A DNA stretch of 64,000 bases from assembly GCF_010119195.1 (NCBI RefSeq), contig NZ_WRXL01000002.1, forward strand, positions 186,001-250,000, given 5' to 3'. Positions within the stretch are counted from its first letter, which is position 1, and every line of letters starts with the position of its first letter. The notes beneath the pieces were generated by a model. The model was not told the origin of the DNA, ran no database searches, and saw only the letters and a list, made by a program, of their open reading frames with translations. Below are positions 1-64,000 of this stretch, piece by piece. The position numbers and the translations under genes were made by a program. The DNA is from Haloarcula salina (GTDB lineage Archaea; Halobacteriota; Halobacteria; Halobacteriales; Haloarculaceae).

Positions 1-431
1 CGTACGTCGATGGGCGCTGGCGCGTCGTCGAGGGCGTCCTGCAGCGGCCCCGCTTCGCCGACCACGCGACAGGAAACCGTGCCGTCGCGATAGATGAGCG
101 GCTTGAGGACGACGATGCCGAGCCGAGTGCTGGCGTCGTGTATCGCGTCGAACATCGGCATCGACAGCGGCCGGTTCTCGACGAGTGCGTACGTCCGTCG
201 CCGCTTGGCCCCCGAGAGCGTCACCGATTCGACGCCGGGCGTCGAGGGCGCGCGGTCGGCGAACCGGGTCGCGTCGCCGTCGATGGCGAACAGCACGGTA
301 TCACACCCTTTGGAGGTACGATTCCAGTCGATAATACGCGACTCCTTGACTTCGGAGTCGTTCGCCAGCAGATCGAAGAACTCCGGCGCGTAGTTGGGCG
401 GAACGCGAGCGGTGACCCGGAGATGTTTCAT
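1..431 (-). CDS. HTH_10 (Bat-type) transcriptional regulator, N-terminal part
   Basis: The reverse strand reads an open frame from ATG at 431 to the window edge, so only about 143 N-terminal residues are present. They match the sensor half of haloarchaeal bacterio-opsin-activator-like regulators: a start MKHLRVTARVPP, a middle part ending in a LENRPLS-like turn (here VENRPLSMPMFD), and the typical ending VVLKPLIYRDGTVSCRVVG then an ALDDAP helix. The C-terminal HTH_10 DNA-binding domain should lie outside the window. It is divergent from the ABC exporter genes, and this arrangement suggests it may control them. That link is inference from position only. Confidence 0.75.
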   Translation of the reverse strand, partial: MKHLRVTARVPPNYAPEFFDLLANDSEVKESRIIDWNRTSKGCDTVLFAIDGDATRFADRAPSTPGVESVTLSGAKRRRTYALVENRPLSMPMFDAIHDASTRLGIVVLKPLIYRDGTVSCRVVGEAGPLQDALDDAPAPIDV

Positions 432-453
432 GTCCGAATTGTGCCAGAATCGT

Positions 454-463
454 CATATAAATC
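454..463 (-). promoter_or_regulatory. TATA box of the HTH_10 regulator
   Basis: The reverse strand reads ATTTATATG here, centred about 27 nt before the ATG at 431. This is the distance expected for a leaderless haloarchaeal transcript. Confidence 0.55.
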
Positions 464-520
464 CACCTCTCATACGTCACAGAATGCTCTCGGTGTCGGC
501 GAGCGACAACGCTGACGACG

Positions 521-1588
521 ATGGCGAAACCGAAACAGCAACGTGGTGCGAGCGAGCCCGACCGGGCGGTCGCCGCTTCGACGGCGGCGATACGTGCCGA
601 CGGCCTCCGCGTCACCTACGCGGACGGAACGACAGCCGTCCAGAACGTGACGCTCACCGTCCCTCGCGGCGAGTTCTTCGGATTTCTCGGGCCGAACGGC
701 GCCGGCAAGACGACTGCCGTCAAGGTGTTGGCGACGCTGCTGGAACCGACCGAGGGGGGAGTCATCGTCAACAGTCACGACGCGACCGCGGCGCAGACGG
801 CGGTCAGAGAGACCATCGGATACATGGCACAGGACGTGAGCGTCGACGAGGAATTGACGGCGCGAGAGAACGTCGCCTTTGCCTGCGAGGCTTACGGCGT
901 CCCGCGCGGTCGGCGAGCAGAGCGAATCGAAGAGTTGCTCGACCTCGCAGACCTCGGAGATGTCGCCGACACGCCCGCCGGACGGTTCTCCGGTGGGATG
1001 AAGAAGCGACTCGACGCCGTGACGGCGCTCGTCCACGACCCGGACCTCGTCTTCCTTGACGAACCGACGACGGGGATGGACCCGAAGGCGCGAAACCGCC
1101 TGTGGGATCACTTCCGCCGACTCAACGAGGCGGGGACCACGATATTCCTCACGACCCAGTATCTCGAAGAAGCCGACGCGCTCTGTGACCGCGTCGCCGT
1201 CCTCCGGGACGGCCGCATCGCCGCGACGGGGTCGCCCGCCGAACTGAAGCGCCGCGTCGGCGGTCAGATCCTCGAAGTCGACGTGGACGGCGGCCGTGAG
1301 ACTGCCGAAACGGCTGCCGACCTGGCCCGTGAGGGGACGCGCTTCGGTCCGGACGCGACGATCGAAACCGTCGACGACACGGTTCGGGTGACGACGACGG
1401 ACGCCGCCGAACGCGGCACGGACTACCTGCTTGCGCTCCACGAGGCGGGCATCGCCGTGACCGGTTTCGACGTGGACGAACCGACGCTCGACGACGTTTT
1501 TCTCGCCATCGCGGACGGGCGAACCGACGGCTTCGACGTCGGGGACGACGGCGAGACCGGGCCGGGGACGTCCGGAGGGACACGATGA
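521..1588 (+). CDS. ABC transporter ATP-binding protein (DrrA type)
   Basis: This 355-residue ATPase energises the membrane permease encoded directly downstream. Visible motifs are Walker A GPNGAGKT (about 57-64), Q-loop YMAQD (about 101-105), signature FSGGMKKR (about 156-162) and Walker B VFLDEP (about 177-182). A C-terminal extension after residue 240 ends with the TLDDVFL motif seen in the daunorubicin-resistance ATPase family. The stop overlaps the start of the permease gene by ATGA, so the two are translationally coupled. The exported substrate cannot be told from sequence; lipids, drugs or polysaccharides are possible for this family. Confidence 0.93.
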   Translation: MAKPKQQRGASEPDRAVAASTAAIRADGLRVTYADGTTAVQNVTLTVPRGEFFGFLGPNGAGKTTAVKVLATLLEPTEGGVIVNSHDATAAQTAVRETIGYMAQDVSVDEELTARENVAFACEAYGVPRGRRAERIEELLDLADLGDVADTPAGRFSGGMKKRLDAVTALVHDPDLVFLDEPTTGMDPKARNRLWDHFRRLNEAGTTIFLTTQYLEEADALCDRVAVLRDGRIAATGSPAELKRRVGGQILEVDVDGGRETAETAADLAREGTRFGPDATIETVDDTVRVTTTDAAERGTDYLLALHEAGIAVTGFDVDEPTLDDVFLAIADGRTDGFDVGDDGETGPGTSGGTR

Positions 1589-2457
1589 GTTCCGCGGGCG
1601 TCGACGCCGGTCCGTCGCGGTCGGTCGAAAACTCCCTCGTCGGAGACATCTGGGTCAATTTCAAGCGGTGGGCCCGGAAGGCGATTCGGAATCCGACCGT
1701 CGTCTTCCTCGAACTCTTCATGGCGGTGTTCTCCCTGCTGATGTTCACGGCCGTCTTCGGCGATGTCGGCACCCTCGCTATCGAACGGGCCGGATTCGAG
1801 GGCGTCGGCTACCTCCCCTTCGTCCTCCCCGCAGCCGTCGTCCAGGTGTCGATGTCGTCGTCGCTCTCCTCTGGCCTCGGACTGGTCGAGGACCTCCAGA
1901 CGGGGATGTTCGAGAAGGTGACCGTCTCGCCGATGCGCTGGACCGCCGTCCTCGCCGGCAAGGCCGCCGCCGAACTGTTCCGCCTCGTCTGTTACGTGTT
2001 CGTCATCTTCGGTCTCGGATTGGCGATGGGTGCCACCGTCGAGACCGGACTCGTGGGGCTGTTCGGCATCGCCCTCGTCTGTGTCCTCTTCGCGCTCTGG
2101 TACATGGCGCTCTCGAACGCCGTCGCGGTGGTGACCCGGGACGAGGAGACGCTCGACGCCGTCGGGAACCTCCTCCTGTTCCCGCTTCTGTTTCTTTCCT
2201 CGGCGTTCCTCCCCGTGTCGTCGCTGCCAGAGGCGGTGCAGGTGGTCGCCATGGTCAATCCGGTCACCTACGGCGTCGACGCGATTCGAGCGCTGGTCCT
2301 CGGACGGGACGTGCTGACAGTCGTCGAGGTGACGGCGTTCGGCGGCGTCTCCGATACCCTCGTGCCGGCGCTCGCGGTTCTCTGTGCGCTCGATGTCGTC
2401 TTCGGTGCCGTCTCCGTCTGGCTCATGGGCCGTGCGACGGGATCCGAGGTGATGTGA
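1585..2457 (+). CDS. ABC-2 type transporter permease
   Basis: This 290-residue membrane protein has about six hydrophobic segments (roughly residues 43-63, 73-93, 120-140, 147-165, 185-205 and 255-275). It has the ABC-2 family hallmark of a short loop, FEKVTVSPMRW, after the second segment, and an NPVTYGVDAIR motif before the last helices. It starts inside the last codons of the ATPase gene (ATGA overlap), so both subunits are probably made in equal amounts and form a four-subunit exporter. The direction (export) follows from the ABC-2 family. The substrate is unknown. Confidence 0.92.
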   Translation: MSSAGVDAGPSRSVENSLVGDIWVNFKRWARKAIRNPTVVFLELFMAVFSLLMFTAVFGDVGTLAIERAGFEGVGYLPFVLPAAVVQVSMSSSLSSGLGLVEDLQTGMFEKVTVSPMRWTAVLAGKAAAELFRLVCYVFVIFGLGLAMGATVETGLVGLFGIALVCVLFALWYMALSNAVAVVTRDEETLDAVGNLLLFPLLFLSSAFLPVSSLPEAVQVVAMVNPVTYGVDAIRALVLGRDVLTVVEVTAFGGVSDTLVPALAVLCALDVVFGAVSVWLMGRATGSEVM

Positions 2458-2534
2458 TCGGGCCGCTCTGACCTACCCGCCGAATCCGCTGGAAGTGTTT
2501 CGGCCCTCCCGGCCTCCCCCGAGACCCGCGTGCG

Positions 2535-3185
2535 CTACGCAATTGTCCCGCTGAGCAGGCCGACGAAGCCGCCGGCCATCGTCTCGTAGCGCCGCTCGGT
2601 CGTCCGATCGGTGAGTCGCTCCCGGGCCGCGGCCACCCGGCGCTCGAACGCGCTGGCGTGAGACTGCCGGGACAGCCGCGTCCCCGACGCTGAGAGCCTG
2701 ACAAACCCCTCGAAGGCGACGTTCAGCGGGGCGGCGAGCGCGCTCGGACTCCGCTGGAAGTTCAGCAGCGCGACCCGTCCACCCGGGCGGACGCTGTCGC
2801 ACCACGCGTCGACGGCGGCCGCGGGGTCCTCGAAGATGCCGGCGACGAACGTCGCGAGCACGGCGTCGACGTCTCTGACCGGTGGTCGGGCGGCGTCGGC
2901 CCGGACGTAGTGGACGCTCTCGCCGGTCCGAGCGGGGCGCTCGCGCGCCCGGTCGAGCATCTCGCGGGTCACGTCGACGCCGATCACTCGGCCTGCCGGC
3001 CCGACGTGCTCGCGGAGGACCGGCACGTTCGCCCCGGTCCCACAGCCCATCTCGACGACGGTGTCGCCGGGTGAGAGCGCGAGCGCGTCCGCGGTCCGCT
3101 CGCGCCAGGACGAGACGCCCGGCGCGCTCGCGAGGCGGTCGTAGACGGCAGCCCACCGGCCGTAGAAGGACTGCGCGTCGGTCAC
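2535..3185 (-). CDS. Class I SAM-dependent methyltransferase
   Basis: A 216-residue protein of the UbiE/COQ5-like methyltransferase superfamily. Motif I is VVEMGCGTGAN (about 43-53), followed by a VIGVDVTREML motif II region and a motif around VDAVLATFVAGI. The start is GTG, overlapping the stop of the upstream ThiN regulator as GTGA, so it is translationally coupled to it. Residues 150-216 hold the helical region usual for lipid- or quinone-type acceptors, but the substrate cannot be named. Co-translation with an HTH/ThiN protein is the only hint at pathway. Confidence 0.88.
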   Translation of the reverse strand: MTDAQSFYGRWAAVYDRLASAPGVSSWRERTADALALSPGDTVVEMGCGTGANVPVLREHVGPAGRVIGVDVTREMLDRARERPARTGESVHYVRADAARPPVRDVDAVLATFVAGIFEDPAAAVDAWCDSVRPGGRVALLNFQRSPSALAAPLNVAFEGFVRLSASGTRLSRQSHASAFERRVAAARERLTDRTTERRYETMAGGFVGLLSGTIA

Positions 3186-4075
3186 AGGATCTCGCGCGCC
3201 GTCTCGGCGACCGACGCGGCGTCGTCGCCGAGCAGGTACACCACCGGCTCGATGCCCATCGCGCCGGTCTGATACAGCGCGTCCGCTCCGGGGTCGTCCG
3301 CCAGCGCGGCCGCGACGGCGGTCTCGACGGTCTCACCGGCGTCGAACTCGACGGCCGTGTAGCCCGCGTCCTCTAGCGCGGCCACGACGGACTCGTCGTA
3401 CCGGACGTTCAGGACCGCGCGAGCGTCGCTGCCGGCGGCCCGCGCCGCGAGCAACAGCGTGGCGACGTGCTCGCTGACGCCGAACTCCGGCTCGGCCGGG
3501 ATGGTCGCCCGCCCCTTCACGTCGAGGATGCGACCGGGGACCGCCGCCACGTCCTCGATGCCCTCCGCGTCGGGGAGGCACTGGACGAGGTTCGACCCGA
3601 CCGCCGGGATGAGCGTCGCGAAGCCGCTCGTGTTCTCCAGGACCGAGAGCCCGCGGCGGACCGACGCGAGCGTCTGCTCGGCCGTCCGGAGCGTCGAATC
3701 GGGGTCGTGGACGGCGAAGTCGTCGAAGGCCGACAGCTCCGGCACGGCGTCCTCGTGCAGTTTTGCCAGCGCGCCGCCCTGTTCGAGTTCGCGGACGAAC
3801 ACCTCGGTCTCGACGAGCGCCTGGACGGGGCTCATCTCGCCCGACGCCAGCCCGTCGGCCAGTCGCTCGACGAGTTCGTTCAGGCCGCGGTGGTCCAGCA
3901 GGTCCGCGTGACGTTCCACGTCGCCGTGGACGTACTTCGAGACGGCGCTCTGGCTGATCCCCAGCAGGTCGGCGACCTCGGACTGGGTCAGCCCGCGCTC
4001 TCTGAGCGCGTCGGCCAGCAGCGAGCGAAACGTCGGCAGGAAGTCGTCGACGACGATCTCCTCGACGAAGCGCAT
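3182..4075 (-). CDS. HTH domain plus ThiN domain transcriptional regulator (ThiR-like)
   Basis: This 297-residue protein has an N-terminal XRE-like helix-turn-helix (about 24-50: LTQSEVADLLGISQSAVSKY) and a C-terminal ThiN-like domain (about 125-297). ThiN-fused HTH proteins of archaea are known as ThiR regulators that sense thiamine phosphate. The other end of the window holds a paralogue at 12012 with the same architecture and a nearly identical N-terminal helix. This copy is not beside recognisable thiamine genes. It follows dcd through three micro-ORFs, and its ATG abuts the stop of the last one (TAGATG). It may sense a different ligand; that is inference. Confidence 0.85.
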   Translation of the reverse strand: MRFVEEIVVDDFLPTFRSLLADALRERGLTQSEVADLLGISQSAVSKYVHGDVERHADLLDHRGLNELVERLADGLASGEMSPVQALVETEVFVRELEQGGALAKLHEDAVPELSAFDDFAVHDPDSTLRTAEQTLASVRRGLSVLENTSGFATLIPAVGSNLVQCLPDAEGIEDVAAVPGRILDVKGRATIPAEPEFGVSEHVATLLLAARAAGSDARAVLNVRYDESVVAALEDAGYTAVEFDAGETVETAVAAALADDPGADALYQTGAMGIEPVVYLLGDDAASVAETAREIL

Positions 4076-4111
4076 CTATCTGGTGCCCCCGCTGCATGGT
4101 GTTCCGCTCAT
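4076..4111 (-). CDS. Micro-ORF 3 (11 residues) in the dcd-ThiN gap
   Basis: ATG at 4111 opens an 11-codon frame (MSGTPCSGGTR) whose TAG stop directly touches the ATG of the ThiN regulator. Its own start overlaps the stop of micro-ORF 2 as ATGA and lies 6 nt after a perfect GGAGG. Its likely role is to carry ribosomes to the regulator rather than to make a functional peptide. This is inferred from the layout. Confidence 0.4.
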   Translation of the reverse strand: MSGTPCSGGTR

Positions 4112-4182
4112 TGGTCGCCTCCGAACTCACTCGCACCCAGCCGAGATTCACGGCCCGCTCGCAGTGCTCCCGGCCCGCTCAT
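4108..4182 (-). CDS. Micro-ORF 2 (24 residues), ends EFGGDQ
   Basis: ATG at 4182 opens a 24-codon frame starting MSGPGALRAG and ending SEFGGDQ. The last codons GAG TTC GGA GGC GAC CAA contain a GGAGG Shine-Dalgarno placed 6 nt before the next ATG, and the stop overlaps that ATG as ATGA. The same ending occurs in dcd and micro-ORF 1, so this piece looks like a duplicated relay cassette. No function as a peptide can be claimed. Confidence 0.42.
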   Translation of the reverse strand: MSGPGALRAGRESRLGASEFGGDQ

Positions 4183-4244
4183 TGGTCGCCTCCGAACTCG
4201 ACCGACTTTCTCGCCGATACCGCGACGCCACGCATTGCGGCCAT
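4179..4244 (-). CDS. Micro-ORF 1 (21 residues), ends EFGGDQ
   Basis: ATG at 4244 opens a 21-codon frame ([14 protein letters not shown] then VEFGGDQ). It begins inside the dcd stop codon (TGATG) and ends by overlapping the start of micro-ORF 2 (ATGA). The GGAGG needed for its start lies in the last codons of dcd, and the GGAGG for the next start lies in its own last codons. It is too short for usual gene finders. Confidence 0.42.
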   Translation of the reverse strand: MAAMRGVAVSARKSVEFGGDQ

Positions 4245-4831
4245 CACTGATCGCCTCCGAACTCGCGATCTCCCTGTATCTTGCTCGCCTGCGGCCCGGT
4301 CTGGCCCTGATACTTCGAGCCTCGCTCGGCCCCGTACGGGCGGTCGGCGGGCGTCTTGAGTTCCGTGAAGGTGAGTTGCGAGATGCGCATGCCGGGCGTG
4401 AGCGCGACCGGTGCGGTGCCGAGGTTCGAGAGTTCGAGCGTGATCTGGCCCTCGTACCCGGGGTCGCATAATCCGGCAGTTGCATGCACCACAATCGCCA
4501 GCCGACCGAGCGACGACCGGCCCTCGACGTGGGCGATGAGGTCGTCGGGGATGGCGACTCGCTCGTGGGTGGTCCCGAGCACGAAGTCGCCCGGGTGGAG
4601 GATGAACTCCCCGTCATCCTCGACGACGGTCTCGTCGACGTAGTCCGCGACCTCGTCCTCGGAGTTCGGGTGGATACAGGGGATGTTGGCGTGCTGGAAC
4701 TCCAGGAACTCCCGGCCCAGCCGCAGGTCGACGCTGGCGGGCTGGATCTGGATGTCCGGGTCGTCGAGCGGCTCGACGACGAGGTCGCCCTCCTCGAGTC
4801 GCCGGAGGATATCCGCGTCTGAGAGTATCAT
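4244..4831 (-). CDS. dcd: dCTP deaminase
   Basis: A 195-residue enzyme of the dUTPase/dCTP deaminase fold. It deaminates dCTP to dUTP to feed dTMP synthesis; some archaeal members also hydrolyse the dUTP. Visible motifs are [11 protein letters not shown] (about 28-38), [20 protein letters not shown] (about 101-120, with the arginine and serines that bind phosphates) and [10 protein letters not shown] with the catalytic glutamate. Length is normal, with an N-terminal MILSDADI typical of the family. It is the first gene of the minus-strand operon leading to the ThiN regulator and methyltransferase. The last six codons double as the ribosome-binding site of the next micro-ORF. Confidence 0.95.
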
Positions 4832-4919
4832 GAGAGGGCCGTTTGCGGGCGCAGGCCTAAACTTCCCGGTTCCCGTCCACCCCGGAGACGGCGAGTTCGG
4901 CGCGGAAGCTATCAGTCCG

Positions 4920-6032
4920 CTATAGCGTCCGTCGCCTGACGACCGTCATACCGACCAGCGTGCCGCCGAACCCGAGCAGCATGAGCGCGGTCAGTCGTTC
5001 CGCCGACGAACTCGGCCCGCTGGACGGCTGCGGGACACTGATGGTCAGCGTTCCGGTCTCGCCGGCGCTGAAGGTCCCGCTGGTAGTCGCGTGCAGTTCC
5101 TGCTGGGGGACTTCGGAGTAGTTGAACGGTCCGGGCATCGTGAACGACGCGAGGTGGAGCGTCCGGTTCGGTCCGTCCTCGGGAACCGTGAACTCTACCG
5201 TTACCTGTGTCGGGTCGTCCGGGTCGTCAAAGGTGAACGACTGCCCGGTGATAGTGACGTTCTTCAACTGACCCGCTCTGTTCTGGTGGAGCACGGACGG
5301 GTTCTGCTCGACGCCGTCCTCGGAGTTCCCCAGCGCGGACATCAGGTCGCGGTCGTTCTCCGCGTAGTACGGCGGTTCGGGTGGCGCTTCGCCCGGTCCG
5401 AAGTCTATCTGCCAGTACACCGGCTCTTCCGGCGTTTCGGTTGGCTCCTCCGGCGTTTCGGTCGGCTCTTCCGGCGTTTCGGTCGGCTCCTCCGGCGTTT
5501 CGGTCGGCTCCTCCGGCGTTTCGGTTGGCTCCTCCGGCGTTTCGGTCGGCGTCGACGGTACCGTACAGAACGCCAGGAAACTGATTCCCTGTTGCGAGGT
5601 GACCACCCCGGTCGTCTGCGGCGGGTCCTGTTCGATGGCCTGGTTTATGGTACTCCCACCGCCGGACTTGACGACCACGACGTCGACGGGGACCTGTGAG
5701 GTCCAGTTGACTTCCGTGGGACCCTCAGCGGGATTCCCGTCATCGTAGGCTGTCTCGTTGAACGTAACGACGTCGTTCGCCCCCTTCTCGAAGACGAAGC
5801 CGTAGTCGCCGTTGGTCGACGCCCAGTTGTACTTCGCCAGCAACTCCTCGCCCGGAGCGCAGGGCTGTGGCGGGCTCCGGTCGTCTGTCTGTACCAGTAG
5901 CGACTGCGTGGACTGGGTCACCTGCGACAGTCCGACCCCGGCGACGGCGACGGTCGATCCGACGACGACCAGCGCGATCGCGGCCGTGACGACGACGAGT
6001 GGGAGGCTGGCGCTTCCCGACCCGTCACTCAT
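4920..6032 (-). CDS. Surface-anchored protein with TETPEEP repeats
   Basis: A 370-residue protein starting [11 protein letters not shown] with one N-terminal hydrophobic segment (about 11-35) and a C-terminal one (about 338-360) followed by RRR. That is the topology of a haloarchaeal cell-surface protein or of a signal-like N-terminus with a C-terminal anchor. The middle carries a TETPEEP heptad repeated about six times (about 162-205), likely a stiff, glycosylatable spacer rich in Thr/Pro/Glu. The start at 6032 is preferred over an upstream ATG at 6155 because the extra 41 residues are basic and precede the hydrophobic segment. Function is not recognised; it stands alone with its own AT-rich upstream region. 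Confidence 0.75.
5419..5547 (-). repeat. 21-bp coding repeat (TETPEEP)
   Basis: A 21-bp unit (plus strand GGCTCCTCCGGCGTTTCGGT and close variants) is repeated about six times in tandem inside the surface-protein gene. The copies differ mainly at one or two third-codon positions, so the array is recent or is kept uniform by slippage. Confidence 0.85.
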
Positions 6033-6477
6033 CGCACGACTCCCTGCCCGGTTTCCGGTCCGGGCGACGCGGCTCCCCAGCAACTGTAGCTCTGATCGAT
6101 AATCTCGACGACATCGAGCATTAGTGACAATGGTGTATGCTTCGTTAGTACCCAATTTACAGCGGTAAGACTACGCTTCGACCATTTTATCAGCCAACAA
6201 GGATTGTGTGATCAAAGTTACAACCCAGATACTCTACTCGGCGGCGGACCGCGGCGGTGCCCATGGGAACGGCGAGAAGGGGTGCGGCTACCGGGTATCG
6301 CGAACGCCGCCGGGCTGGCCGGTCCACTAACCGAAGACCGAGAGAGTCTCGGGAGCAACTGCCTGGGGACGGAGCGCAGTGCCGGGGCCTGCTCGGCCAC
6401 GGCGTATGTACTCTATGGTATGTGCAACCGTGCGGGTACTCCGACGGGCGTTTAAGCCAGGATGTCTATGACAGAAT
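6033..6477. other. Intergenic region without recognised gene
   Basis: About 445 bp lie between the surface-protein gene and pth2. The part 6100-6230 is AT-rich and likely holds the surface-protein promoter. The part 6235-6440 is GC-rich with short open frames in several phases, none with convincing start signals or composition. I compared it mentally with archaeal RNase P RNA and SRP RNA landmarks and saw neither. Confidence 0.5.
6450..6456 (+). promoter_or_regulatory. TATA-like element of pth2
   Basis: GTTTAAG lies about 25 nt before the ATG at 6478, consistent with a leaderless message. Confidence 0.45.
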
Positions 6478-6816
6478 ATGAAGCAGGCTATCGTCGCGCG
6501 GGCCGACGTCGGGATGGGCGAGGGCAAACTCGCCGCGCAGGTCGCCCACGCCTCCCTGTCGGCTTACGAGGACGCCGGTCGGAAGCCCCGGAAGGCCTGG
6601 AAGGGCGAGGGGCAGAAGAAGGTCGTCCTGAAGGCCACCAGCGAGTCCGAGCTGTTCGAACTCGCCGACGTGGCCGAGCGCGAGGGCCTGCCGCATGCGG
6701 TCGTCCGCGACGCCGGCCACACACAGCTCGATCCCGGGACCGTCACGGCGCTGGCCGTCGGCCCCGCCGAGGACGAGCTTGTGGACCGCGTCACCGGCGA
6801 CCTGCCGCTGTACTGA
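6478..6816 (+). CDS. pth2: Peptidyl-tRNA hydrolase, archaeal/eukaryotic Pth2 type
   Basis: A 112-residue enzyme that releases stalled peptides from tRNA. It shows the Pth2 pattern: an N-terminal [25 protein letters not shown], where the Lys and the [10 protein letters not shown] helix form the active site. The central [12 protein letters not shown] and the C-terminal [20 protein letters not shown] complete the family pattern. Length is typical for the full family (about 110-120). It sits upstream of psmA but with its own promoter and a 73-nt gap containing the psmA TATA box, so the two are probably separate units. Confidence 0.96.
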
Positions 6817-6840
6817 GGGCAGTCGGCACGCGCGATAGGA

Positions 6841-6849
6841 CTATATAAT
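6841..6849 (+). promoter_or_regulatory. TATA box of psmA-psmB
   Basis: CTATATAAT lies about 45 nt before the psmA ATG, giving an expected short leader of roughly 20 nt. Confidence 0.6.
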
Positions 6850-6889
6850 AGTAACCCTAACCTCAGGTGAACAACAGACATCACACATC

Positions 6890-7624
6890 ATGCAAGGAAA
6901 CGAACAACAGGCGTACGACCGCGGGATCACCATCTTCTCGCCGGACGGACGCCTCTACCAGGTCGAGTACGCACGGGAAGCCGTAAAGCGCGGGACCGCG
7001 AGCGTCGGCGTCCGCACCGCGGACGGCGTCGTCATCGCGGCCGACCGCCACGCCCGGTCGCCGCTCATCGAGCGCGACAGCATCGAGAAGATCCACGAGA
7101 TCGACTCCCACGTCGGCGTCGCGAGCGCCGGTCACGTGGCCGACGCGCGCCAGCTCATCGACGTGGCGCGCCGGCAGGCCCAGGTCAACCGCCTGCGGTA
7201 CGACGAGCCGGCGTCGGTCGAGTCGCTGACCAAGGAGATCACCGACTACATCCAGCAGTACACGCAGACGGGCGGCGCGCGCCCGTTCGGCGTCGCGCTG
7301 CTCGTGGCCGGTATCGAGGACGGCCAGCCGCGGCTGTTCGAGACTGACCCGTCGGGGACGCCCTACGAGTGGCAGGCCGTCGCCATCGGCGGCTCGCGCG
7401 AGGACATCCAGTCGTTCCTCGAGGACGAGTACGGCGAGGAGATGGACCTCGAAGGCGGCATCGAACTCGCGCTCCGGGCGCTCGCGTCGGTCAACGACGA
7501 GGGCCTCGACGCCACCGGCGTCGACATCGCCACCATCGACGTGGAGACCGAGCAGTTCCGGAAGCTCTCGGAGGAGGACATCGCCGAACGCCTCGAGGAG
7601 TTCGAACTCGGAGGTGAGAACTGA
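6890..7624 (+). CDS. psmA: Proteasome subunit alpha
   Basis: A 244-residue subunit forming the outer rings of the 20S proteasome and gating substrate entry. The N-terminus contains the conserved YDRGITIFSPDGRLYQVEYAREAVKRG region (split here over residues 7-33), where the first helix gates the pore. The rest follows the Ntn-hydrolase fold without the catalytic Thr. Its TGA stop shares a base with the psmB ATG (TGATG), so both subunits are co-translated. In several haloarchaea alpha and beta genes are unlinked, so this operon is a useful marker. No second alpha gene is visible in the window. Confidence 0.97.
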   Translation: MQGNEQQAYDRGITIFSPDGRLYQVEYAREAVKRGTASVGVRTADGVVIAADRHARSPLIERDSIEKIHEIDSHVGVASAGHVADARQLIDVARRQAQVNRLRYDEPASVESLTKEITDYIQQYTQTGGARPFGVALLVAGIEDGQPRLFETDPSGTPYEWQAVAIGGSREDIQSFLEDEYGEEMDLEGGIELALRALASVNDEGLDATGVDIATIDVETEQFRKLSEEDIAERLEEFELGGEN

Positions 7625-8316
7625 TGTACGACCCCGAGAACCGACTCACCGACGCCTACGAGCCCGAGGTCGGGACTCTCCCCAACGAGGACGAGGGCCG
7701 CGACGAGGAGAACGTCGTCAAGACCGGGACCACGACCGTCGGCCTCTCGACCGAGGACGGCGTCATCATCGCGACGGACCGGCGCGCCTCGCTGGGCGGC
7801 CGCTTCGTCTCGAACAAGCAGGTCACGAAGGTGGAGCAGATCCACCCGACGGCCGCCATGACGCTGGTCGGCAGCGTCGGGGGCGCGCAGTCGTTCATCC
7901 GCTCGCTGCGCGCGGAGGCCGACCTCTACGAGGTCCGCCGGGACGAGCCGCTCTCGATCCACGCGCTGGCGACGCTCGCGGGTAACTTCGCCCGCGGCGG
8001 CCCGTACTTCGCCATCAACCCCATCGTCGGCGGGGTCGACGAGGAGGGCAGTCACGTCTACTCCGTCGACCCGGCCGGCGGCGTCCTCCAGGACGACTAC
8101 ACCGTCACCGGCTCCGGGACGATGGTCGCGACGGGGACCATCGAGGGCCAGTACGACCCCGAGATGAGCCTCGAAGAGGCGCGCTCGCTCGCTATCCGCG
8201 CGGTCGAGGCCGCCGCCGAGCGCGACACCGGCTCCGGCAACGGCGTCGTGATCGCCGAGATCACCGCCGAGGGCGTCGAGGTCGACGCCTTCGACGACTA
8301 CGAGTCGGCGTCGTAG
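7624..8316 (+). CDS. psmB: Proteasome subunit beta (catalytic)
   Basis: A 230-residue catalytic subunit of the 20S proteasome. An acidic propeptide of about 35 residues precedes KTG-TTTVGL; autocleavage is expected after Gly35 to expose Thr36 as the nucleophile. The supporting DRRASLGG segment with its Asp and the Lys at about position 68 (VSNKQVTKVEQ) fit the family active site. Translation is coupled to psmA by a TGATG overlap. A T-run follows the stop, so the operon likely ends here. Confidence 0.97.
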   Translation: MYDPENRLTDAYEPEVGTLPNEDEGRDEENVVKTGTTTVGLSTEDGVIIATDRRASLGGRFVSNKQVTKVEQIHPTAAMTLVGSVGGAQSFIRSLRAEADLYEVRRDEPLSIHALATLAGNFARGGPYFAINPIVGGVDEEGSHVYSVDPAGGVLQDDYTVTGSGTMVATGTIEGQYDPEMSLEEARSLAIRAVEAAAERDTGSGNGVVIAEITAEGVEVDAFDDYESAS

Positions 8317-8323
8317 ACCGGCC

Positions 8324-8329
8324 GTTTTT
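8324..8329 (+). terminator. Poly-T terminator after psmB
   Basis: A run of five T follows GC-rich CCGGCCG within 15 nt of the psmB stop, the usual form of haloarchaeal intrinsic termination. Confidence 0.5.
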
Positions 8330-8374
8330 CGGATTGTAGTCCGGCGGTCGTCGCGGTCGGTACAGCGGCTTCTC

Positions 8375-8770
8375 TCACTCCCGCGGGACGACGCGCATCG
8401 GGTAGTCCGACTGGCGCATGATGTCCTGGGCGACGCTACCGAAGAGCAGCCGGTCTGTCTGACTGCGCTTGCGGACGCCGATGACCAGTTCGTCGGCGTC
8501 GATCTCCGCCGCGATGTCGAAGATATCGGTCGCCGGGCTGTTCCCCCGGATGATCTGGTAGGTTTCCACCGTCGCCTGTTCTCCGAGTCGGTCGGGAACG
8601 ACCTCCAGTGCGGTCTTCCCGTCCGCGATGGCCCGCTCCGACGTGTTGGCACCGCCGCGCTGTGAGTTGACCGCGTACACGACGTCCTCGGCGTCGAGCA
8701 CCCTCTGCAGGTACGAACACAGCGTTTCGCTGACTGACACCGCGTTCGTCGCGAGCACGAAGGTCGTCAT
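8375..8770 (-). CDS. Universal stress protein (UspA family)
   Basis: A 131-residue single-domain Usp. It starts MTTFVLATNAVS, has the DELVIGVRKRSQ segment (about 95-106), and ends with the nucleotide-binding region LLFGSVAQDIMRQSDYPMRVV. The family pattern is G-2x-G-9x-G(S/T); here only the GS of FGS is clear, so ATP binding is uncertain. It stands alone between the proteasome operon and the TenA locus. A role in stress response is the family annotation only. Confidence 0.88.
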   Translation of the reverse strand: MTTFVLATNAVSVSETLCSYLQRVLDAEDVVYAVNSQRGGANTSERAIADGKTALEVVPDRLGEQATVETYQIIRGNSPATDIFDIAAEIDADELVIGVRKRSQTDRLLFGSVAQDIMRQSDYPMRVVPRE

Positions 8771-8839
8771 GTCCTCGTTCCCGTCGGCCTGAATAATAAG
8801 TATGTTCTACGTTATCACACGTCACCTAAAGTCGGGCGG

Positions 8840-8962
8840 CTACCGCTCGCTGAGCACGAGCCAGCAGACCGCGGCGAAGACGGCGAGGACGAGGCAGATC
8901 GAGCCCCACGCGAGCGCCGCGAAGGCCGTCGGTCCGAGCGCTGCCAGCGCGACGAGACTCAT
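8840..8962 (-). CDS. 40-residue membrane protein coupled to the SSS transporter
   Basis: An ATG at 8962 overlaps the TGA of the SSS transporter (ATGA) and opens a 40-codon frame. It starts MSLVALAALGPTAF, has one long hydrophobic stretch (about residues 3-36) and ends LVLSER. It is too short for most gene callers. Small one- or two-helix membrane proteins are known beside some SSS-family transporters (for example YhdT next to PanF), so it may be a partner subunit or an assembly factor. The coupling, hydrophobicity and stop position are seen; the role is inferred. Coding is supported by the exact overlap and lack of charged residues in the helix. Confidence 0.6.
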   Translation of the reverse strand: MSLVALAALGPTAFAALAWGSICLVLAVFAAVCWLVLSER

Positions 8963-10467
8963 CGCTCGTGCCCCCCGTCGGTGACCGGGTCATCGAGCGA
9001 GCGAACGTCGCGACCCAGCGTCTCCAGGTCGGCGTCCGCGTCGCCGAGCGCCGTCGCGGCCGCGGTCAGGGCCGCCGAGACGAGCGTCGCGCCGGCGAAG
9101 GCGACGAGGAACGACGGCGTCGGCAGGACGCTCCCGAGGCCCGGTATCGCGGCAAGGAGGCCTCGGAGCGTCGGGAAGTACGCGAAGCCGACGGCGAGTC
9201 CCGCCAGCCCAGCGACGATGGCGCCCGGGCCGGTGAGCCGCTCGGTGTACAGCCCCGCGAGGAAGGGGACGAACACGCCGGCGGCGAGCAGATCGGCCGT
9301 CAGGAACAGCTGGAGGACGCTGTAGCCCTGCGCGCCGATGAAGATCGCGCCGAGCGCGACGGCGACCGTCAGGCCGCGCCCGCCCAGCCAGAGGGTCCGC
9401 TCGTCCGGGTCGTCGAGCGCGCGGGCGAGGTCGGCGGTGACGACGCTGGCGATGGCGTTGAACATCGTGTCGGCGGAGCTCATCACGAGCAGGACGGCGA
9501 GGACGACGACGGCGAGCGTGACCCACGCGGGGAACGCCTCGGCCATCACGAGGAAGAAGGCGATGCTCGCGGAGCCCGACTCGGTGAGGCCCAGGCCCGC
9601 CGCGGCGATACCGAACAGGCCGGAGAGCACGAGCATCGGGACGACGACGACCGCGGCGAGGCCCATCCCGCGGCGCAGCGAGCGCTCCCCGTCGGCGGCG
9701 TAGACGCGCTGCCAGACGCCCTGGTTCAGCATGTTCGCGCCGAGCAGGGCGAAGGCGACGTAGAGCCCGAACTCCAGGCCGGGGCCGAACGCCGGGTCGA
9801 GCAGGACCGGGTCGGTCGACACCGCCGCGGCGTGGAGGTCGCCCGCGCCGCCCAGCGACAGGAGCGCGCCCGCGAAGCCCACCGCGAGCAGCGGGAGGAT
9901 GACCAGCGTCTGGACGGTGTCGGTGACGATGCTCGCCAGCAGACCGCCGTAAGTGGTGTACAGCAGGACGAACCCGCCGACGAGCAGCGAGGTCTGCCAG
10001 TGGGGCACGCCGGCGACGAACGCGAGCGCGCCGGCGATACCGGTCATCTCCGCGGCGAGGAAGACGAACATGTAGAACACCGACACCGCGAGGACGAACA
10101 CGTACATCCCGGTCCCGAAGCGGGCGTAGGCGAACTCCGTCAGCGAGTGGCCGGCGGGCATCACCTCGCGGATGCGCGCGCCGACGGGGATAAAAAGCGC
10201 CAGCGGGACGGCGCTCCCGATGGCGTAGCCGAGCACGGCGGGCAGGCCGCCGAACGCGGCTCCCGCCTCGGCCGGACTGAACAGGATCCAGACGCCCATC
10301 ATCGACGCGATGACGGTCGCGGCGAGGGTCCCGCTCCCCGCGGAGTCGCGCGCCGAGATGAATGACTCCACCGAGTCGACGCGGCCGCGCGAGACCAGCA
10401 GGCCGACGCCGGTGAAGACGAGGACCGTCACCGCCGTCGCGGCGAGCGCGACCGTCGCGGAGACCAT
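8959..10467 (-). CDS. Sodium:solute symporter (SSS) family transporter in the TenA locus
   Basis: A 502-residue protein with about thirteen hydrophobic helices, the length and topology of the SSS family (Na+-driven uptake of small organic solutes). An SSS-like segment AEAGAAFGGLPAVLGYAIGSA lies at about 66-86, and a YTTYGGLLASIVTDTVQ segment, typical of the family, at about 168-184. The ATG at 10467 directly follows the stop of the TenA_E gene (TAGATG). The operon order TenA_C - TenA_E - SSS - small protein suggests uptake of thiamine, a thiamine breakdown product or a pyrimidine precursor. The substrate is inferred from neighbours only. Confidence 0.85.
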   Translation of the reverse strand: MVSATVALAATAVTVLVFTGVGLLVSRGRVDSVESFISARDSAGSGTLAATVIASMMGVWILFSPAEAGAAFGGLPAVLGYAIGSAVPLALFIPVGARIREVMPAGHSLTEFAYARFGTGMYVFVLAVSVFYMFVFLAAEMTGIAGALAFVAGVPHWQTSLLVGGFVLLYTTYGGLLASIVTDTVQTLVILPLLAVGFAGALLSLGGAGDLHAAAVSTDPVLLDPAFGPGLEFGLYVAFALLGANMLNQGVWQRVYAADGERSLRRGMGLAAVVVVPMLVLSGLFGIAAAGLGLTESGSASIAFFLVMAEAFPAWVTLAVVVLAVLLVMSSADTMFNAIASVVTADLARALDDPDERTLWLGGRGLTVAVALGAIFIGAQGYSVLQLFLTADLLAAGVFVPFLAGLYTERLTGPGAIVAGLAGLAVGFAYFPTLRGLLAAIPGLGSVLPTPSFLVAFAGATLVSAALTAAATALGDADADLETLGRDVRSLDDPVTDGGHER

Positions 10468-11235
10468 CTACGGGCTCACCTCGCGCTCGTCCGTCGCCGT
10501 CGTCGCGTCGGACGCCGCGTCGAAGAACTGCCGTTCGAGTTCGACGGTCCGGTCGAACAGCGTCGCGACGCGGGCCTCCCGCCGGGGCGACAGCGTCGGG
10601 CCGACGGCGTCGAGCTGGCCGCTGAGCCAGCCCACGAACGCCCGGAACGGTTCGACGGCGTGGAGGTCGACCCACTCCGCGAAGTAGAAGGGGAGACCCA
10701 TGCCGGCGCTCGGCGGCCCGTCGGCGTCCGGGTCACCGTGGCGTTCGGCGGCCGCCGTCGCCCACGTCTCGTAGACCCACTCGGCTGGGACCAGCACGGC
10801 CAGCGTCTCCGCGTAGCCCCCCTCGCGGGCGGCGCGCCCGAGCAGGTCGCGGAACTGCGCCGTCACGGCCGATGGCTCGGGGTCCCGCCAGCGCGAGTCG
10901 TCGACGCCCAGCGCGGTGAACGAGCGCTCGAAGTAGTCGTCCTCCTCGTCGGTCACCGTGTCGAGGAACTCGACGAGGCTGCGCTTCGCGGCCATGTCGG
11001 GGGCCTGCCCGACGGCGTAGCCGAACGTCCCGACGAGTTCGCCGACGAAGGCGTAGTCCTGCACCAGGTAGCGCGCGAACGCGTCCTCCGAGAGCGTCCC
11101 GGCCCCGAGTTCGCGGACGAATCGGTGGTCGACGGCGGCGTCCCACGCGGCCCGGTCCCGGTCGCGGAGCCACTCGGTGAAGCGCGGGTCCTCGACGCCG
11201 GCGGCGTAGTCCGCGTACGTCTCGCCGCCGCTCAT
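10468..11235 (-). CDS. TenA family protein lacking the active-site Cys (TenA_E type)
   Basis: A 255-residue all-helical protein of the TenA/THI-4/PqqC superfamily. Where the classical enzyme has Cys in an L-x-PC motif, this one reads LVPAEWVYETW (Ala151, Glu152), the mark of the TenA_E subgroup. TenA_E proteins act in salvage of the thiamine pyrimidine moiety from damaged thiamine. The ATG at 11235 overlaps the TGA of the upstream TenA_C gene (ATGA). A longer upstream frame overlapping that gene is rejected. A C-terminal tail rich in Asp/Ala/Thr is probably disordered. Confidence 0.85.
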   Translation of the reverse strand: MSGGETYADYAAGVEDPRFTEWLRDRDRAAWDAAVDHRFVRELGAGTLSEDAFARYLVQDYAFVGELVGTFGYAVGQAPDMAAKRSLVEFLDTVTDEEDDYFERSFTALGVDDSRWRDPEPSAVTAQFRDLLGRAAREGGYAETLAVLVPAEWVYETWATAAAERHGDPDADGPPSAGMGLPFYFAEWVDLHAVEPFRAFVGWLSGQLDAVGPTLSPRREARVATLFDRTVELERQFFDAASDATTATDEREVSP

Positions 11236-11891
11236 AGCTCCCAGCCCTCCCGCGTGTAGGCCATCTCCCAGAAGCGGTGTTCGAGCTTCGCGCTCGTCAG
11301 GAACGCCCGCTCCATCGCGTCGTGCTGGCCGGGGTAGCGGTCGCCGCAGCGGTCGACGTACGCGCGACACCACTCGGTCGCCTCGCGGAACTCTGCGCCG
11401 GTGTACATCTCGATGAACGGCGTGTAGCGGTGCTCCTCCTCGGCGAGGTCGGCCATGTGCTCGGCCACGTCGAGGTAGCCCTGCATGCACGGATAGAGCG
11501 CGGCGGCGATCTCGGCCTCGCGGCCCTCGTAGGCCGTCCGGACGAGGAAGTTCGTGTAGGCGAGGCACGTCGGCGCCTTCTCCGTCGTTTCCAGGTCGGC
11601 CGCGGCGATGCCGTAGTCGGCCGCGAACTCCCGGTGGAGGTCCATCTCGGTGTCGAGCACCTGGTGGGCCACGCCGAGTAAGTGCGCCATCGTCTCCTCC
11701 TCGCGGGCCGTCGCACCGGCCAGCGCGAACAGGCGCGCGTAGTCCTGCAGGTACCGGTAGTCCTGTCGAACCCAGTGCCGGAACGCCGCCTCGTCGAGCG
11801 TGCCGGCGGCCAGTTCCGTGACGAACGGGTGGGCCTTCTGTGCCGCCCAGATGTCCTCCCCGGCGTCGAGGAGTCGGTCGCTGAATGCCAT
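11232..11891 (-). CDS. tenA: Aminopyrimidine aminohydrolase / thiaminase II (TenA_C type)
   Basis: A 219-residue TenA with the catalytic residues in family positions: Asp44 (VRQDYRY), Cys135 (ALYPCMQGY) and a Glu near 204 (AKLEHRFWEM). TenA converts aminomethyl-HMP to HMP in thiamine salvage and can also split thiamine. The ATG at 11891 is preferred over a GTG at 11909 because MAFSDRLLDAGEDIW aligns with the usual N-terminus. It is the first gene of the salvage operon and its promoter faces the ThiR-like gene at 12012. Confidence 0.9.
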   Translation of the reverse strand: MAFSDRLLDAGEDIWAAQKAHPFVTELAAGTLDEAAFRHWVRQDYRYLQDYARLFALAGATAREEETMAHLLGVAHQVLDTEMDLHREFAADYGIAAADLETTEKAPTCLAYTNFLVRTAYEGREAEIAAALYPCMQGYLDVAEHMADLAEEEHRYTPFIEMYTGAEFREATEWCRAYVDRCGDRYPGQHDAMERAFLTSAKLEHRFWEMAYTREGWEL

Positions 11892-11904
11892 GGGTGGCCG
11901 GTCA

Positions 11905-11922
11905 AACACGTTCCGTCGTGTT
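11905..11922. promoter_or_regulatory. Inverted repeat, candidate ThiR-type operator
   Basis: AACACG-TTCCGT-CGTGTT is a perfect 6-bp inverted repeat with a 6-nt spacer. It sits at the expected transcription start of the tenA operon, where a bound repressor would block initiation. Confidence 0.45.
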
Positions 11923-11930
11923 ATAGGCTT

Positions 11931-11940
11931 CTAATATAAC
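11931..11940. promoter_or_regulatory. TATA element between tenA and the ThiR-like gene
   Basis: CTAATATAAC, with a near-palindromic TAATATAA core, could serve either direction. On the reverse strand it puts the start of transcription near 11910, at the inverted repeat and about 20 nt before the tenA ATG. Confidence 0.45.
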
Positions 11941-12011
11941 TTGGTTGTAGCATTCGGGCGAGCGGCGAGGGCCGGCAGGCTACTTGTGGCCGGGGCGTCT
12001 CACGTGGGGTA

Positions 12012-12935
12012 ATGACACTGCAGTTGCCGAGCGAGATCGTCGTCGAGCGGTTCCTGCCGACGGCTCGCGCGATGCTCGCGGCGGAACTCGACGCGGAGGG
12101 GTGGACCCAACAGGAGATCGCCGACCAGCTCGGCGTCACGCAGGCCGCGGTCAGCAAGTACAAGAGCGGCGAGGTCTCCGTCGAGGAGCGCTTCCGCGAG
12201 GACCGGCGGATGGTCCAGACCATCGAGCGCATCGCCGCGGGGCTGGCCGCCGACGAGATGGACGAGTATGCAGTGCTCGACGAACTGCTCGCGCTCGTCC
12301 GCGAGTTCGAGGACCGCGGCCCCATCTGTGCGGTCCACGAGGAGGAGATGCCGGCCCTGCAGGGGATGGGCTGTGACCTCTGTGTGCGGGGCACGGACGC
12401 GGCGGTGCTCGAAGAGCGGACCGTCCTCTCCTCGGTTCGGCGGGCCACGCGCCTGCTCTCGGACGCCGCCGTCGTGGTCGCCGCCATCCCGAACGTGGGG
12501 ATGAACGTCGGGATGGCGCTGCCCGGCGCCGACGACGCGCTCGACGTCGCCGCGGTCCCCGGCCGCATCCACGACCTCCGGGGCCGCGTGAACGTCCCGT
12601 CGAACCCGGAGTTCGGAGCCTCCGAGCACGTCGCGGGGACGATTCTGGCCGCGACGGCCGTCGATCCGACGCGCCGGGCCGCGCTCAATCTCGTGACCGA
12701 CGAGGCGGTCCTCGACAGCGCCCGCGAGCGCGGCGTCGACCCCCTGCAGTTCGACGCGGGCTACGAGGACCGGGACGACCGCCTCGAAGCGGCGTTCCGC
12801 GAGCGCGGGGCGGTCCCGCGAGTCATCTATCACGAGGGCGCGTTCGGCGTCGAGCCGATCACCTACGTCTTCGGCGAGACGGCGGTCGACGCGGCGGAGT
12901 TCGCCGTCGAACTGCTGGAAGACGCGGCCGGATAG
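12012..12935 (+). CDS. HTH plus ThiN domain regulator of the TenA locus (ThiR-like)
   Basis: A 307-residue protein with an XRE-like HTH (about 30-56: TQQEIADQLGVTQAAVSKYKSG) and a ThiN-like domain (about 140-305). A Cys cluster (CAVHEEEMPALQGMGCDLCV, about 100-119) between them could bind metal; the paralogue at 3182 lacks it. ThiN-containing regulators are known to control thiamine genes in archaea through thiamine phosphate. Being divergent from tenA across a promoter region with an inverted repeat, it is the obvious candidate regulator of the salvage operon. Confidence 0.88.
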   Translation: MTLQLPSEIVVERFLPTARAMLAAELDAEGWTQQEIADQLGVTQAAVSKYKSGEVSVEERFREDRRMVQTIERIAAGLAADEMDEYAVLDELLALVREFEDRGPICAVHEEEMPALQGMGCDLCVRGTDAAVLEERTVLSSVRRATRLLSDAAVVVAAIPNVGMNVGMALPGADDALDVAAVPGRIHDLRGRVNVPSNPEFGASEHVAGTILAATAVDPTRRAALNLVTDEAVLDSARERGVDPLQFDAGYEDRDDRLEAAFRERGAVPRVIYHEGAFGVEPITYVFGETAVDAAEFAVELLEDAAG

Positions 12936-12978
12936 CCCGGCGATTCGGGCGGCCCGTCGAATCAGTCCGGGGACCGCC

Positions 12979-13953
12979 TCAGAACCAGCCCGTCTCGGGG
13001 TCGATCGGGTTGTTCGGCTCCTCGCCCCGGAGCACGCGCAGCACGTCCTCCGTCACCGTCTCGGTCAGTTCAGCCCGGGACTCCTCGGAGTACCACGCGA
13101 CGTGAGGGCTACAGACGACGCCGTCGAGGTCGTGCAGCGGCGACTCGCCGGGCGGCTCCGAGGCGCGAACGTCGAGTCCCGCGCCGGCGATGTCGCCGTT
13201 CGTCAGCGCGTCGTACAGCGCCTTTTCGTCGACGAGGCCGCCCCGGGCCGTGTTCACCAGGAGCGCGTCGTCGCGCATCCGATCGAAGGCGTCGGCGTCG
13301 AACAGCCCGCGCGTCTCGTCGGTCAGCGGCGCGTGGACCGAGACGATATCCGACTCGGAAAGCAGCGTCTCGAAGTCGTCCACCTTCTCGACGCCGAGGT
13401 CGCCCATCCGGTAGGCCGGGACGTACGGGTCGTAGGCGATCACGTCCACGTCGAATCCCCGGAGCTTCGCGGCGAACCGGCTCGCCAGTTTGCCGAAGGC
13501 GACGAGGCCCACGGTCTGGCCCGCGAGGCGGTGCATCGGCTGGCCGACCGCCCACTCCCACTCGCCGCCCTTGACCGAGCGGTCGAAGGTGGGAATCTTC
13601 CGCAGGCAGGCCAGCATCAGCGCGAACGCGTGGGTCGACACCTCCTCGACGGAGTAGTCGGGGACGTTGAGGACCGTGACGCCGGCGTCGGCCGCGGCCT
13701 GCACGTCGATGTTGTCGACGCCGATGCCGGCCCGGCCGACGACTTCCAGCGAGTCCGCGGCGTCGACGACCTCGGCGGTGACCTGCGTGCCCGCGTCGAC
13801 GATCAGCGCGTCCGCGTCCGCGACCGCCTCGGCGACGGCGGCCGGCTCCTTCGCGTCCGTCGTCTCGACCGTCGCGTCCGCCGCGTCGAGCACGGCCGCC
13901 CGCGTCGCTTCGTCCATGACTTTCGTGTCCGAGACCACGACTCGATGTGTCAT
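12979..13953 (-). CDS. D-2-hydroxyacid dehydrogenase (CtBP/PGDH-like)
   Basis: A 324-residue NAD-dependent D-isomer dehydrogenase. It starts MTHRVVVSD, has the catalytic NTARGG (Arg, about 230-235) and SPHVAWYS (His, about 280-287) motifs, and C-terminal DPETGWF. The NAD-binding loop is VGLVAFGKLA, in which two of the three GxGxxG glycines are Ala; this occurs in the C-terminal-binding-protein-like branch. It lacks the ACT domain of serine-pathway SerA, so a broader 2-oxoacid role is likelier. The frame can be extended far upstream, but the ATG at 13953 fits the family N-terminus. Confidence 0.88.
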   Translation of the reverse strand: MTHRVVVSDTKVMDEATRAAVLDAADATVETTDAKEPAAVAEAVADADALIVDAGTQVTAEVVDAADSLEVVGRAGIGVDNIDVQAAADAGVTVLNVPDYSVEEVSTHAFALMLACLRKIPTFDRSVKGGEWEWAVGQPMHRLAGQTVGLVAFGKLASRFAAKLRGFDVDVIAYDPYVPAYRMGDLGVEKVDDFETLLSESDIVSVHAPLTDETRGLFDADAFDRMRDDALLVNTARGGLVDEKALYDALTNGDIAGAGLDVRASEPPGESPLHDLDGVVCSPHVAWYSEESRAELTETVTEDVLRVLRGEEPNNPIDPETGWF

Positions 13954-14064
13954 ACCGTGGCGTTCCGCTCGGGTCGAAATAAACCCACCACACGGCACGC
14001 GGACGGCGCTCCTCCCTCGCCGGTTTTCTCGACTATAAGTCGAGCCCGAAAGTACCGCTAGCCG

Positions 14065-15408
14065 ATGGCCACCGATACCGAGGGGGGCGTCGACCTGCTC
14101 GACTCCTTCCGGCAATTCTTCGCACTGGAGCGGGACGTGTTGGTCCTCTCGCTGTCGATGCTGGCGTTCAGCCTCGCCTTTCAGATGACCAGCCGGTACG
14201 TCCCGGAGTACATGCGAATCCTGGGGGCCAGCGCGGGCGTCATCGGCCTCTACGGGAGCGTCGGCAACCTCATCAGCGCGGTGTACCCCTATCCCGGCGG
14301 CGCGGTCTCGGACCGAATCGGCTCGCGCCTCGCGCTGACCGCCTTCGCGACGCTTGCGACGCTCGGGTTCGGCGTCTGGTACCTCGCGAGCGTCGTCGGC
14401 GACGTGACCGTCGGCGCGTGGACGCTTCCGGCGTGGTGGCTGGTGTTTCTCGGCCTCTTCCTCGCGCAGGCGTGGAAGTCCTTCGGGCTGGGCGCGACCT
14501 TCGCCATCGTCAAGCAGAGCGTCCCGCCGGAGCGGCTGGCGATGGGCTTCGCCAGCACCGAGGTGTTCCGGCGCATCGGCTTCCTCGTCGGGCCGCTGGC
14601 CGCCGCGGCGCTGCTCGCGGCGACCGCGACGTTCGTCGGCGGCTTCCAGCGGGTCCTCCTGCTCGCCGTCGCCTGCGGGTTCGTCGCCACGGTCGCCCAG
14701 CACCTGCTGTACGACGCCAGCGAGGACACGCTCGGAAAGTCCTTCGAGGGGGTCGGCCAGGCCCTTCGGGACCTGCGGACGATGCCGGCGACCCTGCGGC
14801 CGCTGCTGGTCGCCGACACGCTCATCCGGTTCGCCAACGGCATGGTGTACGTCTTCTTCGTCATCGTCGTCACCGACTTCCTCTCCGTCGGGTTCACCGG
14901 ATTCGGCGTCTCGCTGCGCCCGGACGCCTTCTTCGGCGTCCTGCTCGGCGTCGAGATGGTCGTCGCCGTCGTCTCGATGGCACCCGTCTCGAAGTTCGCC
15001 GAGTGGGCCGGCCTCAAGCCCGCCGTCGCCCTGGGCTTTCTGGTGTACGCGACGTTCCCGCTCTTGCTCATCGTCGCCCCCGCCGATCAGTGGCTCGTCC
15101 TCCTCCTGTTCGCCTTCTCCGGCCTCCGGTTCGCCGGTCTGCCCGCCCACAAGGCGCTCATCGTCGGCCCGGCCGAGCGCAACGCCGGCGGTCGCGTCAC
15201 GGGGACGTACTACCTCGTCAGAAACGTCGTCGTCGTCCCGAGCGCCGCGCTCGGCGGCTGGCTCTACGGCAGCGAGTGGGCCCTGACCGTCCGCGGGCTG
15301 ACGCTCCGGGCGGGCCCCGAACTCGCCTTCGGCGCGGCGACCGCCGTCGGACTGGTCGGCGTCGCGTACTTCCTCGCCTTCGGCCGGGAGTTCGAGGCGT
15401 ACGCCTGA
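14065..15408 (+). CDS. MFS transporter
   Basis: A 447-residue protein with about eleven to twelve hydrophobic segments in two halves, and the MFS loop motif GGAVSDRIGSRLAL (about 78-91) between helices 2 and 3. A soluble loop (about 215-245) joins the halves. No substrate-specific motif is recognised. It is divergent from the dehydrogenase gene with about 110 bp between, and is followed by a convergent zinc-ribbon gene 8 bp away. Efflux or uptake cannot be decided from sequence. Confidence 0.88.
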   Translation: MATDTEGGVDLLDSFRQFFALERDVLVLSLSMLAFSLAFQMTSRYVPEYMRILGASAGVIGLYGSVGNLISAVYPYPGGAVSDRIGSRLALTAFATLATLGFGVWYLASVVGDVTVGAWTLPAWWLVFLGLFLAQAWKSFGLGATFAIVKQSVPPERLAMGFASTEVFRRIGFLVGPLAAAALLAATATFVGGFQRVLLLAVACGFVATVAQHLLYDASEDTLGKSFEGVGQALRDLRTMPATLRPLLVADTLIRFANGMVYVFFVIVVTDFLSVGFTGFGVSLRPDAFFGVLLGVEMVVAVVSMAPVSKFAEWAGLKPAVALGFLVYATFPLLLIVAPADQWLVLLLFAFSGLRFAGLPAHKALIVGPAERNAGGRVTGTYYLVRNVVVVPSAALGGWLYGSEWALTVRGLTLRAGPELAFGAATAVGLVGVAYFLAFGREFEAYA

Positions 15409-15415
15409 GCCGCCC

Positions 15416-15553
15416 TCACAGCGCCTCCCACTCCTCTTCCGGCGGGAGCTCCTCGCCGCAGCGCGGGCAGTACCGCATCGGCGCGCGCGATTCCTGGCCG
15501 TCCCTGTCGAACGTGATCCGTCGGCCGCAGTGCTCGCATGCTATCTTTGCCAT
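15416..15553 (-). CDS. 45-residue zinc-ribbon protein
   Basis: A short frame with two CxxC knuckles: CEHC at residues 6-9 and CPRC at 29-32, separated by an arginine-rich linker, and an acidic tail (EELPPEEEWEAL). Such small zinc ribbons are common in haloarchaea and mostly uncharacterised. The ATG at 15553 is the first start before the first knuckle. A longer frame reading through from 16978 opposes truD and is rejected. Confidence 0.65.
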   Translation of the reverse strand: MAKIACEHCGRRITFDRDGQESRAPMRYCPRCGEELPPEEEWEAL

Positions 15554-15745
15554 CGTGGTGTTCACTGGCCGTCCGCCGTTCGACGACCTACCCGTACCTG
15601 GGACGCCCAGCGTGGTAAGTCTGCGCACGGGTCGGCTAGCGGTGGGACGTTCGGCGGCTAGCGGCCCGGATCGCTGCGTCACGCTCCCCCGCGACGCGCC
15701 GCCCGAGAGCGCCAGCCCTAAGCGTCGACCCGCGAACACCCCACC

Positions 15746-17128
15746 ATGCGCGAGGCCCACCCCATCGAGCGGGCGGTCGGCATGGAGCACTACGTCAGCG
15801 ACGCGGCGGGGGTGGGCGGTCGCCTCCGCGACAGGCCCGCGGACTTCCGCGTCCGGGAGCTGGAGGCGTTCGACACCGAACCGGTCGACGCCGACACCGG
15901 CGCGTACCCGCACCTCGTCTTCCGGGCGGAACTGGCCAACTGGGACACCAACGACTTCGCCAGTCGCCTCTCGGACCGACTGGGCATCTCCCGCGAGCGG
16001 GTGTCCTGGGCGGGGACGAAGGACAAGCGCGCCGTCACGACGCAGTTGTTCTCGGTGAAGGGAATCGACGCCGACGCGCTCCCCGAAATCGACGGCGCGA
16101 CCGTCGAGGCCGTGGGTCGCGCGGGCCGCCCCATCCTCTTTGGCGACCTCGCGGGCAACGCCTTCGAGATCGTCGTCCGCGACGCCGAGCGGCCCGAGAA
16201 CGCCGCCTCGGTCGTGGCGGACCTGGCGGCCTTCGCCTGCGGAGAGGACCCGACGGCGGACGACGGGGCGAGTGCCACCGAGGACTTGCCGGACGGCGAG
16301 ACGACGGTCGGCGTGCCGAACTACTTCGGCCAGCAGCGCTTCGGGTCGCGCCGCCCGGTCACCCACGAGGTCGGCCTCGCCATCGCCCGCGGCGACTGGG
16401 AGGCCGCCGTCCTGGCGTACGTCGGCAATCCGCACGAGCGCGAGCCGGAGGCCACCCGCGAGGCCCGCGCCTACGCGGACGAGACCCGCGACTGGGCGGG
16501 GGCGCTCGACAGGCTGCCCGGGGCGCTGGGCTACGAGCGCTCCATCTGTCACCGCCTCGTCGAGAACGGGGCCGACGAGCCGGCGGACTTCCGCGAGGCC
16601 CTCGAATCCCTGCCGTCGAACCTCCAGTCGCTGTTCGTCAACGCCGCCCAGTCGTACGTGTTCAACCGCATCCTCTCGGAGCGCCTGGAGCGGGGCCTGC
16701 CGTTCGACCGCCCCGTCGAGGGCGACGTGGTGTGTTTCCGCGACGGCGACGCGCCGAGCGACCTCGCGGTCCCGGACCCCGGCCGCGTCCAGCGCGTCAC
16801 GGAAAAGCGGCTGTCCACCGTCGAGCGCCACTGCGAGCGCGGCCGGGCGTTCGTCACCGCGCCGCTGGTGGGGACCGAGACGGACCTCGGCGACGGCGAA
16901 CCGGGCGACATCGAACGCGCGGCGCTCGACGACGTGGGCCTCGAACCCGGCGACTTCGATCTCCCGGGCGAGTTCCACAGCGATGGGACACGGCGCGCGA
17001 TACTGCTCCGGACCGACCTCGGCGTCGACCGCGACGGCGACGATCTGACGTTCGCCTTCGCGCTCCCGAAGGGGAGCTACGCGACGGTGGTCCTCCGGGA
17101 GTTCCGGAAGGGCGACCCGGCCGCGTGA
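15746..17128 (+). CDS. truD: tRNA pseudouridine synthase D
   Basis: A 460-residue enzyme of the TruD/Pus7 family that isomerises uridine to pseudouridine in tRNA (U13 in the known cases). The catalytic Asp93 sits in [12 protein letters not shown]. Other marks are [13 protein letters not shown] and the insertion domain with [20 protein letters not shown] (within about 288-308). Archaeal TruD proteins carry a longer insertion than bacterial ones, and the length here matches. It starts 21 nt after a GC-rich intergenic stretch with no clear TATA. It stands alone on the plus strand. Confidence 0.95.
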
Positions 17129-17215
17129 GCCGCCGTTCGGGACCGCCGCGACTCGTCCCGATCGTCCACTCCGGCGAGTAGAAACGGGTAAGTCCGGTCG
17201 CCCGCCCCTTCCGGT

Positions 17216-17911
17216 ATGGGCGAGCTACCGGACGAGTTCTCGTGTACCATCACCGACTGGGAGTACATCTACGGGCTCTGTCGCGACGTGGCCGACGACG
17301 TGAAGGCCGCCGACTTCGAGCCCGACGTGGTCGTCGCGCTGGCCCGCGGGGGCTGGTTCGGCGGGCGCTGTCTCTGTGACTTCCTCGGGCTGGACGACCT
17401 CGCGAGCCTGAAGGTCGAACACTACGTCGGGACCGCCGAGAAGGGCGAGGAGGCGCAGGTCCGCTACCCGCTCGCCGACGGCGCGGTCGAAGGCAAGGAC
17501 GTGCTCGTCGTCGACGACATCGCCGACACCGGCCAGTCCATCGAGACGGCCGCTGAGTGCGTCCGCGACCGGGACCCGAGCGGCGTTCGGACGGCGACGC
17601 TCCAGTTGCTCCAGACCAGCGACCACGAACCGGACTTCGTCGGCGAGCACCTCGACGAGTGGGCCTGGGTCGTCTATCCCTGGAACTTCGTCGAAGACAT
17701 GATCGAACTCGCCGCCGGCGTCATGGAAAAGAGCGACCGCTCGGTCCACAGCGAGGACGACCTCCGGCGACTGCTCCGGGAGTACCACGGCGTCTCGCGG
17801 ACGGAACTGGAGATCGCCCAGCCGAACCGACTGGACGAGGTCACGAGCGAGATGGAGCGGCGCGGCGTCGTCGAGTCGACCGGCGACGGCTGGCGACTGG
17901 CCGAGAACTGA
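17216..17911 (+). CDS. Phosphoribosyltransferase with C-terminal winged-helix-like tail
   Basis: A 231-residue protein. Residues 1-165 are a type I phosphoribosyltransferase domain with the PRPP loop VLVVDDIADTGQS (about 99-111) and an N-terminal VALARGGWFGGR. It resembles the Gpt-like purine phosphoribosyltransferases of haloarchaea. Residues 170-231 (SEDDLRRLLREYHGVSRTEL onward) resemble a small winged helix ending EMERRGVVESTGDGWRLAE, an uncommon addition. The purine substrate is inferred from family; xanthine or guanine is most likely. Confidence 0.82.
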   Translation: MGELPDEFSCTITDWEYIYGLCRDVADDVKAADFEPDVVVALARGGWFGGRCLCDFLGLDDLASLKVEHYVGTAEKGEEAQVRYPLADGAVEGKDVLVVDDIADTGQSIETAAECVRDRDPSGVRTATLQLLQTSDHEPDFVGEHLDEWAWVVYPWNFVEDMIELAAGVMEKSDRSVHSEDDLRRLLREYHGVSRTELEIAQPNRLDEVTSEMERRGVVESTGDGWRLAEN

Positions 17912-17965
17912 CGGGAGCGAGCGCGGCGGCTATCGTCGCGGTCGCGGTTCTGTCACCGCTTCCGG

Positions 17966-18079
17966 TCAGCGGCGCGTTCGGCCGTCGTCGCGGACGTATT
18001 CGAGCGCGCTGAGGAACAGCTCGGTGTCGACGCGGTCCTCCGACTCTTCGAGGCGCTCGCGGATCTTGGCCGGTGTCAT
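17966..18079 (-). CDS. 37-residue protein of unknown function
   Basis: A short frame starting MTPAKIRERLEESEDRV with an amphipathic helix (about 3-31) ending in RDDGRTRR. The ATG at 18079 is followed by no rare codons. A TATA-like GTTATCAC (reverse strand, 18107-18114) lies about 31 nt upstream, which suits a message starting just before the ATG. An in-frame ATG at 18094 would lie too close to the TATA. I do not recognise the family. Confidence 0.45.
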   Translation of the reverse strand: MTPAKIRERLEESEDRVDTELFLSALEYVRDDGRTRR

Positions 18080-18191
18080 GGTTACTGTTAACATACGACT
18101 TGATGCGTGATAACTCTTTCTCACGGAGCGACAGGTCCGGTTCGCGTCCGCTCGACGGCCGCCGCGGCTACGCGCGGTTCACGGGCCGCGG

Positions 18192-18539
18192 TTACGCGCG
18201 TTCGACGAACCGCGCGTCGGCGGAGGTGTGACCGCGATTGAACGAGAGCACCTTCGCGCGGATCACGTCGCCGGGCGAGACCGACGCGGGCACGTCGTCG
18301 GTGAACAGCACGAACCCCTCGACCTTCCCGACCGCGACGCGGTCGCCGGAGTGGTGATCGGTGAACTCCGTGACGCCGAACTCGTAGGTCTCGCCGAGTT
18401 CGACGGGCGGGTCGCGCTGCTGTGCGGCGTCGTGGGCGCGCTTCGACGCGCGTTCGCCCGAGGAGCGTCGCCGGAGGAGGCCGCCGAGGGCGAGCACCGC
18501 GAGGGCGGCCCCGCCGGCGATGAGCCAGACGAGTTGCAT
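18192..18539 (-). CDS. Membrane-anchored TRAM-domain protein
   Basis: A 115-residue protein with one N-terminal hydrophobic helix (about 3-22: VWLIAGGAALAVLALGG), a basic stretch, then a TRAM domain (about 55-113). The latter has the pattern KVEGFVLFTDDVPASVSPGD and VLSFNRGHTSADARFVE. TRAM domains are small beta-barrels that bind RNA, and free-standing TRAM proteins are common in haloarchaea. Membrane anchoring is less usual. It may hold RNA or translation factors at the membrane; that is speculation. Confidence 0.8.
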   Translation of the reverse strand: MQLVWLIAGGAALAVLALGGLLRRRSSGERASKRAHDAAQQRDPPVELGETYEFGVTEFTDHHSGDRVAVGKVEGFVLFTDDVPASVSPGDVIRAKVLSFNRGHTSADARFVERA

Positions 18540-18578
18540 AGCTGGTCTCTCAGGCCGGAGCGTATTACCGTTCGGGGT

Positions 18579-18971
18579 TCAGAGTCCGAGGCGGTCTCGC
18601 AGTCCGCCGCTCGACTCCCGAGAACTGGAGTCGGATTCGCCGGCGTCGCCGTCCCACTCCCCGGGGAGCTCGTCGGCGAGGCCGGCGACCTCCTCGTCGC
18701 TGAACCGCGGGTCCGAGGCGGCCTCGTCCAGCCAGTCCTCCCACTCCGCCGGCGTCAGCAGGCCCTCGGCGTCGACCTCCCACTGGTCGACGAGCGCTTC
18801 CCGGTCGCGAAACGGGATGTCCATGCCGCTGTCGCCCCAGTACAGCGGTGAGAAGGCAAAGTCGTGGGCGTCGCCGTCGAGCCAGACGAGCCGGTACGGG
18901 TAGTCGTTGTAGTTGAACACGTCGTCCGGCGAGACCACGTCGCCGTTTGGCAGTTCCAGCGTCTCGGACAT
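18579..18971 (-). CDS. Haloarchaeal conserved protein, 130 residues
   Basis: An acidic protein starting MSETLELPNGDVVSPDDVF. It has Trp- and Asp-rich motifs (WLDGDAHDF, SPLYWGDSG, LTPAEWEDWLDE) and ends in a low-complexity SSSRESSGGLRDRLGL tail. There are no membrane segments or cysteines. I know no function for it, although the defined folded part (1-100) suggests a conserved haloarchaeal family. It lies 39 bp downstream-oriented of the TRAM gene on the same strand, so both could share a message. Confidence 0.7.
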   Translation of the reverse strand: MSETLELPNGDVVSPDDVFNYNDYPYRLVWLDGDAHDFAFSPLYWGDSGMDIPFRDREALVDQWEVDAEGLLTPAEWEDWLDEAASDPRFSDEEVAGLADELPGEWDGDAGESDSSSRESSGGLRDRLGL

Positions 18972-19043
18972 ACTCGCCGCTACGGGCCTCGGCCCTTTCA
19001 GGATTCCGCGGGCGCGGACGCCGACCTCGGGCCGCAGTCGACG

Positions 19044-20285
19044 CTACACGAGCGGGTCGCACAGCGCCCACTCGTCGGCCGCGGGGTCGAGGTTCGACGG
19101 CTCCGCGCCGCGGGTCGTCAGGACGCCGGCGTGGTAGTACATCGCCTTCAGCTGGAACACGGTGGGCGAGTGGTACACGCTCCCGTCGGTGAGCGCCTCG
19201 CGCCGGAGGTCGCCGTCCCCGGTCAGGACTCGCTGGCGCACGTCGTCGTCGCCGCGGAGGAACAGTTCGACGGTGAACTCGGGATGGAGCGCGTGGAGGT
19301 ACTCGACGAACTCCACGAGCGAGGGCGTCGCGTGGCCGTCGCGGTGGAGGGCGTACAGTTCCTCGACGAGCAACTGGGTCGCAGGGTAGTGATAGACGAT
19401 CCGGCGGACGAGTTCGCCCCACTGGGGCGCGACCTCCACGAACCGCTTCCGCGAGCGCTTCCAGTCCGCGAACCCGTCGAGCGCGGCGTCGACGGAGCCG
19501 GCCGTGCGGAGCGCGAAGCGGACGACCTCGCGACCGAGCGGCGTCAGCGCGAGCGAGCCGCGACTGTCGTCGACCAGATTCAGGAAGACAGCGCCGGCCA
19601 CGGCCGAGTCGACCGCGCCGACGACTCGGTCCTCGACGAGCGACCGGGCGTCGCCGTCGTGTGCGACGGCCAGCGGGACGCCGACGTAGTTCTTGGGGTG
19701 ATTGAGGCCGAAGTTCCGGTCGGCGACGCCCTGGGCGCTCGCCTGGAACCGGATGGCCGAGGCGGCGTCGGTCGAGCCGTGGCCGACGACGCGCGGGCGT
19801 TCGAGCACCGTCACCTCGCCGTCGGCTTCGACGCCGAGGACGCCGACGTTGAGTTCGCGGGCCATCGTCCGCGCCGCGGTCGGGATGGCCCCGCGCGGCG
19901 CGCTCACGAAGGCGACGTTGGCCTCGTTGAGTCGGTCGTGGGCCTGGACGACGGCGCGCTCGGCGTCGACGGTCCCGGCGTCGGTGTACCCCTTCGCCTC
20001 GACTGCGATCAGCGGCGGGTCGTCGCCCAGTCGGTCGACGGCCAGCAGGTCCGACCCGAGCCGGTCGACCCCGACGAGGTCCGGGTAGCCCGTCCCGACC
20101 TGAACGTGGTTGAACGGGGCGAGCGCGTCCCGCACCGACTCCGAAATCGGCGTCTCGTCCAGCCAGCGGGCCTGTGCGAACTGCGTGTCGGCGACGACGT
20201 AGGCGTCCTCGCCGCCGTCGAACAGCCTGTCCTTGGTCCGGGCGAGCACCTGTGGTTCGGCGAGCCCGTCCGCCGCGGTAGCCAT
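19044..20285 (-). CDS. Conserved protein with PD-(D/E)XK-like motif
   Basis: A 413-residue protein. The N-terminal third has PDLVGVD (Pro68-Asp69), then IAVEAKGYTD (Glu96-Ala-Lys98), fitting the PD-(D/E)XK nuclease core, with an AQAHDRLN-like helix after it. The C-terminal two thirds are helical with LTPLGREVVRFAL and FVEYLHALHPEF segments, and look like a winged-helix or recognition part. No known system gene lies next to it. Nuclease activity is an inference from the motif; it could also be an inactive restriction-endonuclease-like fold. Confidence 0.6.
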   Translation of the reverse strand: MATAADGLAEPQVLARTKDRLFDGGEDAYVVADTQFAQARWLDETPISESVRDALAPFNHVQVGTGYPDLVGVDRLGSDLLAVDRLGDDPPLIAVEAKGYTDAGTVDAERAVVQAHDRLNEANVAFVSAPRGAIPTAARTMARELNVGVLGVEADGEVTVLERPRVVGHGSTDAASAIRFQASAQGVADRNFGLNHPKNYVGVPLAVAHDGDARSLVEDRVVGAVDSAVAGAVFLNLVDDSRGSLALTPLGREVVRFALRTAGSVDAALDGFADWKRSRKRFVEVAPQWGELVRRIVYHYPATQLLVEELYALHRDGHATPSLVEFVEYLHALHPEFTVELFLRGDDDVRQRVLTGDGDLRREALTDGSVYHSPTVFQLKAMYYHAGVLTTRGAEPSNLDPAADEWALCDPLV

Positions 20286-20423
20286 GGCCGGCGTTCACAC
20301 AGGACCGGCATGAGTGTTGTCCACGGCGGCGCGGCTAAGGGGAGTCGGTGGCGAGGGGCAGAAGCGGCGACGGCCGATCGGGACGACTGCCGCGGGCGGC
20401 GAGTGGGAATGTCGATTGGGTCC

Positions 20424-21479
20424 TCAGTACTCGTGGAGCGGCCGCTGTCGGATCTTCGTCCGGAGGTCGGCGAGCGAGGGGTCGTTCTCGCCGACGAACT
20501 GCTGACAGACGGTGTGGACCTCCTCGCGGGAGATCTTGACGTTGCCCTGCTGGATCACGTCCGCGGGGCGCTCGCGGAGTTCGCGGATGGTCCCGACGGC
20601 CAGCAGGAACGGGATGGCCCACGCCGAGAGCGTGTTCCCGCGGGTCTCGGGCATGGCTTCGAGCCACTGGTGGGCGTCGTCGAGGTAGCCCTCGGCGCGC
20701 CGGGTGACCTGCTCGATGACCGGGACCAGCGAGTCGACGTTGTCGGGGTCGCCCACGTCGCTGTGGTCGAGCCCCTGCTCGTCGAGCAACTCCAGTGGGA
20801 GGTAGACGTTGTTCTCTTCCTCCATGTCGGTCGCGGCGTCCTTCGCGACGTTGACGAGCTGGAGCAACAGCGCGAACGAGCGGGCGTTCTCCTCCATCTG
20901 GGCGACCTGCTCGTCGGTGGCCTCGTGGGAGACGAGACCGGTGACGAGCGTCCCGACGGTGCCGGCGGCGTACCAGCAGTACTCTTCCAGTTCGTCGAGC
21001 GTCTCGATGCGCAGGCCGCCGGCGTCGGCATAGCGGTCGACGAACATCGCCATGCCGTCGACGAGTTCCCGGACCGGCCCGCGGATGGCTCGCGCGGAGT
21101 GGTCGTCGAGCGTGCGGAACACGTCGACGACGCGGCCGGCGTTCGCGACGACCTCCCAGTCGGCGTCCGTCGTCGCCGGGATCCACTCCCCGACGGTGTC
21201 GTGAAACGCCGCGATGGAGGTCCCGTTCGACGGTTCGAGGACGCGGCTGTACGTCCGGAGCAGTTCGGCCTGGACCGCTGGCGGCAGGTGACCGGCGTCT
21301 TCGATCGTATCGGCGACGCGACAGAGGAGATAGCCCAGACAGATGTCCCGGGCCATCGGTTCGTTGAGTTCCGAAATCGTCAGACTAAACGTCCGCGACA
21401 CGCGGTGAACGGCATCGTAACACCACTCGACGTCTTCCGAAGACGACCGGCCTGTGTGGTTTTGAGACATTCCCGACAT
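20424..21479 (-). CDS. Squalene/phytoene synthase family protein
   Basis: A 351-residue trans-isoprenyl diphosphate synthase that joins two prenyl diphosphates head to head. The first Asp motif is VADTIEDAG (about 55-63). The second region is ALLLQLVNVAKDAATDMEEEN (split across about 198-218), after the family signature LEEYCWYAAGTVG (about 165-177). The DTIED form resembles squalene synthases more than phytoene synthases (which read DELVD), so squalene formation is the better guess. The ATG at 21470 (MSQNHTG) is an alternative start. A TATA-like TTTTTATC lies about 24 nt before 21479. Confidence 0.85.
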   Translation of the reverse strand: MSGMSQNHTGRSSSEDVEWCYDAVHRVSRTFSLTISELNEPMARDICLGYLLCRVADTIEDAGHLPPAVQAELLRTYSRVLEPSNGTSIAAFHDTVGEWIPATTDADWEVVANAGRVVDVFRTLDDHSARAIRGPVRELVDGMAMFVDRYADAGGLRIETLDELEEYCWYAAGTVGTLVTGLVSHEATDEQVAQMEENARSFALLLQLVNVAKDAATDMEEENNVYLPLELLDEQGLDHSDVGDPDNVDSLVPVIEQVTRRAEGYLDDAHQWLEAMPETRGNTLSAWAIPFLLAVGTIRELRERPADVIQQGNVKISREEVHTVCQQFVGENDPSLADLRTKIRQRPLHEY

Positions 21480-21620
21480 CCGGGGTAGGGCATACGATGA
21501 TAAAAATGGGACGGCTACAACGTCGTTTGCCGTCCGCGCCCGACGGGCGGTCCGACAGAATCACCTGTTCGGAGTCCGAACGGCAGGTATGGTTGCTCGA
21601 CACAACGGGGGGTTCCGGTC

Positions 21621-21848
21621 GTGAACGCACAGGACGCGGTCGTGCTCTCGCTGACGGTCATCGCCGTCGTCGTGCTTCCGGGACTGGCGAACTGGGCGCT
21701 CAGCGCGCTCGGTCGGCCGTGGCTCGGGAGCGCCGTCTGGGCGCTCGGCTACGGGCTCGGCGTCGTGTTCCTCTGGTACGAGTGGATCCGCCCGCTGGAC
21801 ATCACCGGCCCCGACGGCGTCGAGCGGGGCGAGGACGCCCACGAGTAG
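21621..21848 (+). CDS. 75-residue two-helix membrane protein
   Basis: A small protein with a GTG start, two hydrophobic segments (about 6-27 and 36-55), and an acidic tail ending GVERGEDAHE. Families of such two-helix proteins are common in haloarchaea, and the function is unknown. It is divergent from the squalene synthase gene with no operon partner. Confidence 0.55.
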   Translation: MNAQDAVVLSLTVIAVVVLPGLANWALSALGRPWLGSAVWALGYGLGVVFLWYEWIRPLDITGPDGVERGEDAHE

Positions 21849-21901
21849 CGTTCCCGTCGGTGGCCGTCCGTCTCGGAGCCGTCGAGCCGGATCAAATCGT
21901 A

Positions 21902-21917
21902 TACAACACCTGTTGTA
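21902..21917. promoter_or_regulatory. Inverted repeat upstream of the GH68 gene
   Basis: TACAACA-CC-TGTTGTA has perfect 7-bp arms with a 2-bp centre. It lies just upstream of a TATA-like CTTATT at 21931-21936, which is about 27 nt before the ATG at 21961. This is a good position for an activator or repressor of the fructan enzyme. Confidence 0.5.
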
Positions 21918-21960
21918 CCTTCGAGGAACACTTATTGCGCTCGTCGGTCCAACGTTCGGC

Positions 21961-23313
21961 ATGACCAACGAGACGCTCGGCGACGGGTCACCGGGGACGG
22001 GGGCCCGCACCGGCTGGACGCGCGAGCAGGCGAGTCGAATCGAGCGGACGGAGGACACCGTCGCGCCCATCGTCTACCCGCCCGAGACCGACCAGATTCC
22101 CGAGGTCCACATCTGGGACACGTGGTTCCTCCGGGAGCGCGACGGCACGCTCGCCTCGGTCGACGGCTACCGCGTCTGTTTCTCGCTGACGGCTCCCTCG
22201 GACCTCTTGCCGGGCAAGCGCCACGACGTGGCGACGATCCGATGTTTCTACTCCGACGACGGCCGGACCTGGCACGACGCCGGCCCGGTGTTCGAGGGCG
22301 CGCTCGGCCAGCGCCAGTGGGCCGGGTCGGCGCTGTACGACGACGACGGAAGCGCCTACCTGTTCTACACCGCGGCCGGCGAGGAGGGGAGCGAGGACCT
22401 GACCTACACCCAGCGCATCGTCGGCGCGAGCGGCGGGCGCATCGACACCGCCGGCGGCTTCGAGCTATCCGGGCCCTGGACGCACCACGAACTGCTCACG
22501 CCGGACGGCGAGCGCTACGAGCGCGAGGACCAGTCCCGCGGGATGATCTACACCTTTCGAGACCCGTGGTTCTTCGAGGACCCCGGGACCGGCGAGACGT
22601 GGCTCCTGTTCGAGGCGAACACGCCCGTCCCAGAGGGGAGCGACGCCTGCGGCGGCGACGCCGCGCTGCAGGCGTTCAACGGCAGCGTCGGCGTCGCCCG
22701 CTCGCCGACGGGCGACCCGCTGGAGTGGGAGCTCGCGGACCCCTTGCTGGACGCCGTCTGCGTAAATCAGGAGCTCGAACGGCCCCACGTCGTCTACCGC
22801 GACGGCCTGTACTACCTGTTCGTCTCCAGCCACCTCCACACGTTCGCGCCGGGGCTGGAGGGGTTCGACGCGCTGTACGGCTTCGTCGCCGAGGACCTCC
22901 GGGGCGAGTACGTGCCGCTGAACGACTCCGGCCTGGTCGCCACGAACCCCGAGAACGCGCCGTTCCAGTCGTATTCGTGGATGGCCTTCCCTCACGGCGA
23001 GGAGGTGCTGGTCCAGAGCTTCTTCAACTACTACGACTTCGCCGGCGAGACGCTGGACGAGATCGCGCACCTCTCCGGGGCAGAGCAGATGCGCCGCTTC
23101 GGCGGGACGCTCGGGCCGACGCTCCGACTCGACGTGGCGGGGACGCGGACGCGAATCCTCGGGGCGCTGGGCCACTGGCACATCCCGCTGGCCGGCGAGG
23201 AACTGCCGCCGACGGACCGCGAACTGATCCGGCGCGGGAAGGCGAGCGAGAATGGCGAGACCGGCGCTGGCTACGGTGCGCGGCCGGCTGACCGCGACGC
23301 CGACAGCGAGTAA
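21961..23313 (+). CDS. GH68 fructosyltransferase (levansucrase/inulosucrase family)
   Basis: A 450-residue glycoside hydrolase family 68 enzyme that splits sucrose and builds fructan, or transfers fructose to water. Catalytic residues are in place: Asp53 nucleophile in HIWDTWFL, Arg200-Asp201-Pro202 (transition-state stabiliser) in TFRDPWFF, and the acid/base Glu273 in ELERPHVVY. There is no Sec or Tat signal peptide, so the enzyme is expected in the cytoplasm unless exported otherwise. The start at 21961 rather than 21913 is set by the TATA spacing and by the family N-terminus. It is convergent with the GH32 gene. Confidence 0.92.
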   Translation: MTNETLGDGSPGTGARTGWTREQASRIERTEDTVAPIVYPPETDQIPEVHIWDTWFLRERDGTLASVDGYRVCFSLTAPSDLLPGKRHDVATIRCFYSDDGRTWHDAGPVFEGALGQRQWAGSALYDDDGSAYLFYTAAGEEGSEDLTYTQRIVGASGGRIDTAGGFELSGPWTHHELLTPDGERYEREDQSRGMIYTFRDPWFFEDPGTGETWLLFEANTPVPEGSDACGGDAALQAFNGSVGVARSPTGDPLEWELADPLLDAVCVNQELERPHVVYRDGLYYLFVSSHLHTFAPGLEGFDALYGFVAEDLRGEYVPLNDSGLVATNPENAPFQSYSWMAFPHGEEVLVQSFFNYYDFAGETLDEIAHLSGAEQMRRFGGTLGPTLRLDVAGTRTRILGALGHWHIPLAGEELPPTDRELIRRGKASENGETGAGYGARPADRDADSE

Positions 23314-23352
23314 CGGTTGTCTACCTCCCGCACGCGCCCTGTAACTCCCCGA

Positions 23353-25476
23353 TTATCGCTCCCACGCGCTCCGTAACTCCCACACGTCGAGCGACGCGAC
23401 CGTCGCCCGACCGCCCTCGGCCGCCAGCGAGACGCCGGTGGCGTCGTCGCGGGTGGGGTAGACGCGGCTGGTCAGGCAGTGGCGCTCGTTGGCGAACACC
23501 TCGACGACGCTCCCGTCGACGAAGACGCGAAGCGACAGCGGCGCGTCGTACGGCGTGACGCGCATCGACTGCGTGTCGACCGTCGCCTGCGGGTTCTCGC
23601 TCGACCGGGAGCGGTCGACGGCGATCTCGCTCTCGGAGGTGTAGCGTATCGGCGTCCGCTCCGCCCCGTCGGGCGATTCGAGGACCCGGAGTTCGACGGC
23701 CTCGGCGTCCTCCAGGCGGACGGTCGCGCGCAGCTCGAACGTCCGACTCTCGACCGGCAGGCGCTCCGTGTCGCCGGACCCGAGCCGCACCGCGTCGCGG
23801 CTCGTCTCGTCCCCGCGAAGCTCGGTGAGTTCGGGGGCCGGCCGCTGGCACAGTCCGCCGTCGTCGGCCAGCGACAGCTCCCGGGGCAGCGACAGCGCGC
23901 CGGACCAGCCGGCGTCCCACTGGGCCTCGCGGTCGCGGGCCTCGGGAATCCACCCCCAGGTCAGGACGCGACCGTCGTCCGTCCACATCGACTGGGGCGC
24001 GTAGAAGTCGCCGTGGTCGAGCTTGTCGCGGCGCTCGGCGTCGAACTCGCCGTCCTCGTAGGTGCCCAGGAAGTACACCACGTCCTCGTAGTTCGAGACG
24101 TGCAGCAGCTGTCGGTCGCCGAAGTCGAGCAGTTCGGGGCACTCCCAGACGGTGCCGGCCGTGTCGCGGTCGCCGGCGAGGATCGGGCCGCGGTACTCCC
24201 AGTCCCGGAGGTCGGCGGACTCGTACAGCAGCGCCGCGCCGCCGCCGCCCTCCATGCCGGCCCCGATGAGCTGATACCAGGTCTCGCCCTCGCGCCAGAC
24301 GCAGTGGTCCCGGAACTCGCCCTCCCAGTCCTCGGTCCGGAGCACCTCCGGATCGGTGGGCAGTTCCTCGATGATCGGGTTCTCGGGGTCCTTCTCCCAG
24401 GAGGTGAGGCCGTCGTCGGCCGCGGTGGCGATACAGGGGAGTTGGCGCTTGTCCCGGCCGCCGGTGTACAGGACGGTGGCGACGCCGTCGTCGTCGACCG
24501 CGCAGCCCGACCAGCAGCCGTCTCGGTCCGGCCCGTCGGGCGAGGGCGACAGCGCCACCGGGCGGTCCTCCCAGTTGACGAGGTCGTCGCTGACCGCGTG
24601 GCCCCAGTGGATGGTGCCGTGGAACGGCCCGGCGGGGTTGTACTGGTAGAACAGGTGATAGCGGCCGTTCCAGTGGATGAGCCCGTTCGGGTCGTTGAGC
24701 CAGTTCGCGGGCGGGGTGACGTGATAGGCCGGGCGGTTCGGGTCGTCGTCGAGGCGTTCGCGCCACCGACCGAGCGCCGCGGCGTCCGCCGGCCGGCCCG
24801 TCAGCGGGTAGCGCTCGCCGTCCGCGAGGTACGCGAGCGAGTTCTCGATCAGCGTCTCGCGGTTCATCCGACACACGTCGTGGGTCGGCTGTGCGAACGT
24901 CACCGGCGAGCCGATGCCGAGCACCCGTCCGTCCCCGGGCTCCCAGGAGACGATCGACAACTGCGAGACCGCGTCGCGCTCGCCGCGGACAGTGCTCGCG
25001 AGCACGTCGCCGGACTCCGGCAGGACGGACTCGTAGCGCGCGTAGGGCGCGGTGACGCCCGCGCCGCGGGTGTGGACCCGGAGCGTGTCGTAGTCGTCTT
25101 GTATCGGGTGGTCGGCGTACAGCGACTTCCAGAGGTGGCCTGTCGGCTCCGCGATCTCCTCCCAGCCGGTCGCGTCCGGGCCGACCGCGTCGATACCGAG
25201 TGGTTCGACGGCGGACAACGCTCGTAGCGTCAGCAGCAACGTTCCCCCCTCGCGGACGTACGCGGCCAGCGCGGCCGCGCGTTCCTCGGGGAGCGCTCGC
25301 TCGTCGAAGCCCTCGTCCCGATGCCACCAGAGCACGTCGTACTCCGACGGGTCGACCTCGCTGAGGGGCCGGCGGTCCGCGCCGTCGAGCGCGGTGCTAC
25401 ACCAGTCGTACGCCGACCGCTGCTCGTCCGTACAGGAGTCGGCGTACAGACAGCCGACGCGTCGCGACTGCGTCAT
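23353..25476 (-). CDS. GH32 fructan hydrolase/sucrase fused to an N-terminal GATase-like domain
   Basis: A 707-residue two-part protein. Residues 1-220 form an alpha/beta domain (starting [11 protein letters not shown], with [12 protein letters not shown] and [16 protein letters not shown]) like the glutamine-amidotransferase-like domains found in other sugar enzymes. Residues 240-707 are GH32: nucleophile Asp262 in [11 protein letters not shown], acid/base Glu445 in VWECPELL, and a C-terminal beta-sandwich with [13 protein letters not shown]. The usual RDP triad reads Arg389-Asp390-His391, so Pro is replaced. It likely hydrolyses sucrose or the fructan made by the neighbouring GH68. No signal peptide is seen. 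Confidence 0.92.
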
Positions 25477-25653
25477 TGGCCGAGGGTGGTCGTGTGAGAC
25501 GTAAAAACATTCGGTAACCGTTTCTGCACTGGTGTGATCGGGATTGCACGATTCGGCGGTGCCAGCGGAGCGGTCGACGGAGAGACGACGCGCCGGTGAT
25601 GTGCCCGTACCCGAGGCTACGGGTGATGCAATTACGACAGGAGGAGACCGTGA

Positions 25654-25788
25654 TCAGTGGACGCGGGCGCTGCGGGCTTCCGACTTCCAGTCGATGACCG
25701 TGTCGTGGCAACTGGGACAGACGAACTCTGTGAGCTTCGTCGTCTGGTCGTTGTACGACATCCGTGTGCCGCAGTTAGGGCAACGCAT
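25654..25788 (-). CDS. 44-residue zinc-ribbon protein
   Basis: Two CxxC knuckles (CPNC at 3-6, CPSC at 24-27), then a His-containing tail ending RSARVH. The ATG at 25788 is preceded by AT-rich DNA with a TATA-like GCTTATAG about 28 nt upstream, which supports a real leaderless gene. The function is unknown; such ribbons often act in RNA or DNA binding. It is an orphan upstream of the GH32 gene but on the same strand, with 177 bp between. Confidence 0.65.
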   Translation of the reverse strand: MRCPNCGTRMSYNDQTTKLTEFVCPSCHDTVIDWKSEARSARVH

Positions 25789-25929
25789 TATAATTGTATA
25801 TACTTAATTAAGGACTATAAGCTTTCCCCCGATCGGCGGACTGTTCCCGGGAGAGACGGCCTGAGTACCGATAATTGTGGGGTTTCATCACATGGTCCTA
25901 GAGAGTAGTTACCGCGAGACGTGGTCTGG

Positions 25930-27417
25930 CTACGACCCGGGGGCCGTCGGATCCAGGCCCGTGTCCGTCCCGTCGAGCGCGCGCTCGATGTCAGAGAGGT
26001 CGGCGGCGTCGGCGGGAGCGAGCGTGTCGGTCGAAGGACCGACGTCGACGTCCGGTTCGGGGCGGTCGTCGAATCGGTCGTCGGGGTCCACGCCGTCACC
26101 CTCGGCCCGTGCGCGTGCCCGCTTGAGACGGTGCGTGAGGGCGTCGAGTTCGGCCTCCAGGTGGTCGACCGCGTCTGGATAGCAGTCGCGAGCGGCTTCG
26201 AGCGCCGACTCGAACGCCTCTCGGGCCGATTCGTAGTCCTCCAGAGCGACCTCGGGTCGGCCGGCGTCCGCGTACCAGTCGCCCGCCTCCATCGCGTCGG
26301 TCGCGACGGTCCGGCGAGCGGCGACGAGGTTTTCGGCGACGGCCCGCAGTCTGTCCCTGATCTTCTCGGGACCGCCGGCGAATCGCCGCTCGTCCGCGCC
26401 CCAGTCGAGTTCGAGGACGGCGCGGTACGCCTCCAGGGCGTCGGTCCAGTGCGCCGCGGCCTCGGCGGGGTCGTCGGCCGCGATCGCGGCGTTATCGGCC
26501 TCGACGGCGAGCCGGAGCGGCGACTGGGAGAGCGCGTCGACGACGCTGTCGAGGCGCTCGCTCTCGGCCCGAATCGCGTCGGCCTCGTCGAGTAACGCCT
26601 CCGGCGTGGCGAGTATCGCGTCGTACTCGGCCCGCGCGTCCTCGTAGGCCTCGTAGGCCGCCTCGAACGCCTCGTCCCGCCAGTGGGTCTCGGCGGCGTC
26701 CGCCGCCCGCCGCGCCCGACTCCGGCGGACGTCGGTGAGGGCGTCCGCGTGGCGCTTGCGCACCGCCCGGACTCGCCGTTCGAGCGCGCTCGCGCCGTCG
26801 GCCGCTCCGAAGTCCGCGGCCGTCTCGACTGCCTCGTCGAGGCGCTCGCCGGCGGCTTCGACGGCGGTCAGCGCCGCGTCGTACTCGCCGCGATCGCGCC
26901 GTTCGGCCGCCGTCACCAGCGTCCGCGTCGCTTCGTCGAGGGTGTTCTCGACGTGGACCCACGCCTGGGTCGCGTGCGAGAGGTACGCCGTCAGCTCGAG
27001 GAGTCCCTGTTTCCCGCAGTAGACGTGCCAGACGGCCCCGTTCCCGCGGCGGACGGTACAGCGGCCGTGACTCAGACCGGTCTCGCCGTCCACCTGTTCG
27101 ATCTCGGCGTAGGGCAGCGTGAGCCGTCCGTCCCCGTCGGCGTCCCCGACCAGCACGAGGAGCCGTTTGTCGGTCGCGACGCCGACCATTCGATAGCCCC
27201 GACTCGGCCGGATCGCGTCGGTTTCGTCGCCGCGCTCGATCTCCAGCCCTCGCTTCGCGCTGGTGAGGACGAAGCGCGGCCGCTCGTGGTCGTCGAGCGC
27301 CGCCGCTGCCGGCGCGTCCCGGAGATAGCCCGACGAGAGAAGCCCGCCAGCGCCCGTCTCGGTGAGGGCGTCGGGGAGTTCGCCATCAAAATTATCTAGA
27401 TTGATAATATCGCCCAT
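25930..27417 (-). CDS. PH-like domain plus long helical protein, unknown function
   Basis: A 495-residue protein. The first about 160 residues have the beta-rich pattern of a bacterial-type PH/GRAM-like domain (RFVLTSAKRGLEIE, GVATDKRLLVLVGDADG, LPYAEIEQVDG), often seen in membrane-linked proteins. Residues 165-440 are a long Ala/Glu-rich helical repeat (AETHWRDEAFEAAYEAYEDA-type segments) like TPR or coiled-coil. The C-terminal 50 residues are acidic and disordered. There is no membrane segment. A scaffold role at the membrane is a reasonable guess only. Confidence 0.7.
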   Translation of the reverse strand: MGDIINLDNFDGELPDALTETGAGGLLSSGYLRDAPAAAALDDHERPRFVLTSAKRGLEIERGDETDAIRPSRGYRMVGVATDKRLLVLVGDADGDGRLTLPYAEIEQVDGETGLSHGRCTVRRGNGAVWHVYCGKQGLLELTAYLSHATQAWVHVENTLDEATRTLVTAAERRDRGEYDAALTAVEAAGERLDEAVETAADFGAADGASALERRVRAVRKRHADALTDVRRSRARRAADAAETHWRDEAFEAAYEAYEDARAEYDAILATPEALLDEADAIRAESERLDSVVDALSQSPLRLAVEADNAAIAADDPAEAAAHWTDALEAYRAVLELDWGADERRFAGGPEKIRDRLRAVAENLVAARRTVATDAMEAGDWYADAGRPEVALEDYESAREAFESALEAARDCYPDAVDHLEAELDALTHRLKRARARAEGDGVDPDDRFDDRPEPDVDVGPSTDTLAPADAADLSDIERALDGTDTGLDPTAPGS

Positions 27418-27621
27418 TAACTGGACAGAAAACGTCTGAAGACTTGATATTCACTTATCTATTCTGATATTGGATGGGTAAAATAAGCCGGTTCGTGTCG
27501 AGATGTATCGGCTGTGGTCCGTCGTCCATCGCCCCTCGAAGCCGCGCGGGAACGGCCGTCTGCCAGTCGACGGACGCGCGTCTGACTTGGCTTTAGGTGT
27601 CAGGTCGGTGTAGCCGGGTGT
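27418..27621. other. AT-rich intergenic gap
   Basis: The stretch after the PH-like gene start is AT-rich (27410-27480) and should hold its promoter. No RNA gene, repeat or convincing protein was seen in the gap up to 27621. With the doubtful ORF behind it, the gene-free stretch may run to 27800. Confidence 0.4.
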
Positions 27622-27804
27622 ATGCCTCGTGTCCGTCTCGGTGGGGAGTCGAACGGGCGAGCGAACCGACGCCCACCGACCGCAGAACGTCACGTTCGCA
27701 TCGACACCGACGTGTTCGAGAGCCTCTCGAAGAAGCCGTGGGTCGACAGCCCCCTGTCGCGGCCCCGAATCGAGCGCTGGCTGAACTGTTGGCAGCGCCG
27801 TTAG
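27622..27804 (+). CDS. Possible 60-residue basic ORF
   Basis: An ATG frame (MPRVRLGGESNGRANRR to WLNCWQRR), basic and Trp/Arg-rich, overlapping the convergent salactin gene by 4 bp at their stops. The composition is unlike the acidic neighbours and there is no clear promoter. It may be a remnant (for example of a transposase or phage gene) or noncoding. Reported with low confidence. Confidence 0.2.
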   Translation: MPRVRLGGESNGRANRRPPTAERHVRIDTDVFESLSKKPWVDSPLSRPRIERWLNCWQRR

Positions 27805-28886
27805 CTGTTCTCGACGAGTCGCGCCGCGATGCGCTGTGCGCCGACCGTCGGTGCGACGTCCGGTTCGTCGGCGGCGATGGCCTCGATCTCGCGGTTCAGC
27901 TCCGCGCTGAGGCGCTCCTCGAACTCCTCGACGATGCCGGGGATACAGGCCATCCCGCCGGTGAGGACGATCGGGCGGTCCAGCGCGAGCTGGTAGACCT
28001 TCATGTAGTCGTTCGCCAGTTCCGGCAGGAAGGTGTTGGCGAGCTCGTCGACCGCGTCGTCGACGTACTCGTCGACCGCGTCCATGACGGAGCGCTCGAT
28101 AGTGAACTCGTGTGAGCCGCCGCCGGGCTGCTGGATGATGTCGGTGAACGGCTCGAACTCGACGAAGTCCGCGTGTTCCTCTTTGTACTCGCGGGCGGTC
28201 TGGGTGTCGATGTTGACCCGGCCCTGGGTCTCCTCCTCGACGTAGTTCGCGATCATGCGGTCGACCTCGTTGCCCGTCACGGCCCCGGTCGTGAACGGCG
28301 AGAGCTGTTCGCCGCGCCGGTAGGCCGAGGCTTCGAGGTTCGTCGAGCCCATGTTGACGGCGACGAAGATCTCGTCGATGGCTTCGAGGTCGTCGCCGAA
28401 GGCCGGAATCGCACCACAGAGCGACTCCGGATAGCTCTCGACGAGGTTCAGGCCGATGGAGGAGTCCTCGATGACGCCCCGGAGGTTGTCCAGTCCGGTG
28501 GGGTTATCGATGGTCGGGATGGCGTAGACGACGCCGCTGTTGGCCGGGATGTCGTTCTCCTCGATGACCGCCTCGAAGAACGTCTTGGTCATCTCGGCGC
28601 GGTCGGCGTCCTCGGGCAGTCCCGACCGGAGCATGTACTGGACGCGGTCCGGGTACTCGCGGGCCGCCTCCTCGCCGTAGAGGACCTTCTCCTCGCCGGT
28701 CAGTGCGTCCTCGTAGGTCGCCATACACGTCAGCGTCTTGATAATGCGATTCTCCGTGCCGTGTTCGCCCGGGAGGGCGATGACAGTCCGCGTGCTGCCG
28801 AGTTTCACCCCGACCGGAACTGCCGCGCTCCCGCCGGACGGCGCGGCGGAGTCGCCTCCCGCGTCGTCCGCGTCGTCGTCACTCAT
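27801..28886 (-). CDS. Salactin-like actin homologue
   Basis: A 361-residue actin/Hsp70-fold ATPase. Actin-fold motifs are a PHOSPHATE 1 loop VPVGVKLGSTRTVI (about 23-36), CONNECT/PHOSPHATE 2 region FVAVNMGSTNLEAS (about 185-198), and ADENOSINE VLTGGMACIPG (about 310-320). An acidic Gly/Asp-rich N-tail precedes the fold. It fits the haloarchaeal protein salactin, described in Halobacterium salinarum as a dynamically unstable filament involved in partitioning at low phosphate. The TATA-like ATATATACC lies about 30 nt upstream. It is divergent from neither neighbour; its partner genes are the ArlE-like gene and ParA/CheW next door. Confidence 0.8.
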   Translation of the reverse strand: MSDDDADDAGGDSAAPSGGSAAVPVGVKLGSTRTVIALPGEHGTENRIIKTLTCMATYEDALTGEEKVLYGEEAAREYPDRVQYMLRSGLPEDADRAEMTKTFFEAVIEENDIPANSGVVYAIPTIDNPTGLDNLRGVIEDSSIGLNLVESYPESLCGAIPAFGDDLEAIDEIFVAVNMGSTNLEASAYRRGEQLSPFTTGAVTGNEVDRMIANYVEEETQGRVNIDTQTAREYKEEHADFVEFEPFTDIIQQPGGGSHEFTIERSVMDAVDEYVDDAVDELANTFLPELANDYMKVYQLALDRPIVLTGGMACIPGIVEEFEERLSAELNREIEAIAADEPDVAPTVGAQRIAARLVENS

Positions 28887-28912
28887 GTACGGTGGTGGTT
28901 ATCGACCGCCCG

Positions 28913-28920
28913 GTATATAT
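28913..28920 (-). promoter_or_regulatory. TATA box of the salactin-like gene
   Basis: The reverse strand reads ATATATACC about 30 nt before the ATG at 28886, consistent with a leaderless or nearly leaderless transcript. Confidence 0.55.
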
Positions 28921-29019
28921 CCTCCCCTCAAATATCAGCAGTGATATAGTGTCTACGGAGACGTGAGAACGAGGAGATCGGTTTCTGCGGGTCGGGTACC
29001 CTCGACCGGACGGCCCCAG

Positions 29020-29511
29020 TCAGGTCATCGCCGTCAGCTTCGCGACGTACACCAGGCTCAGCATGTGGTCGTCGACGCTCAGATCGTTGTCGTCGTTGGT
29101 GGCGGACTCGTCGATGCCGAGCAGGTAGTCCGAGAGGTCGGCCTGCACCTCGGCCGTGATCCAGTCGATGGACTCGTAGTAGTCGAGCGCCTCGTCGGCC
29201 CCCTGATAGCCCGAGTGCATCAACAGGAACTCCAGCCACTCGAAGACGACGAACTCCGCGGCGTAGGTCTCGGGGAGCGATTCGAGGTAGGGCTTCTCCT
29301 GACTCTCGCCGCCGAGGAACGGTAGCAACTCGCGGTACAGCCCCGAACGGAAGGAACTCCCAGCGAGCACCTCCTCCTCGCTGTCGTCGAGGCCCACGTC
29401 GAGATCGGTCGGGTCGGGCACGTCCTCGCCCACCCCGTTGCCCGACTCCCCGCGCTCGCGAGCCATCTTCCGGAGCTCGTCGAGGTCGTAATCGCGTGGG
29501 TTGATCGTCAT
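29020..29511 (-). CDS. ArlE/FlaE-like archaellum accessory protein
   Basis: A 163-residue acidic protein whose C-terminal half (about 80-150: KPYLESLPETYAAEFVVFEWL then GADEALDYYESIDWIT and a DLSDYL helix) matches the FlaD/E (ArlD/E) archaellum accessory domain. ArlD/E proteins in the archaella cluster form the link between the motor and chemotaxis signals. Here the gene is away from any archaellin genes, beside an actin homologue and upstream of divergent ParA/CheW. It may be a stand-alone relative that places the motor or array at the pole. The function is inferred. Confidence 0.72.
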   Translation of the reverse strand: MTINPRDYDLDELRKMARERGESGNGVGEDVPDPTDLDVGLDDSEEEVLAGSSFRSGLYRELLPFLGGESQEKPYLESLPETYAAEFVVFEWLEFLLMHSGYQGADEALDYYESIDWITAEVQADLSDYLLGIDESATNDDNDLSVDDHMLSLVYVAKLTAMT

Positions 29512-29643
29512 GATACTGTCCCTTCAACGCACACGTTCATAAATCTTGCACACCGTCAGACGACCGTCTTGCGCGCGTTCCCGGGCGTTCCCGCGGTCGC
29601 CCGTGACCCGTCCCCGAATTGCGACCGTTGATAATCGGGACCG

Positions 29644-29654
29644 TATTTTTATAG
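29644..29654 (+). promoter_or_regulatory. TATA box of the parA-cheW operon
   Basis: TATTTTTATAG lies about 38 nt before the ParA ATG, giving a short leader. Confidence 0.55.
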
Positions 29655-29686
29655 TTGCCCGGGCTCGACCTGAGAGCACTTAGACG

Positions 29687-30589
29687 ATGAACCGGCAATC
29701 AGAAACCGGTCCGGCTCGCTTCTGCGTGACCAACGCGAAAGGCGGGACCGGAAAGACGACGATCGCCATCAACGTGGCCGGGGCACTGAACGACCGCGGA
29801 CGGGACGTCCTCTTTATCGACCTCGATCCGCAGGGCAACGCCACGGAGGGCGTCGGCCTGGTCGAGGAGTACGACGCCGAACCCCCGACGCTGTTCGACG
29901 CGCTGACCGGCGACCCGTCGGCGCTCGGCGACCTCGTCGTCGAGGGCGAGGAGATGGACGTGATCCCCTCGAGCATCGACATGCTCCAGGCGGAACACGA
30001 ACTGACAATCGCGGACCTCATCGCCCGCGTCAACGCCCGCGGCGGCGGTGTCGACCCGGACGCGCTGGCCTCCTTCGCCATCAACGTCACGCCGGAGATG
30101 GTCACGGGGACCCACGCGCTCGACACGCTCGACCGGGCGCTCGACACGCTCGACCGCGCGTACGACTACGTCGTCATCGACTGCCCGCCGTTCTACGGGA
30201 AGCTGACCGACACCGGCATGTACGCCGCACAGAACGTCCTCATCCCGGCGCTGACCGAGGCGACCTCCGAGCGCGCCATCGAGCTGCTGATGGACCAGAC
30301 GGCGGCGATGGAGCGCCAGACCGACGCGTCGATCCGCACGCTCGGCGTCGTCGCCAACCGCGTCGAGACGACCTCCGAGGACGAGACGATGCTCGAGTGG
30401 TTCAACATGGCGTTCCCCGACAGCCCCGTCTGGGAGGTCCGCAAGCGGGTGGCACTGCAGCGCGCCTTCAGTTCGGGGCAGTCGGTATTCGCGACCGAGG
30501 AGTCGTGTGACATGGCGGCCGTCTTCGAAGACATCGCGGCGGAACTGGACGAGCAATTCGGATTCACGGAGACCGAGGTAACAGCATGA
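29687..30589 (+). CDS. ParA/MinD-like ATPase in an operon with CheW
   Basis: A 300-residue deviant-Walker ATPase. The Walker A is TNAKGGTGKTTIAINV (about 15-30, the deviant Lys18 included), with VIDCPPFYG (about 163-171) after an aspartate, as in ParA switch II. ParA/MinD proteins place cargo by ATP-driven gradients on the nucleoid or membrane. Its stop overlaps the CheW start (ATGA), so the two are co-translated. In bacteria a ParA partner positions chemoreceptor arrays; here the same is likely for the CheW protein. It lacks an obvious DNA-binding ParB partner. Confidence 0.88.
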   Translation: MNRQSETGPARFCVTNAKGGTGKTTIAINVAGALNDRGRDVLFIDLDPQGNATEGVGLVEEYDAEPPTLFDALTGDPSALGDLVVEGEEMDVIPSSIDMLQAEHELTIADLIARVNARGGGVDPDALASFAINVTPEMVTGTHALDTLDRALDTLDRAYDYVVIDCPPFYGKLTDTGMYAAQNVLIPALTEATSERAIELLMDQTAAMERQTDASIRTLGVVANRVETTSEDETMLEWFNMAFPDSPVWEVRKRVALQRAFSSGQSVFATEESCDMAAVFEDIAAELDEQFGFTETEVTA

Positions 30590-31569
30590 GTGACGACGAA
30601 CGGATGGACAGGGCGGAGCGCATCCGCCGGATGCGCGAGGGGAACAAAGCCGAAACCACCGACGACGAAGCGTCGACCGACGCGGACGACGCGGCTGCGG
30701 GGTCCGACGACGAGGCAACTGCCGAGCCCGACGACGTGGCGGCTGCCGACGAGTCGGACGACACCTTCACCGACGACAGCGATCTGCTCACGGGCGACGC
30801 CGAGAACGCTACCCCGGCCGACGCTGCGGGGGACGCCGACCCGGCCGAGTCCGATGACGGGGACGAATCCGACGGAACCGACGATGCCGTCGCCGCTGCC
30901 CAGCGGGCGGCCGAGGCGTCTTCTCAGTTGGCCGGCGCGAGCGGCGACACCGCCGTCGACCAGCCCAGCGACGACCTCTCGGTATCGGCCAACCCGATGC
31001 AGGGGCCGACCGGCGTCGAACTGCCGGATCAGGAGCTCATTCAGGAGGCCATGGAATCGAGCACCGCCGCCACCGCCGAGGGGGCGTCCCGGGCCGCCGC
31101 GCTGGACGACGAGGAGAGCACGCAGACCGAAGAACTCGTCCGCGTCCTCGAGTTCGCGCTCGGCGAGGAGTACTACTGCATCGACATCGAGTACGTCGAG
31201 GAGATCGTCAAGCGCGAGACCGTCACCCGCGTCCCGAACACGGACGACTACGTCGAGGGCGTCGTCGACCTCCGCGGGCAGATCACGACCATCCTCGACC
31301 CCAAGGAGATGATGGACATCGACGACGAGGGGACCCAGAACCTCATCGTCGTCTTCGACCCGGACGTGTTCGAAGAACAGGGCGCGATGGGCTGGATCGT
31401 CGACGAGGTCCGGCAGGTCGTCCCCGTCGCCGAGTCGGACGTCAACACCGCGCCCGTCGACGGCGAGTACATCAACGGCGTCGTCGACCGCGACGACGAG
31501 AGCGACTTCGTCATCTGGGTCGAACCGGACGAGGTGCTCGCAGACGCGACCCAGACCGAGTCGGACTGA
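30586..31569 (+). CDS. cheW: CheW-like chemotaxis adaptor with long acidic N-terminal region
   Basis: A 327-residue protein. Residues 1-180 are Asp/Glu/Ala-rich and low complexity. The first 20 residues (MSDDERMDRAERIRRMREGN) form a basic/acidic amphipathic helix that could bind ParA. Residues 183-322 are a CheW domain (RVLEFALGEEYYCIDIEYVEEI, then NTDDYVEGVVDLRGQI, then VIWVEPDE). CheW links receptors to CheA. Typical CheW is about 150 residues, so the acidic arm doubles its length. It is co-translated with ParA. Confidence 0.88.
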   Translation: MSDDERMDRAERIRRMREGNKAETTDDEASTDADDAAAGSDDEATAEPDDVAAADESDDTFTDDSDLLTGDAENATPADAAGDADPAESDDGDESDGTDDAVAAAQRAAEASSQLAGASGDTAVDQPSDDLSVSANPMQGPTGVELPDQELIQEAMESSTAATAEGASRAAALDDEESTQTEELVRVLEFALGEEYYCIDIEYVEEIVKRETVTRVPNTDDYVEGVVDLRGQITTILDPKEMMDIDDEGTQNLIVVFDPDVFEEQGAMGWIVDEVRQVVPVAESDVNTAPVDGEYINGVVDRDDESDFVIWVEPDEVLADATQTESD

Positions 31570-31611
31570 TCCGGTTCCGTTCTCTCGCCTTCCCAGTCGC
31601 TGTGAGTGCGG

Positions 31612-31617
31612 TTTTTT
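31612..31617 (+). terminator. Poly-T terminator after cheW
   Basis: A run of six T follows GTGCGG about 43 nt after the cheW stop. The next gene lies on the opposite strand. Confidence 0.55.
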
Positions 31618-31680
31618 AGTCAGAAGGACTGGAATTGCGACTCGGTACGCCGCGAGCGTACTGACGAACGTCCCGTCCGG

Positions 31681-32760
31681 TTACGTCTTCAATCCATGTC
31701 CCGTGAGTGGCATCACCACCTCTGCATCTGGCTCAAGCGTACTACGCTCTCGATAGGCAGCAAGTGCCGCAGGCGCAATCGCACAGGTCGGTTCCACGTA
31801 GAAGCCGTGTGAGTGGAGCCGGTCTAACTCAGTTTGCACCGCATCTTCCGTAATCGCAATCGCATCACCGTCGGTCTCAGCGATCGCATTCAGGAGGTGG
31901 CGTTTTCGTGTCGGCTCCCGTATCTGGATGCCATCTGCGACATCGTTCTCGCTCTCGGGGACTGCGTTGAGTTCGCTCGCTATCGGGGCATATCCCGCGG
32001 CTTGCGCGCCGAGCAGACGTGGAACGGAATCAATCCACCCTGCTTCAGACAACGCCGTGAATCCACGATACACGCCCAAAAACAGGGTTCCATGGCCGAG
32101 CGGCATCACGATCGCATCAGGGACGTTCCAGTCTCGTTGGAGTGCGAGTTCGTACGCGAATGTCGCCGTCCCTGCGAAGAATGCTGGACTCCATGAGTGA
32201 CTCGCATACCACGCATCGCCCGACTCGACAGCCGCGATGCACGCATTAGTCACGGCTTGGCGTCCGCCTTCGATTCGAATCGGCGTTGCACCCGCCCGTT
32301 CGATTGCTCGGAGCTTCGCGTCTTTCACCGACGCTGGAACGTAAATCTCCGCGTCGAGTCCAGCACGAGCCGCGTAGGTTGCGATTGCCGCTCCAGCGTT
32401 CCCCGATGAATCTTCGACGACTCGATCTGCGCCACACTGGATTGCGTGGCTGATCGTCGTGGTTGCACCCCGATCCTTGAAGCTACCCGTTGGCGAGACG
32501 TATTCCAGTTTAAACTGAGCATCCCACTCCGATGACGAAACCAGCGGCGTCATTCCTTCGCCGAGAGAGGCCCTCTTCTCGACAGGAATGAACATATCGA
32601 ACGACCAGAGTCCATCTCGCGTATCGAACTGTGCTGGGTCCGGCTGGTCGGCTGTGGGTAGCGGTTGGTGAGTAAAGTCAAGGACGCCGCCACATTCACA
32701 CCGCCACTGATCGGTGTACGTCCGGCCACACGAAGAACAGAGAAGATCTGGAGTATCCAT
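31681..32760 (-). CDS. Threonine synthase-like PLP enzyme
   Basis: A 359-residue fold-type II PLP enzyme. Residues 8-24 form a zinc ribbon (CSSC and CEC knuckles), followed by PLP Lys95 in SPTGSFKDRGA and the phosphate-binding SSGNAGAAIA. These features match the archaeal threonine synthase group (phosphohomoserine to threonine) but paralogues with other substrates exist. The gene is clearly less GC-rich than its neighbours and uses more A/T-ending codons, suggesting transfer from a different lineage. It stands alone between convergent cheW and the NDH-2-like gene. Confidence 0.82.
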   Translation of the reverse strand: MDTPDLLCSSCGRTYTDQWRCECGGVLDFTHQPLPTADQPDPAQFDTRDGLWSFDMFIPVEKRASLGEGMTPLVSSSEWDAQFKLEYVSPTGSFKDRGATTTISHAIQCGADRVVEDSSGNAGAAIATYAARAGLDAEIYVPASVKDAKLRAIERAGATPIRIEGGRQAVTNACIAAVESGDAWYASHSWSPAFFAGTATFAYELALQRDWNVPDAIVMPLGHGTLFLGVYRGFTALSEAGWIDSVPRLLGAQAAGYAPIASELNAVPESENDVADGIQIREPTRKRHLLNAIAETDGDAIAITEDAVQTELDRLHSHGFYVEPTCAIAPAALAAYRERSTLEPDAEVVMPLTGHGLKT

Positions 32761-32891
32761 GCGCTCTCTTGGTTACGTATCATCGAAGGCACTTTGATGG
32801 TGGCAACGTAGCTATCACTGCGCGACGGTAGGTGAGTGCCCTGTACCGCCCGCTACGGCTGTGGATACACTCGCTGTATCCGCGCCAACTG

Positions 32892-34040
32892 TTATCTCTC
32901 CTCTTCGAGCGCCCCGTCGTCGAGGTGCAGTTCCTCTCGCACGAGGTCGACCGCGTTCTCGACGGCCCCGACCGATCCCAGATAGCCCGCGCCGACGGTC
33001 GTCTTGAGCGCCAGCGCGGCCGGGCCCGTGACGACGGAGGGGCCGACCTTCGCGACCGCGTCGTCGCCGACCGAGACGAGCCAGCCCGGCACGTCGAACT
33101 GATAGCGCGCGAGCCGCGGCCTGAACTCGCCCTCGCCGTCCATCCGGTGGTCGACGAGCGCGCGGGCGTTGTCGGCGGCGACGCGGGCCTCGCGGATGGC
33201 GGCCGACGCGCTCGCCGGCACGGCCTCGCCGTCGCCGTCGACGACTCGCACGGCGTCGCCCACGCCGAACGTCGCGTCGCCGAGTCGGAGGTCCGCCCGG
33301 ACCACGGGCCGGTCGTCGCCCATCGCCGGCGACCCGGTGATACCGCCGGTCCAGACGAACTGGGCCGCTTCCAGTTCCGTCCCGTCGTTGAGCGTGATCG
33401 CCTCGGCGTCGGCCCCGCGGACGCCCGTGCCGGTGCGGACGGTCACGCCGGCGTCGACCAGCGCGTCGTGGACCGCGTCCTGGAACGACGGCGGGAACGA
33501 CGGCGCGACCTGCGCTTCCTGTTCCAGCAGCACCACGTCGACGTCTCGCCCGTCGCGCATCTCGGCCAGTTCTCCGGCGACCTGCACGCCCGAGAGGCCC
33601 GCGCCGCCGACGACCGCCCGGTCGCCGTCGCCGAGGTCGAGGAAGCGCTCGCGGATTTCGCGGGCGTGGTCGAGTCGCTTCAGCGGCGTGGCGTGCTCGC
33701 GCACGCCCGGGAGGTCGTAGAACGCCGTCCGCGCGCCCAGACACACCGCGCCCACGTCGTACGATAGCGTCTCCGAGCCGTCGAGCGTCGCGACGCCGGC
33801 GTCGGCGTCCACGTCGGTGACCGCGGCCCGCCTGATCTCGCAGTCCAGCACCTCGTCCAGATCGACGGTGATCTCGTCGGCCAGCGACGGCCGGCGGACC
33901 ACCCGGTGGAGCTCGTGCTGGACGAGGTGGGACTCCTGTTCGTCGACGACGACGAGCGAGACGCCGTCTGGGAGGGTCTGTTCGAGTTTCCGTGCCAGTG
34001 TCAGCCCGGCGTATCCGGCTCCGAGGACGGCGACGCGCAT
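32892..34040 (-). CDS. FAD-dependent NAD(P)H dehydrogenase (NDH-2-like)
   Basis: A 382-residue flavoprotein starting MRVAVLGAGYAGLTLARKLE with the FAD-binding GxGxxG. It has a second nucleotide fold near 138-165 (DRAVVGGAGLSGVQVAGEL), a FAD-contact region TFGVGDAVRV, and no membrane segments. It belongs to the pyridine nucleotide-disulfide oxidoreductase family with NDH-2/sulfide-quinone-type members, which pass electrons from NADH to quinone. Cysteines needed for sulfide:quinone oxidation are absent, so NADH oxidation is the better guess. A monotopic membrane association would come from the C-terminal helix. Confidence 0.83.
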   Translation of the reverse strand: MRVAVLGAGYAGLTLARKLEQTLPDGVSLVVVDEQESHLVQHELHRVVRRPSLADEITVDLDEVLDCEIRRAAVTDVDADAGVATLDGSETLSYDVGAVCLGARTAFYDLPGVREHATPLKRLDHAREIRERFLDLGDGDRAVVGGAGLSGVQVAGELAEMRDGRDVDVVLLEQEAQVAPSFPPSFQDAVHDALVDAGVTVRTGTGVRGADAEAITLNDGTELEAAQFVWTGGITGSPAMGDDRPVVRADLRLGDATFGVGDAVRVVDGDGEAVPASASAAIREARVAADNARALVDHRMDGEGEFRPRLARYQFDVPGWLVSVGDDAVAKVGPSVVTGPAALALKTTVGAGYLGSVGAVENAVDLVREELHLDDGALEEER

Positions 34041-34105
34041 TGTAGGCGGCAGTTAGGGCGGCGCTGGGTTAACCCTGTGGCCGGCCGGTCACAATCGGGG
34101 CCGCC

Positions 34106-35080
34106 TCAGAACAGCGCCTCGTCCTCGTCGAGGACCTGCGCCGGGCCGCCGACCTCCCAGACGCGCGTGTCGACGCCGCAGTCGGCGACCGTCTCCTCGA
34201 CGCGGTCGACGTGCTCGGCCGTGGTGTTGATGTAGACGCTCGCGCCCGTGTCGACGGAGAAGTACACCGGCACGTCCTCGCTGGTCCGGAGCTCGCGGAC
34301 GGCGTTGAAGATCTCGATTGTGCGGGGCTGCCAGTACACCCAGCCGGCGGGGCCGGTCATCGTCGCCGCGGCCAGCGACAGCGAGTCCTTCTCGGCGATC
34401 TCGAACGTCCGGTGGAAATCGGCGTCGTACAGCGCGTCCCGCATGTCCGAGATCTGACCGTGGATGTGGGCCATCCGCGACTCGAACATGTGGCTCTCGG
34501 CGGCCTCCTTGTGTGCCTCCTCGGTCTCCTTGTAAGAGGGGACCATCCCGGCGACGATGCGGAGGTCGTCTTCGAGGTCCGTCTCGATGCGCTCGCTCCG
34601 GCAGTCCCGGTCGTTCATCCCGGTCCGCAGGTGCGAGAACGCGCCGGTCACTGCGCGCGCGGCCGAGGAGGACCCGCGCCGGGCGACCGTCGAGATCTCC
34701 GGTCGGGTCATGTCCAGCCCGGCGGCCTCGACCAGGGCCATCGCGGCCGCGGCGAAGCCCGACGACGAGGAGCCAAAGCCGATGTTCGTCGGGAAGTCGT
34801 TGGCCGACTCGAAGCGCACGCCGTGGTCGATGCCGGCGAGGTCCCGGACGTGGTCGACGACGGCGTCGATGCGCTCGGCCCCGCGGCCCGTGACCTCCTC
34901 GCCGTCGATGACGTACACGTCCTCTTCGCGGTCGGGCTCGAAGGCCGCGGTCGTCTTCGAGTGGCTCGGCGCGGTGCAGACGGAGATGCTGTCGTGGTAC
35001 GGCAGCCGCAGTTCCTCGTCGCGCATCCCGTGGTACTTCACCAGCCCCTGAATCGGGTGTGCCTTCGCGGTCGCTTTCAT
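34106..35080 (-). CDS. Phosphomevalonate decarboxylase
   Basis: A 324-residue GHMP-superfamily enzyme of the diphosphomevalonate decarboxylase group. Motifs include HPIQGLVKYHGMRDEELRLP (about 8-27), FPTNIGFGSSSSGFAAA (about 104-120, the GHMP ATP loop) and a conserved C-terminal SVDTGASVYI (about 276-285). Haloarchaea use the variant route in which phosphomevalonate is decarboxylated to isopentenyl phosphate; the Haloferax enzyme is the proven example. This gene fits that enzyme and supplies isoprenoids for the lipids, squalene and quinones encoded around here. It stands alone on the minus strand. Confidence 0.9.
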   Translation of the reverse strand: MKATAKAHPIQGLVKYHGMRDEELRLPYHDSISVCTAPSHSKTTAAFEPDREEDVYVIDGEEVTGRGAERIDAVVDHVRDLAGIDHGVRFESANDFPTNIGFGSSSSGFAAAAMALVEAAGLDMTRPEISTVARRGSSSAARAVTGAFSHLRTGMNDRDCRSERIETDLEDDLRIVAGMVPSYKETEEAHKEAAESHMFESRMAHIHGQISDMRDALYDADFHRTFEIAEKDSLSLAAATMTGPAGWVYWQPRTIEIFNAVRELRTSEDVPVYFSVDTGASVYINTTAEHVDRVEETVADCGVDTRVWEVGGPAQVLDEDEALF

Positions 35081-35153
35081 ACCTCACCCTTCCGGGCCGG
35101 TCACTTTGCTATTGCGAACGCCGGCGGTCGGCCGTTCGCGGGTGTCTCGCACG

Positions 35154-35239
35154 CTATAGTATCAATTGAGACGATTTACACACCGATCGCACTGCAGTCG
35201 TGCGATCGGGTGTGCACTGACTTTCAATGGCTACTATAG
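35154..35239. repeat. 86-bp palindromic element
   Basis: The element begins CTATAGTATC and ends TACTATAG. Its two halves fold back on each other: ends CTATAGTA/TACTATAG are exact, the middle has CACACCGATCGCAC facing GTGCGATCGGGTGTG with one bulge, and a TGCAGTC centre. It lies between the phosphomevalonate decarboxylase gene and a tRNA gene. It could form a long hairpin in RNA or cruciform DNA, and looks like a MITE or REP-like intergenic repeat. No second copy was seen in this window. Confidence 0.8.
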
Positions 35240-35323
35240 TGCGACGCACCGGCACGGAAACGGTTCCCGGCCGCCCGCGGAAATCGAAACCCCTAAAGAG
35301 CAGACGGCGAAACTCTGGGGTGA

Positions 35324-35408
35324 GCCGAGGTAGCCTAGCCTGGCCAAGGCGGTTGCTTCGAGAGCAACTGTCCTCACGGACTCAGGAGTTCAAATCTCCT
35401 CCTCGGCG
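35324..35408 (+). tRNA. tRNA-Ser (CGA)
   Basis: Acceptor GCCGAGG pairs with CCTCGGC, followed by discriminator G. The anticodon arm is GTTGC-TTCGAGA-GCAAC (anticodon CGA), with a class II variable arm (TGTCC-TCAC-GGAC) and T-arm AGGAG-TTCAAAT-CTCCT. The 3' CCA is not encoded. A TAAA-containing element lies about 30 nt upstream. Confidence 0.95.
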
Positions 35409-35466
35409 TTCTCTGCAGCCGACCCGACGAGCGTAGCGAGCAGTCTGTTCTGGCGACCGTGTCCGA

Positions 35467-37323
35467 CTACGTCAACAGGAAGATCAGCACGCTGACGGTC
35501 ATCACGGCGAGGATGAACATCGCGGCCAGCGCGCCCCCCATCGACACCATGGCGTTCGCCGTCGAGGCCAGCGTCTCGGTGCGGTCGTTGCCGAACACCG
35601 TCACACGCGCTCGTTCGCTGGCCATCCCCGCCTCGACGGGTTCGAGGTCGGCGACCGCTCGTTCGGTGAGGTCCGCGATGAGCGCGACGATTTCCTTCTC
35701 GGGGATGACCTGTCCGACCTGGTTCTCGGCCTCGACGGTGTTGACGATGTGGGTGTCGCTGGTCATCACCTCCATCGTGTCGACGCTGTCGACGGCGTCG
35801 ACGATCTCCTCCCGGAGACCGGGCTCCATGTTGTTGCCGTCGATGAGGACGTAGGCCGTCCGCTGGCCCGCGACCTCGAAGACGCAGACGCGGATGCCCA
35901 GCGGGCCGATGCCCTCCATCGGGCCCCACGGCGTCTCGTCCCAGGCGACGCCGCAGTGGATCGGTCCCGTCTCGGCGTCGGTGAGCAGACTGCCGAGCTT
36001 TCCCGCGCCGTGGAGCATGTCGAACGAGCGCTCGCTCCCCGGGACGACGTGGCCGAGGTCGTCCCCTTCGAGGCCGTCGTTGCAGTTGTGGGCGTCGACG
36101 AGCAACACGTCGTCGAGCCCGTCGGCGCGCGCCTCGGACATGGCCGAGAGGCCGACGGCGTACTCCACGTCGTCGGCGCACCCGGGCGCGTACGTGTTCA
36201 CGACCAGCGCGTCCGAGCCGAACGCCTGGCCCGTCAGCGTGGCTTCCCCCTCGGACACGCGGTGGCCCACCGTCGCCTCGCTGTCGTACTCGAGCTGCTG
36301 GTAGGCCGCGTTCGCGGTCGAGAGGATCGTGTCGACCTCGCGCTCGGTGACGAGGTTGAAGTCGTGGCCGGCGGTCGCGTGCGGCGGGAACGCCAGCCCG
36401 TCGGCGGACTCGGCGACGCGCTTGGGAAGGTTCCCGCCGCCGATCTCGCCCATCGGTCCGGGGTGGATCATCGGCAGGACGAACCGTGCCTTCTCCGCGC
36501 CGCCGGGTCGTCGCACCGACAGGACGGTGACAGGGACGACGGCCTCCTCGCCGATCTCCTCGAAGAACTCCTCCAGTTCGCGGGTCCCCTCGGCGATGTG
36601 GCCGATGAACCCCCGCAGGAAGTCGAGCGCGGAGACGCCGAGCGAGGAGCGCCAGGGCTGGTCGATGACGACGAGGAACAGCCAGACCGCAAGCGCGTAT
36701 ATGACGCAGATGACCGCGAGGATGATGAAGTCCTGGGGCAGGAATCCCTGCACCTGCGGGGGGACCTCTTCCGGGCGCGAGAGGTACTCCCGGAGCATCG
36801 GGTCCTCGAGGATGAACGCCGTCGCACCGGAGTACACCGCGAGCAGGACGGCGGCGGCGACGGTCTGGACGCTCGCCGGCACCGCGGCCTTCAGCAGCGA
36901 GTGCCGCGAGACGGCCATCAGGATCAGCAGCCGGAAGGCGAAGATCGAGGCCAGCGCGACCAGCAGGGCGTCGAAGACGAAGTTCTGGCCGAGCCGGACG
37001 GTCAACAGGGCGATGACGCCGGCCACGGTGAGGATGGCGATGGTGACGAGCTCGCAGATGACGGCGAGCAGGGTGGCGCGGTTGGGCGTCAGCTGACCGC
37101 CCATCTGTCGGTCGACCCACGGCGTGACCGCGCTGGCGATGAACGTGGGGAGACCGACGAGGAACACGCCCTGCCAGGCGTCGTCGAGGACGAACCGCGA
37201 GTCGAACGCGGCGATGCCGGTCATCGCCGCGATGAGCAACGCGAACGCCAGACTCCGGTACCACCTGGGGGCCCGGAAAATGAACCGCGAGAGGCTGGCG
37301 AGGTTGCCCTGTGTCGCCGTCAT
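35467..37323 (-). CDS. DUF2070 family membrane protein
   Basis: A 618-residue archaeal protein. The first about 200 residues hold roughly six hydrophobic helices, and the middle (about 225-560) is a soluble domain with HPGPMGEIGGGNLPKR (about 287-302), DAHNCNDG (about 400-407) and ERSFDMLHGAGK. Two more helices close the C-terminus. DUF2070 is a broadly conserved archaeal family of unknown activity, and the His/Asp-rich motifs suggest a metal or hydrolase centre facing the cytoplasm. The stop lies 59 bp from the tRNA. It is the minus-strand neighbour of guaAA. Confidence 0.9.
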   Translation of the reverse strand: MTATQGNLASLSRFIFRAPRWYRSLAFALLIAAMTGIAAFDSRFVLDDAWQGVFLVGLPTFIASAVTPWVDRQMGGQLTPNRATLLAVICELVTIAILTVAGVIALLTVRLGQNFVFDALLVALASIFAFRLLILMAVSRHSLLKAAVPASVQTVAAAVLLAVYSGATAFILEDPMLREYLSRPEEVPPQVQGFLPQDFIILAVICVIYALAVWLFLVVIDQPWRSSLGVSALDFLRGFIGHIAEGTRELEEFFEEIGEEAVVPVTVLSVRRPGGAEKARFVLPMIHPGPMGEIGGGNLPKRVAESADGLAFPPHATAGHDFNLVTEREVDTILSTANAAYQQLEYDSEATVGHRVSEGEATLTGQAFGSDALVVNTYAPGCADDVEYAVGLSAMSEARADGLDDVLLVDAHNCNDGLEGDDLGHVVPGSERSFDMLHGAGKLGSLLTDAETGPIHCGVAWDETPWGPMEGIGPLGIRVCVFEVAGQRTAYVLIDGNNMEPGLREEIVDAVDSVDTMEVMTSDTHIVNTVEAENQVGQVIPEKEIVALIADLTERAVADLEPVEAGMASERARVTVFGNDRTETLASTANAMVSMGGALAAMFILAVMTVSVLIFLLT

Positions 37324-37379
37324 TTACGTATCACTCCCCACGCCGACATATAAATCCCGTCACCTGTAGAGACCGGAAC

Positions 37380-37949
37380 TCACTGACGGGCGACGGATCG
37401 CCGCTCGCAGACCGAAAGGAAGTTTTCGAACACTTCCTCGCCCTCCTCGGTGTGAGCGACTTCCGGGTGCCACTGCACGCCGAAGATGTCCTCGTCGGCG
37501 TTGCTCATCGCCTCGACGCCGCAGACGTCCGAGGTCGCGGTCCGCTCGAAGCCGGGCGGGACCTCCTTGACCTCGTCCGCGTGGCTCGCCCAGACTCGCG
37601 TCTCGGGGTACAGCGATCCGATCAGCGGGTCGTCCTCGTCGAGGACCTCGACCGTCACGTCCGCGTAGCCGCCGTACTCGCCGCCGCCGACGCGCCCGCC
37701 GAGTTCCGCGGCGATCAGTTGCATTCCCAGACAGATGCCGAGTACCGGTACGTCGAGGTCGAGGTACGCCGGGGAGTTGCCGATGTCGTCCATGTCGGGG
37801 CCGCCCGAGAGGACGATGCCGTCGGCGTCGATCTCCTCCGGCGGCGTCGTGTTGTCCCGGAGCGAGACGTCGACGCCCATGTCTCGGAGCGCGCGCTGCT
37901 CGAGGTGGGTGAACTGGCCGTGGTTGTCGATCACGTCGATTCGGGTCAT
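37380..37949 (-). CDS. guaAA: GMP synthase subunit A (glutamine amidotransferase)
   Basis: A 189-residue class I glutamine amidotransferase that supplies ammonia to the separate GMP synthase B subunit. The catalytic Cys73 lies in GICLGMQLIA, with VQWHPEVAHTE holding the His and Glu. Archaea carry the GuaA activity as two proteins, and this length matches the amidotransferase one. The start at 37949 (MTRIDVIDNHGQF) is preferred over 37967, as the shorter form begins the conserved strand. The partner guaB-type ATP subunit is not in the window. Confidence 0.93.
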   Translation of the reverse strand: MTRIDVIDNHGQFTHLEQRALRDMGVDVSLRDNTTPPEEIDADGIVLSGGPDMDDIGNSPAYLDLDVPVLGICLGMQLIAAELGGRVGGGEYGGYADVTVEVLDEDDPLIGSLYPETRVWASHADEVKEVPPGFERTATSDVCGVEAMSNADEDIFGVQWHPEVAHTEEGEEVFENFLSVCERRSVARQ

Positions 37950-38015
37950 TACTGACGCGAAGGCCACGAAGCCGTATATATTTCCTGATGCGGTTCGAGG
38001 CGCTCTGACACCGTC

Positions 38016-39119
38016 TCAGAGCCGCGACTGGAGCCACTCCCACAGGCGGTCGAGGCGGGTGGGGCCGCGCAGTTCGAGGCGCACGGTGTTGCCGTCGTCG
38101 CTCGAGTCGAGGGAGAGCGCGCCGCCGTAGCTCTCGACGATCCACGTCGTCAGCCACAGGCCGATGCCCTTCGAGTGGTGCAGCGGCGTCTCCGTCCCGC
38201 TGTCGAAGACCGCCAGTTCGTGTTGCGGGATCGAGGGGCAGTTGTCGCTGACCCGAACGAAGACGCGGCCGTCGCGGCTCTCGACCGAGACGTACAGCGA
38301 GGGCGTCTCCTCGCAGTGGACGACCGCGTTCTCCAGGACGTTTTCGAGGACGGTGCCGAGCATCCAGTCCGCGTACGCCGGGGCCTGGTCCGGGAGGTCC
38401 GTCTCGACGCTCACCGCGGGGTGACAGCGCTCGACGGTCGCCACCTGCTCTCTGACGTGCGGGACGACGTCGACGGGCCGCCGTGCGCGCTTGTCCGCGT
38501 CGAACGCGAACGCGATCTGTCGCGCCTTTTCCGTGGTGTCGATGAGGGCCTCGACGGACTCGCTCAGCTTGCACACGTGTGCCTGCGGCTCGCCGACCGA
38601 CGCTCGGCGGTCGGAGTGCTCTCGCTTGAGTTCGCCGAGATGGCCGAGCGCGACGTTCAGGTCGTTCCGGAGGTCGTGTCGCAGGACGCGAAACAGCACG
38701 TCGTTGCTCTGTTTCAGCCGCCGCCGGCTCCGTCTGAGTTCGAGCAGCCACCCGACGAGCGTGCCCCCGAACCCGCCGACGGCGACGCTGCTCGCCAGGA
38801 TCGAGGGGACCATCGAGCTGTGGGGCAGTGGGGAGAGGAGGATGACGACGTTGATGACGGTAAACAGCGCGACGCCACAGCCACACCACTCCGCGGCGGT
38901 CCAGATCTGTTCGCCGTCGAGCCCGCTCATCGGCAGCCAGTAGTGTGCCGCGACCAGCGTCAGCGCCGGTGTCAGCCCCACGGCGAGTATCACGCCGTCG
39001 GTGACAGTCAGTCGGATCATCGAAACGGCGTGTGCGAGCAGTGCGACCGAGAGTGCCACGCCTGTGGCGACGACGTAGCCCGTACCCAGCGACTGCTTCG
39101 AAAGCGCTGGAGCGGTCAC
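38016..39119 (-). CDS. Membrane histidine kinase
   Basis: A 367-residue sensor kinase. Residues 10-125 hold four to five hydrophobic segments with short loops, and no clear extracellular sensor domain. The phospho-acceptor His is in FRVLRHDLRNDLNV (about 142-155), and the HATPase domain (about 240-355) has the N box VLENVLENAVVHCE and the G box GIGLWLTTWIVE. The region between resembles haloarchaeal HisKA proteins. No response regulator gene is next to it, so its partner is unknown. It is convergent with the guaAA side. Confidence 0.88.
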   Translation of the reverse strand: MTAPALSKQSLGTGYVVATGVALSVALLAHAVSMIRLTVTDGVILAVGLTPALTLVAAHYWLPMSGLDGEQIWTAAEWCGCGVALFTVINVVILLSPLPHSSMVPSILASSVAVGGFGGTLVGWLLELRRSRRRLKQSNDVLFRVLRHDLRNDLNVALGHLGELKREHSDRRASVGEPQAHVCKLSESVEALIDTTEKARQIAFAFDADKRARRPVDVVPHVREQVATVERCHPAVSVETDLPDQAPAYADWMLGTVLENVLENAVVHCEETPSLYVSVESRDGRVFVRVSDNCPSIPQHELAVFDSGTETPLHHSKGIGLWLTTWIVESYGGALSLDSSDDGNTVRLELRGPTRLDRLWEWLQSRL

Positions 39120-39186
39120 GATAGTTCGGGGCTACCGCGAGCGAGCACTTAGTTCTCGCCCACTCGTTATCTTATTTGATATTCGA

Positions 39187-39726
39187 CTACGGCTCGTCGT
39201 ACCGGTCGGCGGCCGACTCGAATCCGAGCTCCGACTGTTCGCGGGAGCGACGTTCCTCACGCGCTGCAATCGCGTCGGGGTCGGGGTTGGCGTCGTCGTC
39301 GACGCGGGCCCACGACTGGTGAATCTTGGCGTGACACCACCGACAGAGGTAGACCGTTATCTCGTGTGAGAGCGACTCGCCGTCGTCGTAGGAGAGGTGG
39401 TGTTCCTCCAGTAGCGGGCGCTCGTCGGAGTGAGCCAGCCGCCGCTCGTCGAGGCCACAGCGGACGCACTCGCGGTCGTGGTTCCGCGACCGGAAGTGCG
39501 GGCAGTCGGCCCAGTCCCACTCGGGCCCGCTCTCGTCGTCGGAGCCCACGGCCGCGGGACAGCGGAATCCGTCGGCGCTCCGTGCGTTCGCGAACTCGGG
39601 ATCGTGGTGGCCGTGCTCGCGCGCCCACCGGCACTTCCCCCCGTCGGTGACGAAGTCGCACCGCTCGACGTGGGCGTAGGGGTCGTCGACGCCGACGGAG
39701 GTGCCCTGCGACGTTTTCCGGACCAT
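39187..39726 (-). CDS. HNH-like Cys/His protein
   Basis: A 179-residue protein with a metal-binding core: CPHF and CVRC pairs (about 83-102), LLEEHHLSYD (about 115-124), then TVYLCRWCHAKIH (about 139-151). The last has the HNH arrangement (His-His, CxxC, xxxH). A long acidic N-terminal part has CDFVTDGGKC and FRCPAA. The HNH fold suggests a nuclease or a DNA/RNA-binding protein of a haloarchaeal family of unknown role. It is not next to any defence or mobile gene. Confidence 0.6.
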   Translation of the reverse strand: MVRKTSQGTSVGVDDPYAHVERCDFVTDGGKCRWAREHGHHDPEFANARSADGFRCPAAVGSDDESGPEWDWADCPHFRSRNHDRECVRCGLDERRLAHSDERPLLEEHHLSYDDGESLSHEITVYLCRWCHAKIHQSWARVDDDANPDPDAIAAREERRSREQSELGFESAADRYDEP

Positions 39727-39810
39727 CTGTGCGGCGGTAGTTGCCGACGAAGTAAAGCCCTTGCTCGCCGCCCAGCAGAATCATAAGCCCCGCTCGACTA
39801 CCGTGGGGCC

Positions 39811-40158
39811 ATGAAGCTCGTCCACGAGTCGTCGGGTGCGGCCCGCACCCTCGCTACGGAGGTGGAGTTCGCCGAGTCGATGCTCGAACAGGGCCGCGGG
39901 CTGATGTTCCGCTCGTCGGTCCCCGACGACTACGCGCTCGTCTTCCCGTTCGACCGGCCCAGCCGGCAGTTCATCCACATGCTGTTCGTCCGGTTCCCCC
40001 TCGACGTGCTCTGGCTCGTCGACGACGAGGTCCGGCAGGTGTCGACCCTTCGGCCGTGGCTGTCGCTCGACTACGCGACCGCCGACACCGTCGTCGAACT
40101 GCCCGGCGGCGCGGCCGAGGGCGTCACGGAAGGGGACACGGTGCGCCTGGACCCGTGA
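39811..40158 (+). CDS. DUF192 family protein
   Basis: A 115-residue protein of the DUF192 beta-barrel family. The core RGLMFRSSVPDDYALVFPF (about 29-47) and FIHMLFVRFPLDVLWLVDD (about 54-72) are the family hallmark, and the ending is LPGGAAEGVTEGDTVRL. There is no signal peptide. Its biochemical role is unknown. It is divergent from the HNH-like gene and upstream of the citramalate/isopropylmalate synthase region. Confidence 0.88.
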   Translation: MKLVHESSGAARTLATEVEFAESMLEQGRGLMFRSSVPDDYALVFPFDRPSRQFIHMLFVRFPLDVLWLVDDEVRQVSTLRPWLSLDYATADTVVELPGGAAEGVTEGDTVRLDP

Positions 40159-40230
40159 GCCCTCTCGACACGTCGTCGCGGGGTTCACCGCTCGCCGCGC
40201 TTTCGCCACCTTTTAGACCGTGAGGGTTAG

Positions 40231-40243
40231 AGTACTCAGTACT
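40231..40243 (+). promoter_or_regulatory. AGTACT-C-AGTACT palindromic pair at the leader start
   Basis: Two copies of the self-complementary AGTACT separated by one base sit directly before the leader ATG at 40244. A TATA-like CTTTTAGA lies at 40210-40217. This places the palindromes at the transcription start, a fit for a repressor site. Confidence 0.4.
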
Positions 40244-40318
40244 ATGTCGGAACACCCGACGGAGGATAGAGGAAGTCGCCGCGAGGCGGCTGGCCGTGAA
40301 ATTCGCGACGCTGTGTGA
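40244..40318 (+). CDS. 24-residue leader ORF before the citramalate/isopropylmalate synthase
   Basis: An ATG frame MSEHPTEDRGSRREAAG to RDAV, expected to be leaderless from the TATA-like element. It ends 52 nt before the ATG of the enzyme at 40371, which has its own GGAGG. It has only one Val and no Leu or Ile run, so classical amino-acid attenuation is unlikely. It may still be a control ORF. Low-to-moderate confidence. Confidence 0.4.
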   Translation: MSEHPTEDRGSRREAAGREIRDAV

Positions 40319-40370
40319 TGGAAGTGGACCTTCTGTGAGCCAGAATACGTTATTCGGAGGGCACCCAGCG

Positions 40371-41879
40371 ATGCGTGCGCTCTCAGACGTCGGTGAGGTA
40401 CAGTTTCTCGACACGACGCTGCGCGACGGCGAGCAGGCCCCCGGCGTCTCGCTGACGCCCGACGACAAGGCCGATATCGCCGGCAAGCTCGACGCGGCGC
40501 GTATCGACGTTATCGAGGCCGGCAGCGCGTGTACGGGCCCGGGCGAGCGCGAGACCATCTCGCGAGTCGCGGGGCTCGATCTCGACGCGACGGTCACCAG
40601 CTTCTGTCGCGGCATCCAGAACGACATCGACCTCGCGCTGGAGTGCGGCGTCGACGGGATCAACCTCGTCGTGCCGGCCAGCGACAAGCACGTCGAGCAG
40701 AAGGTCGGCACCTCGAAGGCCGACAACGTCCAGAACACGGTCGAACTGGTGGAGTACGCGGCCGACCACGGGCTGTGGGTCGAGGTCATCGGCGAGGACG
40801 GCTCGCGCGCCGACCTGGACTACCTCGAAGAACTGCTCGGGGCGGCGCTCGATGCCGGCGCGGACCGCGTCTGCTGGGCTGACACCGTCGGTCACGCGAC
40901 GCCGGATCGCGCGCTGGAGTGCGTCTCACGGCTCTCGGACCTCGGTCCGGTCAGCACCCACACGCACGACGACCTCGGGCTGGCCGTGACCAACGCGCTG
41001 GTCTCCGTGGCGGCGGGCGCGGACCTCGTCCACGGGACGATCAACGGCATCGGCGAGCGCGCCGGAAACGTCGCGCTCGAGGAGGTCGCCATCGCGCTGG
41101 ACCACGGCTACGGGGTCGAGACGATGGACCTGACCGAGGTCCACGACCTCGCCCAGCTCATCGCCAACCGGACCGGTATCCCGCTGGCCCCGAACAAGGC
41201 CGTGGTCGGCGAGAACGCCTTCACCCACGAGTCCGGCATCCACACCGACGGGACGCTCAAGGACGACTCGATGTACGAGCCGTACCCGCCGGAGAAAGTC
41301 GGCCGGGAGCGCCGCCTCGCGCTCGGCAAGCACGCCGGCCGCGCGGGCGTCCGGGCCGCCCTCGACGAACACGACGTCGAGGTCACCGACGAGCAACTCT
41401 CCGACATCGTCGCCCGCGTCAAGGAGATCGGCGACCGCGGCAAGCGCGTCACCGACGCGGACCTGCTGACTATCGCAGACGAGGTGACCGGCGACGCGCG
41501 CGACCGACGGGTCGAACTGCTCGGCCTGACGGCCGTCTCCGGCTCCGACACGCCGACAGCGAGCGTCCGCCTCTCGGTCGACGGCGAGGAGCGCAAGGAG
41601 GCGGCGGTCGGCTCCGGGCCGGTCGACGCCGCGATGAACGCGGCGGAGGTGGCGCTGTCCCACACCGCCGACGCGACGCTCGAAGACTACCACGTCGACG
41701 CGATCACCGGCGGGACGGACGCGCTCGTCACCGTCGAGATCGAGATGTCGCGGCGCGACGATCACGTCGTCGTCACCGCGAGCGACTCCGACATCACCCG
41801 CGCCTCGGTGCGGGCGATGGTCGACGCGATGGACCGCCTCGTCGCCGACGACGAGGAACCGCTCGTGGCGGACGACTGA
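40371..41879 (+). CDS. (R)-citramalate synthase / 2-isopropylmalate synthase family
   Basis: A 502-residue acyltransferase that condenses acetyl-CoA with a 2-oxoacid in isoleucine or leucine synthesis. The TIM-barrel motif FLDTTLRDGEQAPGV (about 12-26) holds the catalytic Arg and metal Asp. STHTHDDLGLAV (about 197-208) and GTINGIGERAGN (about 222-233) hold the metal-binding His and loop. The C-terminal LeuA dimer (allosteric) domain follows after about 370. CimA and LeuA cannot be told apart by eye; the resemblance to methanogen CimA is noted. GGAGG at 40356-40360 fits the ATG at 40371. A GTG at 40335 is an alternative start. Confidence 0.85.
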   Translation: MRALSDVGEVQFLDTTLRDGEQAPGVSLTPDDKADIAGKLDAARIDVIEAGSACTGPGERETISRVAGLDLDATVTSFCRGIQNDIDLALECGVDGINLVVPASDKHVEQKVGTSKADNVQNTVELVEYAADHGLWVEVIGEDGSRADLDYLEELLGAALDAGADRVCWADTVGHATPDRALECVSRLSDLGPVSTHTHDDLGLAVTNALVSVAAGADLVHGTINGIGERAGNVALEEVAIALDHGYGVETMDLTEVHDLAQLIANRTGIPLAPNKAVVGENAFTHESGIHTDGTLKDDSMYEPYPPEKVGRERRLALGKHAGRAGVRAALDEHDVEVTDEQLSDIVARVKEIGDRGKRVTDADLLTIADEVTGDARDRRVELLGLTAVSGSDTPTASVRLSVDGEERKEAAVGSGPVDAAMNAAEVALSHTADATLEDYHVDAITGGTDALVTVEIEMSRRDDHVVVTASDSDITRASVRAMVDAMDRLVADDEEPLVADD

Positions 41880-41902
41880 GCGGCGCTCGGATCCCGACAC
41901 CG

Positions 41903-41908
41903 GTTTTT
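41903..41908 (+). terminator. Poly-T terminator after the synthase
   Basis: CCGG followed by five T lies about 22 nt after the stop. Confidence 0.5.
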
Positions 41909-41991
41909 CGCCGTTCGCTGACGGACAGAACTGACTCTCGAGCGACAGCGTGGCCGGTGTGAAAACGGGTCGGCGGAACGGTTCGGTGCGA

Positions 41992-42963
41992 TTACTTGTG
42001 GCCGCGGCTGGCCTCGTGGTACTGGAACACCGTCTCCATTCCACGGACGAGCGCGTCGAGGTCGACGCTTTCAGTGTCGAACTCCCTGTCGCGGACCGCC
42101 CGATACCGGTCGGCCCACCGGTCGCGGAACCGGCGCTCGAACTGCTCGGATTTGATCTTCTCGATGATGTCGGTCTTCCGGTCGTCGGAGCCGCTGAGGT
42201 CGCTCGGCGAGACGAGTCCCTCCTGGAGCGCGAGGACCACGATTCCCGCGGTGTAGTCACCCTCCTTGACCTCGCGCTCCCAGGTCGTGAGCCAGTTTCC
42301 GATCCGAGCCATCTCCTGGAGGTCCCAGAGCAGGTCCCGGACCGTCCCGAAGTCAGAGTGGACGAAATCGGAGGAGTACATCAGGTCCACGTCGGCGTAG
42401 GGGAACATTACCATGTTGTGGGCGCCGTATCGCTCGGCGCCGCTCAGGTTCGCGATGCGGGGGTTCTCGTTGACGACCGCGCTGTAGTCCATCGCGTTGA
42501 GCGTCTGGCGCATGTCGTACTGGAAGATGTCCGCGAACTCGTCGACGCGGGGCGCGTCCGCCAGTCCGCTCTCGAACTCGCGCCAGACGCGCTCGATGAA
42601 GGCGAAGTATTCGTCGCTTACCGCGGCACGGCGCGGGTCCACGGCAGACGGATTGTGGACGAGGCGACGGGCCTCCTCGAAGGTAGCGCGGTCGCCGTCG
42701 TTCTCGACGACGTCGTCGAGGATCGTGACGTACATCGTGAGGATGGTCTTCTGCGTGCGAACGTGGTCGGCGTGTTTCGCGTCGACCGACGAGAGGGTGA
42801 ACTCGGGAAACAGCGAGTAGATCCACTGCCAGAGGAACCGGTCGCGTTCGCCACAGACGCGCTCGTACTCGTCCGCGAGCTCTTCGACCTGGTCGGGCAG
42901 CGACGTGGTTCGAATCTCTTCGAGGAACTCGCCCGTATCCGGTGCGGCCGCGTCGGCGCTCAC
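41992..42963 (-). CDS. Candidate class I terpene synthase-like protein
   Basis: A 323-residue all-alpha protein. It has the two metal-binding motifs of class I terpene synthases in the right order and spacing: the Asp-rich TILDDVVENDGD (Asp83, Asp84, Glu87), and the NSE triad IGNWLTTWEREV (Asn223, Thr227, Glu231). Arg178 (AERYG) sits about 45 residues before the triad, where the diphosphate-sensor Arg is expected. The total length matches bacterial sesqui- and diterpene cyclases. The match is by motif only; other isoprenoid-fold proteins are possible. Terpene cyclases are rarely reported in archaea. Confidence 0.55.
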   Translation of the reverse strand: MSADAAAPDTGEFLEEIRTTSLPDQVEELADEYERVCGERDRFLWQWIYSLFPEFTLSSVDAKHADHVRTQKTILTMYVTILDDVVENDGDRATFEEARRLVHNPSAVDPRRAAVSDEYFAFIERVWREFESGLADAPRVDEFADIFQYDMRQTLNAMDYSAVVNENPRIANLSGAERYGAHNMVMFPYADVDLMYSSDFVHSDFGTVRDLLWDLQEMARIGNWLTTWEREVKEGDYTAGIVVLALQEGLVSPSDLSGSDDRKTDIIEKIKSEQFERRFRDRWADRYRAVRDREFDTESVDLDALVRGMETVFQYHEASRGHK

Positions 42964-43390
42964 CGAGAATCACCTGTGAACGACTGCGTCCGGTCTGTGG
43001 ACGAGTAATGTTCAGCTACCTTACTGTTAGACGTGTATGATCCGGTCGTGTCTTCAGTCGCTTCGTGCTCTTCACCCGTTTCCGGGGCGAGTATCACACG
43101 TTGTTGTCCGCGGCCCATACATCCGAGAGGTAACGTTGTCCTTAAAGTGGTACTGACGCGTAAGATACGTATAACGACACAATAATTGACTATTTTGACC
43201 GCATTTGGAGTGAGATACGTACCAGTTTTTCTATTCATACCGCCTTGCTCGCTCGGAGAAATGATACCTTACTACCAAATTTGAGAAATACGGGGCGGAT
43301 TTCGTTGGCGACTGTCCCGAGCGATGGCTCGTCGCTAAGTTATCACATATCCAAGTACTGCTGTGTAGACGACAGCGATCGCAGAAGAAG
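42964..43390. other. Intergenic region, AT-rich in the middle
   Basis: About 427 bp between the terpene-synthase-like start and the end of the HalOD1 gene. The AT-rich stretch near 43140-43280 contains a direct repeat AGATACGTA (43163 and 43213 areas) and candidate promoter elements for the minus-strand gene. A plus-strand frame here lacks supporting signals. Confidence 0.45.
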
Positions 43391-43690
43391 CTACGCCTGG
43401 ACGCCGGACGCGTTCGATCGCTCTCGGCAGGGCGTCACGAGGACCGAACGGTCCCCCTCGACTTCGATCCGACAGCCGGCCATGCTGAAAACGACCAGCC
43501 CGTCCGGGCTCGGCTCGCCGGGCTCCCCGGTCCGGAACAGTCGGTCCAGCGCGTCGGGGTCGATACAGTCGCTGATGCGGTCGTCGAGGTCGACAGGATC
43601 GATGCCAAGCGTGTCCGCCACCGCGTGGACGATGGTCTCGCTCAGCGGCTCGTTCGGCGACGGTCGGTAGACCAATTTTGCCTGAGACAT
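43391..43690 (-). CDS. HalOD1 output-domain protein
   Basis: A 99-residue acidic protein with the haloarchaeal HalOD1 pattern: SETIVHAVADTLGIDPVDLD (about 17-36), then CIDPDALDRLF and GLVVFSMAGCRIEVEG. HalOD1 is a small output module found with regulatory domains, and its function is poorly known. The start at 43690 (MSQAKLVYRPSP) begins the conserved part. It is the minus-strand neighbour following the large Bat-type gene, and may act in the same pathway. Confidence 0.8.
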   Translation of the reverse strand: MSQAKLVYRPSPNEPLSETIVHAVADTLGIDPVDLDDRISDCIDPDALDRLFRTGEPGEPSPDGLVVFSMAGCRIEVEGDRSVLVTPCRERSNASGVQA

Positions 43691-43784
43691 GTGATCTCTA
43701 TCGTCTCTTGCCTCCATACTCGAAAGGTGATTGTGGCTACACTGATACGTGACCGTCCGGGCCGTCACTAACAGTATAGCGCCG

Positions 43785-46238
43785 TCAGCGGTCGCCGAAG
43801 ACGAACTCCAGAAGCTTCCGCTCGCTGACGCGGAGGTGCCGGTTGACCGTCGGCTGAGACACCTCGAGGATCGAGGCGATTTCCTGGCCCGTCGTCTCCC
43901 GTGGCCAGTCGAAGAAGCCGCTCAGATACGCCGTCTGGAGGACTTCGAGCTGTCGGTCGGTGAGCCGATCCTCGAGTGCCGAGCGGGCCTTCCCCCCGTG
44001 TGGGCTGTCCGAGTCCGTCCCGTCGCGCCTCGCGACGAGCCGCACGTCGGCGTAGCGCTCGCCGAGTCGGCTGACGAACTGTCTGACATCCGTCTCGCCG
44101 GAGACGGCGACGGTCACCTCGACTCCGTCCGGCGTCGTCCGAAGCGTCGTCAGCCGACCGCCCTGTTCCAGGAGCGTCCCGGCGACGGTCCGCCCCGAGA
44201 CCACGACCTCGTAGAGTCCGTCGCGCTGGTCCGTCGAGATGGGACGGGCGGACTCGACTCGGGCCATCGAGGACGCCTCTCGTTCGACGATCGACGGGTC
44301 ACAGTCGGAAATCGAGAGGAACAGCCGAACGGTGTCGTCGCTCCGCGGCACGGCCCCTTCGCAGACGACCGGGACGCCCAGTCGGTCCGCGAACTGCGAG
44401 AGGAACGACTGCGGGGCAGCCATCGTCAGTTCCAGTTCGATGGTCCCGTCGCCGGCCCGTCGCTGCCTGGACTCGACCTCGCGTATGGCGTTCGCGATGG
44501 TCTCTCCGAGTTCGGTGAACACCTCCTGGAGCATCTCGTCGAACCCGTCTTCCTGGTTCGCGTACACCGTCAGCACGCCGTAGACGAACTCGTCGTACTG
44601 GAGCGGGACGCTGAGCGCCGACTGGAAGTCGCGCGAGATGGCTTCGGTCCGCCAGTGTTCTCCCCGGAGCCCGTCGGCGATCGCGGGGATCACCGCCATC
44701 TGCTCGGACTGGGCGGTCTGGACGGCCGGCGGGCCACCTTCGCGTTCGAGCGACAGCGAGACGGCGTCGAGATAGCTCGCAGTGTCGCCGGCCCAGGCCC
44801 GCGGGACGAGCTCGGTCGCGTCCTGCCGGCCGAGCCAGGCGAACGAGAACCACTGCGACTCGGCCAGTTCCTCACAGACCGCCTGCTCGATCTCCTCGCA
44901 GGTGTCGGCGTCGACGAGCACCCGGTCGATGCGCCGGATGATGGCGTTGACTTGTTTGAGCCGCCGCAGCTCGCGGTTCTGTTCCCGGCGCTCGGCCTCT
45001 CGTTCGCGGAGCGTCGTCTCGCGGTCCACGCGGGCGAGCGCGGCCTCCGCGCTGGCGGCGAGCAGGTCGATCATCTCTCGAATCCGGGCGTCGCCGTGCT
45101 TCTCGCCCGTCTCGACGTAGAACACGCCGTGGTCGGCCAGCGGGAGACAGAGCCGATCGGCGTCGACCGCGGCCGGTCCGTCCCCGAGATCGATCGGGTC
45201 GCCGGCCGCCAGTTCGACTGCGTTGTCCTCGACGAAGACATCCCAGAGCAGCCCGTCGCCGGGTCCCACGGTTCGTTCCCGAGCCGCTCCGTCCTCGCTC
45301 CCGTCGACGGCGCGCAACACGTTGTCGCTCCGGTCGAAGAGGTAGATCGCCGCGTCGGGGAGTCCGAGGATGTCGACGGCGGTCCCGACGATCTGTCGGG
45401 CCACCGCCGCTTTTGTCTCGGTGTGCAGCAGCTTCCGCGTCGACTTGTGCAGCGCTTCGAGCGTCTCCTCGAAGCGTTTCCGATCGGAGATATCGCGGAC
45501 GACCCCGATCTGCCGATAGCCGCCGTCGTCGAGGTCGTACATCGTGAACCGCGTTTCGATTGGGAGCGTCCCGCCGTCGCCGGTACTGAGATCCGTCGTG
45601 AGCGTCCCGACTTCGCGTTCGCCCTCGAGGAACTGCCGGGTCATCTCAGCGACCCCGTCGATGACGTCGTCGTCGGCGAGCAGCGCCGCGTTCGCCCCGA
45701 CGAGCGTGTCCTCCTCGTAGCCCATCATCGACTCTACGGCGCTGTTGACGGTCTGAATCGTGAACGACTCGTCGAGCGTGTAGATACCGTCCTCGATTGT
45801 CTCGAAGATGCGCTCGTACTCCTCTAGCATCTGTGTCCGCTCGTGCCGCTCGGTCACGTCGTGGACGACGCCGAGGTAGTGCGTCTCGCCGTCCCACTCC
45901 TGGGGTTCGAACGCGATCTCGACCCAGCGGTCGGTGTCGCCACCGCGGTACTCGGCGGTGACCGGGCCCGCCGATCCCTCGCAGTGCTCGGCGAGGTCGA
46001 GCGGTTCCAGCGCCGGGAAGAACGCGCCGAGCCGCGTACCGAACACGTCCGCCGGCGCTTCGCCGAGGAGGTCACAGAGGAGGTCGTTGCCCGTGAGAAT
46101 CTGGCCCTCGCTGTCGACCACGACGATCGGTTCCGGCATCCGTGACGCGAGCGTCTCCAGAAGGACGGGCGGTGACTGCTGTGTCGAGGGCTGGTCCTCC
46201 TGTTCGTTCCCGTCTGTTCCACTGGCCGGCTTCTCCAT
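43785..46238 (-). CDS. Large PAS/GAF/Bat-type HTH_10 regulator
   Basis: An 817-residue signalling protein. Domains in order are PAS (about 25-130), PAS with PAC (about 140-260), GAF (about 265-420), a GAF_2-like segment (about 440-590), the Bat region (about 600-750) and the C-terminal HTH_10 (about 760-810: RLTDRQLEVLQTAYLSGFFD then GQEIASILEVSQPTVNRHL). It is likely a cytoplasmic sensor (redox, light or small molecules) that binds DNA directly. The ATG at 46238 (MEKPASG) is preferred over 46253. It is not near a bop gene, so its targets are unknown. Confidence 0.88.
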   Translation of the reverse strand: MEKPASGTDGNEQEDQPSTQQSPPVLLETLASRMPEPIVVVDSEGQILTGNDLLCDLLGEAPADVFGTRLGAFFPALEPLDLAEHCEGSAGPVTAEYRGGDTDRWVEIAFEPQEWDGETHYLGVVHDVTERHERTQMLEEYERIFETIEDGIYTLDESFTIQTVNSAVESMMGYEEDTLVGANAALLADDDVIDGVAEMTRQFLEGEREVGTLTTDLSTGDGGTLPIETRFTMYDLDDGGYRQIGVVRDISDRKRFEETLEALHKSTRKLLHTETKAAVARQIVGTAVDILGLPDAAIYLFDRSDNVLRAVDGSEDGAARERTVGPGDGLLWDVFVEDNAVELAAGDPIDLGDGPAAVDADRLCLPLADHGVFYVETGEKHGDARIREMIDLLAASAEAALARVDRETTLREREAERREQNRELRRLKQVNAIIRRIDRVLVDADTCEEIEQAVCEELAESQWFSFAWLGRQDATELVPRAWAGDTASYLDAVSLSLEREGGPPAVQTAQSEQMAVIPAIADGLRGEHWRTEAISRDFQSALSVPLQYDEFVYGVLTVYANQEDGFDEMLQEVFTELGETIANAIREVESRQRRAGDGTIELELTMAAPQSFLSQFADRLGVPVVCEGAVPRSDDTVRLFLSISDCDPSIVEREASSMARVESARPISTDQRDGLYEVVVSGRTVAGTLLEQGGRLTTLRTTPDGVEVTVAVSGETDVRQFVSRLGERYADVRLVARRDGTDSDSPHGGKARSALEDRLTDRQLEVLQTAYLSGFFDWPRETTGQEIASILEVSQPTVNRHLRVSERKLLEFVFGDR

Positions 46239-46344
46239 ACCCCACCACAGCACTTGCCGGTTGAAAGGTTGATCCAGGAATGCGTCCCAGATAGTTACGT
46301 TTCACACACTGCTGTATGTCGACTGGCTACCGAATTTCCGGGCG

Positions 46345-47004
46345 TCAGCCGGCGAGGTCGACCACGTCGTCGAGCCCCCGAACGTCGTGGTCGGGGTCGA
46401 CTCCGAGTTCCGCGTCGACCCGGTGCGGTCGGCGGATGAACGCCGAGTCGACGCCGGCCCGGTGGGCCGCCTCGATGTCCGATTCGTTGTCGCCGACGAA
46501 CAGCGCGTTATCGACGCCTAAGTCGTCCATCGCCCGCTCCAGATAGTACGGACGGGGCTTCTTGCGACGCAGGCTCTCGACGGTCGGCTCGCGGGCCCAC
46601 ACGCTGTCGAAGTGCCGCGCGAGGCCGAAGTGCTCGAACGCGAAGGCCACCGTCTCGCGCTGGTTCGAAGACACCACGCCAAGCGGGCAGTCCAGCCGAT
46701 CGAGCGCCGCGATGTCGCCGTACGGCTGTTTCTCGCCCGCAAGAATCAGCGACCGCTGTGTCTCTGCCATCGCCTCGTCGCGCGCCCGGAAGAACCGCTC
46801 GGGGTCGATGTCGTACGTCTCACAGACCGCGGTGAGTTCGGGCACGGTCACGCCGATGCTCATCGCCTCGACGTGGGCCGTCGTCGGCGACGCGACGCCC
46901 ACGGTCTCGAAGGCACGTCGTGCGCCGGCGTAGTGGGCGTCCATGTCCGTCAGTGTCAACAGCACGCCGTCGTTGTCGAAGATGACCGATTCGTAGCCCA
47001 TCAA
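46345..47004 (-). CDS. HAD-family phosphatase
   Basis: A 219-residue haloacid-dehalogenase-superfamily hydrolase. The catalytic DxD is in VIFDNDGVL (about 7-15), with a helical cap (about 20-90), motif II GVVSSNQRE and motif III around RRKKPRPYYLERAMDDLG. GDNESDIEAAHRAG is motif IV. These mark a subfamily IA phosphatase such as phosphoglycolate-type enzymes. The substrate cannot be given. The ATG at 47001 is equally possible. Confidence 0.88.
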   Translation of the reverse strand: MMGYESVIFDNDGVLLTLTDMDAHYAGARRAFETVGVASPTTAHVEAMSIGVTVPELTAVCETYDIDPERFFRARDEAMAETQRSLILAGEKQPYGDIAALDRLDCPLGVVSSNQRETVAFAFEHFGLARHFDSVWAREPTVESLRRKKPRPYYLERAMDDLGVDNALFVGDNESDIEAAHRAGVDSAFIRRPHRVDAELGVDPDHDVRGLDDVVDLAG

Positions 47005-47044
47005 GCGTACCTACGACGCCGTCAGTGAGAAGCGTTTCGCGGCG

Positions 47045-47500
47045 TCACAGCCCCAGGTCTTCGCCGCCCTCGTGGTCGAACTGCTCCGGCGGCCGGCCCG
47101 CCTCGTCGATTACCTCGTCGGAGACGATGATAGGGCACTCCACCCGGAGGGCGACGGCGATGGCGTCGGACGGGCGGGCGTCGAACACCATGTCCTTCCG
47201 GCGGTCTTCGGTGTACTGCTCCGCGTCGATCTTGCCGTAGAAGGTCCCGTCGGCCAGGTCGTCGATGCGGACCCGGTCAATCGCGCTCCCGAACTCGGTT
47301 ATCATCTCCACCATGAGGTCGTGGGTCAGCGGGCGCTCGAAGGGCTCCCCGGACAGCGCCAGCTGCATGGACTGTGCCTGGTCCGTGCTGACGAATATCG
47401 GAACGATTTCCTCGCGCGCACGGAGGAGAACGACCGGCGTTCCGGCACCTTCCTCGCTGACGCCGACGCCGATCCCCTCAACCGTGGCATCGTGTTCCAT
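47045..47500 (-). CDS. DUF151 (bifunctional nuclease) family protein
   Basis: A 151-residue protein of the DUF151 family, whose plant members were described as bifunctional nucleases. Family motifs seen are PVVLLRAREEIVPIFVSTDQA, then MVEMITEFGSAIDRVRIDDL and FDARPSDAIAVALRVECPI. The start at 47500 (MEHDATVEGI) is the beginning of the fold. It is divergent from the secreted protein at 47817 across a region with repeated TCGGCT motifs. The archaeal function is unknown. Confidence 0.88.
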   Translation of the reverse strand: MEHDATVEGIGVGVSEEGAGTPVVLLRAREEIVPIFVSTDQAQSMQLALSGEPFERPLTHDLMVEMITEFGSAIDRVRIDDLADGTFYGKIDAEQYTEDRRKDMVFDARPSDAIAVALRVECPIIVSDEVIDEAGRPPEQFDHEGGEDLGL

Positions 47501-47691
47501 GCCACCGGATATGGCTCGCGGGTATGAAAAGCTAGCCCGACGCTCCTGCTCGCGTGGAGGCGGTGGGGTGAAGCACACGGAAGCCCCGGCCCGCGTCGCC
47601 TCCGTGACAGTCCCACCGGAGCGCGTGAACCGCCGCCGACGGTCACCGACACCTGCGGTGCCGTCGTCGCGGTTCGACCACTCTAAATCCC

Positions 47692-47750
47692 GATTAAGCC
47701 GAATTAAAACGGAGAATAGCGTATTCAGATCGGCTAAAATCGGCTTAATC
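47692..47750. promoter_or_regulatory. Inverted and tandem TCGGCT(T/A)AA motifs
   Basis: GATTAAGCCGA (47692-47702) and TCGGCTTAATC (47740-47750) are perfect 11-bp inverted repeats. A third half-site TCGGCTAAAA (47730-47739) is in tandem with the second copy at a 10-bp period. The 316-bp gap between the DUF151 and the secreted-protein genes holds nothing else recognisable. The three sites look like a cooperative operator. Confidence 0.6.
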
Positions 47751-47816
47751 CGCCTTTCTCGCTTGCCCCCTTGATATGCCACCGGGACAGAGCGTCGAGC
47801 GGAGGCACCGAACACG

Positions 47817-48290
47817 ATGAAGCTCACCAAGATCGCCGGCGCGCTGCTGGCCGTGCTCGTCATCACGGGCTCGGCGGCGGCGCTGCCCGGTGCGGCAGAC
47901 GCACAGGCCGACGACCACGCGGACAACGCACAGGCGGACGAACACGCGTCGGACGACGCTACCGACCCGGACGCGAACGGCTCCGAGAACGAGTCCGCCG
48001 CGCAGGCTGACCGACGCGGACCGCCAGCCGACGCCGGGAGCGCGGCCGACCGACGCGGACCGCCCGCTGACCTCCCCGCACAGGTCCCGGACTTCGTCGG
48101 CGACATCCACGATCTGATCCGCCAGAAGATGTCCGGCGACCTCACCGGCGACCTCGGCGCGCAGATCAGCGATCTGACGCCGGACGAGAACGACACGGAC
48201 GAGACCGCCGAGGATCCGGCCGCGACGAACGCCACGGCGAACGGTACCACTGCGACGGACGACGCGACGCCGACCGACGGCGACCAGTAA
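47817..48290 (+). CDS. Secreted acidic low-complexity protein
   Basis: A 157-residue protein with a Sec-type signal peptide (about 1-26: basic KLTK, hydrophobic core, ALPGAADAQA). The rest is Asp/Glu/Ala/Thr-rich with a duplicated DRRGPPAD motif (about 66-73 and 79-86) and one folded-looking segment (VPDFVGDIHDLIRQKM). The N- and T-rich tail has NAT/NGT sites fit for N-glycosylation. There is no anchor at the end. The function is unknown; an extracellular or cell-wall-bound role is likely. Confidence 0.7.
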   Translation: MKLTKIAGALLAVLVITGSAAALPGAADAQADDHADNAQADEHASDDATDPDANGSENESAAQADRRGPPADAGSAADRRGPPADLPAQVPDFVGDIHDLIRQKMSGDLTGDLGAQISDLTPDENDTDETAEDPAATNATANGTTATDDATPTDGDQ

Positions 48291-48336
48291 CCCCCTGACG
48301 CGCTGGCTCTCCCCATAGCCGATCGCACAAACGCGG

Positions 48337-48343
48337 TTTTTTT
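48337..48343 (+). terminator. Poly-T terminator
   Basis: Seven T follow ACGCGG about 47 nt after the secreted-protein stop and before the next start at 48369. Confidence 0.55.
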
Positions 48344-48368
48344 GCCCGCTGAACTCCGAGAGGCGTGT

Positions 48369-48698
48369 ATGGACGACACCGCCGAGCCCAGCGCCCGCAC
48401 CGACGACGGAGCCGGGACCCGCACGACAGCGGACCTGCTCGCGGGCGACGACGCGGACTCGTCGGACGGGCTGCTCGACGCGGAGGGCATGAACCGGTGG
48501 CAGGCGACGAAGTACATCGCGCCGTTCGTCGGCATCGGGCTGTTCGACCTCGCCCTGTTGCTCGGCTGGGGCCTCGATCCGCTGTGGGGGTTCATGATCC
48601 TGCCGCCCATCCTGTTCGTCTCGGTGCTCGGCTGGATCGCGTTCCGGACCGGCTTCGCGAGCGACCGGACCGGCGACCCGAGGGCGGACGACGACTGA
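48369..48698 (+). CDS. 109-residue two-helix membrane protein
   Basis: An acidic N-terminal part (MDDTAEPSARTDDG), a KYIAPFVGIGLFDLALLLGWG helix and a PLWGFMILPPILFVSVLGWI helix, then a short tail. The start at 48369 follows GCGTGT and is preferred over an upstream ATG at 48342, which lies inside the terminator region. Function unknown. Confidence 0.7.
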   Translation: MDDTAEPSARTDDGAGTRTTADLLAGDDADSSDGLLDAEGMNRWQATKYIAPFVGIGLFDLALLLGWGLDPLWGFMILPPILFVSVLGWIAFRTGFASDRTGDPRADDD

Positions 48699-48815
48699 CG
48701 GCCGTCGCTCGACATCGCACGCTCGATTCGAAAACCGCTATTCAGCAGCCACGAACGCAACCCACGTAGCAACAGCTAGCAGGAGAACGGAAGAAAACGG
48801 CGGTGCGTGACCGCC

Positions 48816-49052
48816 TCACTCCTCGAACAGGTCGTCGACCGCGGACCGCGCGGCGAGCGCGGCGTCGTCCGCGACCCGCTCCTCGTCCCGCCGAGCGTCG
48901 GGCGCGTTGAGGTACACGTCGACTTCGAGCAGGTCGTCCTCGAAGGACACCGTCACGTCGAGGTCCTCGACCTCGCTGGCGTCGAACCGAGAGAAGACGA
49001 CGTTTTCGGCCGCCTGCGCGGCCGTCTCGACGACCTCGTCGTCGGTCGGCAT
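48816..49052 (-). CDS. DUF3194 protein next to prefoldin
   Basis: A 78-residue acidic protein starting MPTDDEVVETAAQAAENVVF with a beta-alpha fold pattern (VEDLDVTVSFEDDLLEVDVYL). It is a member of the DUF3194 archaeal family that commonly follows prefoldin beta. Here it is 4 bp downstream of pfdB on the same strand, so both are in one operon. The function is unknown but the linkage suggests a chaperone-related role. Confidence 0.82.
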   Translation of the reverse strand: MPTDDEVVETAAQAAENVVFSRFDASEVEDLDVTVSFEDDLLEVDVYLNAPDARRDEERVADDAALAARSAVDDLFEE

Positions 49053-49056
49053 CGCC

Positions 49057-49446
49057 TTACGCGCCGCCAGCGCCGGGGCCGCCGGCCGGACCCGCGCCGC
49101 CCGCGCCGCCGAGCATCTGCTGGAGCTCGCCCTGCAGGTCCTCGAACTGCTCCTGAACGCGCTGTTCCTGCTTTTCGAGCGTCTCGACGCGGACTTCGAG
49201 GCTGCTGACCTTCTCTTCGAGGTCGTCCTGAGCCTCGTCGAACCCCGTCTTCACGAGGAGCTCGCCGACCTCGCGGTACATGGTGGCGTCCTCGTCGATG
49301 TCGTCTAGCTCGTCGAGGGCGGTCTGGGACTCCTGCAGTTCCGTCTCGGCCTGCTGCTTCTGGGCCGCGACCTGCTGTGCTGTCTGCTGGAGGTCCTGCA
49401 GTTCCTCGAGCTTCTCCTGTGCTTCAGGCGGAAGATTACCCTGCAT
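49057..49446 (-). CDS. pfdB: Prefoldin subunit beta
   Basis: A 129-residue coiled-coil chaperone subunit starting [20 protein letters not shown]. Two long helices (about 5-50 and 70-110) flank a short beta-hairpin, the prefoldin beta architecture. The complex hands unfolded proteins to group II chaperonins. The tail is Gly/Ala-rich ([17 protein letters not shown]), a haloarchaeal feature. In many archaea it sits with rpl37ae, rpoP and pcc1; here those lie at 53.3 kb, separated by the TA and coenzyme A genes. Confidence 0.93.
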
Positions 49447-49516
49447 ACTCCGAGGGTCGGGGCCCGCACTGTTAAACCCACGCTTTCGATACTATCGGCG
49501 ATGCGCTCACCCGCGT

Positions 49517-49759
49517 GCCGCTCGCCGGACTCGCGGCGGTTCCAACTCAGGCGACCTCGCCGACGGCCCGCTCGCGCAGTTCTCCCGTCAGGTGCGTTCC
49601 GTGCCGGTGTACCTTTTTCGTCGTCGGGTGGACACCGCACACCCTCCTCGAAAAACCTACGCGAAAAGGCCGCCGCTCGCCGGACTCGCGGCGGTTTCAA
49701 CTCAGGCGACCTCGCCGACGGCCCGCTCGCGCAGTTCTCCCGTCAGGTGCGTTCCGTGC
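49517..49759. repeat. 88-bp direct repeat flanking the PIN toxin gene end
   Basis: Copies at 49517-49604 and 49672-49759 differ at one base. Each begins with a GC-rich hairpin-like GCCGCTCGCCGG part and ends GGTGCGTTCCGTGC. The second copy contains the last codons and stop of the PIN toxin gene; the first is a downstream duplicate. The 67-nt spacer has reverse-strand T-runs that fit terminators. Confidence 0.85.
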
Positions 49760-50211
49760 TGATCGATCCGCCTGACGATGCGCTTTGCCTGCGTCGGTTT
49801 CAGGTACTTGTCCTCGATGGCCGCCCGGACCACGACGCCGAAGCTGCTCGTCACCTCGGCCCCGAGCCCCTGGGCCATCCGGCGGACGGTTCGGTCCTCC
49901 GAGACGACGGCCACGGCCGTGCGGTCGGCGCTGTCGCGGTGCGCGAGGACGCCGGCGAGCACCGTGACGGCCGCGCCCAGGTCCTTCTCGCCGAGCAGCG
50001 CCTCGGCCTGTTCGATGTGGTCCTCGTCGACGGCGGTGTCGACGCCGCCCTCGCGGTACTCGGCCAGGTTCGTCGCGGTCGGTTCCACCTGCACGTCGTC
50101 GACGACCGGCTCTGGAATCACGATGTCGCCGTCGAAGGCGTCCAGCAGCGAGAGCTCGCCCACCTGTCCCAGCGAGTACAGGGCGGTCGGGCCCACGTAG
50201 ATACGCGTCAT
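49702..50211 (-). CDS. PIN-like toxin of an UPF0175/PIN pair
   Basis: A 169-residue protein of the DUF3368-like PIN superfamily. Acidic positions expected for a ribonuclease centre are partly visible: YVGPTALYSLGQVGEL at the start, EPVVDDV, VAVVSEDRTVRRMA (DR pair). The first Asp of classical PIN proteins (D in the N-terminal strand) is replaced by Gly/Pro (VGP), so activity is uncertain. The start at 50211 overlaps the stop of the upstream antitoxin gene (ATGA). The 3' end lies in the 88-bp repeat. Confidence 0.75.
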   Translation of the reverse strand: MTRIYVGPTALYSLGQVGELSLLDAFDGDIVIPEPVVDDVQVEPTATNLAEYREGGVDTAVDEDHIEQAEALLGEKDLGAAVTVLAGVLAHRDSADRTAVAVVSEDRTVRRMAQGLGAEVTSSFGVVVRAAIEDKYLKPTQAKRIVRRIDQHGTHLTGELRERAVGEVA

Positions 50212-50510
50212 AGCTCCGCGGCGGTGTCGGCGTCGAGTTCCAGGTCGGACAGTTCCAGTTGCGTCGTGAGGTTTCGCTCCCGGGCCACGTCGAGCCACTC
50301 GGCGATGGAGAGGTCCGCGAGCTGTGCGGCCTCGGCGGCCGACACGTCGCCGGACTGGTACTGCTCGACGGCGACGCGGATTCGGAGCGTCTCCAGGCCC
50401 TCCCGGAGCGCCTTTCGGATGGTCGTCGAGCGGTCCTCCGAGAGCAGTTCCGCTACGTCGTCGAGTTCCGCTTTCTCCTCGGCGGGGAGGCGAGCGCTGA
50501 TAGTGGGCAT
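50208..50510 (-). CDS. UPF0175 antitoxin
   Basis: A 100-residue UPF0175-type protein. The N-terminal part is a ribbon-helix-helix-like DNA-binding region (ISARLPAEEKAELDDVAELL then DRSTTIRKALREGLETL), and the C-terminal half (VEQYQSGDVSAAEAAQLADL) is the family helix. UPF0175 proteins are usually encoded just before PIN proteins (DUF3368) and act as antitoxins and self-repressors. The overlap with the PIN gene fits this pair. The short gap to 50658 should hold the promoter. Confidence 0.82.
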   Translation of the reverse strand: MPTISARLPAEEKAELDDVAELLSEDRSTTIRKALREGLETLRIRVAVEQYQSGDVSAAEAAQLADLSIAEWLDVARERNLTTQLELSDLELDADTAAEL

Positions 50511-50657
50511 GTTTGCGCAGTCATGCGGTGTAAACGCACATCAAACTACGGGTCGGCAAAGCGCTTGTCGGGGAAGTGACTCCTTCCGTCCCAATCTCGC
50601 CCGGTCGCGACGCCGCGACCGCCAACGCTTAATCGCACCCGGTCCGACGGGTGGCCA

Positions 50658-51503
50658 ATGAGCGACGCAGCACACGCGTTCGTCCCCGGTCACGTCACCG
50701 GCTTCTTCACGGTGGCTCGGGGCGAAGACCCCATCGAGACGGGGTCGCGCGGCGGCGGCATCGCGCTGTCGGACGGGGTCGCCGTCACGGTTCGCCCCGG
50801 CGACGACACGCGGGTCACGCTGAACGGCGAAGCGATCGAGGTCGAGGCCGTCGAGCGGGTCCTGAACGCGCTGCGAACCACGGCGACGGTCACCGCCGAG
50901 ACGCCGCTCCCGCTGGGGTCGGGCTTCGGGGTCTCCGGCGGGCTGGCGCTCGGGACCGCGCTCGCGGCCAACGCCGCCTTCGACCGGCGGCTCTCGTACA
51001 ACGAACTGGTGACGGTCGCCCACGGCGCGGAGGTCCAGTCGGGGTCCGGACTCGGTGACGTGGTGGGACAGGCCCGCGGCGGCGTGCCGCTCCGCCTCGA
51101 ACCCGGCGGCCCGCAGTACAACTATCTCGACGCGATTCCGGCCCGCAGCCGCGTCGAGTACGTCACGCTCGGCGAACTCTCGACCGAGGACGTGGTCGGC
51201 GGCGACACCGACGCGCTGACCGAAGCGGGCGAGCGCGCGCTCTCGTCGGTGGTCGAGGAGCCGACGCTGGCGACGTTCACGCGAGCGTCGCGGCGCTTTT
51301 CCCGCGAAGCGGACCTGCTGACGCCGGCGGTGAAGGAGGTCATCGACGACGTGGCCGCGGCCGGCGGCGACGCCGCGATGGCGATGCTCGGCGAGACCGT
51401 GTTCGCACTCGGGACCGGCCTCACCGACGCCGGCTACGACGCGAGCGTCTGTTCCGTGTACCCCGCAGGTGCGACCGTCGAGGACGGGCCGCCCACGGCG
51501 TAG
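50658..51503 (+). CDS. Pantoate kinase (archaeal coenzyme A pathway)
   Basis: A 281-residue GHMP-superfamily kinase. The N-terminus SDAAHAFVPGHVTGFF and ATP loop ETPLPLGSGFGVSGGLALG (about 78-96) are typical. The archaeal PoK phosphorylates pantoate to 4-phosphopantoate, the first archaea-specific step of coenzyme A synthesis in place of pantothenate kinase. The second enzyme (phosphopantothenate synthetase) is not in the window. It is divergent from the TA pair and followed by a DUF2103 gene 49 bp later. Confidence 0.85.
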   Translation: MSDAAHAFVPGHVTGFFTVARGEDPIETGSRGGGIALSDGVAVTVRPGDDTRVTLNGEAIEVEAVERVLNALRTTATVTAETPLPLGSGFGVSGGLALGTALAANAAFDRRLSYNELVTVAHGAEVQSGSGLGDVVGQARGGVPLRLEPGGPQYNYLDAIPARSRVEYVTLGELSTEDVVGGDTDALTEAGERALSSVVEEPTLATFTRASRRFSREADLLTPAVKEVIDDVAAAGGDAAMAMLGETVFALGTGLTDAGYDASVCSVYPAGATVEDGPPTA

Positions 51504-51552
51504 CGCCGCGGCGAACCGCCCTCCTTATCCGCACCGACGCGTAGCCACGGAT

Positions 51553-52281
51553 ATGGACTGCCGGCAGTGTGCGACGCCGCTCGACCGACCGGGCGACTAC
51601 TGCCTGGTCTGTCACACTGCCAACGCCGACGCGGTCGTCCTCGAACTCGGTCGCGAGCGGGCGACGGTGACCGCCGTCTTCGACGGCTCGGTCGTCGGTC
51701 AGCGGACAGTGACGACGACCCCGGAGGGCGAGGGGAGCGACGAGTCCGTCGTCGTCGAACTCCGGAACTTCGCCGGCCTCGTCGCCGACGAGGTCCGGCG
51801 CAAGCGCCCGGAGGAGGTGTACGTCACCGGCGACCGCGACGTCATCGCGGCCGTCCGGCCGCAACTGCACTACGAGTTCTTCCGCGTCGAGGGCGACGAC
51901 CCCGTCCAGCGCGTCCTCGACCGGCAGGGCGAACCGGCGCTGGAAGTCGTCGACGCCGCGCCGGCGGAGAAACTCGGCGGGAGCCACACGACCCTCATCG
52001 GCGGTCGAGCGGGCCAGCGGGTCGTTCAGACGGTGGCCGGCCACCCCCACGTCAAGAAGGTCATCCCCGGCCCCATCGACGCCGGCGGCGCGAGTTCTCC
52101 CACCGGCGTCCGGGCCAAGGCGACGCGCGCCGACGACAACGGGAACGTCCGGGTGCTCATCCGCGACGGCTCCAGCGTCCAGGAGAACCGCGTCGTCACG
52201 ACGGCCGGCGACCGCGAACTCGGCGAACACGTCAGGGCCGACCTGAACGACGCGCTCCGCGAGGCCGAGCTACAGGAGTGA
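51553..52281 (+). CDS. DUF2103 family protein with N-terminal zinc ribbon
   Basis: A 242-residue archaeal protein. Residues 3-22 hold a zinc ribbon ([20 protein letters not shown]). The rest is an alpha/beta domain with [18 protein letters not shown] and a basic [20 protein letters not shown] segment (about 155-174), fit for nucleic acid binding. DUF2103 is archaeal and uncharacterised. The ATG at 51553 begins the ribbon. Confidence 0.85.
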
Positions 52282-52303
52282 CCGGCGGACAGTCACCGTC
52301 CCG

Positions 52304-52945
52304 CTATACCACGCTGCCAGCACCGAGAGCGGCGGCCACACCGAGCGCGACGACGGTCGCTCGCGAGCGCGCGGGCAATGCCGTCCGCACGTCGAGGACG
52401 AGCGGGAGCGCGTGCAGCGCTCCGAGCGCGAGATAGCGCGTCGACTCGACGCGGTCGACGGCGAGGACGCCGACCGCGAGCAGGCCGAGGCCGACGACGC
52501 CGGCCCCGAGATAGCCGCGGCCGCGGACGGGCTGGCCGGCCCCCTCCAGCACGCCGCCGGACCAGCAGTAGCCGACGGCCGTCGCGGCGACCCACGCGTG
52601 CCAGAACGCCACTGCGGCGGGAACGAGCCCGAGCAGGCCGCCGACGGTCAGTGCCATCGCGCCGCCGTTGACCGCCCCCCAGACGAACAGCACGTCCGAG
52701 AAGCGGAGCGACTCGGGCGCGTGCAGGACCGTCAGTCCGACGAAGCCGCCGGCGATGAAAACCCACAGCGTCGTCGCGAGGACGGCCCCCGCGTCGGGAT
52801 CGACCCGGGCGAGCGCCTGCGTGCCGCTCCACCCGAGCGCGCCGGCCGCGGCTCCCGAGAGGAGGAACTCGGCCGGTGTCAGCCGGCCGCTGGTGGCCGG
52901 AGCGACCCGTTGCAGCCGACGGCGGAGCGCGTCGGACGCTGCCAT
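52304..52945 (-). CDS. Haloarchaeal membrane protein, 213 residues
   Basis: Five to six hydrophobic segments (about 26-46, 56-78, 84-110, 113-130, 145-163, 190-212) and a basic N-terminus. Loops are short. There are no recognised motifs. It opposes the DUF2103 gene and is not clearly in an operon. Function unknown. Confidence 0.7.
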
Positions 52946-52978
52946 GTCACGCGCTTCGGCTGCCCGCCCCTTCAGTGG

Positions 52979-53203
52979 TTACGCCAGTTCGGCGGCGAAC
53001 AGGAGGACGCTCGGTGCGACGAGCAGGACAAGGCCGACGAGAACCAACAGTGCGGGCACGACGAGCAGTCCCATCTCGGTGAACAGCCACAGTCCCAGCC
53101 CCGCGAGCAGGGCGACGAGACCGACGACCCGCACGAGCCACGTGACGATACCCTCGAGTCCGGAGTCCGCCAGCAGGTCGACCGCGTCGAGTATCTCGTC
53201 CAT
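52979..53203 (-). CDS. 74-residue membrane protein
   Basis: A small protein starting [18 protein letters not shown] with two or three hydrophobic stretches (about 22-42 and 46-72). The start at 53203 is set by the natural N-terminus; longer frames read into rpl37ae upstream DNA. Function unknown. Confidence 0.62.
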
Positions 53204-53339
53204 ACCGGGCGGGGGTTGACGACGGAGCCTGTTAGTTGCTGTGGCCGCTCGACCGCCGGCTGGGGCGAAACGCCCGCGGTCCGCGGCGGGACCGCATCTC
53301 GAAGGCCTTATGTGGACGCTCGGCGGACAACAGACCACT

Positions 53340-53618
53340 ATGGCCACGAAGAAAGGACGCACCGGGAGCGCCGGCCGGTTCGGCGCTCGCTACGGGCGTG
53401 TGTCCCGGCGGCGCGTCGCGGAGATCGAATCGGAGATGAACGAGGACCACGCCTGCCCCAACTGCGGCGAGGACCGCGTCGACCGTCAGGGAACGGGCAT
53501 CTGGCAGTGCGGCTACTGCGACTACACGTTCACCGGCGGCAGCTACACGCCGGAGACCCCCGGCGGCAAGACCGTCCGTCGCTCGATTCGGGCCGCGCTG
53601 TCCGAAGACGAGGAGTAA
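53340..53618 (+). CDS. rpl37ae: Ribosomal protein L37Ae
   Basis: A 92-residue zinc-ribbon ribosomal protein of the large subunit. It starts [19 protein letters not shown] and has the CPNC and CGYC knuckles (about 40-60) of the C4 zinc finger, with an acidic tail LSEDEE. The start at 53340 is used since the ORF upstream is not L37-like. It is followed by rpoP 26 bp later, the usual archaeal order. Confidence 0.95.
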
Positions 53619-53644
53619 AGGACCGTCACCCCTATCTCTCAGCT

Positions 53645-53779
53645 ATGAGCTACAAGTGTTCACGCTGTAAGCGCGACGTGACGCTGGACGAGTACGGCGG
53701 CGTCCGCTGTCCGTACTGCGGACACCGCGTCCTGCTCAAGGAGCGGTCGCCGGACGTCAAAGAGATCGACGTCAATTGA
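53645..53779 (+). CDS. rpoP: DNA-directed RNA polymerase subunit P
   Basis: A 44-residue zinc-ribbon RNA polymerase subunit (archaeal RpoP, eukaryotic Rpb12). It has [18 protein letters not shown] and [13 protein letters not shown]. Length is complete for the family. It is too short for many gene callers. The stop overlaps the following Pcc1 start (TTGA). Confidence 0.93.
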
Positions 53780-54036
53780 CCGCGCCCCACCGGACGCTTC
53801 TCTCCGTCGAGTACGACAGCCCCGAGCGAGCCCGAATCGTCGAGCGGAGCGTGCGACCCGAGATCGGCGCGATCGACGGCGACCGGACCACGGCGACGCT
53901 CCACCGCGACGACGAGACCGTCGAAGTCCGCGTCGCTGCGGACGACCTCGTCGCCCTCCGGGCCGGAATCAACACGTGGCTGACGCTCCTGTCGGTCGCG
54001 GAGGAGAGCGACCGCGCGGCCACAGAACAGTTTTAA
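53776..54036 (+). CDS. pcc1: KEOPS complex subunit Pcc1
   Basis: An 86-residue protein of the Pcc1 family, part of the KEOPS complex that makes the t6A tRNA modification. The pattern is [21 protein letters not shown], then [15 protein letters not shown] and [17 protein letters not shown]. The start is a rare TTG overlapping the rpoP stop by TTGA, so it is read by coupling. The neighbour order L37Ae - RpoP - Pcc1 is conserved across archaea. Confidence 0.85.
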
Positions 54037-54069
54037 GCGTCGGGTGACGTGTAGTATCGGTACCCCCTC

Positions 54070-56814
54070 ATGGGAGACGAACCCGACGAACCGACGCCAC
54101 CCGAGACGCGGCCCGACTCCGCCGAGCGCGAACTCGAGGTGCTGGTCCTCGACGCCGACGAGACGGCTCGGCGAGCCACCCACGACGCGCTGTCGACCCA
54201 CCGGCCGACGCTGCGGGTGACGAGCGTCGGGACGCCGGACGACGCGCTTGCTGCCGCGGCGTCGTCGGCGGTGGACTGCCTCGTCGTCGACCCGGCCGGC
54301 CTCGACGACGTCCCGGACTCGCTCGTCTCGAACGACCGGTTCCCCGTCGTTCTCTACAGCGACCGCGACCCGAGCGACCTCGATTCGAAACTACGCGAAT
54401 CCGCCGCGACGACCGTCCAGAAGCAGACCGACGACCGGAGAGAGTTCCTGGCCCAGAAGATCAAGAGCGTCGTCTCGCCGCCGATCGATCGGCGCGAATA
54501 CGCGCTGAGCGACGCGCTCTCGGCCATCGAGTCGCGTGCCGCGGACGGAGAAATCGCCGCGCTCGTCGACGAACGCGGCGATATCGTCTGGACCAACGGG
54601 TCGGTGTCGTCGTTCGTCGCGGGCGACGAGGCGGACGCCGACATCGAGGGACTCTACGACGTTCTGGCTGCCGCGATGCCGGACACACCCCGGAGCGAAC
54701 GGCGGCTCGAACAGTTGCGGGACCGACCCACGGCACCGCTCACCGTCCGCGTGACCGCGGGCGATGGCGACCGGTACCTGCTCCGGCGCGGCTACGACCT
54801 CCCGGACGCCGCGGGCGGACACACGCTCGTGGTGCTCGAAGACGTGACCGACACCGCGACCCGAGAGGCGAGAACGGCGTTGCTGGAGCTCCTGGTGGAC
54901 CACGCCCAGGACGGGCTCTACACGCTCGACGAGCGGGGCGTCATCGACTTCTGTAACGACTCGTTCGCGGCCCACCTCGGGTACGAGCCCTCGGAACTCC
55001 GGGGCCGCCACGCCTCGACGATTCTCGCACCCGGCGAACTCGAAACGGGCCAGCGAACCATCGAGCACCTCCTCGAAACCCCCGGCAAGCAGAGTACCAC
55101 GGTCGACCTGACGTTCGTCCAGAAGGACGGGACGAAACAGGACGTGTCGATCCACTACACGCTGATCTACGGCGAAGGCGACCGGTATCGCGGCCTGATG
55201 GGCGTGGTCCGGAACATCACGGAGCGCCGCGAGCGCGAGCGGAAGCTCCGGGAGACGACCGAGCGGCTGAATCTCGCGCTCGAAGGCGCCGAACTCGGCG
55301 TCTGGGACTGGAACCCGAAGACCAACGAGGTAGCATTCGACGAACGCTGGACGGGGATGCTCGGGTTCGACCCCGACGAACTTGAGCCGTGCTACCAGTC
55401 GTGGGCGGACCTGGTGCACCCTGAGGACTTGCCGGAGGCGGAGCGCGAACTCGAGAAGCTCAAGCGCGGCGACATCGAACTGTACGAGACCGAGTTCCGG
55501 ATGCGAACCACGTCGGGGGAGTGGAAGTGGGTTCGAGACATCGGGAAGGTCTTCGAGCGAAACGACGACGGCGAGGCGGTCCGGGCGGTCGGCATCCATC
55601 AGGACGTCACCGAGCGGCGGGAGCGCCAGCGAGCCATCGAGCGCCAGCGCGACGAACTGGCGACGCTCGACCGCATCAACGTCCTGATTCAGGATCTCAT
55701 CGGGGCGCTCGGCGGGGCGACCACCCGGGCCGAGATCGCGGAGTCGGTGTGCGACCGGATCGTCGAGTCCGCCTTCTTCGAGGTGGCGTGGATCGGCGAG
55801 CGGACGGGGGCGAACGACCGGGTCGTGCCGCGGACCGTTTCCGCCGCCGCCGATATCGACCCGCCGCTCGTCGACGAGGAGGAGAACTGTCCGAGCGCGG
55901 AGGCGCTCAAGACTCGCGAGGTCCGAACGGTACGGCTCGCGGACACAGACGACGAGCGATGGCACCGCGCGCTCGACGAGCGGGATCTGGCTGCCACGGC
56001 GGCGATTCCGCTCGTCCGGGGCGACGTTGCCCACGGCGTCCTCTGCGTGTGCGCGACCCGGCAAAACGCGTTCAGCCCCAGGGCGGTCGAGAGCTTCGCC
56101 GTCCTCGGCGAGATGATCGGGCTCGCGTTCACCGCCGCCCAGAACCGGCGGTTACTGGCCCGCGACACCGTTCTCGAACTGACCTTCGAGTCCGAACGGC
56201 CGGACCACTCGCTGCTCACGATCGCGACCGAGTACGACTGCCGACTCGAATCCGCGGGCCACGTCGACCTCGGTGCGGAGGTCCTCTTCTATCTCTCGGT
56301 CGAGGGTGCCTCGCCGGTGCGTGTTCTCGACGGGCTTGTGGCCATCGCCGACATCGTCGATGGCCGAGTCGTCCGCGGCGACGAGACCGGCGGCGTCGTC
56401 GAACTCCAGGTCGAGGACGTCTTCCAGTCGCGCCTGCTCGACGTCGGCGCGCGGGCCACCGAACTGGTGGTCGAGGGGGGGACACTCACGATCACTGTCG
56501 AGGCCCCACCCGACGCTGACTCCCGGACGATACAGGAGACGCTCTCCGAGTGTCTCCCGCCGCTCTCGCTGACGTCGAGGCGGGAGCGCGAGCGAGAGCG
56601 CGTGAGCCCCGACGGCGACGATGGGCCACGGGACAGCCTGACAGACCGTCAGCGAGAGGTCCTCCGCACGGCCTATCTCGCCGGATACTACGCCTGGCCC
56701 AGGGACACGAACGCGGAGGAACTCGCGGACACGCTCGGTATCGCGTCGCCGACGCTCCACCAGCACCTCCGGCGCGCCGAGCGGAACCTCATCGACGACG
56801 TGTTCGACTTCTGA
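54070..56814 (+). CDS. Receiver-like, PAS and GAF Bat-type HTH_10 regulator
   Basis: A 914-residue regulator. Domains seen are a receiver-like fold (about 20-125, EVLVLDADETARRATHDAL), a diverged segment (130-255), PAS (about 275-390), PAS with PAC (about 395-510), GAF (about 520-675), the Bat region (about 690-830) and a C-terminal HTH_10 (about 850-905: LTDRQREVLRTAYLAGYYAW then EELADTLGIASPTLHQHL). The receiver-like part lacks a clear phospho-Asp. It lies 1.4 kb upstream of halorhodopsin, and Bat of Halobacterium regulates bop; a link to the rhodopsin here is inferred. Confidence 0.85.
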   Translation: MGDEPDEPTPPETRPDSAERELEVLVLDADETARRATHDALSTHRPTLRVTSVGTPDDALAAAASSAVDCLVVDPAGLDDVPDSLVSNDRFPVVLYSDRDPSDLDSKLRESAATTVQKQTDDRREFLAQKIKSVVSPPIDRREYALSDALSAIESRAADGEIAALVDERGDIVWTNGSVSSFVAGDEADADIEGLYDVLAAAMPDTPRSERRLEQLRDRPTAPLTVRVTAGDGDRYLLRRGYDLPDAAGGHTLVVLEDVTDTATREARTALLELLVDHAQDGLYTLDERGVIDFCNDSFAAHLGYEPSELRGRHASTILAPGELETGQRTIEHLLETPGKQSTTVDLTFVQKDGTKQDVSIHYTLIYGEGDRYRGLMGVVRNITERRERERKLRETTERLNLALEGAELGVWDWNPKTNEVAFDERWTGMLGFDPDELEPCYQSWADLVHPEDLPEAERELEKLKRGDIELYETEFRMRTTSGEWKWVRDIGKVFERNDDGEAVRAVGIHQDVTERRERQRAIERQRDELATLDRINVLIQDLIGALGGATTRAEIAESVCDRIVESAFFEVAWIGERTGANDRVVPRTVSAAADIDPPLVDEEENCPSAEALKTREVRTVRLADTDDERWHRALDERDLAATAAIPLVRGDVAHGVLCVCATRQNAFSPRAVESFAVLGEMIGLAFTAAQNRRLLARDTVLELTFESERPDHSLLTIATEYDCRLESAGHVDLGAEVLFYLSVEGASPVRVLDGLVAIADIVDGRVVRGDETGGVVELQVEDVFQSRLLDVGARATELVVEGGTLTITVEAPPDADSRTIQETLSECLPPLSLTSRRERERERVSPDGDDGPRDSLTDRQREVLRTAYLAGYYAWPRDTNAEELADTLGIASPTLHQHLRRAERNLIDDVFDF

Positions 56815-56915
56815 CGGTCGCCGCACTGCGCTGGTCACCCGCCACTGGCACGACTACCTAACCGTCTAGGCACTCATTTGATACCAGAGAAGGGAGTAAG
56901 TTTAACACGCAGATA

Positions 56916-57323
56916 ATGGGTAATCAAGCACGCGGGAGTCCGAAGAGCGAACAGTGGCACGGGATGACGCCGGACGACCGGGACCTCTCGACGTCGGCGG
57001 TCGACGACGTATTCGAGGTCCTCTCGGACTGGCGGCGACGAGCGGTGTGTCTGTACTTCGCGACCCGTGACGAGAACGGAACCGACGTCGAGACGCTGGC
57101 GGCCGCCGTCGCCAGACGAGGGTCGGCGGCGGCGGTCGACGACGGCGACACGTCGGCGTCGGCCGTGCAGTCGCAACTCGAATCCGAGCATCTGCCGACG
57201 CTCCACCGCATCGGCCTCGTCGACTACGACGAGCGCAGCGGCGCGGTCAAGTACTGGGGGTCACCCACCGTCGAGAAGTGGGCCCAGCACGCGGCAGCGG
57301 TCACGCGGCGCGACGAGTTCTAA
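56916..57323 (+). CDS. DUF7344 haloarchaeal winged-helix-like protein
   Basis: A 135-residue protein with the haloarchaeal DUF7344 pattern: VDDVFEVLSDWRRRAVCLYF (about 29-48) and SEHLPTLHRIGLVDYDERSG (about 88-107), a winged-helix-like fold. It is a likely small DNA-binding regulator. It lies between the Bat-type gene and the aldo/keto reductase and halorhodopsin, which may be its targets. Length is typical. Confidence 0.72.
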   Translation: MGNQARGSPKSEQWHGMTPDDRDLSTSAVDDVFEVLSDWRRRAVCLYFATRDENGTDVETLAAAVARRGSAAAVDDGDTSASAVQSQLESEHLPTLHRIGLVDYDERSGAVKYWGSPTVEKWAQHAAAVTRRDEF

Positions 57324-57406
57324 CAGGGTCACGGTGGGCCCGTGCGCCGTCCGGGGGGACGGCCGCGGCGACCACCATTATGCTGTCCGCGCGCGAGGAG
57401 CGACGC

Positions 57407-58165
57407 ATGGACCTGCCACCGGTCGGGCTGGGAACGATGGGCATCGACGACGAGCGCGTCGTTCGGACGGCCATCGACGCCGGCTACCGGCACCTCGACA
57501 CCGCACAGATATACGACAACGAGGCCGTCGTGGGCGCTGGAATCGACGCGGCCGCCGTCGACAGGTCCGACCTGCTCGTCGCGACCAAGCTCTGGGTCGA
57601 CAGCCTCGGACCGTCGGCGGTCCGGCCCGGAACCGCCGCGAGCCTCGACCGGCTCGGGCTCGACGCCGTCGACCTCCTCTACGTTCACCGGCCGCGCGGC
57701 GACTACGACCCCGAGGAGACGCTCCCGGCGATCGAGGCGGTCCGCGAGGACGGGCTCGCTCGGCACGTCGGCGTCTCGAACTTCGAACCGGAACAGCTCG
57801 CGGCGGCGCGCGAGTACGTCGACATCGCCGCCCACCAGGTGGAGTTCCACCCGCTGTACTGGCGTGAGGACCTGCTGGCGGACGCCCGAGCCAACGGGTA
57901 CCCGCTGGTCGCGTACTCGCCGCTGGCCGGCGGTCGCGTGTTCGACGAGCCGGTCATCCGCGACATCGCGGAGCGCCGAGACGCCTCGCCGGCCGCCGTG
58001 AGCATCGCCTGGGTGACCAGCTACGAGCCCGTCGTGACCATCCCGAAGGCGTCGTCGCGGGCCCACCTCGAAGCGAACCTGGCGGCCGCGGAGCTCGAAC
58101 TGGCCGACGCGGAGATCGAGCGCATCGAGGGGATCGACCGCGAAGAAGAGCTGTTTCCGGAGTGA
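57407..58165 (+). CDS. Aldo/keto reductase
   Basis: A 252-residue (beta/alpha)8 NADPH-dependent reductase. The catalytic Tyr is in TAQIYDNEAVVG (about 25-36, with Asp from YRHLDTA before it), the Lys is in LVATKLWVD, and the His region is LLYVHRPRG. The C-terminal nucleotide motif is VTIPKASSRAHLEANLA. It belongs to the prokaryotic AKR5-like group, with many aldehyde or ketone substrates. The ATG at 57407 is chosen over an upstream frame from 57278. The link to halorhodopsin downstream is positional. Confidence 0.9.
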   Translation: MDLPPVGLGTMGIDDERVVRTAIDAGYRHLDTAQIYDNEAVVGAGIDAAAVDRSDLLVATKLWVDSLGPSAVRPGTAASLDRLGLDAVDLLYVHRPRGDYDPEETLPAIEAVREDGLARHVGVSNFEPEQLAAAREYVDIAAHQVEFHPLYWREDLLADARANGYPLVAYSPLAGGRVFDEPVIRDIAERRDASPAAVSIAWVTSYEPVVTIPKASSRAHLEANLAAAELELADAEIERIEGIDREEELFPE

Positions 58166-58226
58166 GCCGGTGACCGCCGTCCGGCCACGACCGCGTCGCA
58201 CGTACCGATACGGTTCGGTGCCACGA

Positions 58227-58234
58227 CCTTACGT
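58227..58234 (+). promoter_or_regulatory. TATA-like element before halorhodopsin
   Basis: CCTTACGT lies about 27 nt before the ATG at 58257, the spacing of a leaderless haloarchaeal promoter. Confidence 0.4.
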
Positions 58235-58256
58235 ACTGCGTCCCAAGAACTAGTAT

Positions 58257-59078
58257 ATGACACCCGTACCACCAGGAGCACCGCTCCAGGCGACACAGAC
58301 CGACGCCTTCGAGGCGATCCAGAGCGACGCGCTCCTCTCGTCGTCGCTGTGGGTGAACGTCGCGCTCGCGGGCGTGTCGATACTGCTGTTCGTGTATATG
58401 GGACGGCGCGTCACGGACACTCGCGCGCGGTTCATCTGGGGCGCGACGCTGCTGGTCCCGCTCGTCTCGCTCTCCAGTTACCTGGCGCTTATCTCCGGCC
58501 TGACCGTCGGCTTCACCACGATGCCGGCTGGGCATCCGCTCGCGGGGCAGGAGGTCATGAGCCAGTGGGGTCGGTATCTCACGTGGACGCTCTCGACGCC
58601 GATGATACTGCTCGCGCTCGGCCTGCTCGCCGACGTAGACCGGTCTAGCCTCTTCACCGTTATCGCGGCGGACGTGGGGATGTGCGTGACCGGGCTCGCG
58701 GCCGCGCTCGTCACCTCGTCGTACGCGCTCCGCTGGGCGTTCTACGTGATCAGTTGCGCGTTCTTCGTGGTCGTGCTGTACGCGATTCTCGTCGAGTGGC
58801 CACAGCGCGCCGCCGCGGCCGGCACCGACGAGATATTCGGGACGCTCCGGGCGCTCACCGTCGTGCTGTGGCTCGGGTACCCGATCATCTGGGCGCTCGG
58901 CGTCGAGGGGCTGGCAGTCGTCCAGTCCGTCGGCCTCACCTCGTGGGGCTACTCCGCCCTCGACGTCGGCGCGAAGTACCTGTTCGCGTACCTCCTGCTT
59001 CGCTGGGTCGCGGCCAACGAGGGGACGGTGAGTGTCGGATCGGCCGCCGCCGATACCGCGACACCGGCAGACGACTGA
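58257..59078 (+). CDS. hop: Halorhodopsin (light-driven chloride pump)
   Basis: A 273-residue seven-helix retinal protein. The helix C motif is RYLTWTLSTPM: Thr109 stands where bacteriorhodopsin has the proton-acceptor Asp85, and Ala120 where it has Asp96, as in halorhodopsins. Thr109, Ser113 and Thr114 form the TST chloride motif. The retinal Lys240 is in LDVGAKYLFAY. The protein should import chloride under light and help maintain osmotic balance. It stands after an aldo/keto reductase, with a TATA element and no operon partner. Confidence 0.95.
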   Translation: MTPVPPGAPLQATQTDAFEAIQSDALLSSSLWVNVALAGVSILLFVYMGRRVTDTRARFIWGATLLVPLVSLSSYLALISGLTVGFTTMPAGHPLAGQEVMSQWGRYLTWTLSTPMILLALGLLADVDRSSLFTVIAADVGMCVTGLAAALVTSSYALRWAFYVISCAFFVVVLYAILVEWPQRAAAAGTDEIFGTLRALTVVLWLGYPIIWALGVEGLAVVQSVGLTSWGYSALDVGAKYLFAYLLLRWVAANEGTVSVGSAAADTATPADD

Positions 59079-59116
59079 CGATCCGTCTTGGCCCCGAAAA
59101 GCGTTCCGCGGTCCCG

Positions 59117-60421
59117 TCAGGGACTCAGACGCTGGCGATCCCGCGGGAAGATGACCGCTTCGCGGATGTTCTCCAGTCCGAGCATCGTCATGACGAGGCG
59201 CTCGCCGCCCAGTCCCCAGCCGGCGTGGGGCGGCATGCCGTACTTGAACATCTTGGTGTAGTACTCGAAGGCCTCGGGGTCGAGGCCCTGCTGCTCGAAG
59301 CCGGCGACGAGCCGGTCGTAGCGGTGCTCACGCTGGCCGCCGGAGACCAGTTCCATCGACGGGTGCATCATGTCGAAGCCGGTCGAGACCTCCTCGTCGT
59401 CGTCGTGGTCCTTGATGTAGAACGGCTTGATCTCGCTGGGCCAGTCGGTGATGAAGTAGTGCTCGCCGACCTCCTGGCCGAGGACGTGTTCGGCCTCCGT
59501 CGAGAGGTCGTCGCCCCACACGAGCGGCTCGTCGAGCTCGCCGGTGGCGTTGATGCGGTCGAGCGCGTCCTCGTAACTGAGCCGCGGGAAGTCGCCCGCC
59601 GGCGCTTCGAACTCGTCTTCGAGGCCGAGCGCTTCCAGTTCGTCCTGGCAGTTCTCGGCGACGCCCTCGTAGGCCGAGCGGACGACGTGCTCGCAGGCGT
59701 CCATGGCCTCGGTGTGGTCGTAGAAGGCCGACTCGAAGTCGATGGAGGTCGCCTCGTTGAGGTGCCGGGGCGTGTTGTGCTCCTCGGCGCGGAAGATCGG
59801 ACCGATCTCGAAGACGCGCTCCAGGCCGGAGCCGACCATCAGCTGCTTGAACAGCTGCGGGCTCTGGTTCATGAACGCCTCGCGGCCGAAGTACGTGATG
59901 GGGAACAGCTCCGTGCCGCCTTCGGTCCCCGTGGCGACGATCTTCGGCGTGTTGATCTCGGTGCAGCCGATCTCGCGGAACGCCTCGCGGACCGAGCGCA
60001 GGACCTCCGCGCGGATCTCGAAGATCGCCTTGACCTCGTCTTTGCGGAGGTCGAGCGTGCGGTTGTCGAGACGGGTCGGGAGCTCGGCATCGACCTTCCC
60101 GGACGGGTCGAGGGGGAGTTCCGGGTCGGCCTCGGAGATCACGTCGACCGACTCGGGCGTGACCTCGACGCCGGTGGGCGCGCGCGGTTCCTCCTCTACG
60201 TCCCCGGTCACCGAGATGACCGACTCGCGGTGGACGTTGAGGCCGGTCTCGACGAGGTCGTCGGCCATCTCGTCTTTCTCGAACTTGACCTGGATCTTCC
60301 CGGTGGTGTCCCGGAGGATGAGGAAGGCGATGCCACCGAGATCGCGAATCTCGTGGACCCAGCCGGCGACCGTGACGCTGTCGCCCGGCTCTGCGTCCGC
60401 CGTGTAAGTGCGGTTTTCCAT
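59117..60421 (-). CDS. aspS: Aspartyl-tRNA synthetase
   Basis: A 434-residue class II synthetase. The N-terminal OB-fold (about 1-110) begins [20 protein letters not shown]. Motif 2 is [16 protein letters not shown] (about 206-221), and motif 3 [24 protein letters not shown] ends the protein. Length is that of archaeal AspRS; most are non-discriminating where Asn-tRNA is made by transamidation, but that cannot be decided here. The reverse-strand CCTTAAG lies about 28 nt before the ATG. It is convergent with halorhodopsin. Confidence 0.94.
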
Positions 60422-60739
60422 GCGGGTTCGTTCTGGACGGTGTGACTTAAGGACAGTCTTTCAGAGCGAGGGTCGCGAGGGGCCGAACGGAGTGAGGGCC
60501 CTCGATATTGCGAACGGCGAACGAGGTGAGCCGTGAGTAGCGAGGGCCCGACCGAAGGGAGGGGCCTCGGCTATGGCGAACGGCGAACGAAGTGAGCCGT
60601 GAGCAGCGAGGGGCCCGACCGGAGGAAAGGACCTCGGTATCGCGAGCGGGGGCGATAGCGACTCGCCGCGCTCGCGAAGCGGTATCTTCTCTGAACGCAC
60701 ACCCTGAACCTTTGTACCGGTTGGTGCTGAACGGCCGAC
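60422..60739. other. Gap with short tandem repeat before the Lrp gene
   Basis: About 318 bp between aspS and the Lrp regulator. Copies at 60510-60560 and 60576-60626 of a 51-bp unit (GCGAACGGCGAACGAGGTG core) differ at about five positions, with related shorter pieces around 60480. Such GAACGGAGTGAG-type repeats are scattered in haloarchaeal intergenic DNA. No gene was seen. Confidence 0.6.
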
Positions 60740-61234
60740 ATGGCAGACCCGGACTATCCGATCGACGATCTGGACCGGAACATCATCTACGCGCTCCAGC
60801 AGGACGCGAGACACACGTCCGCGAGCGAGATCGCCGAGTCGCTTGACGTCTCTGCCCGGACCGTTCGGAACCGGATCAACAAACTCGAAGAGGCCGGCGT
60901 CATCGCCGGCTACGACGTCGAAGTCGATTACGAGGCGGCGGGCTATCAGCTCCACACGCTCATCGTCTGTACCGCACCCATCCACGAGCGCGAGGAGATC
61001 GCACAGCGAGCGCTCGACGTGTCCGGCGTCGTGGCCATCCGCGAGGTCATGACCGGGGCCGACAACGTCCACGTCGAGGTTGTCGGAACCGACGGAAACG
61101 ACCTCAGCCGAATCGGGAGGGACCTCAACGAAATCGGTCTGGAGGTCGTCGACGAGGACCTCATCCGGAACGAGTACACCCGGCCGTTCCACCGGTTCGG
61201 GACCGACGACTACGACGCCGATACGGACTCGTAG
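60740..61234 (+). CDS. Lrp/AsnC family transcriptional regulator
   Basis: A 164-residue regulator. The N-terminal HTH (about 7-55: IDDLDRNIIYALQQDARHTS then ASEIAESLDVSARTVRNRI) is followed by an RAM (AsnC) effector domain (about 70-150: TLIVCTAPIHEREEI, VVAIREVMTGADNVHVEVVG). Such proteins often sense amino acids. It lies upstream of the RCK-like and permease genes, which could be its targets. Tail acidic (DDYDADTDS). Confidence 0.9.
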   Translation: MADPDYPIDDLDRNIIYALQQDARHTSASEIAESLDVSARTVRNRINKLEEAGVIAGYDVEVDYEAAGYQLHTLIVCTAPIHEREEIAQRALDVSGVVAIREVMTGADNVHVEVVGTDGNDLSRIGRDLNEIGLEVVDEDLIRNEYTRPFHRFGTDDYDADTDS

Positions 61235-61362
61235 GTTCTTCCGGGAATGGATTATATATCTATTTAGATCCGGAATCGGAATTATTTCCTAGATATTTAT
61301 CGGGTGTCGGAATAAAGAGAGAGAGAGCTATCAGCCGGGATGGTCCGGCTTCCACGAACCCC

Positions 61363-61827
61363 ATGATATCTCTCACACGGCTTCGCGAACGAGTGGACGA
61401 CGACGTCGACCCGCCATCGGTACTGGTAATCAGCGACTGTCACGTCGGATCTGAAGTAGTACGGACGTTACATCGAGCCGCCAACGCCTGCCTCGTCACC
61501 GACCACGACGGCGTTGCCGGGCAAACGCCCGAGGACATCAGTGTGGTGGTCGGTGACGGGCGAGACGGTGCTGTTCTCCGAGACGCCGGAGCTGAACAGA
61601 CCGATCTGGCCCTGGTTTCGATGCGGACGGACCACTGCGCTCTTCTGGTGACGCAACTGCTTCGGACGCGGTTCGACGTCGAGACCGTCGTCGTCGTGCT
61701 CAACGACCCACAGAACCGAGCGGCGTTCGAGCCGGTCGCCTCGACAGTGATCTGTGGCTCGCGGGTCCTGGCGACGGAACTGCAAGGTGCTGTCGAAACA
61801 GCGCTCCAGTCCCCCGAAACCGCCTAA
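61363..61827 (+). CDS. RCK/TrkA-N-like NAD-binding protein
   Basis: A 154-residue alpha/beta protein with a Rossmann-like pattern: SVLVISDCHVGSEVVRTLHR (about 19-38), then ACLVTDHDGVAG, ISVVVGDGRDGAVLRDAGAE, ALVSMRTDHCALL, VVVVLNDPQNRAAFEPVAST and the ATELQGAVET ending. It matches TrkA-N/RCK domains, but the first glycine loop is diverged (CHVGS). RCK proteins gate or regulate transporters through NAD(H). It lies 2 bp before the permease start, so it may be its regulator. Confidence 0.75.
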   Translation: MISLTRLRERVDDDVDPPSVLVISDCHVGSEVVRTLHRAANACLVTDHDGVAGQTPEDISVVVGDGRDGAVLRDAGAEQTDLALVSMRTDHCALLVTQLLRTRFDVETVVVVLNDPQNRAAFEPVASTVICGSRVLATELQGAVETALQSPETA

Positions 61828-61829
61828 CC

Positions 61830-64000
61830 ATGGCAAAGGACCTGGAACGCGACCTCGGACTGCTGTCAGTGGTAGCGATATCCATCGGCGCGATGGTCGG
61901 GAGCGGCATCTTCATCTTGCCGGCGCTGGCGGTGAAAGACGCCGGGGCCGGTGTCATCGCCGCCTATCTCCTCGCCGGCGTCCTCGTGCTTCCCGCGGCG
62001 CTCAGCAAGGCCGAGATGGCGACGGCAATGCCCGAGGCCGGCGGCACGTACGTCTATATCGAGCGGTCGATGGGGCCGCTTCTGGGGACAGTCTCCGGAC
62101 TCGGGACGTGGTTCTCTCTCTCGTTCAAGGGTGCGCTCGCGCTCGTCGGCGGCGTCCCGTACCTCGTGCTCCTGTTCGACCTCCCGATCCGTCCGGTCGC
62201 GATCGCGCTCGCCGTCGTTCTCGTCCTCGTCAACATCCTCGGCGCGGAACAGACCGGCCGGCTCCAGATCGGTATCGTCGCGGTGATGCTCGTGGCGATC
62301 GGCTGGTTCGTCGCCGGCGGCGGTCCGGCGGTCGATCCCGCCAGCTACGGCGGGATGTGGGACTACGGTGTCGAGGGGATATTCGCCGCGACCGGCCTGG
62401 TGTTCGTCTCCTTCGCGGGCGTGACCAAGATCGCCTCCATCGCCGAGGAGGTCGAGGACCCGGACCGCGTTATCCCGCTCGGGATGCTCGGTTCGCTCGC
62501 CTTCACCACGCTGCTGTACGTGCTCGTCGTCGCCGTCGTCGTCGGCGTCATCCCGCTCGACCAGCTCGCCGGGAGCACGACGCCGATCGCGGACGCGGCG
62601 GCGGCGACGCTCGGCACTACCGGCGTCGCGGCCGTCGTCCTCGCGGCGATTCTGGCTCTGGTCAGTACGGCCAACGCCGGCATCCTCTCCTCCTCGCGCT
62701 ACCCGTTCGCCATGAGCCGCGACGGACTCGCACCCGGACTGTTCAGCACGGTCAGCGACCGATTCGGCACCCCGGTGACCGCGATCACGCTGACCGGCGG
62801 CGTGATGCTCCTCCTCATCCTCTTCGTTCCGATTCTGGAAATCGCGAAACTCGCGAGCGCGTTCAAGATACTCGTGTTCGCGCTCATCAACGTCGCGCTC
62901 ATCGGTTTCCGGGAGAGCGACGCCCCGGACTACGACCCCTCTTTCGAGGTGCCGCTGTACCCGTGGACGCCGATATTCGGCACCCTGACCGGCTTCGCCC
63001 TGCTGACACAGATGGGCCTCATCGCGATGGTCGGGGCCGTCGGCATCGTCGCCGCCAGTGTCGTCTGGTATCTGGGGTACGTCCGGCCGAGAGTCACCAG
63101 AGAGGGAGCGATCAAGGGGTCCGTCCGCCGGAGCCTCGGCGACCGCGCGCTCGACCGGACCGAGGAGACGCTCGACGGGTCGGCAGAGTCCTCGGTGCTG
63201 GTCGCGCTTCCCGAGGGCGCTTCGCGGGAGAGCGAAGCGACGCTGCTGGAGATCGGAGCCGCGCTCTCGCCCGACGGCAGCCGTCTCTCCGTCGTCCAGT
63301 TCGACGAGGTCCCCGACCAGCAGCCCCTCGATTACGCCTCCGGCGTGCAGTCTTCCGACGACCTCGAATTCGAACGCCGCACCGATGCGCTGTCGGCCGA
63401 CCTCGACGTCCCCGTCGAGTACGGCGAGCTCGTGAGCCACCATCCCGAACGGGCCGTCGCCAACGCGGTCGACGAGCGAGCCGTCGACATCCTCCTGGTG
63501 GAACAGGGCGCGACGTTCGAGGACTCGCTGCTGGGCGACAGTATCGAGCGCATCCGAAAGCAAGCTGACTGTGACACTATCGCCGTCGATGCCCACCCAC
63601 TCGACGCGCTGGAGACGATCACCCTCGTCACGACCCGCGGCCCGTACGACCCGCTGAAGGTCCGCGTCGGCAACGCCGTGGCGACTGAGACCGGGGCCGC
63701 CCTCCGGTTCCTCTATCCGCTCGACGAGCGCCAGTCGACCGAGGAACGGGCACAACTCGAAGCGTACCACGACGACCTACTGGACCTCTGTGACGTGCCG
63801 ACGGAGCGGACGTTCGTCGACCGGAACGACCTCTCGGCGGCGATCGACGCGGCTGGGAGCGACAGGGAATTGCTGGTGCACGCGAACAACGGGGGGCTTT
63901 CGGCCCGCGCATCAGACGAGGGCAGGACCGCGCAGTCGGCGATCGAGGACGGCGACCACGCGTCGATGGAGGTGCACACGAAAACGCATCCCGACGGCGT
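61830..64000 (+). CDS. APC-family amino acid permease with C-terminal universal-stress domains (partial)
   Basis: The ATG at 61830 opens a frame with no stop before the window end (about 723 codons). Residues 1-420 are an amino acid-polyamine-organocation permease with about twelve helices and the signature SIGAMVGSGIFILPALA (about 16-32) and GTYVYIERSMGPLLG. Residues 445-720 hold two UspA-like domains (first at VLVALPEGASRESE, second near TITLVTTRGPYDPL). Such permease-Usp fusions are common in haloarchaea; Usp may bind ATP/cAMP-like ligands and regulate transport. It is coupled closely to the RCK-like gene. Confidence 0.85.
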   Translation, partial: MAKDLERDLGLLSVVAISIGAMVGSGIFILPALAVKDAGAGVIAAYLLAGVLVLPAALSKAEMATAMPEAGGTYVYIERSMGPLLGTVSGLGTWFSLSFKGALALVGGVPYLVLLFDLPIRPVAIALAVVLVLVNILGAEQTGRLQIGIVAVMLVAIGWFVAGGGPAVDPASYGGMWDYGVEGIFAATGLVFVSFAGVTKIASIAEEVEDPDRVIPLGMLGSLAFTTLLYVLVVAVVVGVIPLDQLAGSTTPIADAAAATLGTTGVAAVVLAAILALVSTANAGILSSSRYPFAMSRDGLAPGLFSTVSDRFGTPVTAITLTGGVMLLLILFVPILEIAKLASAFKILVFALINVALIGFRESDAPDYDPSFEVPLYPWTPIFGTLTGFALLTQMGLIAMVGAVGIVAASVVWYLGYVRPRVTREGAIKGSVRRSLGDRALDRTEETLDGSAESSVLVALPEGASRESEATLLEIGAALSPDGSRLSVVQFDEVPDQQPLDYASGVQSSDDLEFERRTDALSADLDVPVEYGELVSHHPERAVANAVDERAVDILLVEQGATFEDSLLGDSIERIRKQADCDTIAVDAHPLDALETITLVTTRGPYDPLKVRVGNAVATETGAALRFLYPLDERQSTEERAQLEAYHDDLLDLCDVPTERTFVDRNDLSAAIDAAGSDRELLVHANNGGLSARASDEGRTAQSAIEDGDHASMEVHTKTHPDG

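Follow-up and report, generated by a model that had tools for sequence, protein, structure and literature searches.

A probable termination-reinitiation relay through micro-ORFs between dcd and an HTH-ThiN gene in Haloarcula salina and its relatives

In the haloarchaeon Haloarcula salina, the gene for dCTP deaminase (dcd) and the HTH-ThiN gene downstream of it are held apart by a chain of three very small open reading frames, which raises the question of how translation of the second gene could remain tied to that of the first, and of what keeps the intervening tandem repeat open. The window analysed here comprises 64,000 nt of contig NZ_WRXL01000002.1 (positions 186,001 to 250,000), and the features concerned are as follows:

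4858-4864, minus strand: TATA-like AAGTTTA, recognised by sequence, 27-33 nt 5' of the dcd ATG
4244-4831, minus strand: dcd (TIGR02274, E 1.3e-67), with an EFGGDQ terminus whose codons include a Shine-Dalgarno sequence
4246-4244, minus strand: dcd stop codon
4240-4264, minus strand: cassette copy 0, at the dcd end (80% identity; GGAGG at 4254-4258)
4179-4244, minus strand: micro-ORF1, 21 codons, TGATG joint with dcd, EFGGDQ terminus
4175-4199, minus strand: cassette copy 1 (100%; GGAGG at 4189-4193, 6 nt before the ATG)
4108-4182, minus strand: micro-ORF2, 24 codons, ATGA joint, EFGGDQ terminus
4104-4128, minus strand: cassette copy 2 (100%; GGAGG at 4118-4122, 6 nt before the ATG)
4076-4111, minus strand: micro-ORF3, 11 codons (MSGTPCSGGTR), ATGA joint; stop directly adjoining the start of the regulator (TAGATG)
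3182-4075, minus strand: HTH-ThiN gene, presumed regulator; HTH_3 at residues 22-52 (PF01381, E 6e-8), ThiN at 138-294 (PF10120, E 5.6e-52)
2535-3185, minus strand: UbiE-like methyltransferase, GTGA overlap with the HTH-ThiN gene

The order along the minus strand is dcd, the three micro-ORFs, the HTH-ThiN gene and the UbiE-like methyltransferase gene, with stops and starts close at every joint (offsets of -1, +2 and +3 in the window). A first-pass annotation, made from the letters alone, had described the micro-ORFs of 21, 24 and 11 codons with their joints (TGATG, ATGA, ATGA and TAGATG), the GTGA joint between regulator and methyltransferase, the EFGGDQ ending common to dcd and micro-ORFs 1 and 2, a GGAGG 6 nt 5' of the next ATG, and a 25-bp cassette repeated perfectly with a third copy at the dcd end. 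All of this was borne out by the coordinates: the ORFs at 3182-4075 and 2535-3185 overlap, both perfect cassette copies carry the GGAGG, and the pair is 100% identical with 80% for the dcd-end copy. The -4 overlap of methyltransferase and regulator recurs in 30 of the coupled loci in which the methyltransferase gene was found. The AAGTTTA element is presumed to be the promoter for the entire operon, and its spacing from the dcd ATG suggests a leaderless operon transcript. Directly upstream of dcd (4920-6155, minus strand) lies the gene of a predicted protein that has TETPEEP repeats in a row and a hydrophobic segment at its C-terminus.

Termination-reinitiation coupling is known from Haloferax volcanii and E. 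coli, likewise at ATGA and TGATG joints with the Shine-Dalgarno sequence in the upstream coding end (PMC6728339, PMC10666635). In E. coli, the last 15 nt of an upstream gene proved enough for coupling. A Shine-Dalgarno sequence at the end of the upstream ORF is common in coupled pairs without being strictly required, and in Haloferax it helps reinitiation variably (PMC6728339). In Haloferax, a distance of 13-14 nt puts reinitiation far below that of the native overlap, and 22-23 nt leaves next to none (PMC10666635). Given this steep distance dependence, which is common to the known system and the relay proposed here, a bare untranslated gap of 168 nt would be expected to uncouple the two genes, whereas a chain of micro-ORFs carrying dcd-end signals would not.

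On the sequence evidence assembled below, it is very probable that a termination-reinitiation relay maintains translational coupling between dcd and the HTH-ThiN gene and keeps the gap-filling tandem repeat translatable. The operon transcript would presumably start before dcd, and a ribosome finishing dcd would stop just 3' of GGAGGCGAYC, which matches the tail of the 16S rRNA almost perfectly and is contained in the Gly-Gly-Asp codons of dcd. The ribosome would restart at the overlapping ATG, read a micro-ORF of irrelevant peptide, terminate on a further copy of the signal, restart again and finally initiate the regulator. The ancestral dcd-regulator joint was probably a direct overlap, into which 56-74-nt units, delimited by the cassette of the dcd end, would have been gained, duplicated and lost. 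Any unit count would keep the path intact because each unit carries its own start, Shine-Dalgarno sequence and stop, and variants that broke the path would be removed by selection. The sequences themselves show the frames, the turnover of units, the lack of peptide constraint in the most densely sampled units and the promoter contrast; we infer both the translation of the micro-ORFs with reinitiation at each joint and the selection for dcd-regulator coupling. That the amount of regulator would be coupled to dcd, as the first-pass annotation had proposed, would follow by analogy from the coupling measured in Haloferax.

The gap between dcd and the ThiN gene was examined in 114 distinct loci. 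When joints of up to +12 were allowed, 32 of them had abutting or overlapping genes (gap of at most 5 nt, most commonly -4), 47 a linking chain of ORFs whose stops and starts lie close together, and 35 no chain, the last class including three Natrialbaceae loci with chance-like chains (L087, L098 and L116) that were moved there by hand because a TATA-like element is present. In the 31 loci of the Haloarcula type (the named members of the H. salina genus sampled were mostly Haloarcula and Halomicroarcula), gap sizes lie between -1 and 168 nt, and the micro-ORFs number from none, in ten loci, to three. On a dcd+ThiN tree of these loci, a quick tree with many weak forks, the micro-ORF number changes at least 15 times, with at least nine switches between none and some. 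The comparison of relatives that had been suggested as a check hence turned out as anticipated, micro-ORF number changing while the stop/start linkage stays. The type of joint depends on the species (ATGA, TGATG or GTGA, the last where dcd ends in GGDQK, as in L115, or in CAG-TGA, as in L161), and most relay loci have joint offsets of -1, +2, +3 or +4, values not taken from the longest-chain census with its loose limit.

Turnover of units is visible in tandem copies: 56 nt twice in L022, 68 nt twice in L019, 65 nt three times in L161 and 63 nt twice in L120, with five cassettes in L141. At least two successive cassettes occur in 31 of 146 genomes of the family and in 12 of 22 genera. The first-pass annotation had held that the pieces between cassettes are not repeated, which is true of the window, with its one 65-nt and one 71-nt type of body, and fails in the relatives, where whole units are tandemly duplicated. 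Its proposal that a relay grew by copying one ribosome-binding cassette needs a similar amendment; the relay stands, and the duplicating piece is the whole 56-74-nt unit bounded by the cassette rather than the cassette alone.

The continuity of the chain far exceeds what would be expected by chance. When joints were limited to -2 to +4, a complete chain was found in 21 of the 22 Haloarcula-type gaps of 15-450 nt, against 0.72 expected from dinucleotide shuffles of those gaps; the naive probability of about 2e-33 overstates the case because the species share ancestry. Shuffling the H. salina gap itself left a complete chain in 2-4% of cases. A general property of the genome was ruled out as the source of the chain, since only five of 154 other co-directional gaps (3%), drawn from 464 kb of the H. 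salina genome with a simple codon-usage gene caller, contain one, near the shuffle rate. Two observations weigh against the relay here. One locus, L139, with a last gap of 12 nt, lacks both a complete chain and a clear TATA box. In long gaps, moreover, many single-base indels would leave some chain possible (73-94% of cases in L141 and L161), although the share falls to 1-10% in several short gaps.

Unit lengths point the same way. The distance from cassette to cassette is 3n-1 in 38 of 46 units (56, 62, 65, 68, 71 or 74 nt), the spacing that ATGA or TGATG chaining requires, and 3n+1 in none; the other eight comprise seven of 63 nt and a single 84-nt spacing, which is a match in a promoter locus. 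The seven 63-nt units stay open throughout one frame, and this frame leads up to the start of the regulator. In the genus designated g4, the 63-nt units are related to the 62-nt type and read in another frame: an ORF opened at the dcd stop crosses at least one unit and terminates at the start of the regulator (TAGTG in L120 and L138). The frame still reaches that start, which would be why the apparent 1-nt change is tolerated. In L120, L138, L140 and L141 of this genus, one long frame runs across several cassettes in 63-nt units. In the frame used, every one of the 36 unique unit bodies is open, where 24.1 would be expected; of the same bodies, 27 and 20 are open in the other two frames.

It could be argued that all this is a neutral tandem repeat, produced by recombination between direct repeats of 21-25 bp, whose frames are open as a side effect of high GC content and of the copying of a single open unit. 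The perfect or near-perfect tandem copies in L022, L019, L120 and L161 speak for it, as do the repeated gap pieces without a chain in Halorientalis and the fact that about two thirds of GC-rich shuffled bodies are open. Such a reading is nevertheless improbable, for it leaves unexplained why differing unit lengths are all 3n-1, why the chain meets the regulator start in 21 of 22 loci, why non-repeated last micro-ORFs end exactly at that start, and why loss of the chain coincides with a promoter. Neutral repeat turnover surely supplies the variation, without explaining how frame and joints are preserved.

The coincidence with a promoter deserves closer description. Loci without a chain usually carry a TATA-like element (AAGTTATT, AGTTATCC or TTTTTATG) about 25-35 nt 5' of the regulator. 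By a simple AT-octamer criterion, an AT-rich TATA-like octamer precedes the regulator in 22 of the 35 loci without a chain and in 1 of the 47 with a relay (Fisher P 5e-10, uncorrected for relatedness), a contrast that, together with the Shine-Dalgarno contrast, rests on about five switches because the promoter-bearing set is mainly one clade (Natrialbaceae). The 16S rRNA tail GGATCACCTCCT is present in the H. salina genome, and its mean predicted pairing before the regulator amounts to -10.4 kcal/mol in relay loci, -10.9 in direct overlaps and -2.9 where there is no chain, the Shine-Dalgarno sequence before the regulator being mostly missing in the no-chain lineages; at the dcd end the corresponding predictions are about -10.6 kcal/mol (relay) and -5.3 (no chain). 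Among coupled loci, 43 of 67 have GGAGG in the Gly-Gly codons of dcd, and among uncoupled loci 5 of 31, compared with 24 of 873 Gly-Gly pairs in the sample of the H. salina genome. Cassette copies without any frame had been named beforehand as evidence that would count against the relay, and they do occur: Halorientalis loci L071 and L079 contain tandem dcd-tail-like pieces (GAGGAGGCGACCAGGTCTAA) without stop/start linkage. The regulator there has a TATA-like element of its own, the promoter-like TTTTTATG, and these repeats fit a lost need for the relay rather than a refutation.

The repeats might alternatively form a regulatory leader, acting through RNA (hairpins or an attenuator) or through operator sites in the DNA to which the HTH-ThiN protein would bind. 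They sit immediately 5' of the presumed regulator gene, and autoregulation is common among regulators. This is highly unlikely, given that species with zero gap have no space for a leader and that a leader does not predict the frame constraint. Folding of the window RNA was no better than that of shuffles (z +1.35), and a hairpin or attenuator was rejected for lack of stable structure beyond them. The conserved peptide or regulatory codons expected of a leader-peptide attenuator were likewise absent from the nine homologous 65-nt bodies, where variation is flat.

These bodies also bear on whether the micro-ORFs encode functional small peptides, for instance mimics of the dCTP deaminase tail. 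The hexapeptide EFGGDQ is C-terminal on micro-ORFs in many species, and some residues before it are also common. Yet pairwise difference among the nine bodies is 0.222, 0.205 and 0.215 at the first, second and third codon position, as opposed to 0.027, 0.029 and 0.306 in dcd of the same species; the flat pattern, which rests on the 65-nt type only, indicates that the bodies are kept open and the peptide is not kept. In five 68-nt bodies, a small and uneven sample, variation is lowest at the third position, which likewise gives no sign of peptide constraint. Related DNA is moreover read in another frame in genus g4 (L120, L138 and L140), and the ten Haloarcula-type loci without micro-ORFs dispense with any such product, all of which makes a peptide function extremely unlikely. 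The relay reading, in turn, draws together an unbroken chain despite changing unit number, the 3n-1 lengths, the missing peptide constraint and the near mutual exclusion of relay and promoter.

Mycobacterial interspersed repetitive units (MIRUs), as portrayed where PMC12548453 cites Supply et al. 1997, are short repeats beside genes whose ORF is coupled at -4 nt and whose insertion does little harm, and on that description they resemble the present units in that the unit ORF is coupled to a neighbouring gene by an ATGA-type overlap. A dispersed mobile element of this type landing at ATGA joints would share the coupling logic and suit the unexplained origin of the bodies and the patchy presence of units; it is scarcely credible, however, as the cassette (at most one mismatch) occurs in the whole H. 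salina genome at the dcd-ThiN locus and one unrelated gene end only, and a two-unit DNA query against 32 genomes of the genus returned that locus only, besides three weak partial matches of 26-49 nt. With neither cassette nor unit bodies repeated elsewhere in the H. salina genome, a dispersed element is largely refuted for the genus. By the same description MIRUs are interspersed and apparently mobile, whereas the dcd-ThiN units are archaeal, confined to a single locus and bounded by a copy of the upstream gene end, with a unit number that changes across the family.

Two further comparisons define what is new. The two-codon minigene of axe-txe (PMC8708949) is likewise a short ORF acting on the next gene in cis, with frame and distance mattering, but it is single, lies within one operon, is attributed to mRNA stability and does not form a chain linking genes. 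Known coupling joins two real genes in one step, whereas here one to three or more ORFs without conserved peptide are interposed and their number varies by species. No description of the dcd-ThiN gap or of archaeal micro-ORF chains was found in the literature (open-licence papers). The first-pass annotation had known of no described system like this one, which is too broad in view of the -4 nt coupled ORF ascribed to MIRUs in PMC12548453: coupling by overlap and, on that account, harmless insertion through a coupled repeat ORF are known already. A family-wide, single-locus chain derived from the upstream gene, with a changing number of steps, was not found in those papers.

In different relatives, one and the same gene pair is separated by 0, 1, 2 or 3 (or more) reinitiation steps, a natural series by which the archaeal reinitiation efficiency per joint and repeated reinitiation by one ribosome become measurable, and which also bears on how operons survive insertions. 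The ORFs are apparently kept solely for being open and linked, a caution against calling small ORFs "small proteins" from conservation of a reading frame or from footprints. A more speculative extension, itself rather doubtful, is that the chain serves as an evolvable dial, in which each joint would pass on only part of the ribosomes, the step-down that the first-pass annotation had offered beside coupling, and gain or loss of units by recombination would reset the ratio of regulator to dCTP deaminase stepwise between species; if true, the ratio could be changed in discrete steps with both genes and the promoter untouched. Finally, a second HTH-ThiN paralogue, about 41% identical, is located roughly 8 kb away in the window (12027-12917, plus strand), and in many Haloarcula genomes both paralogues are kept within about 7-9 kb of each other.
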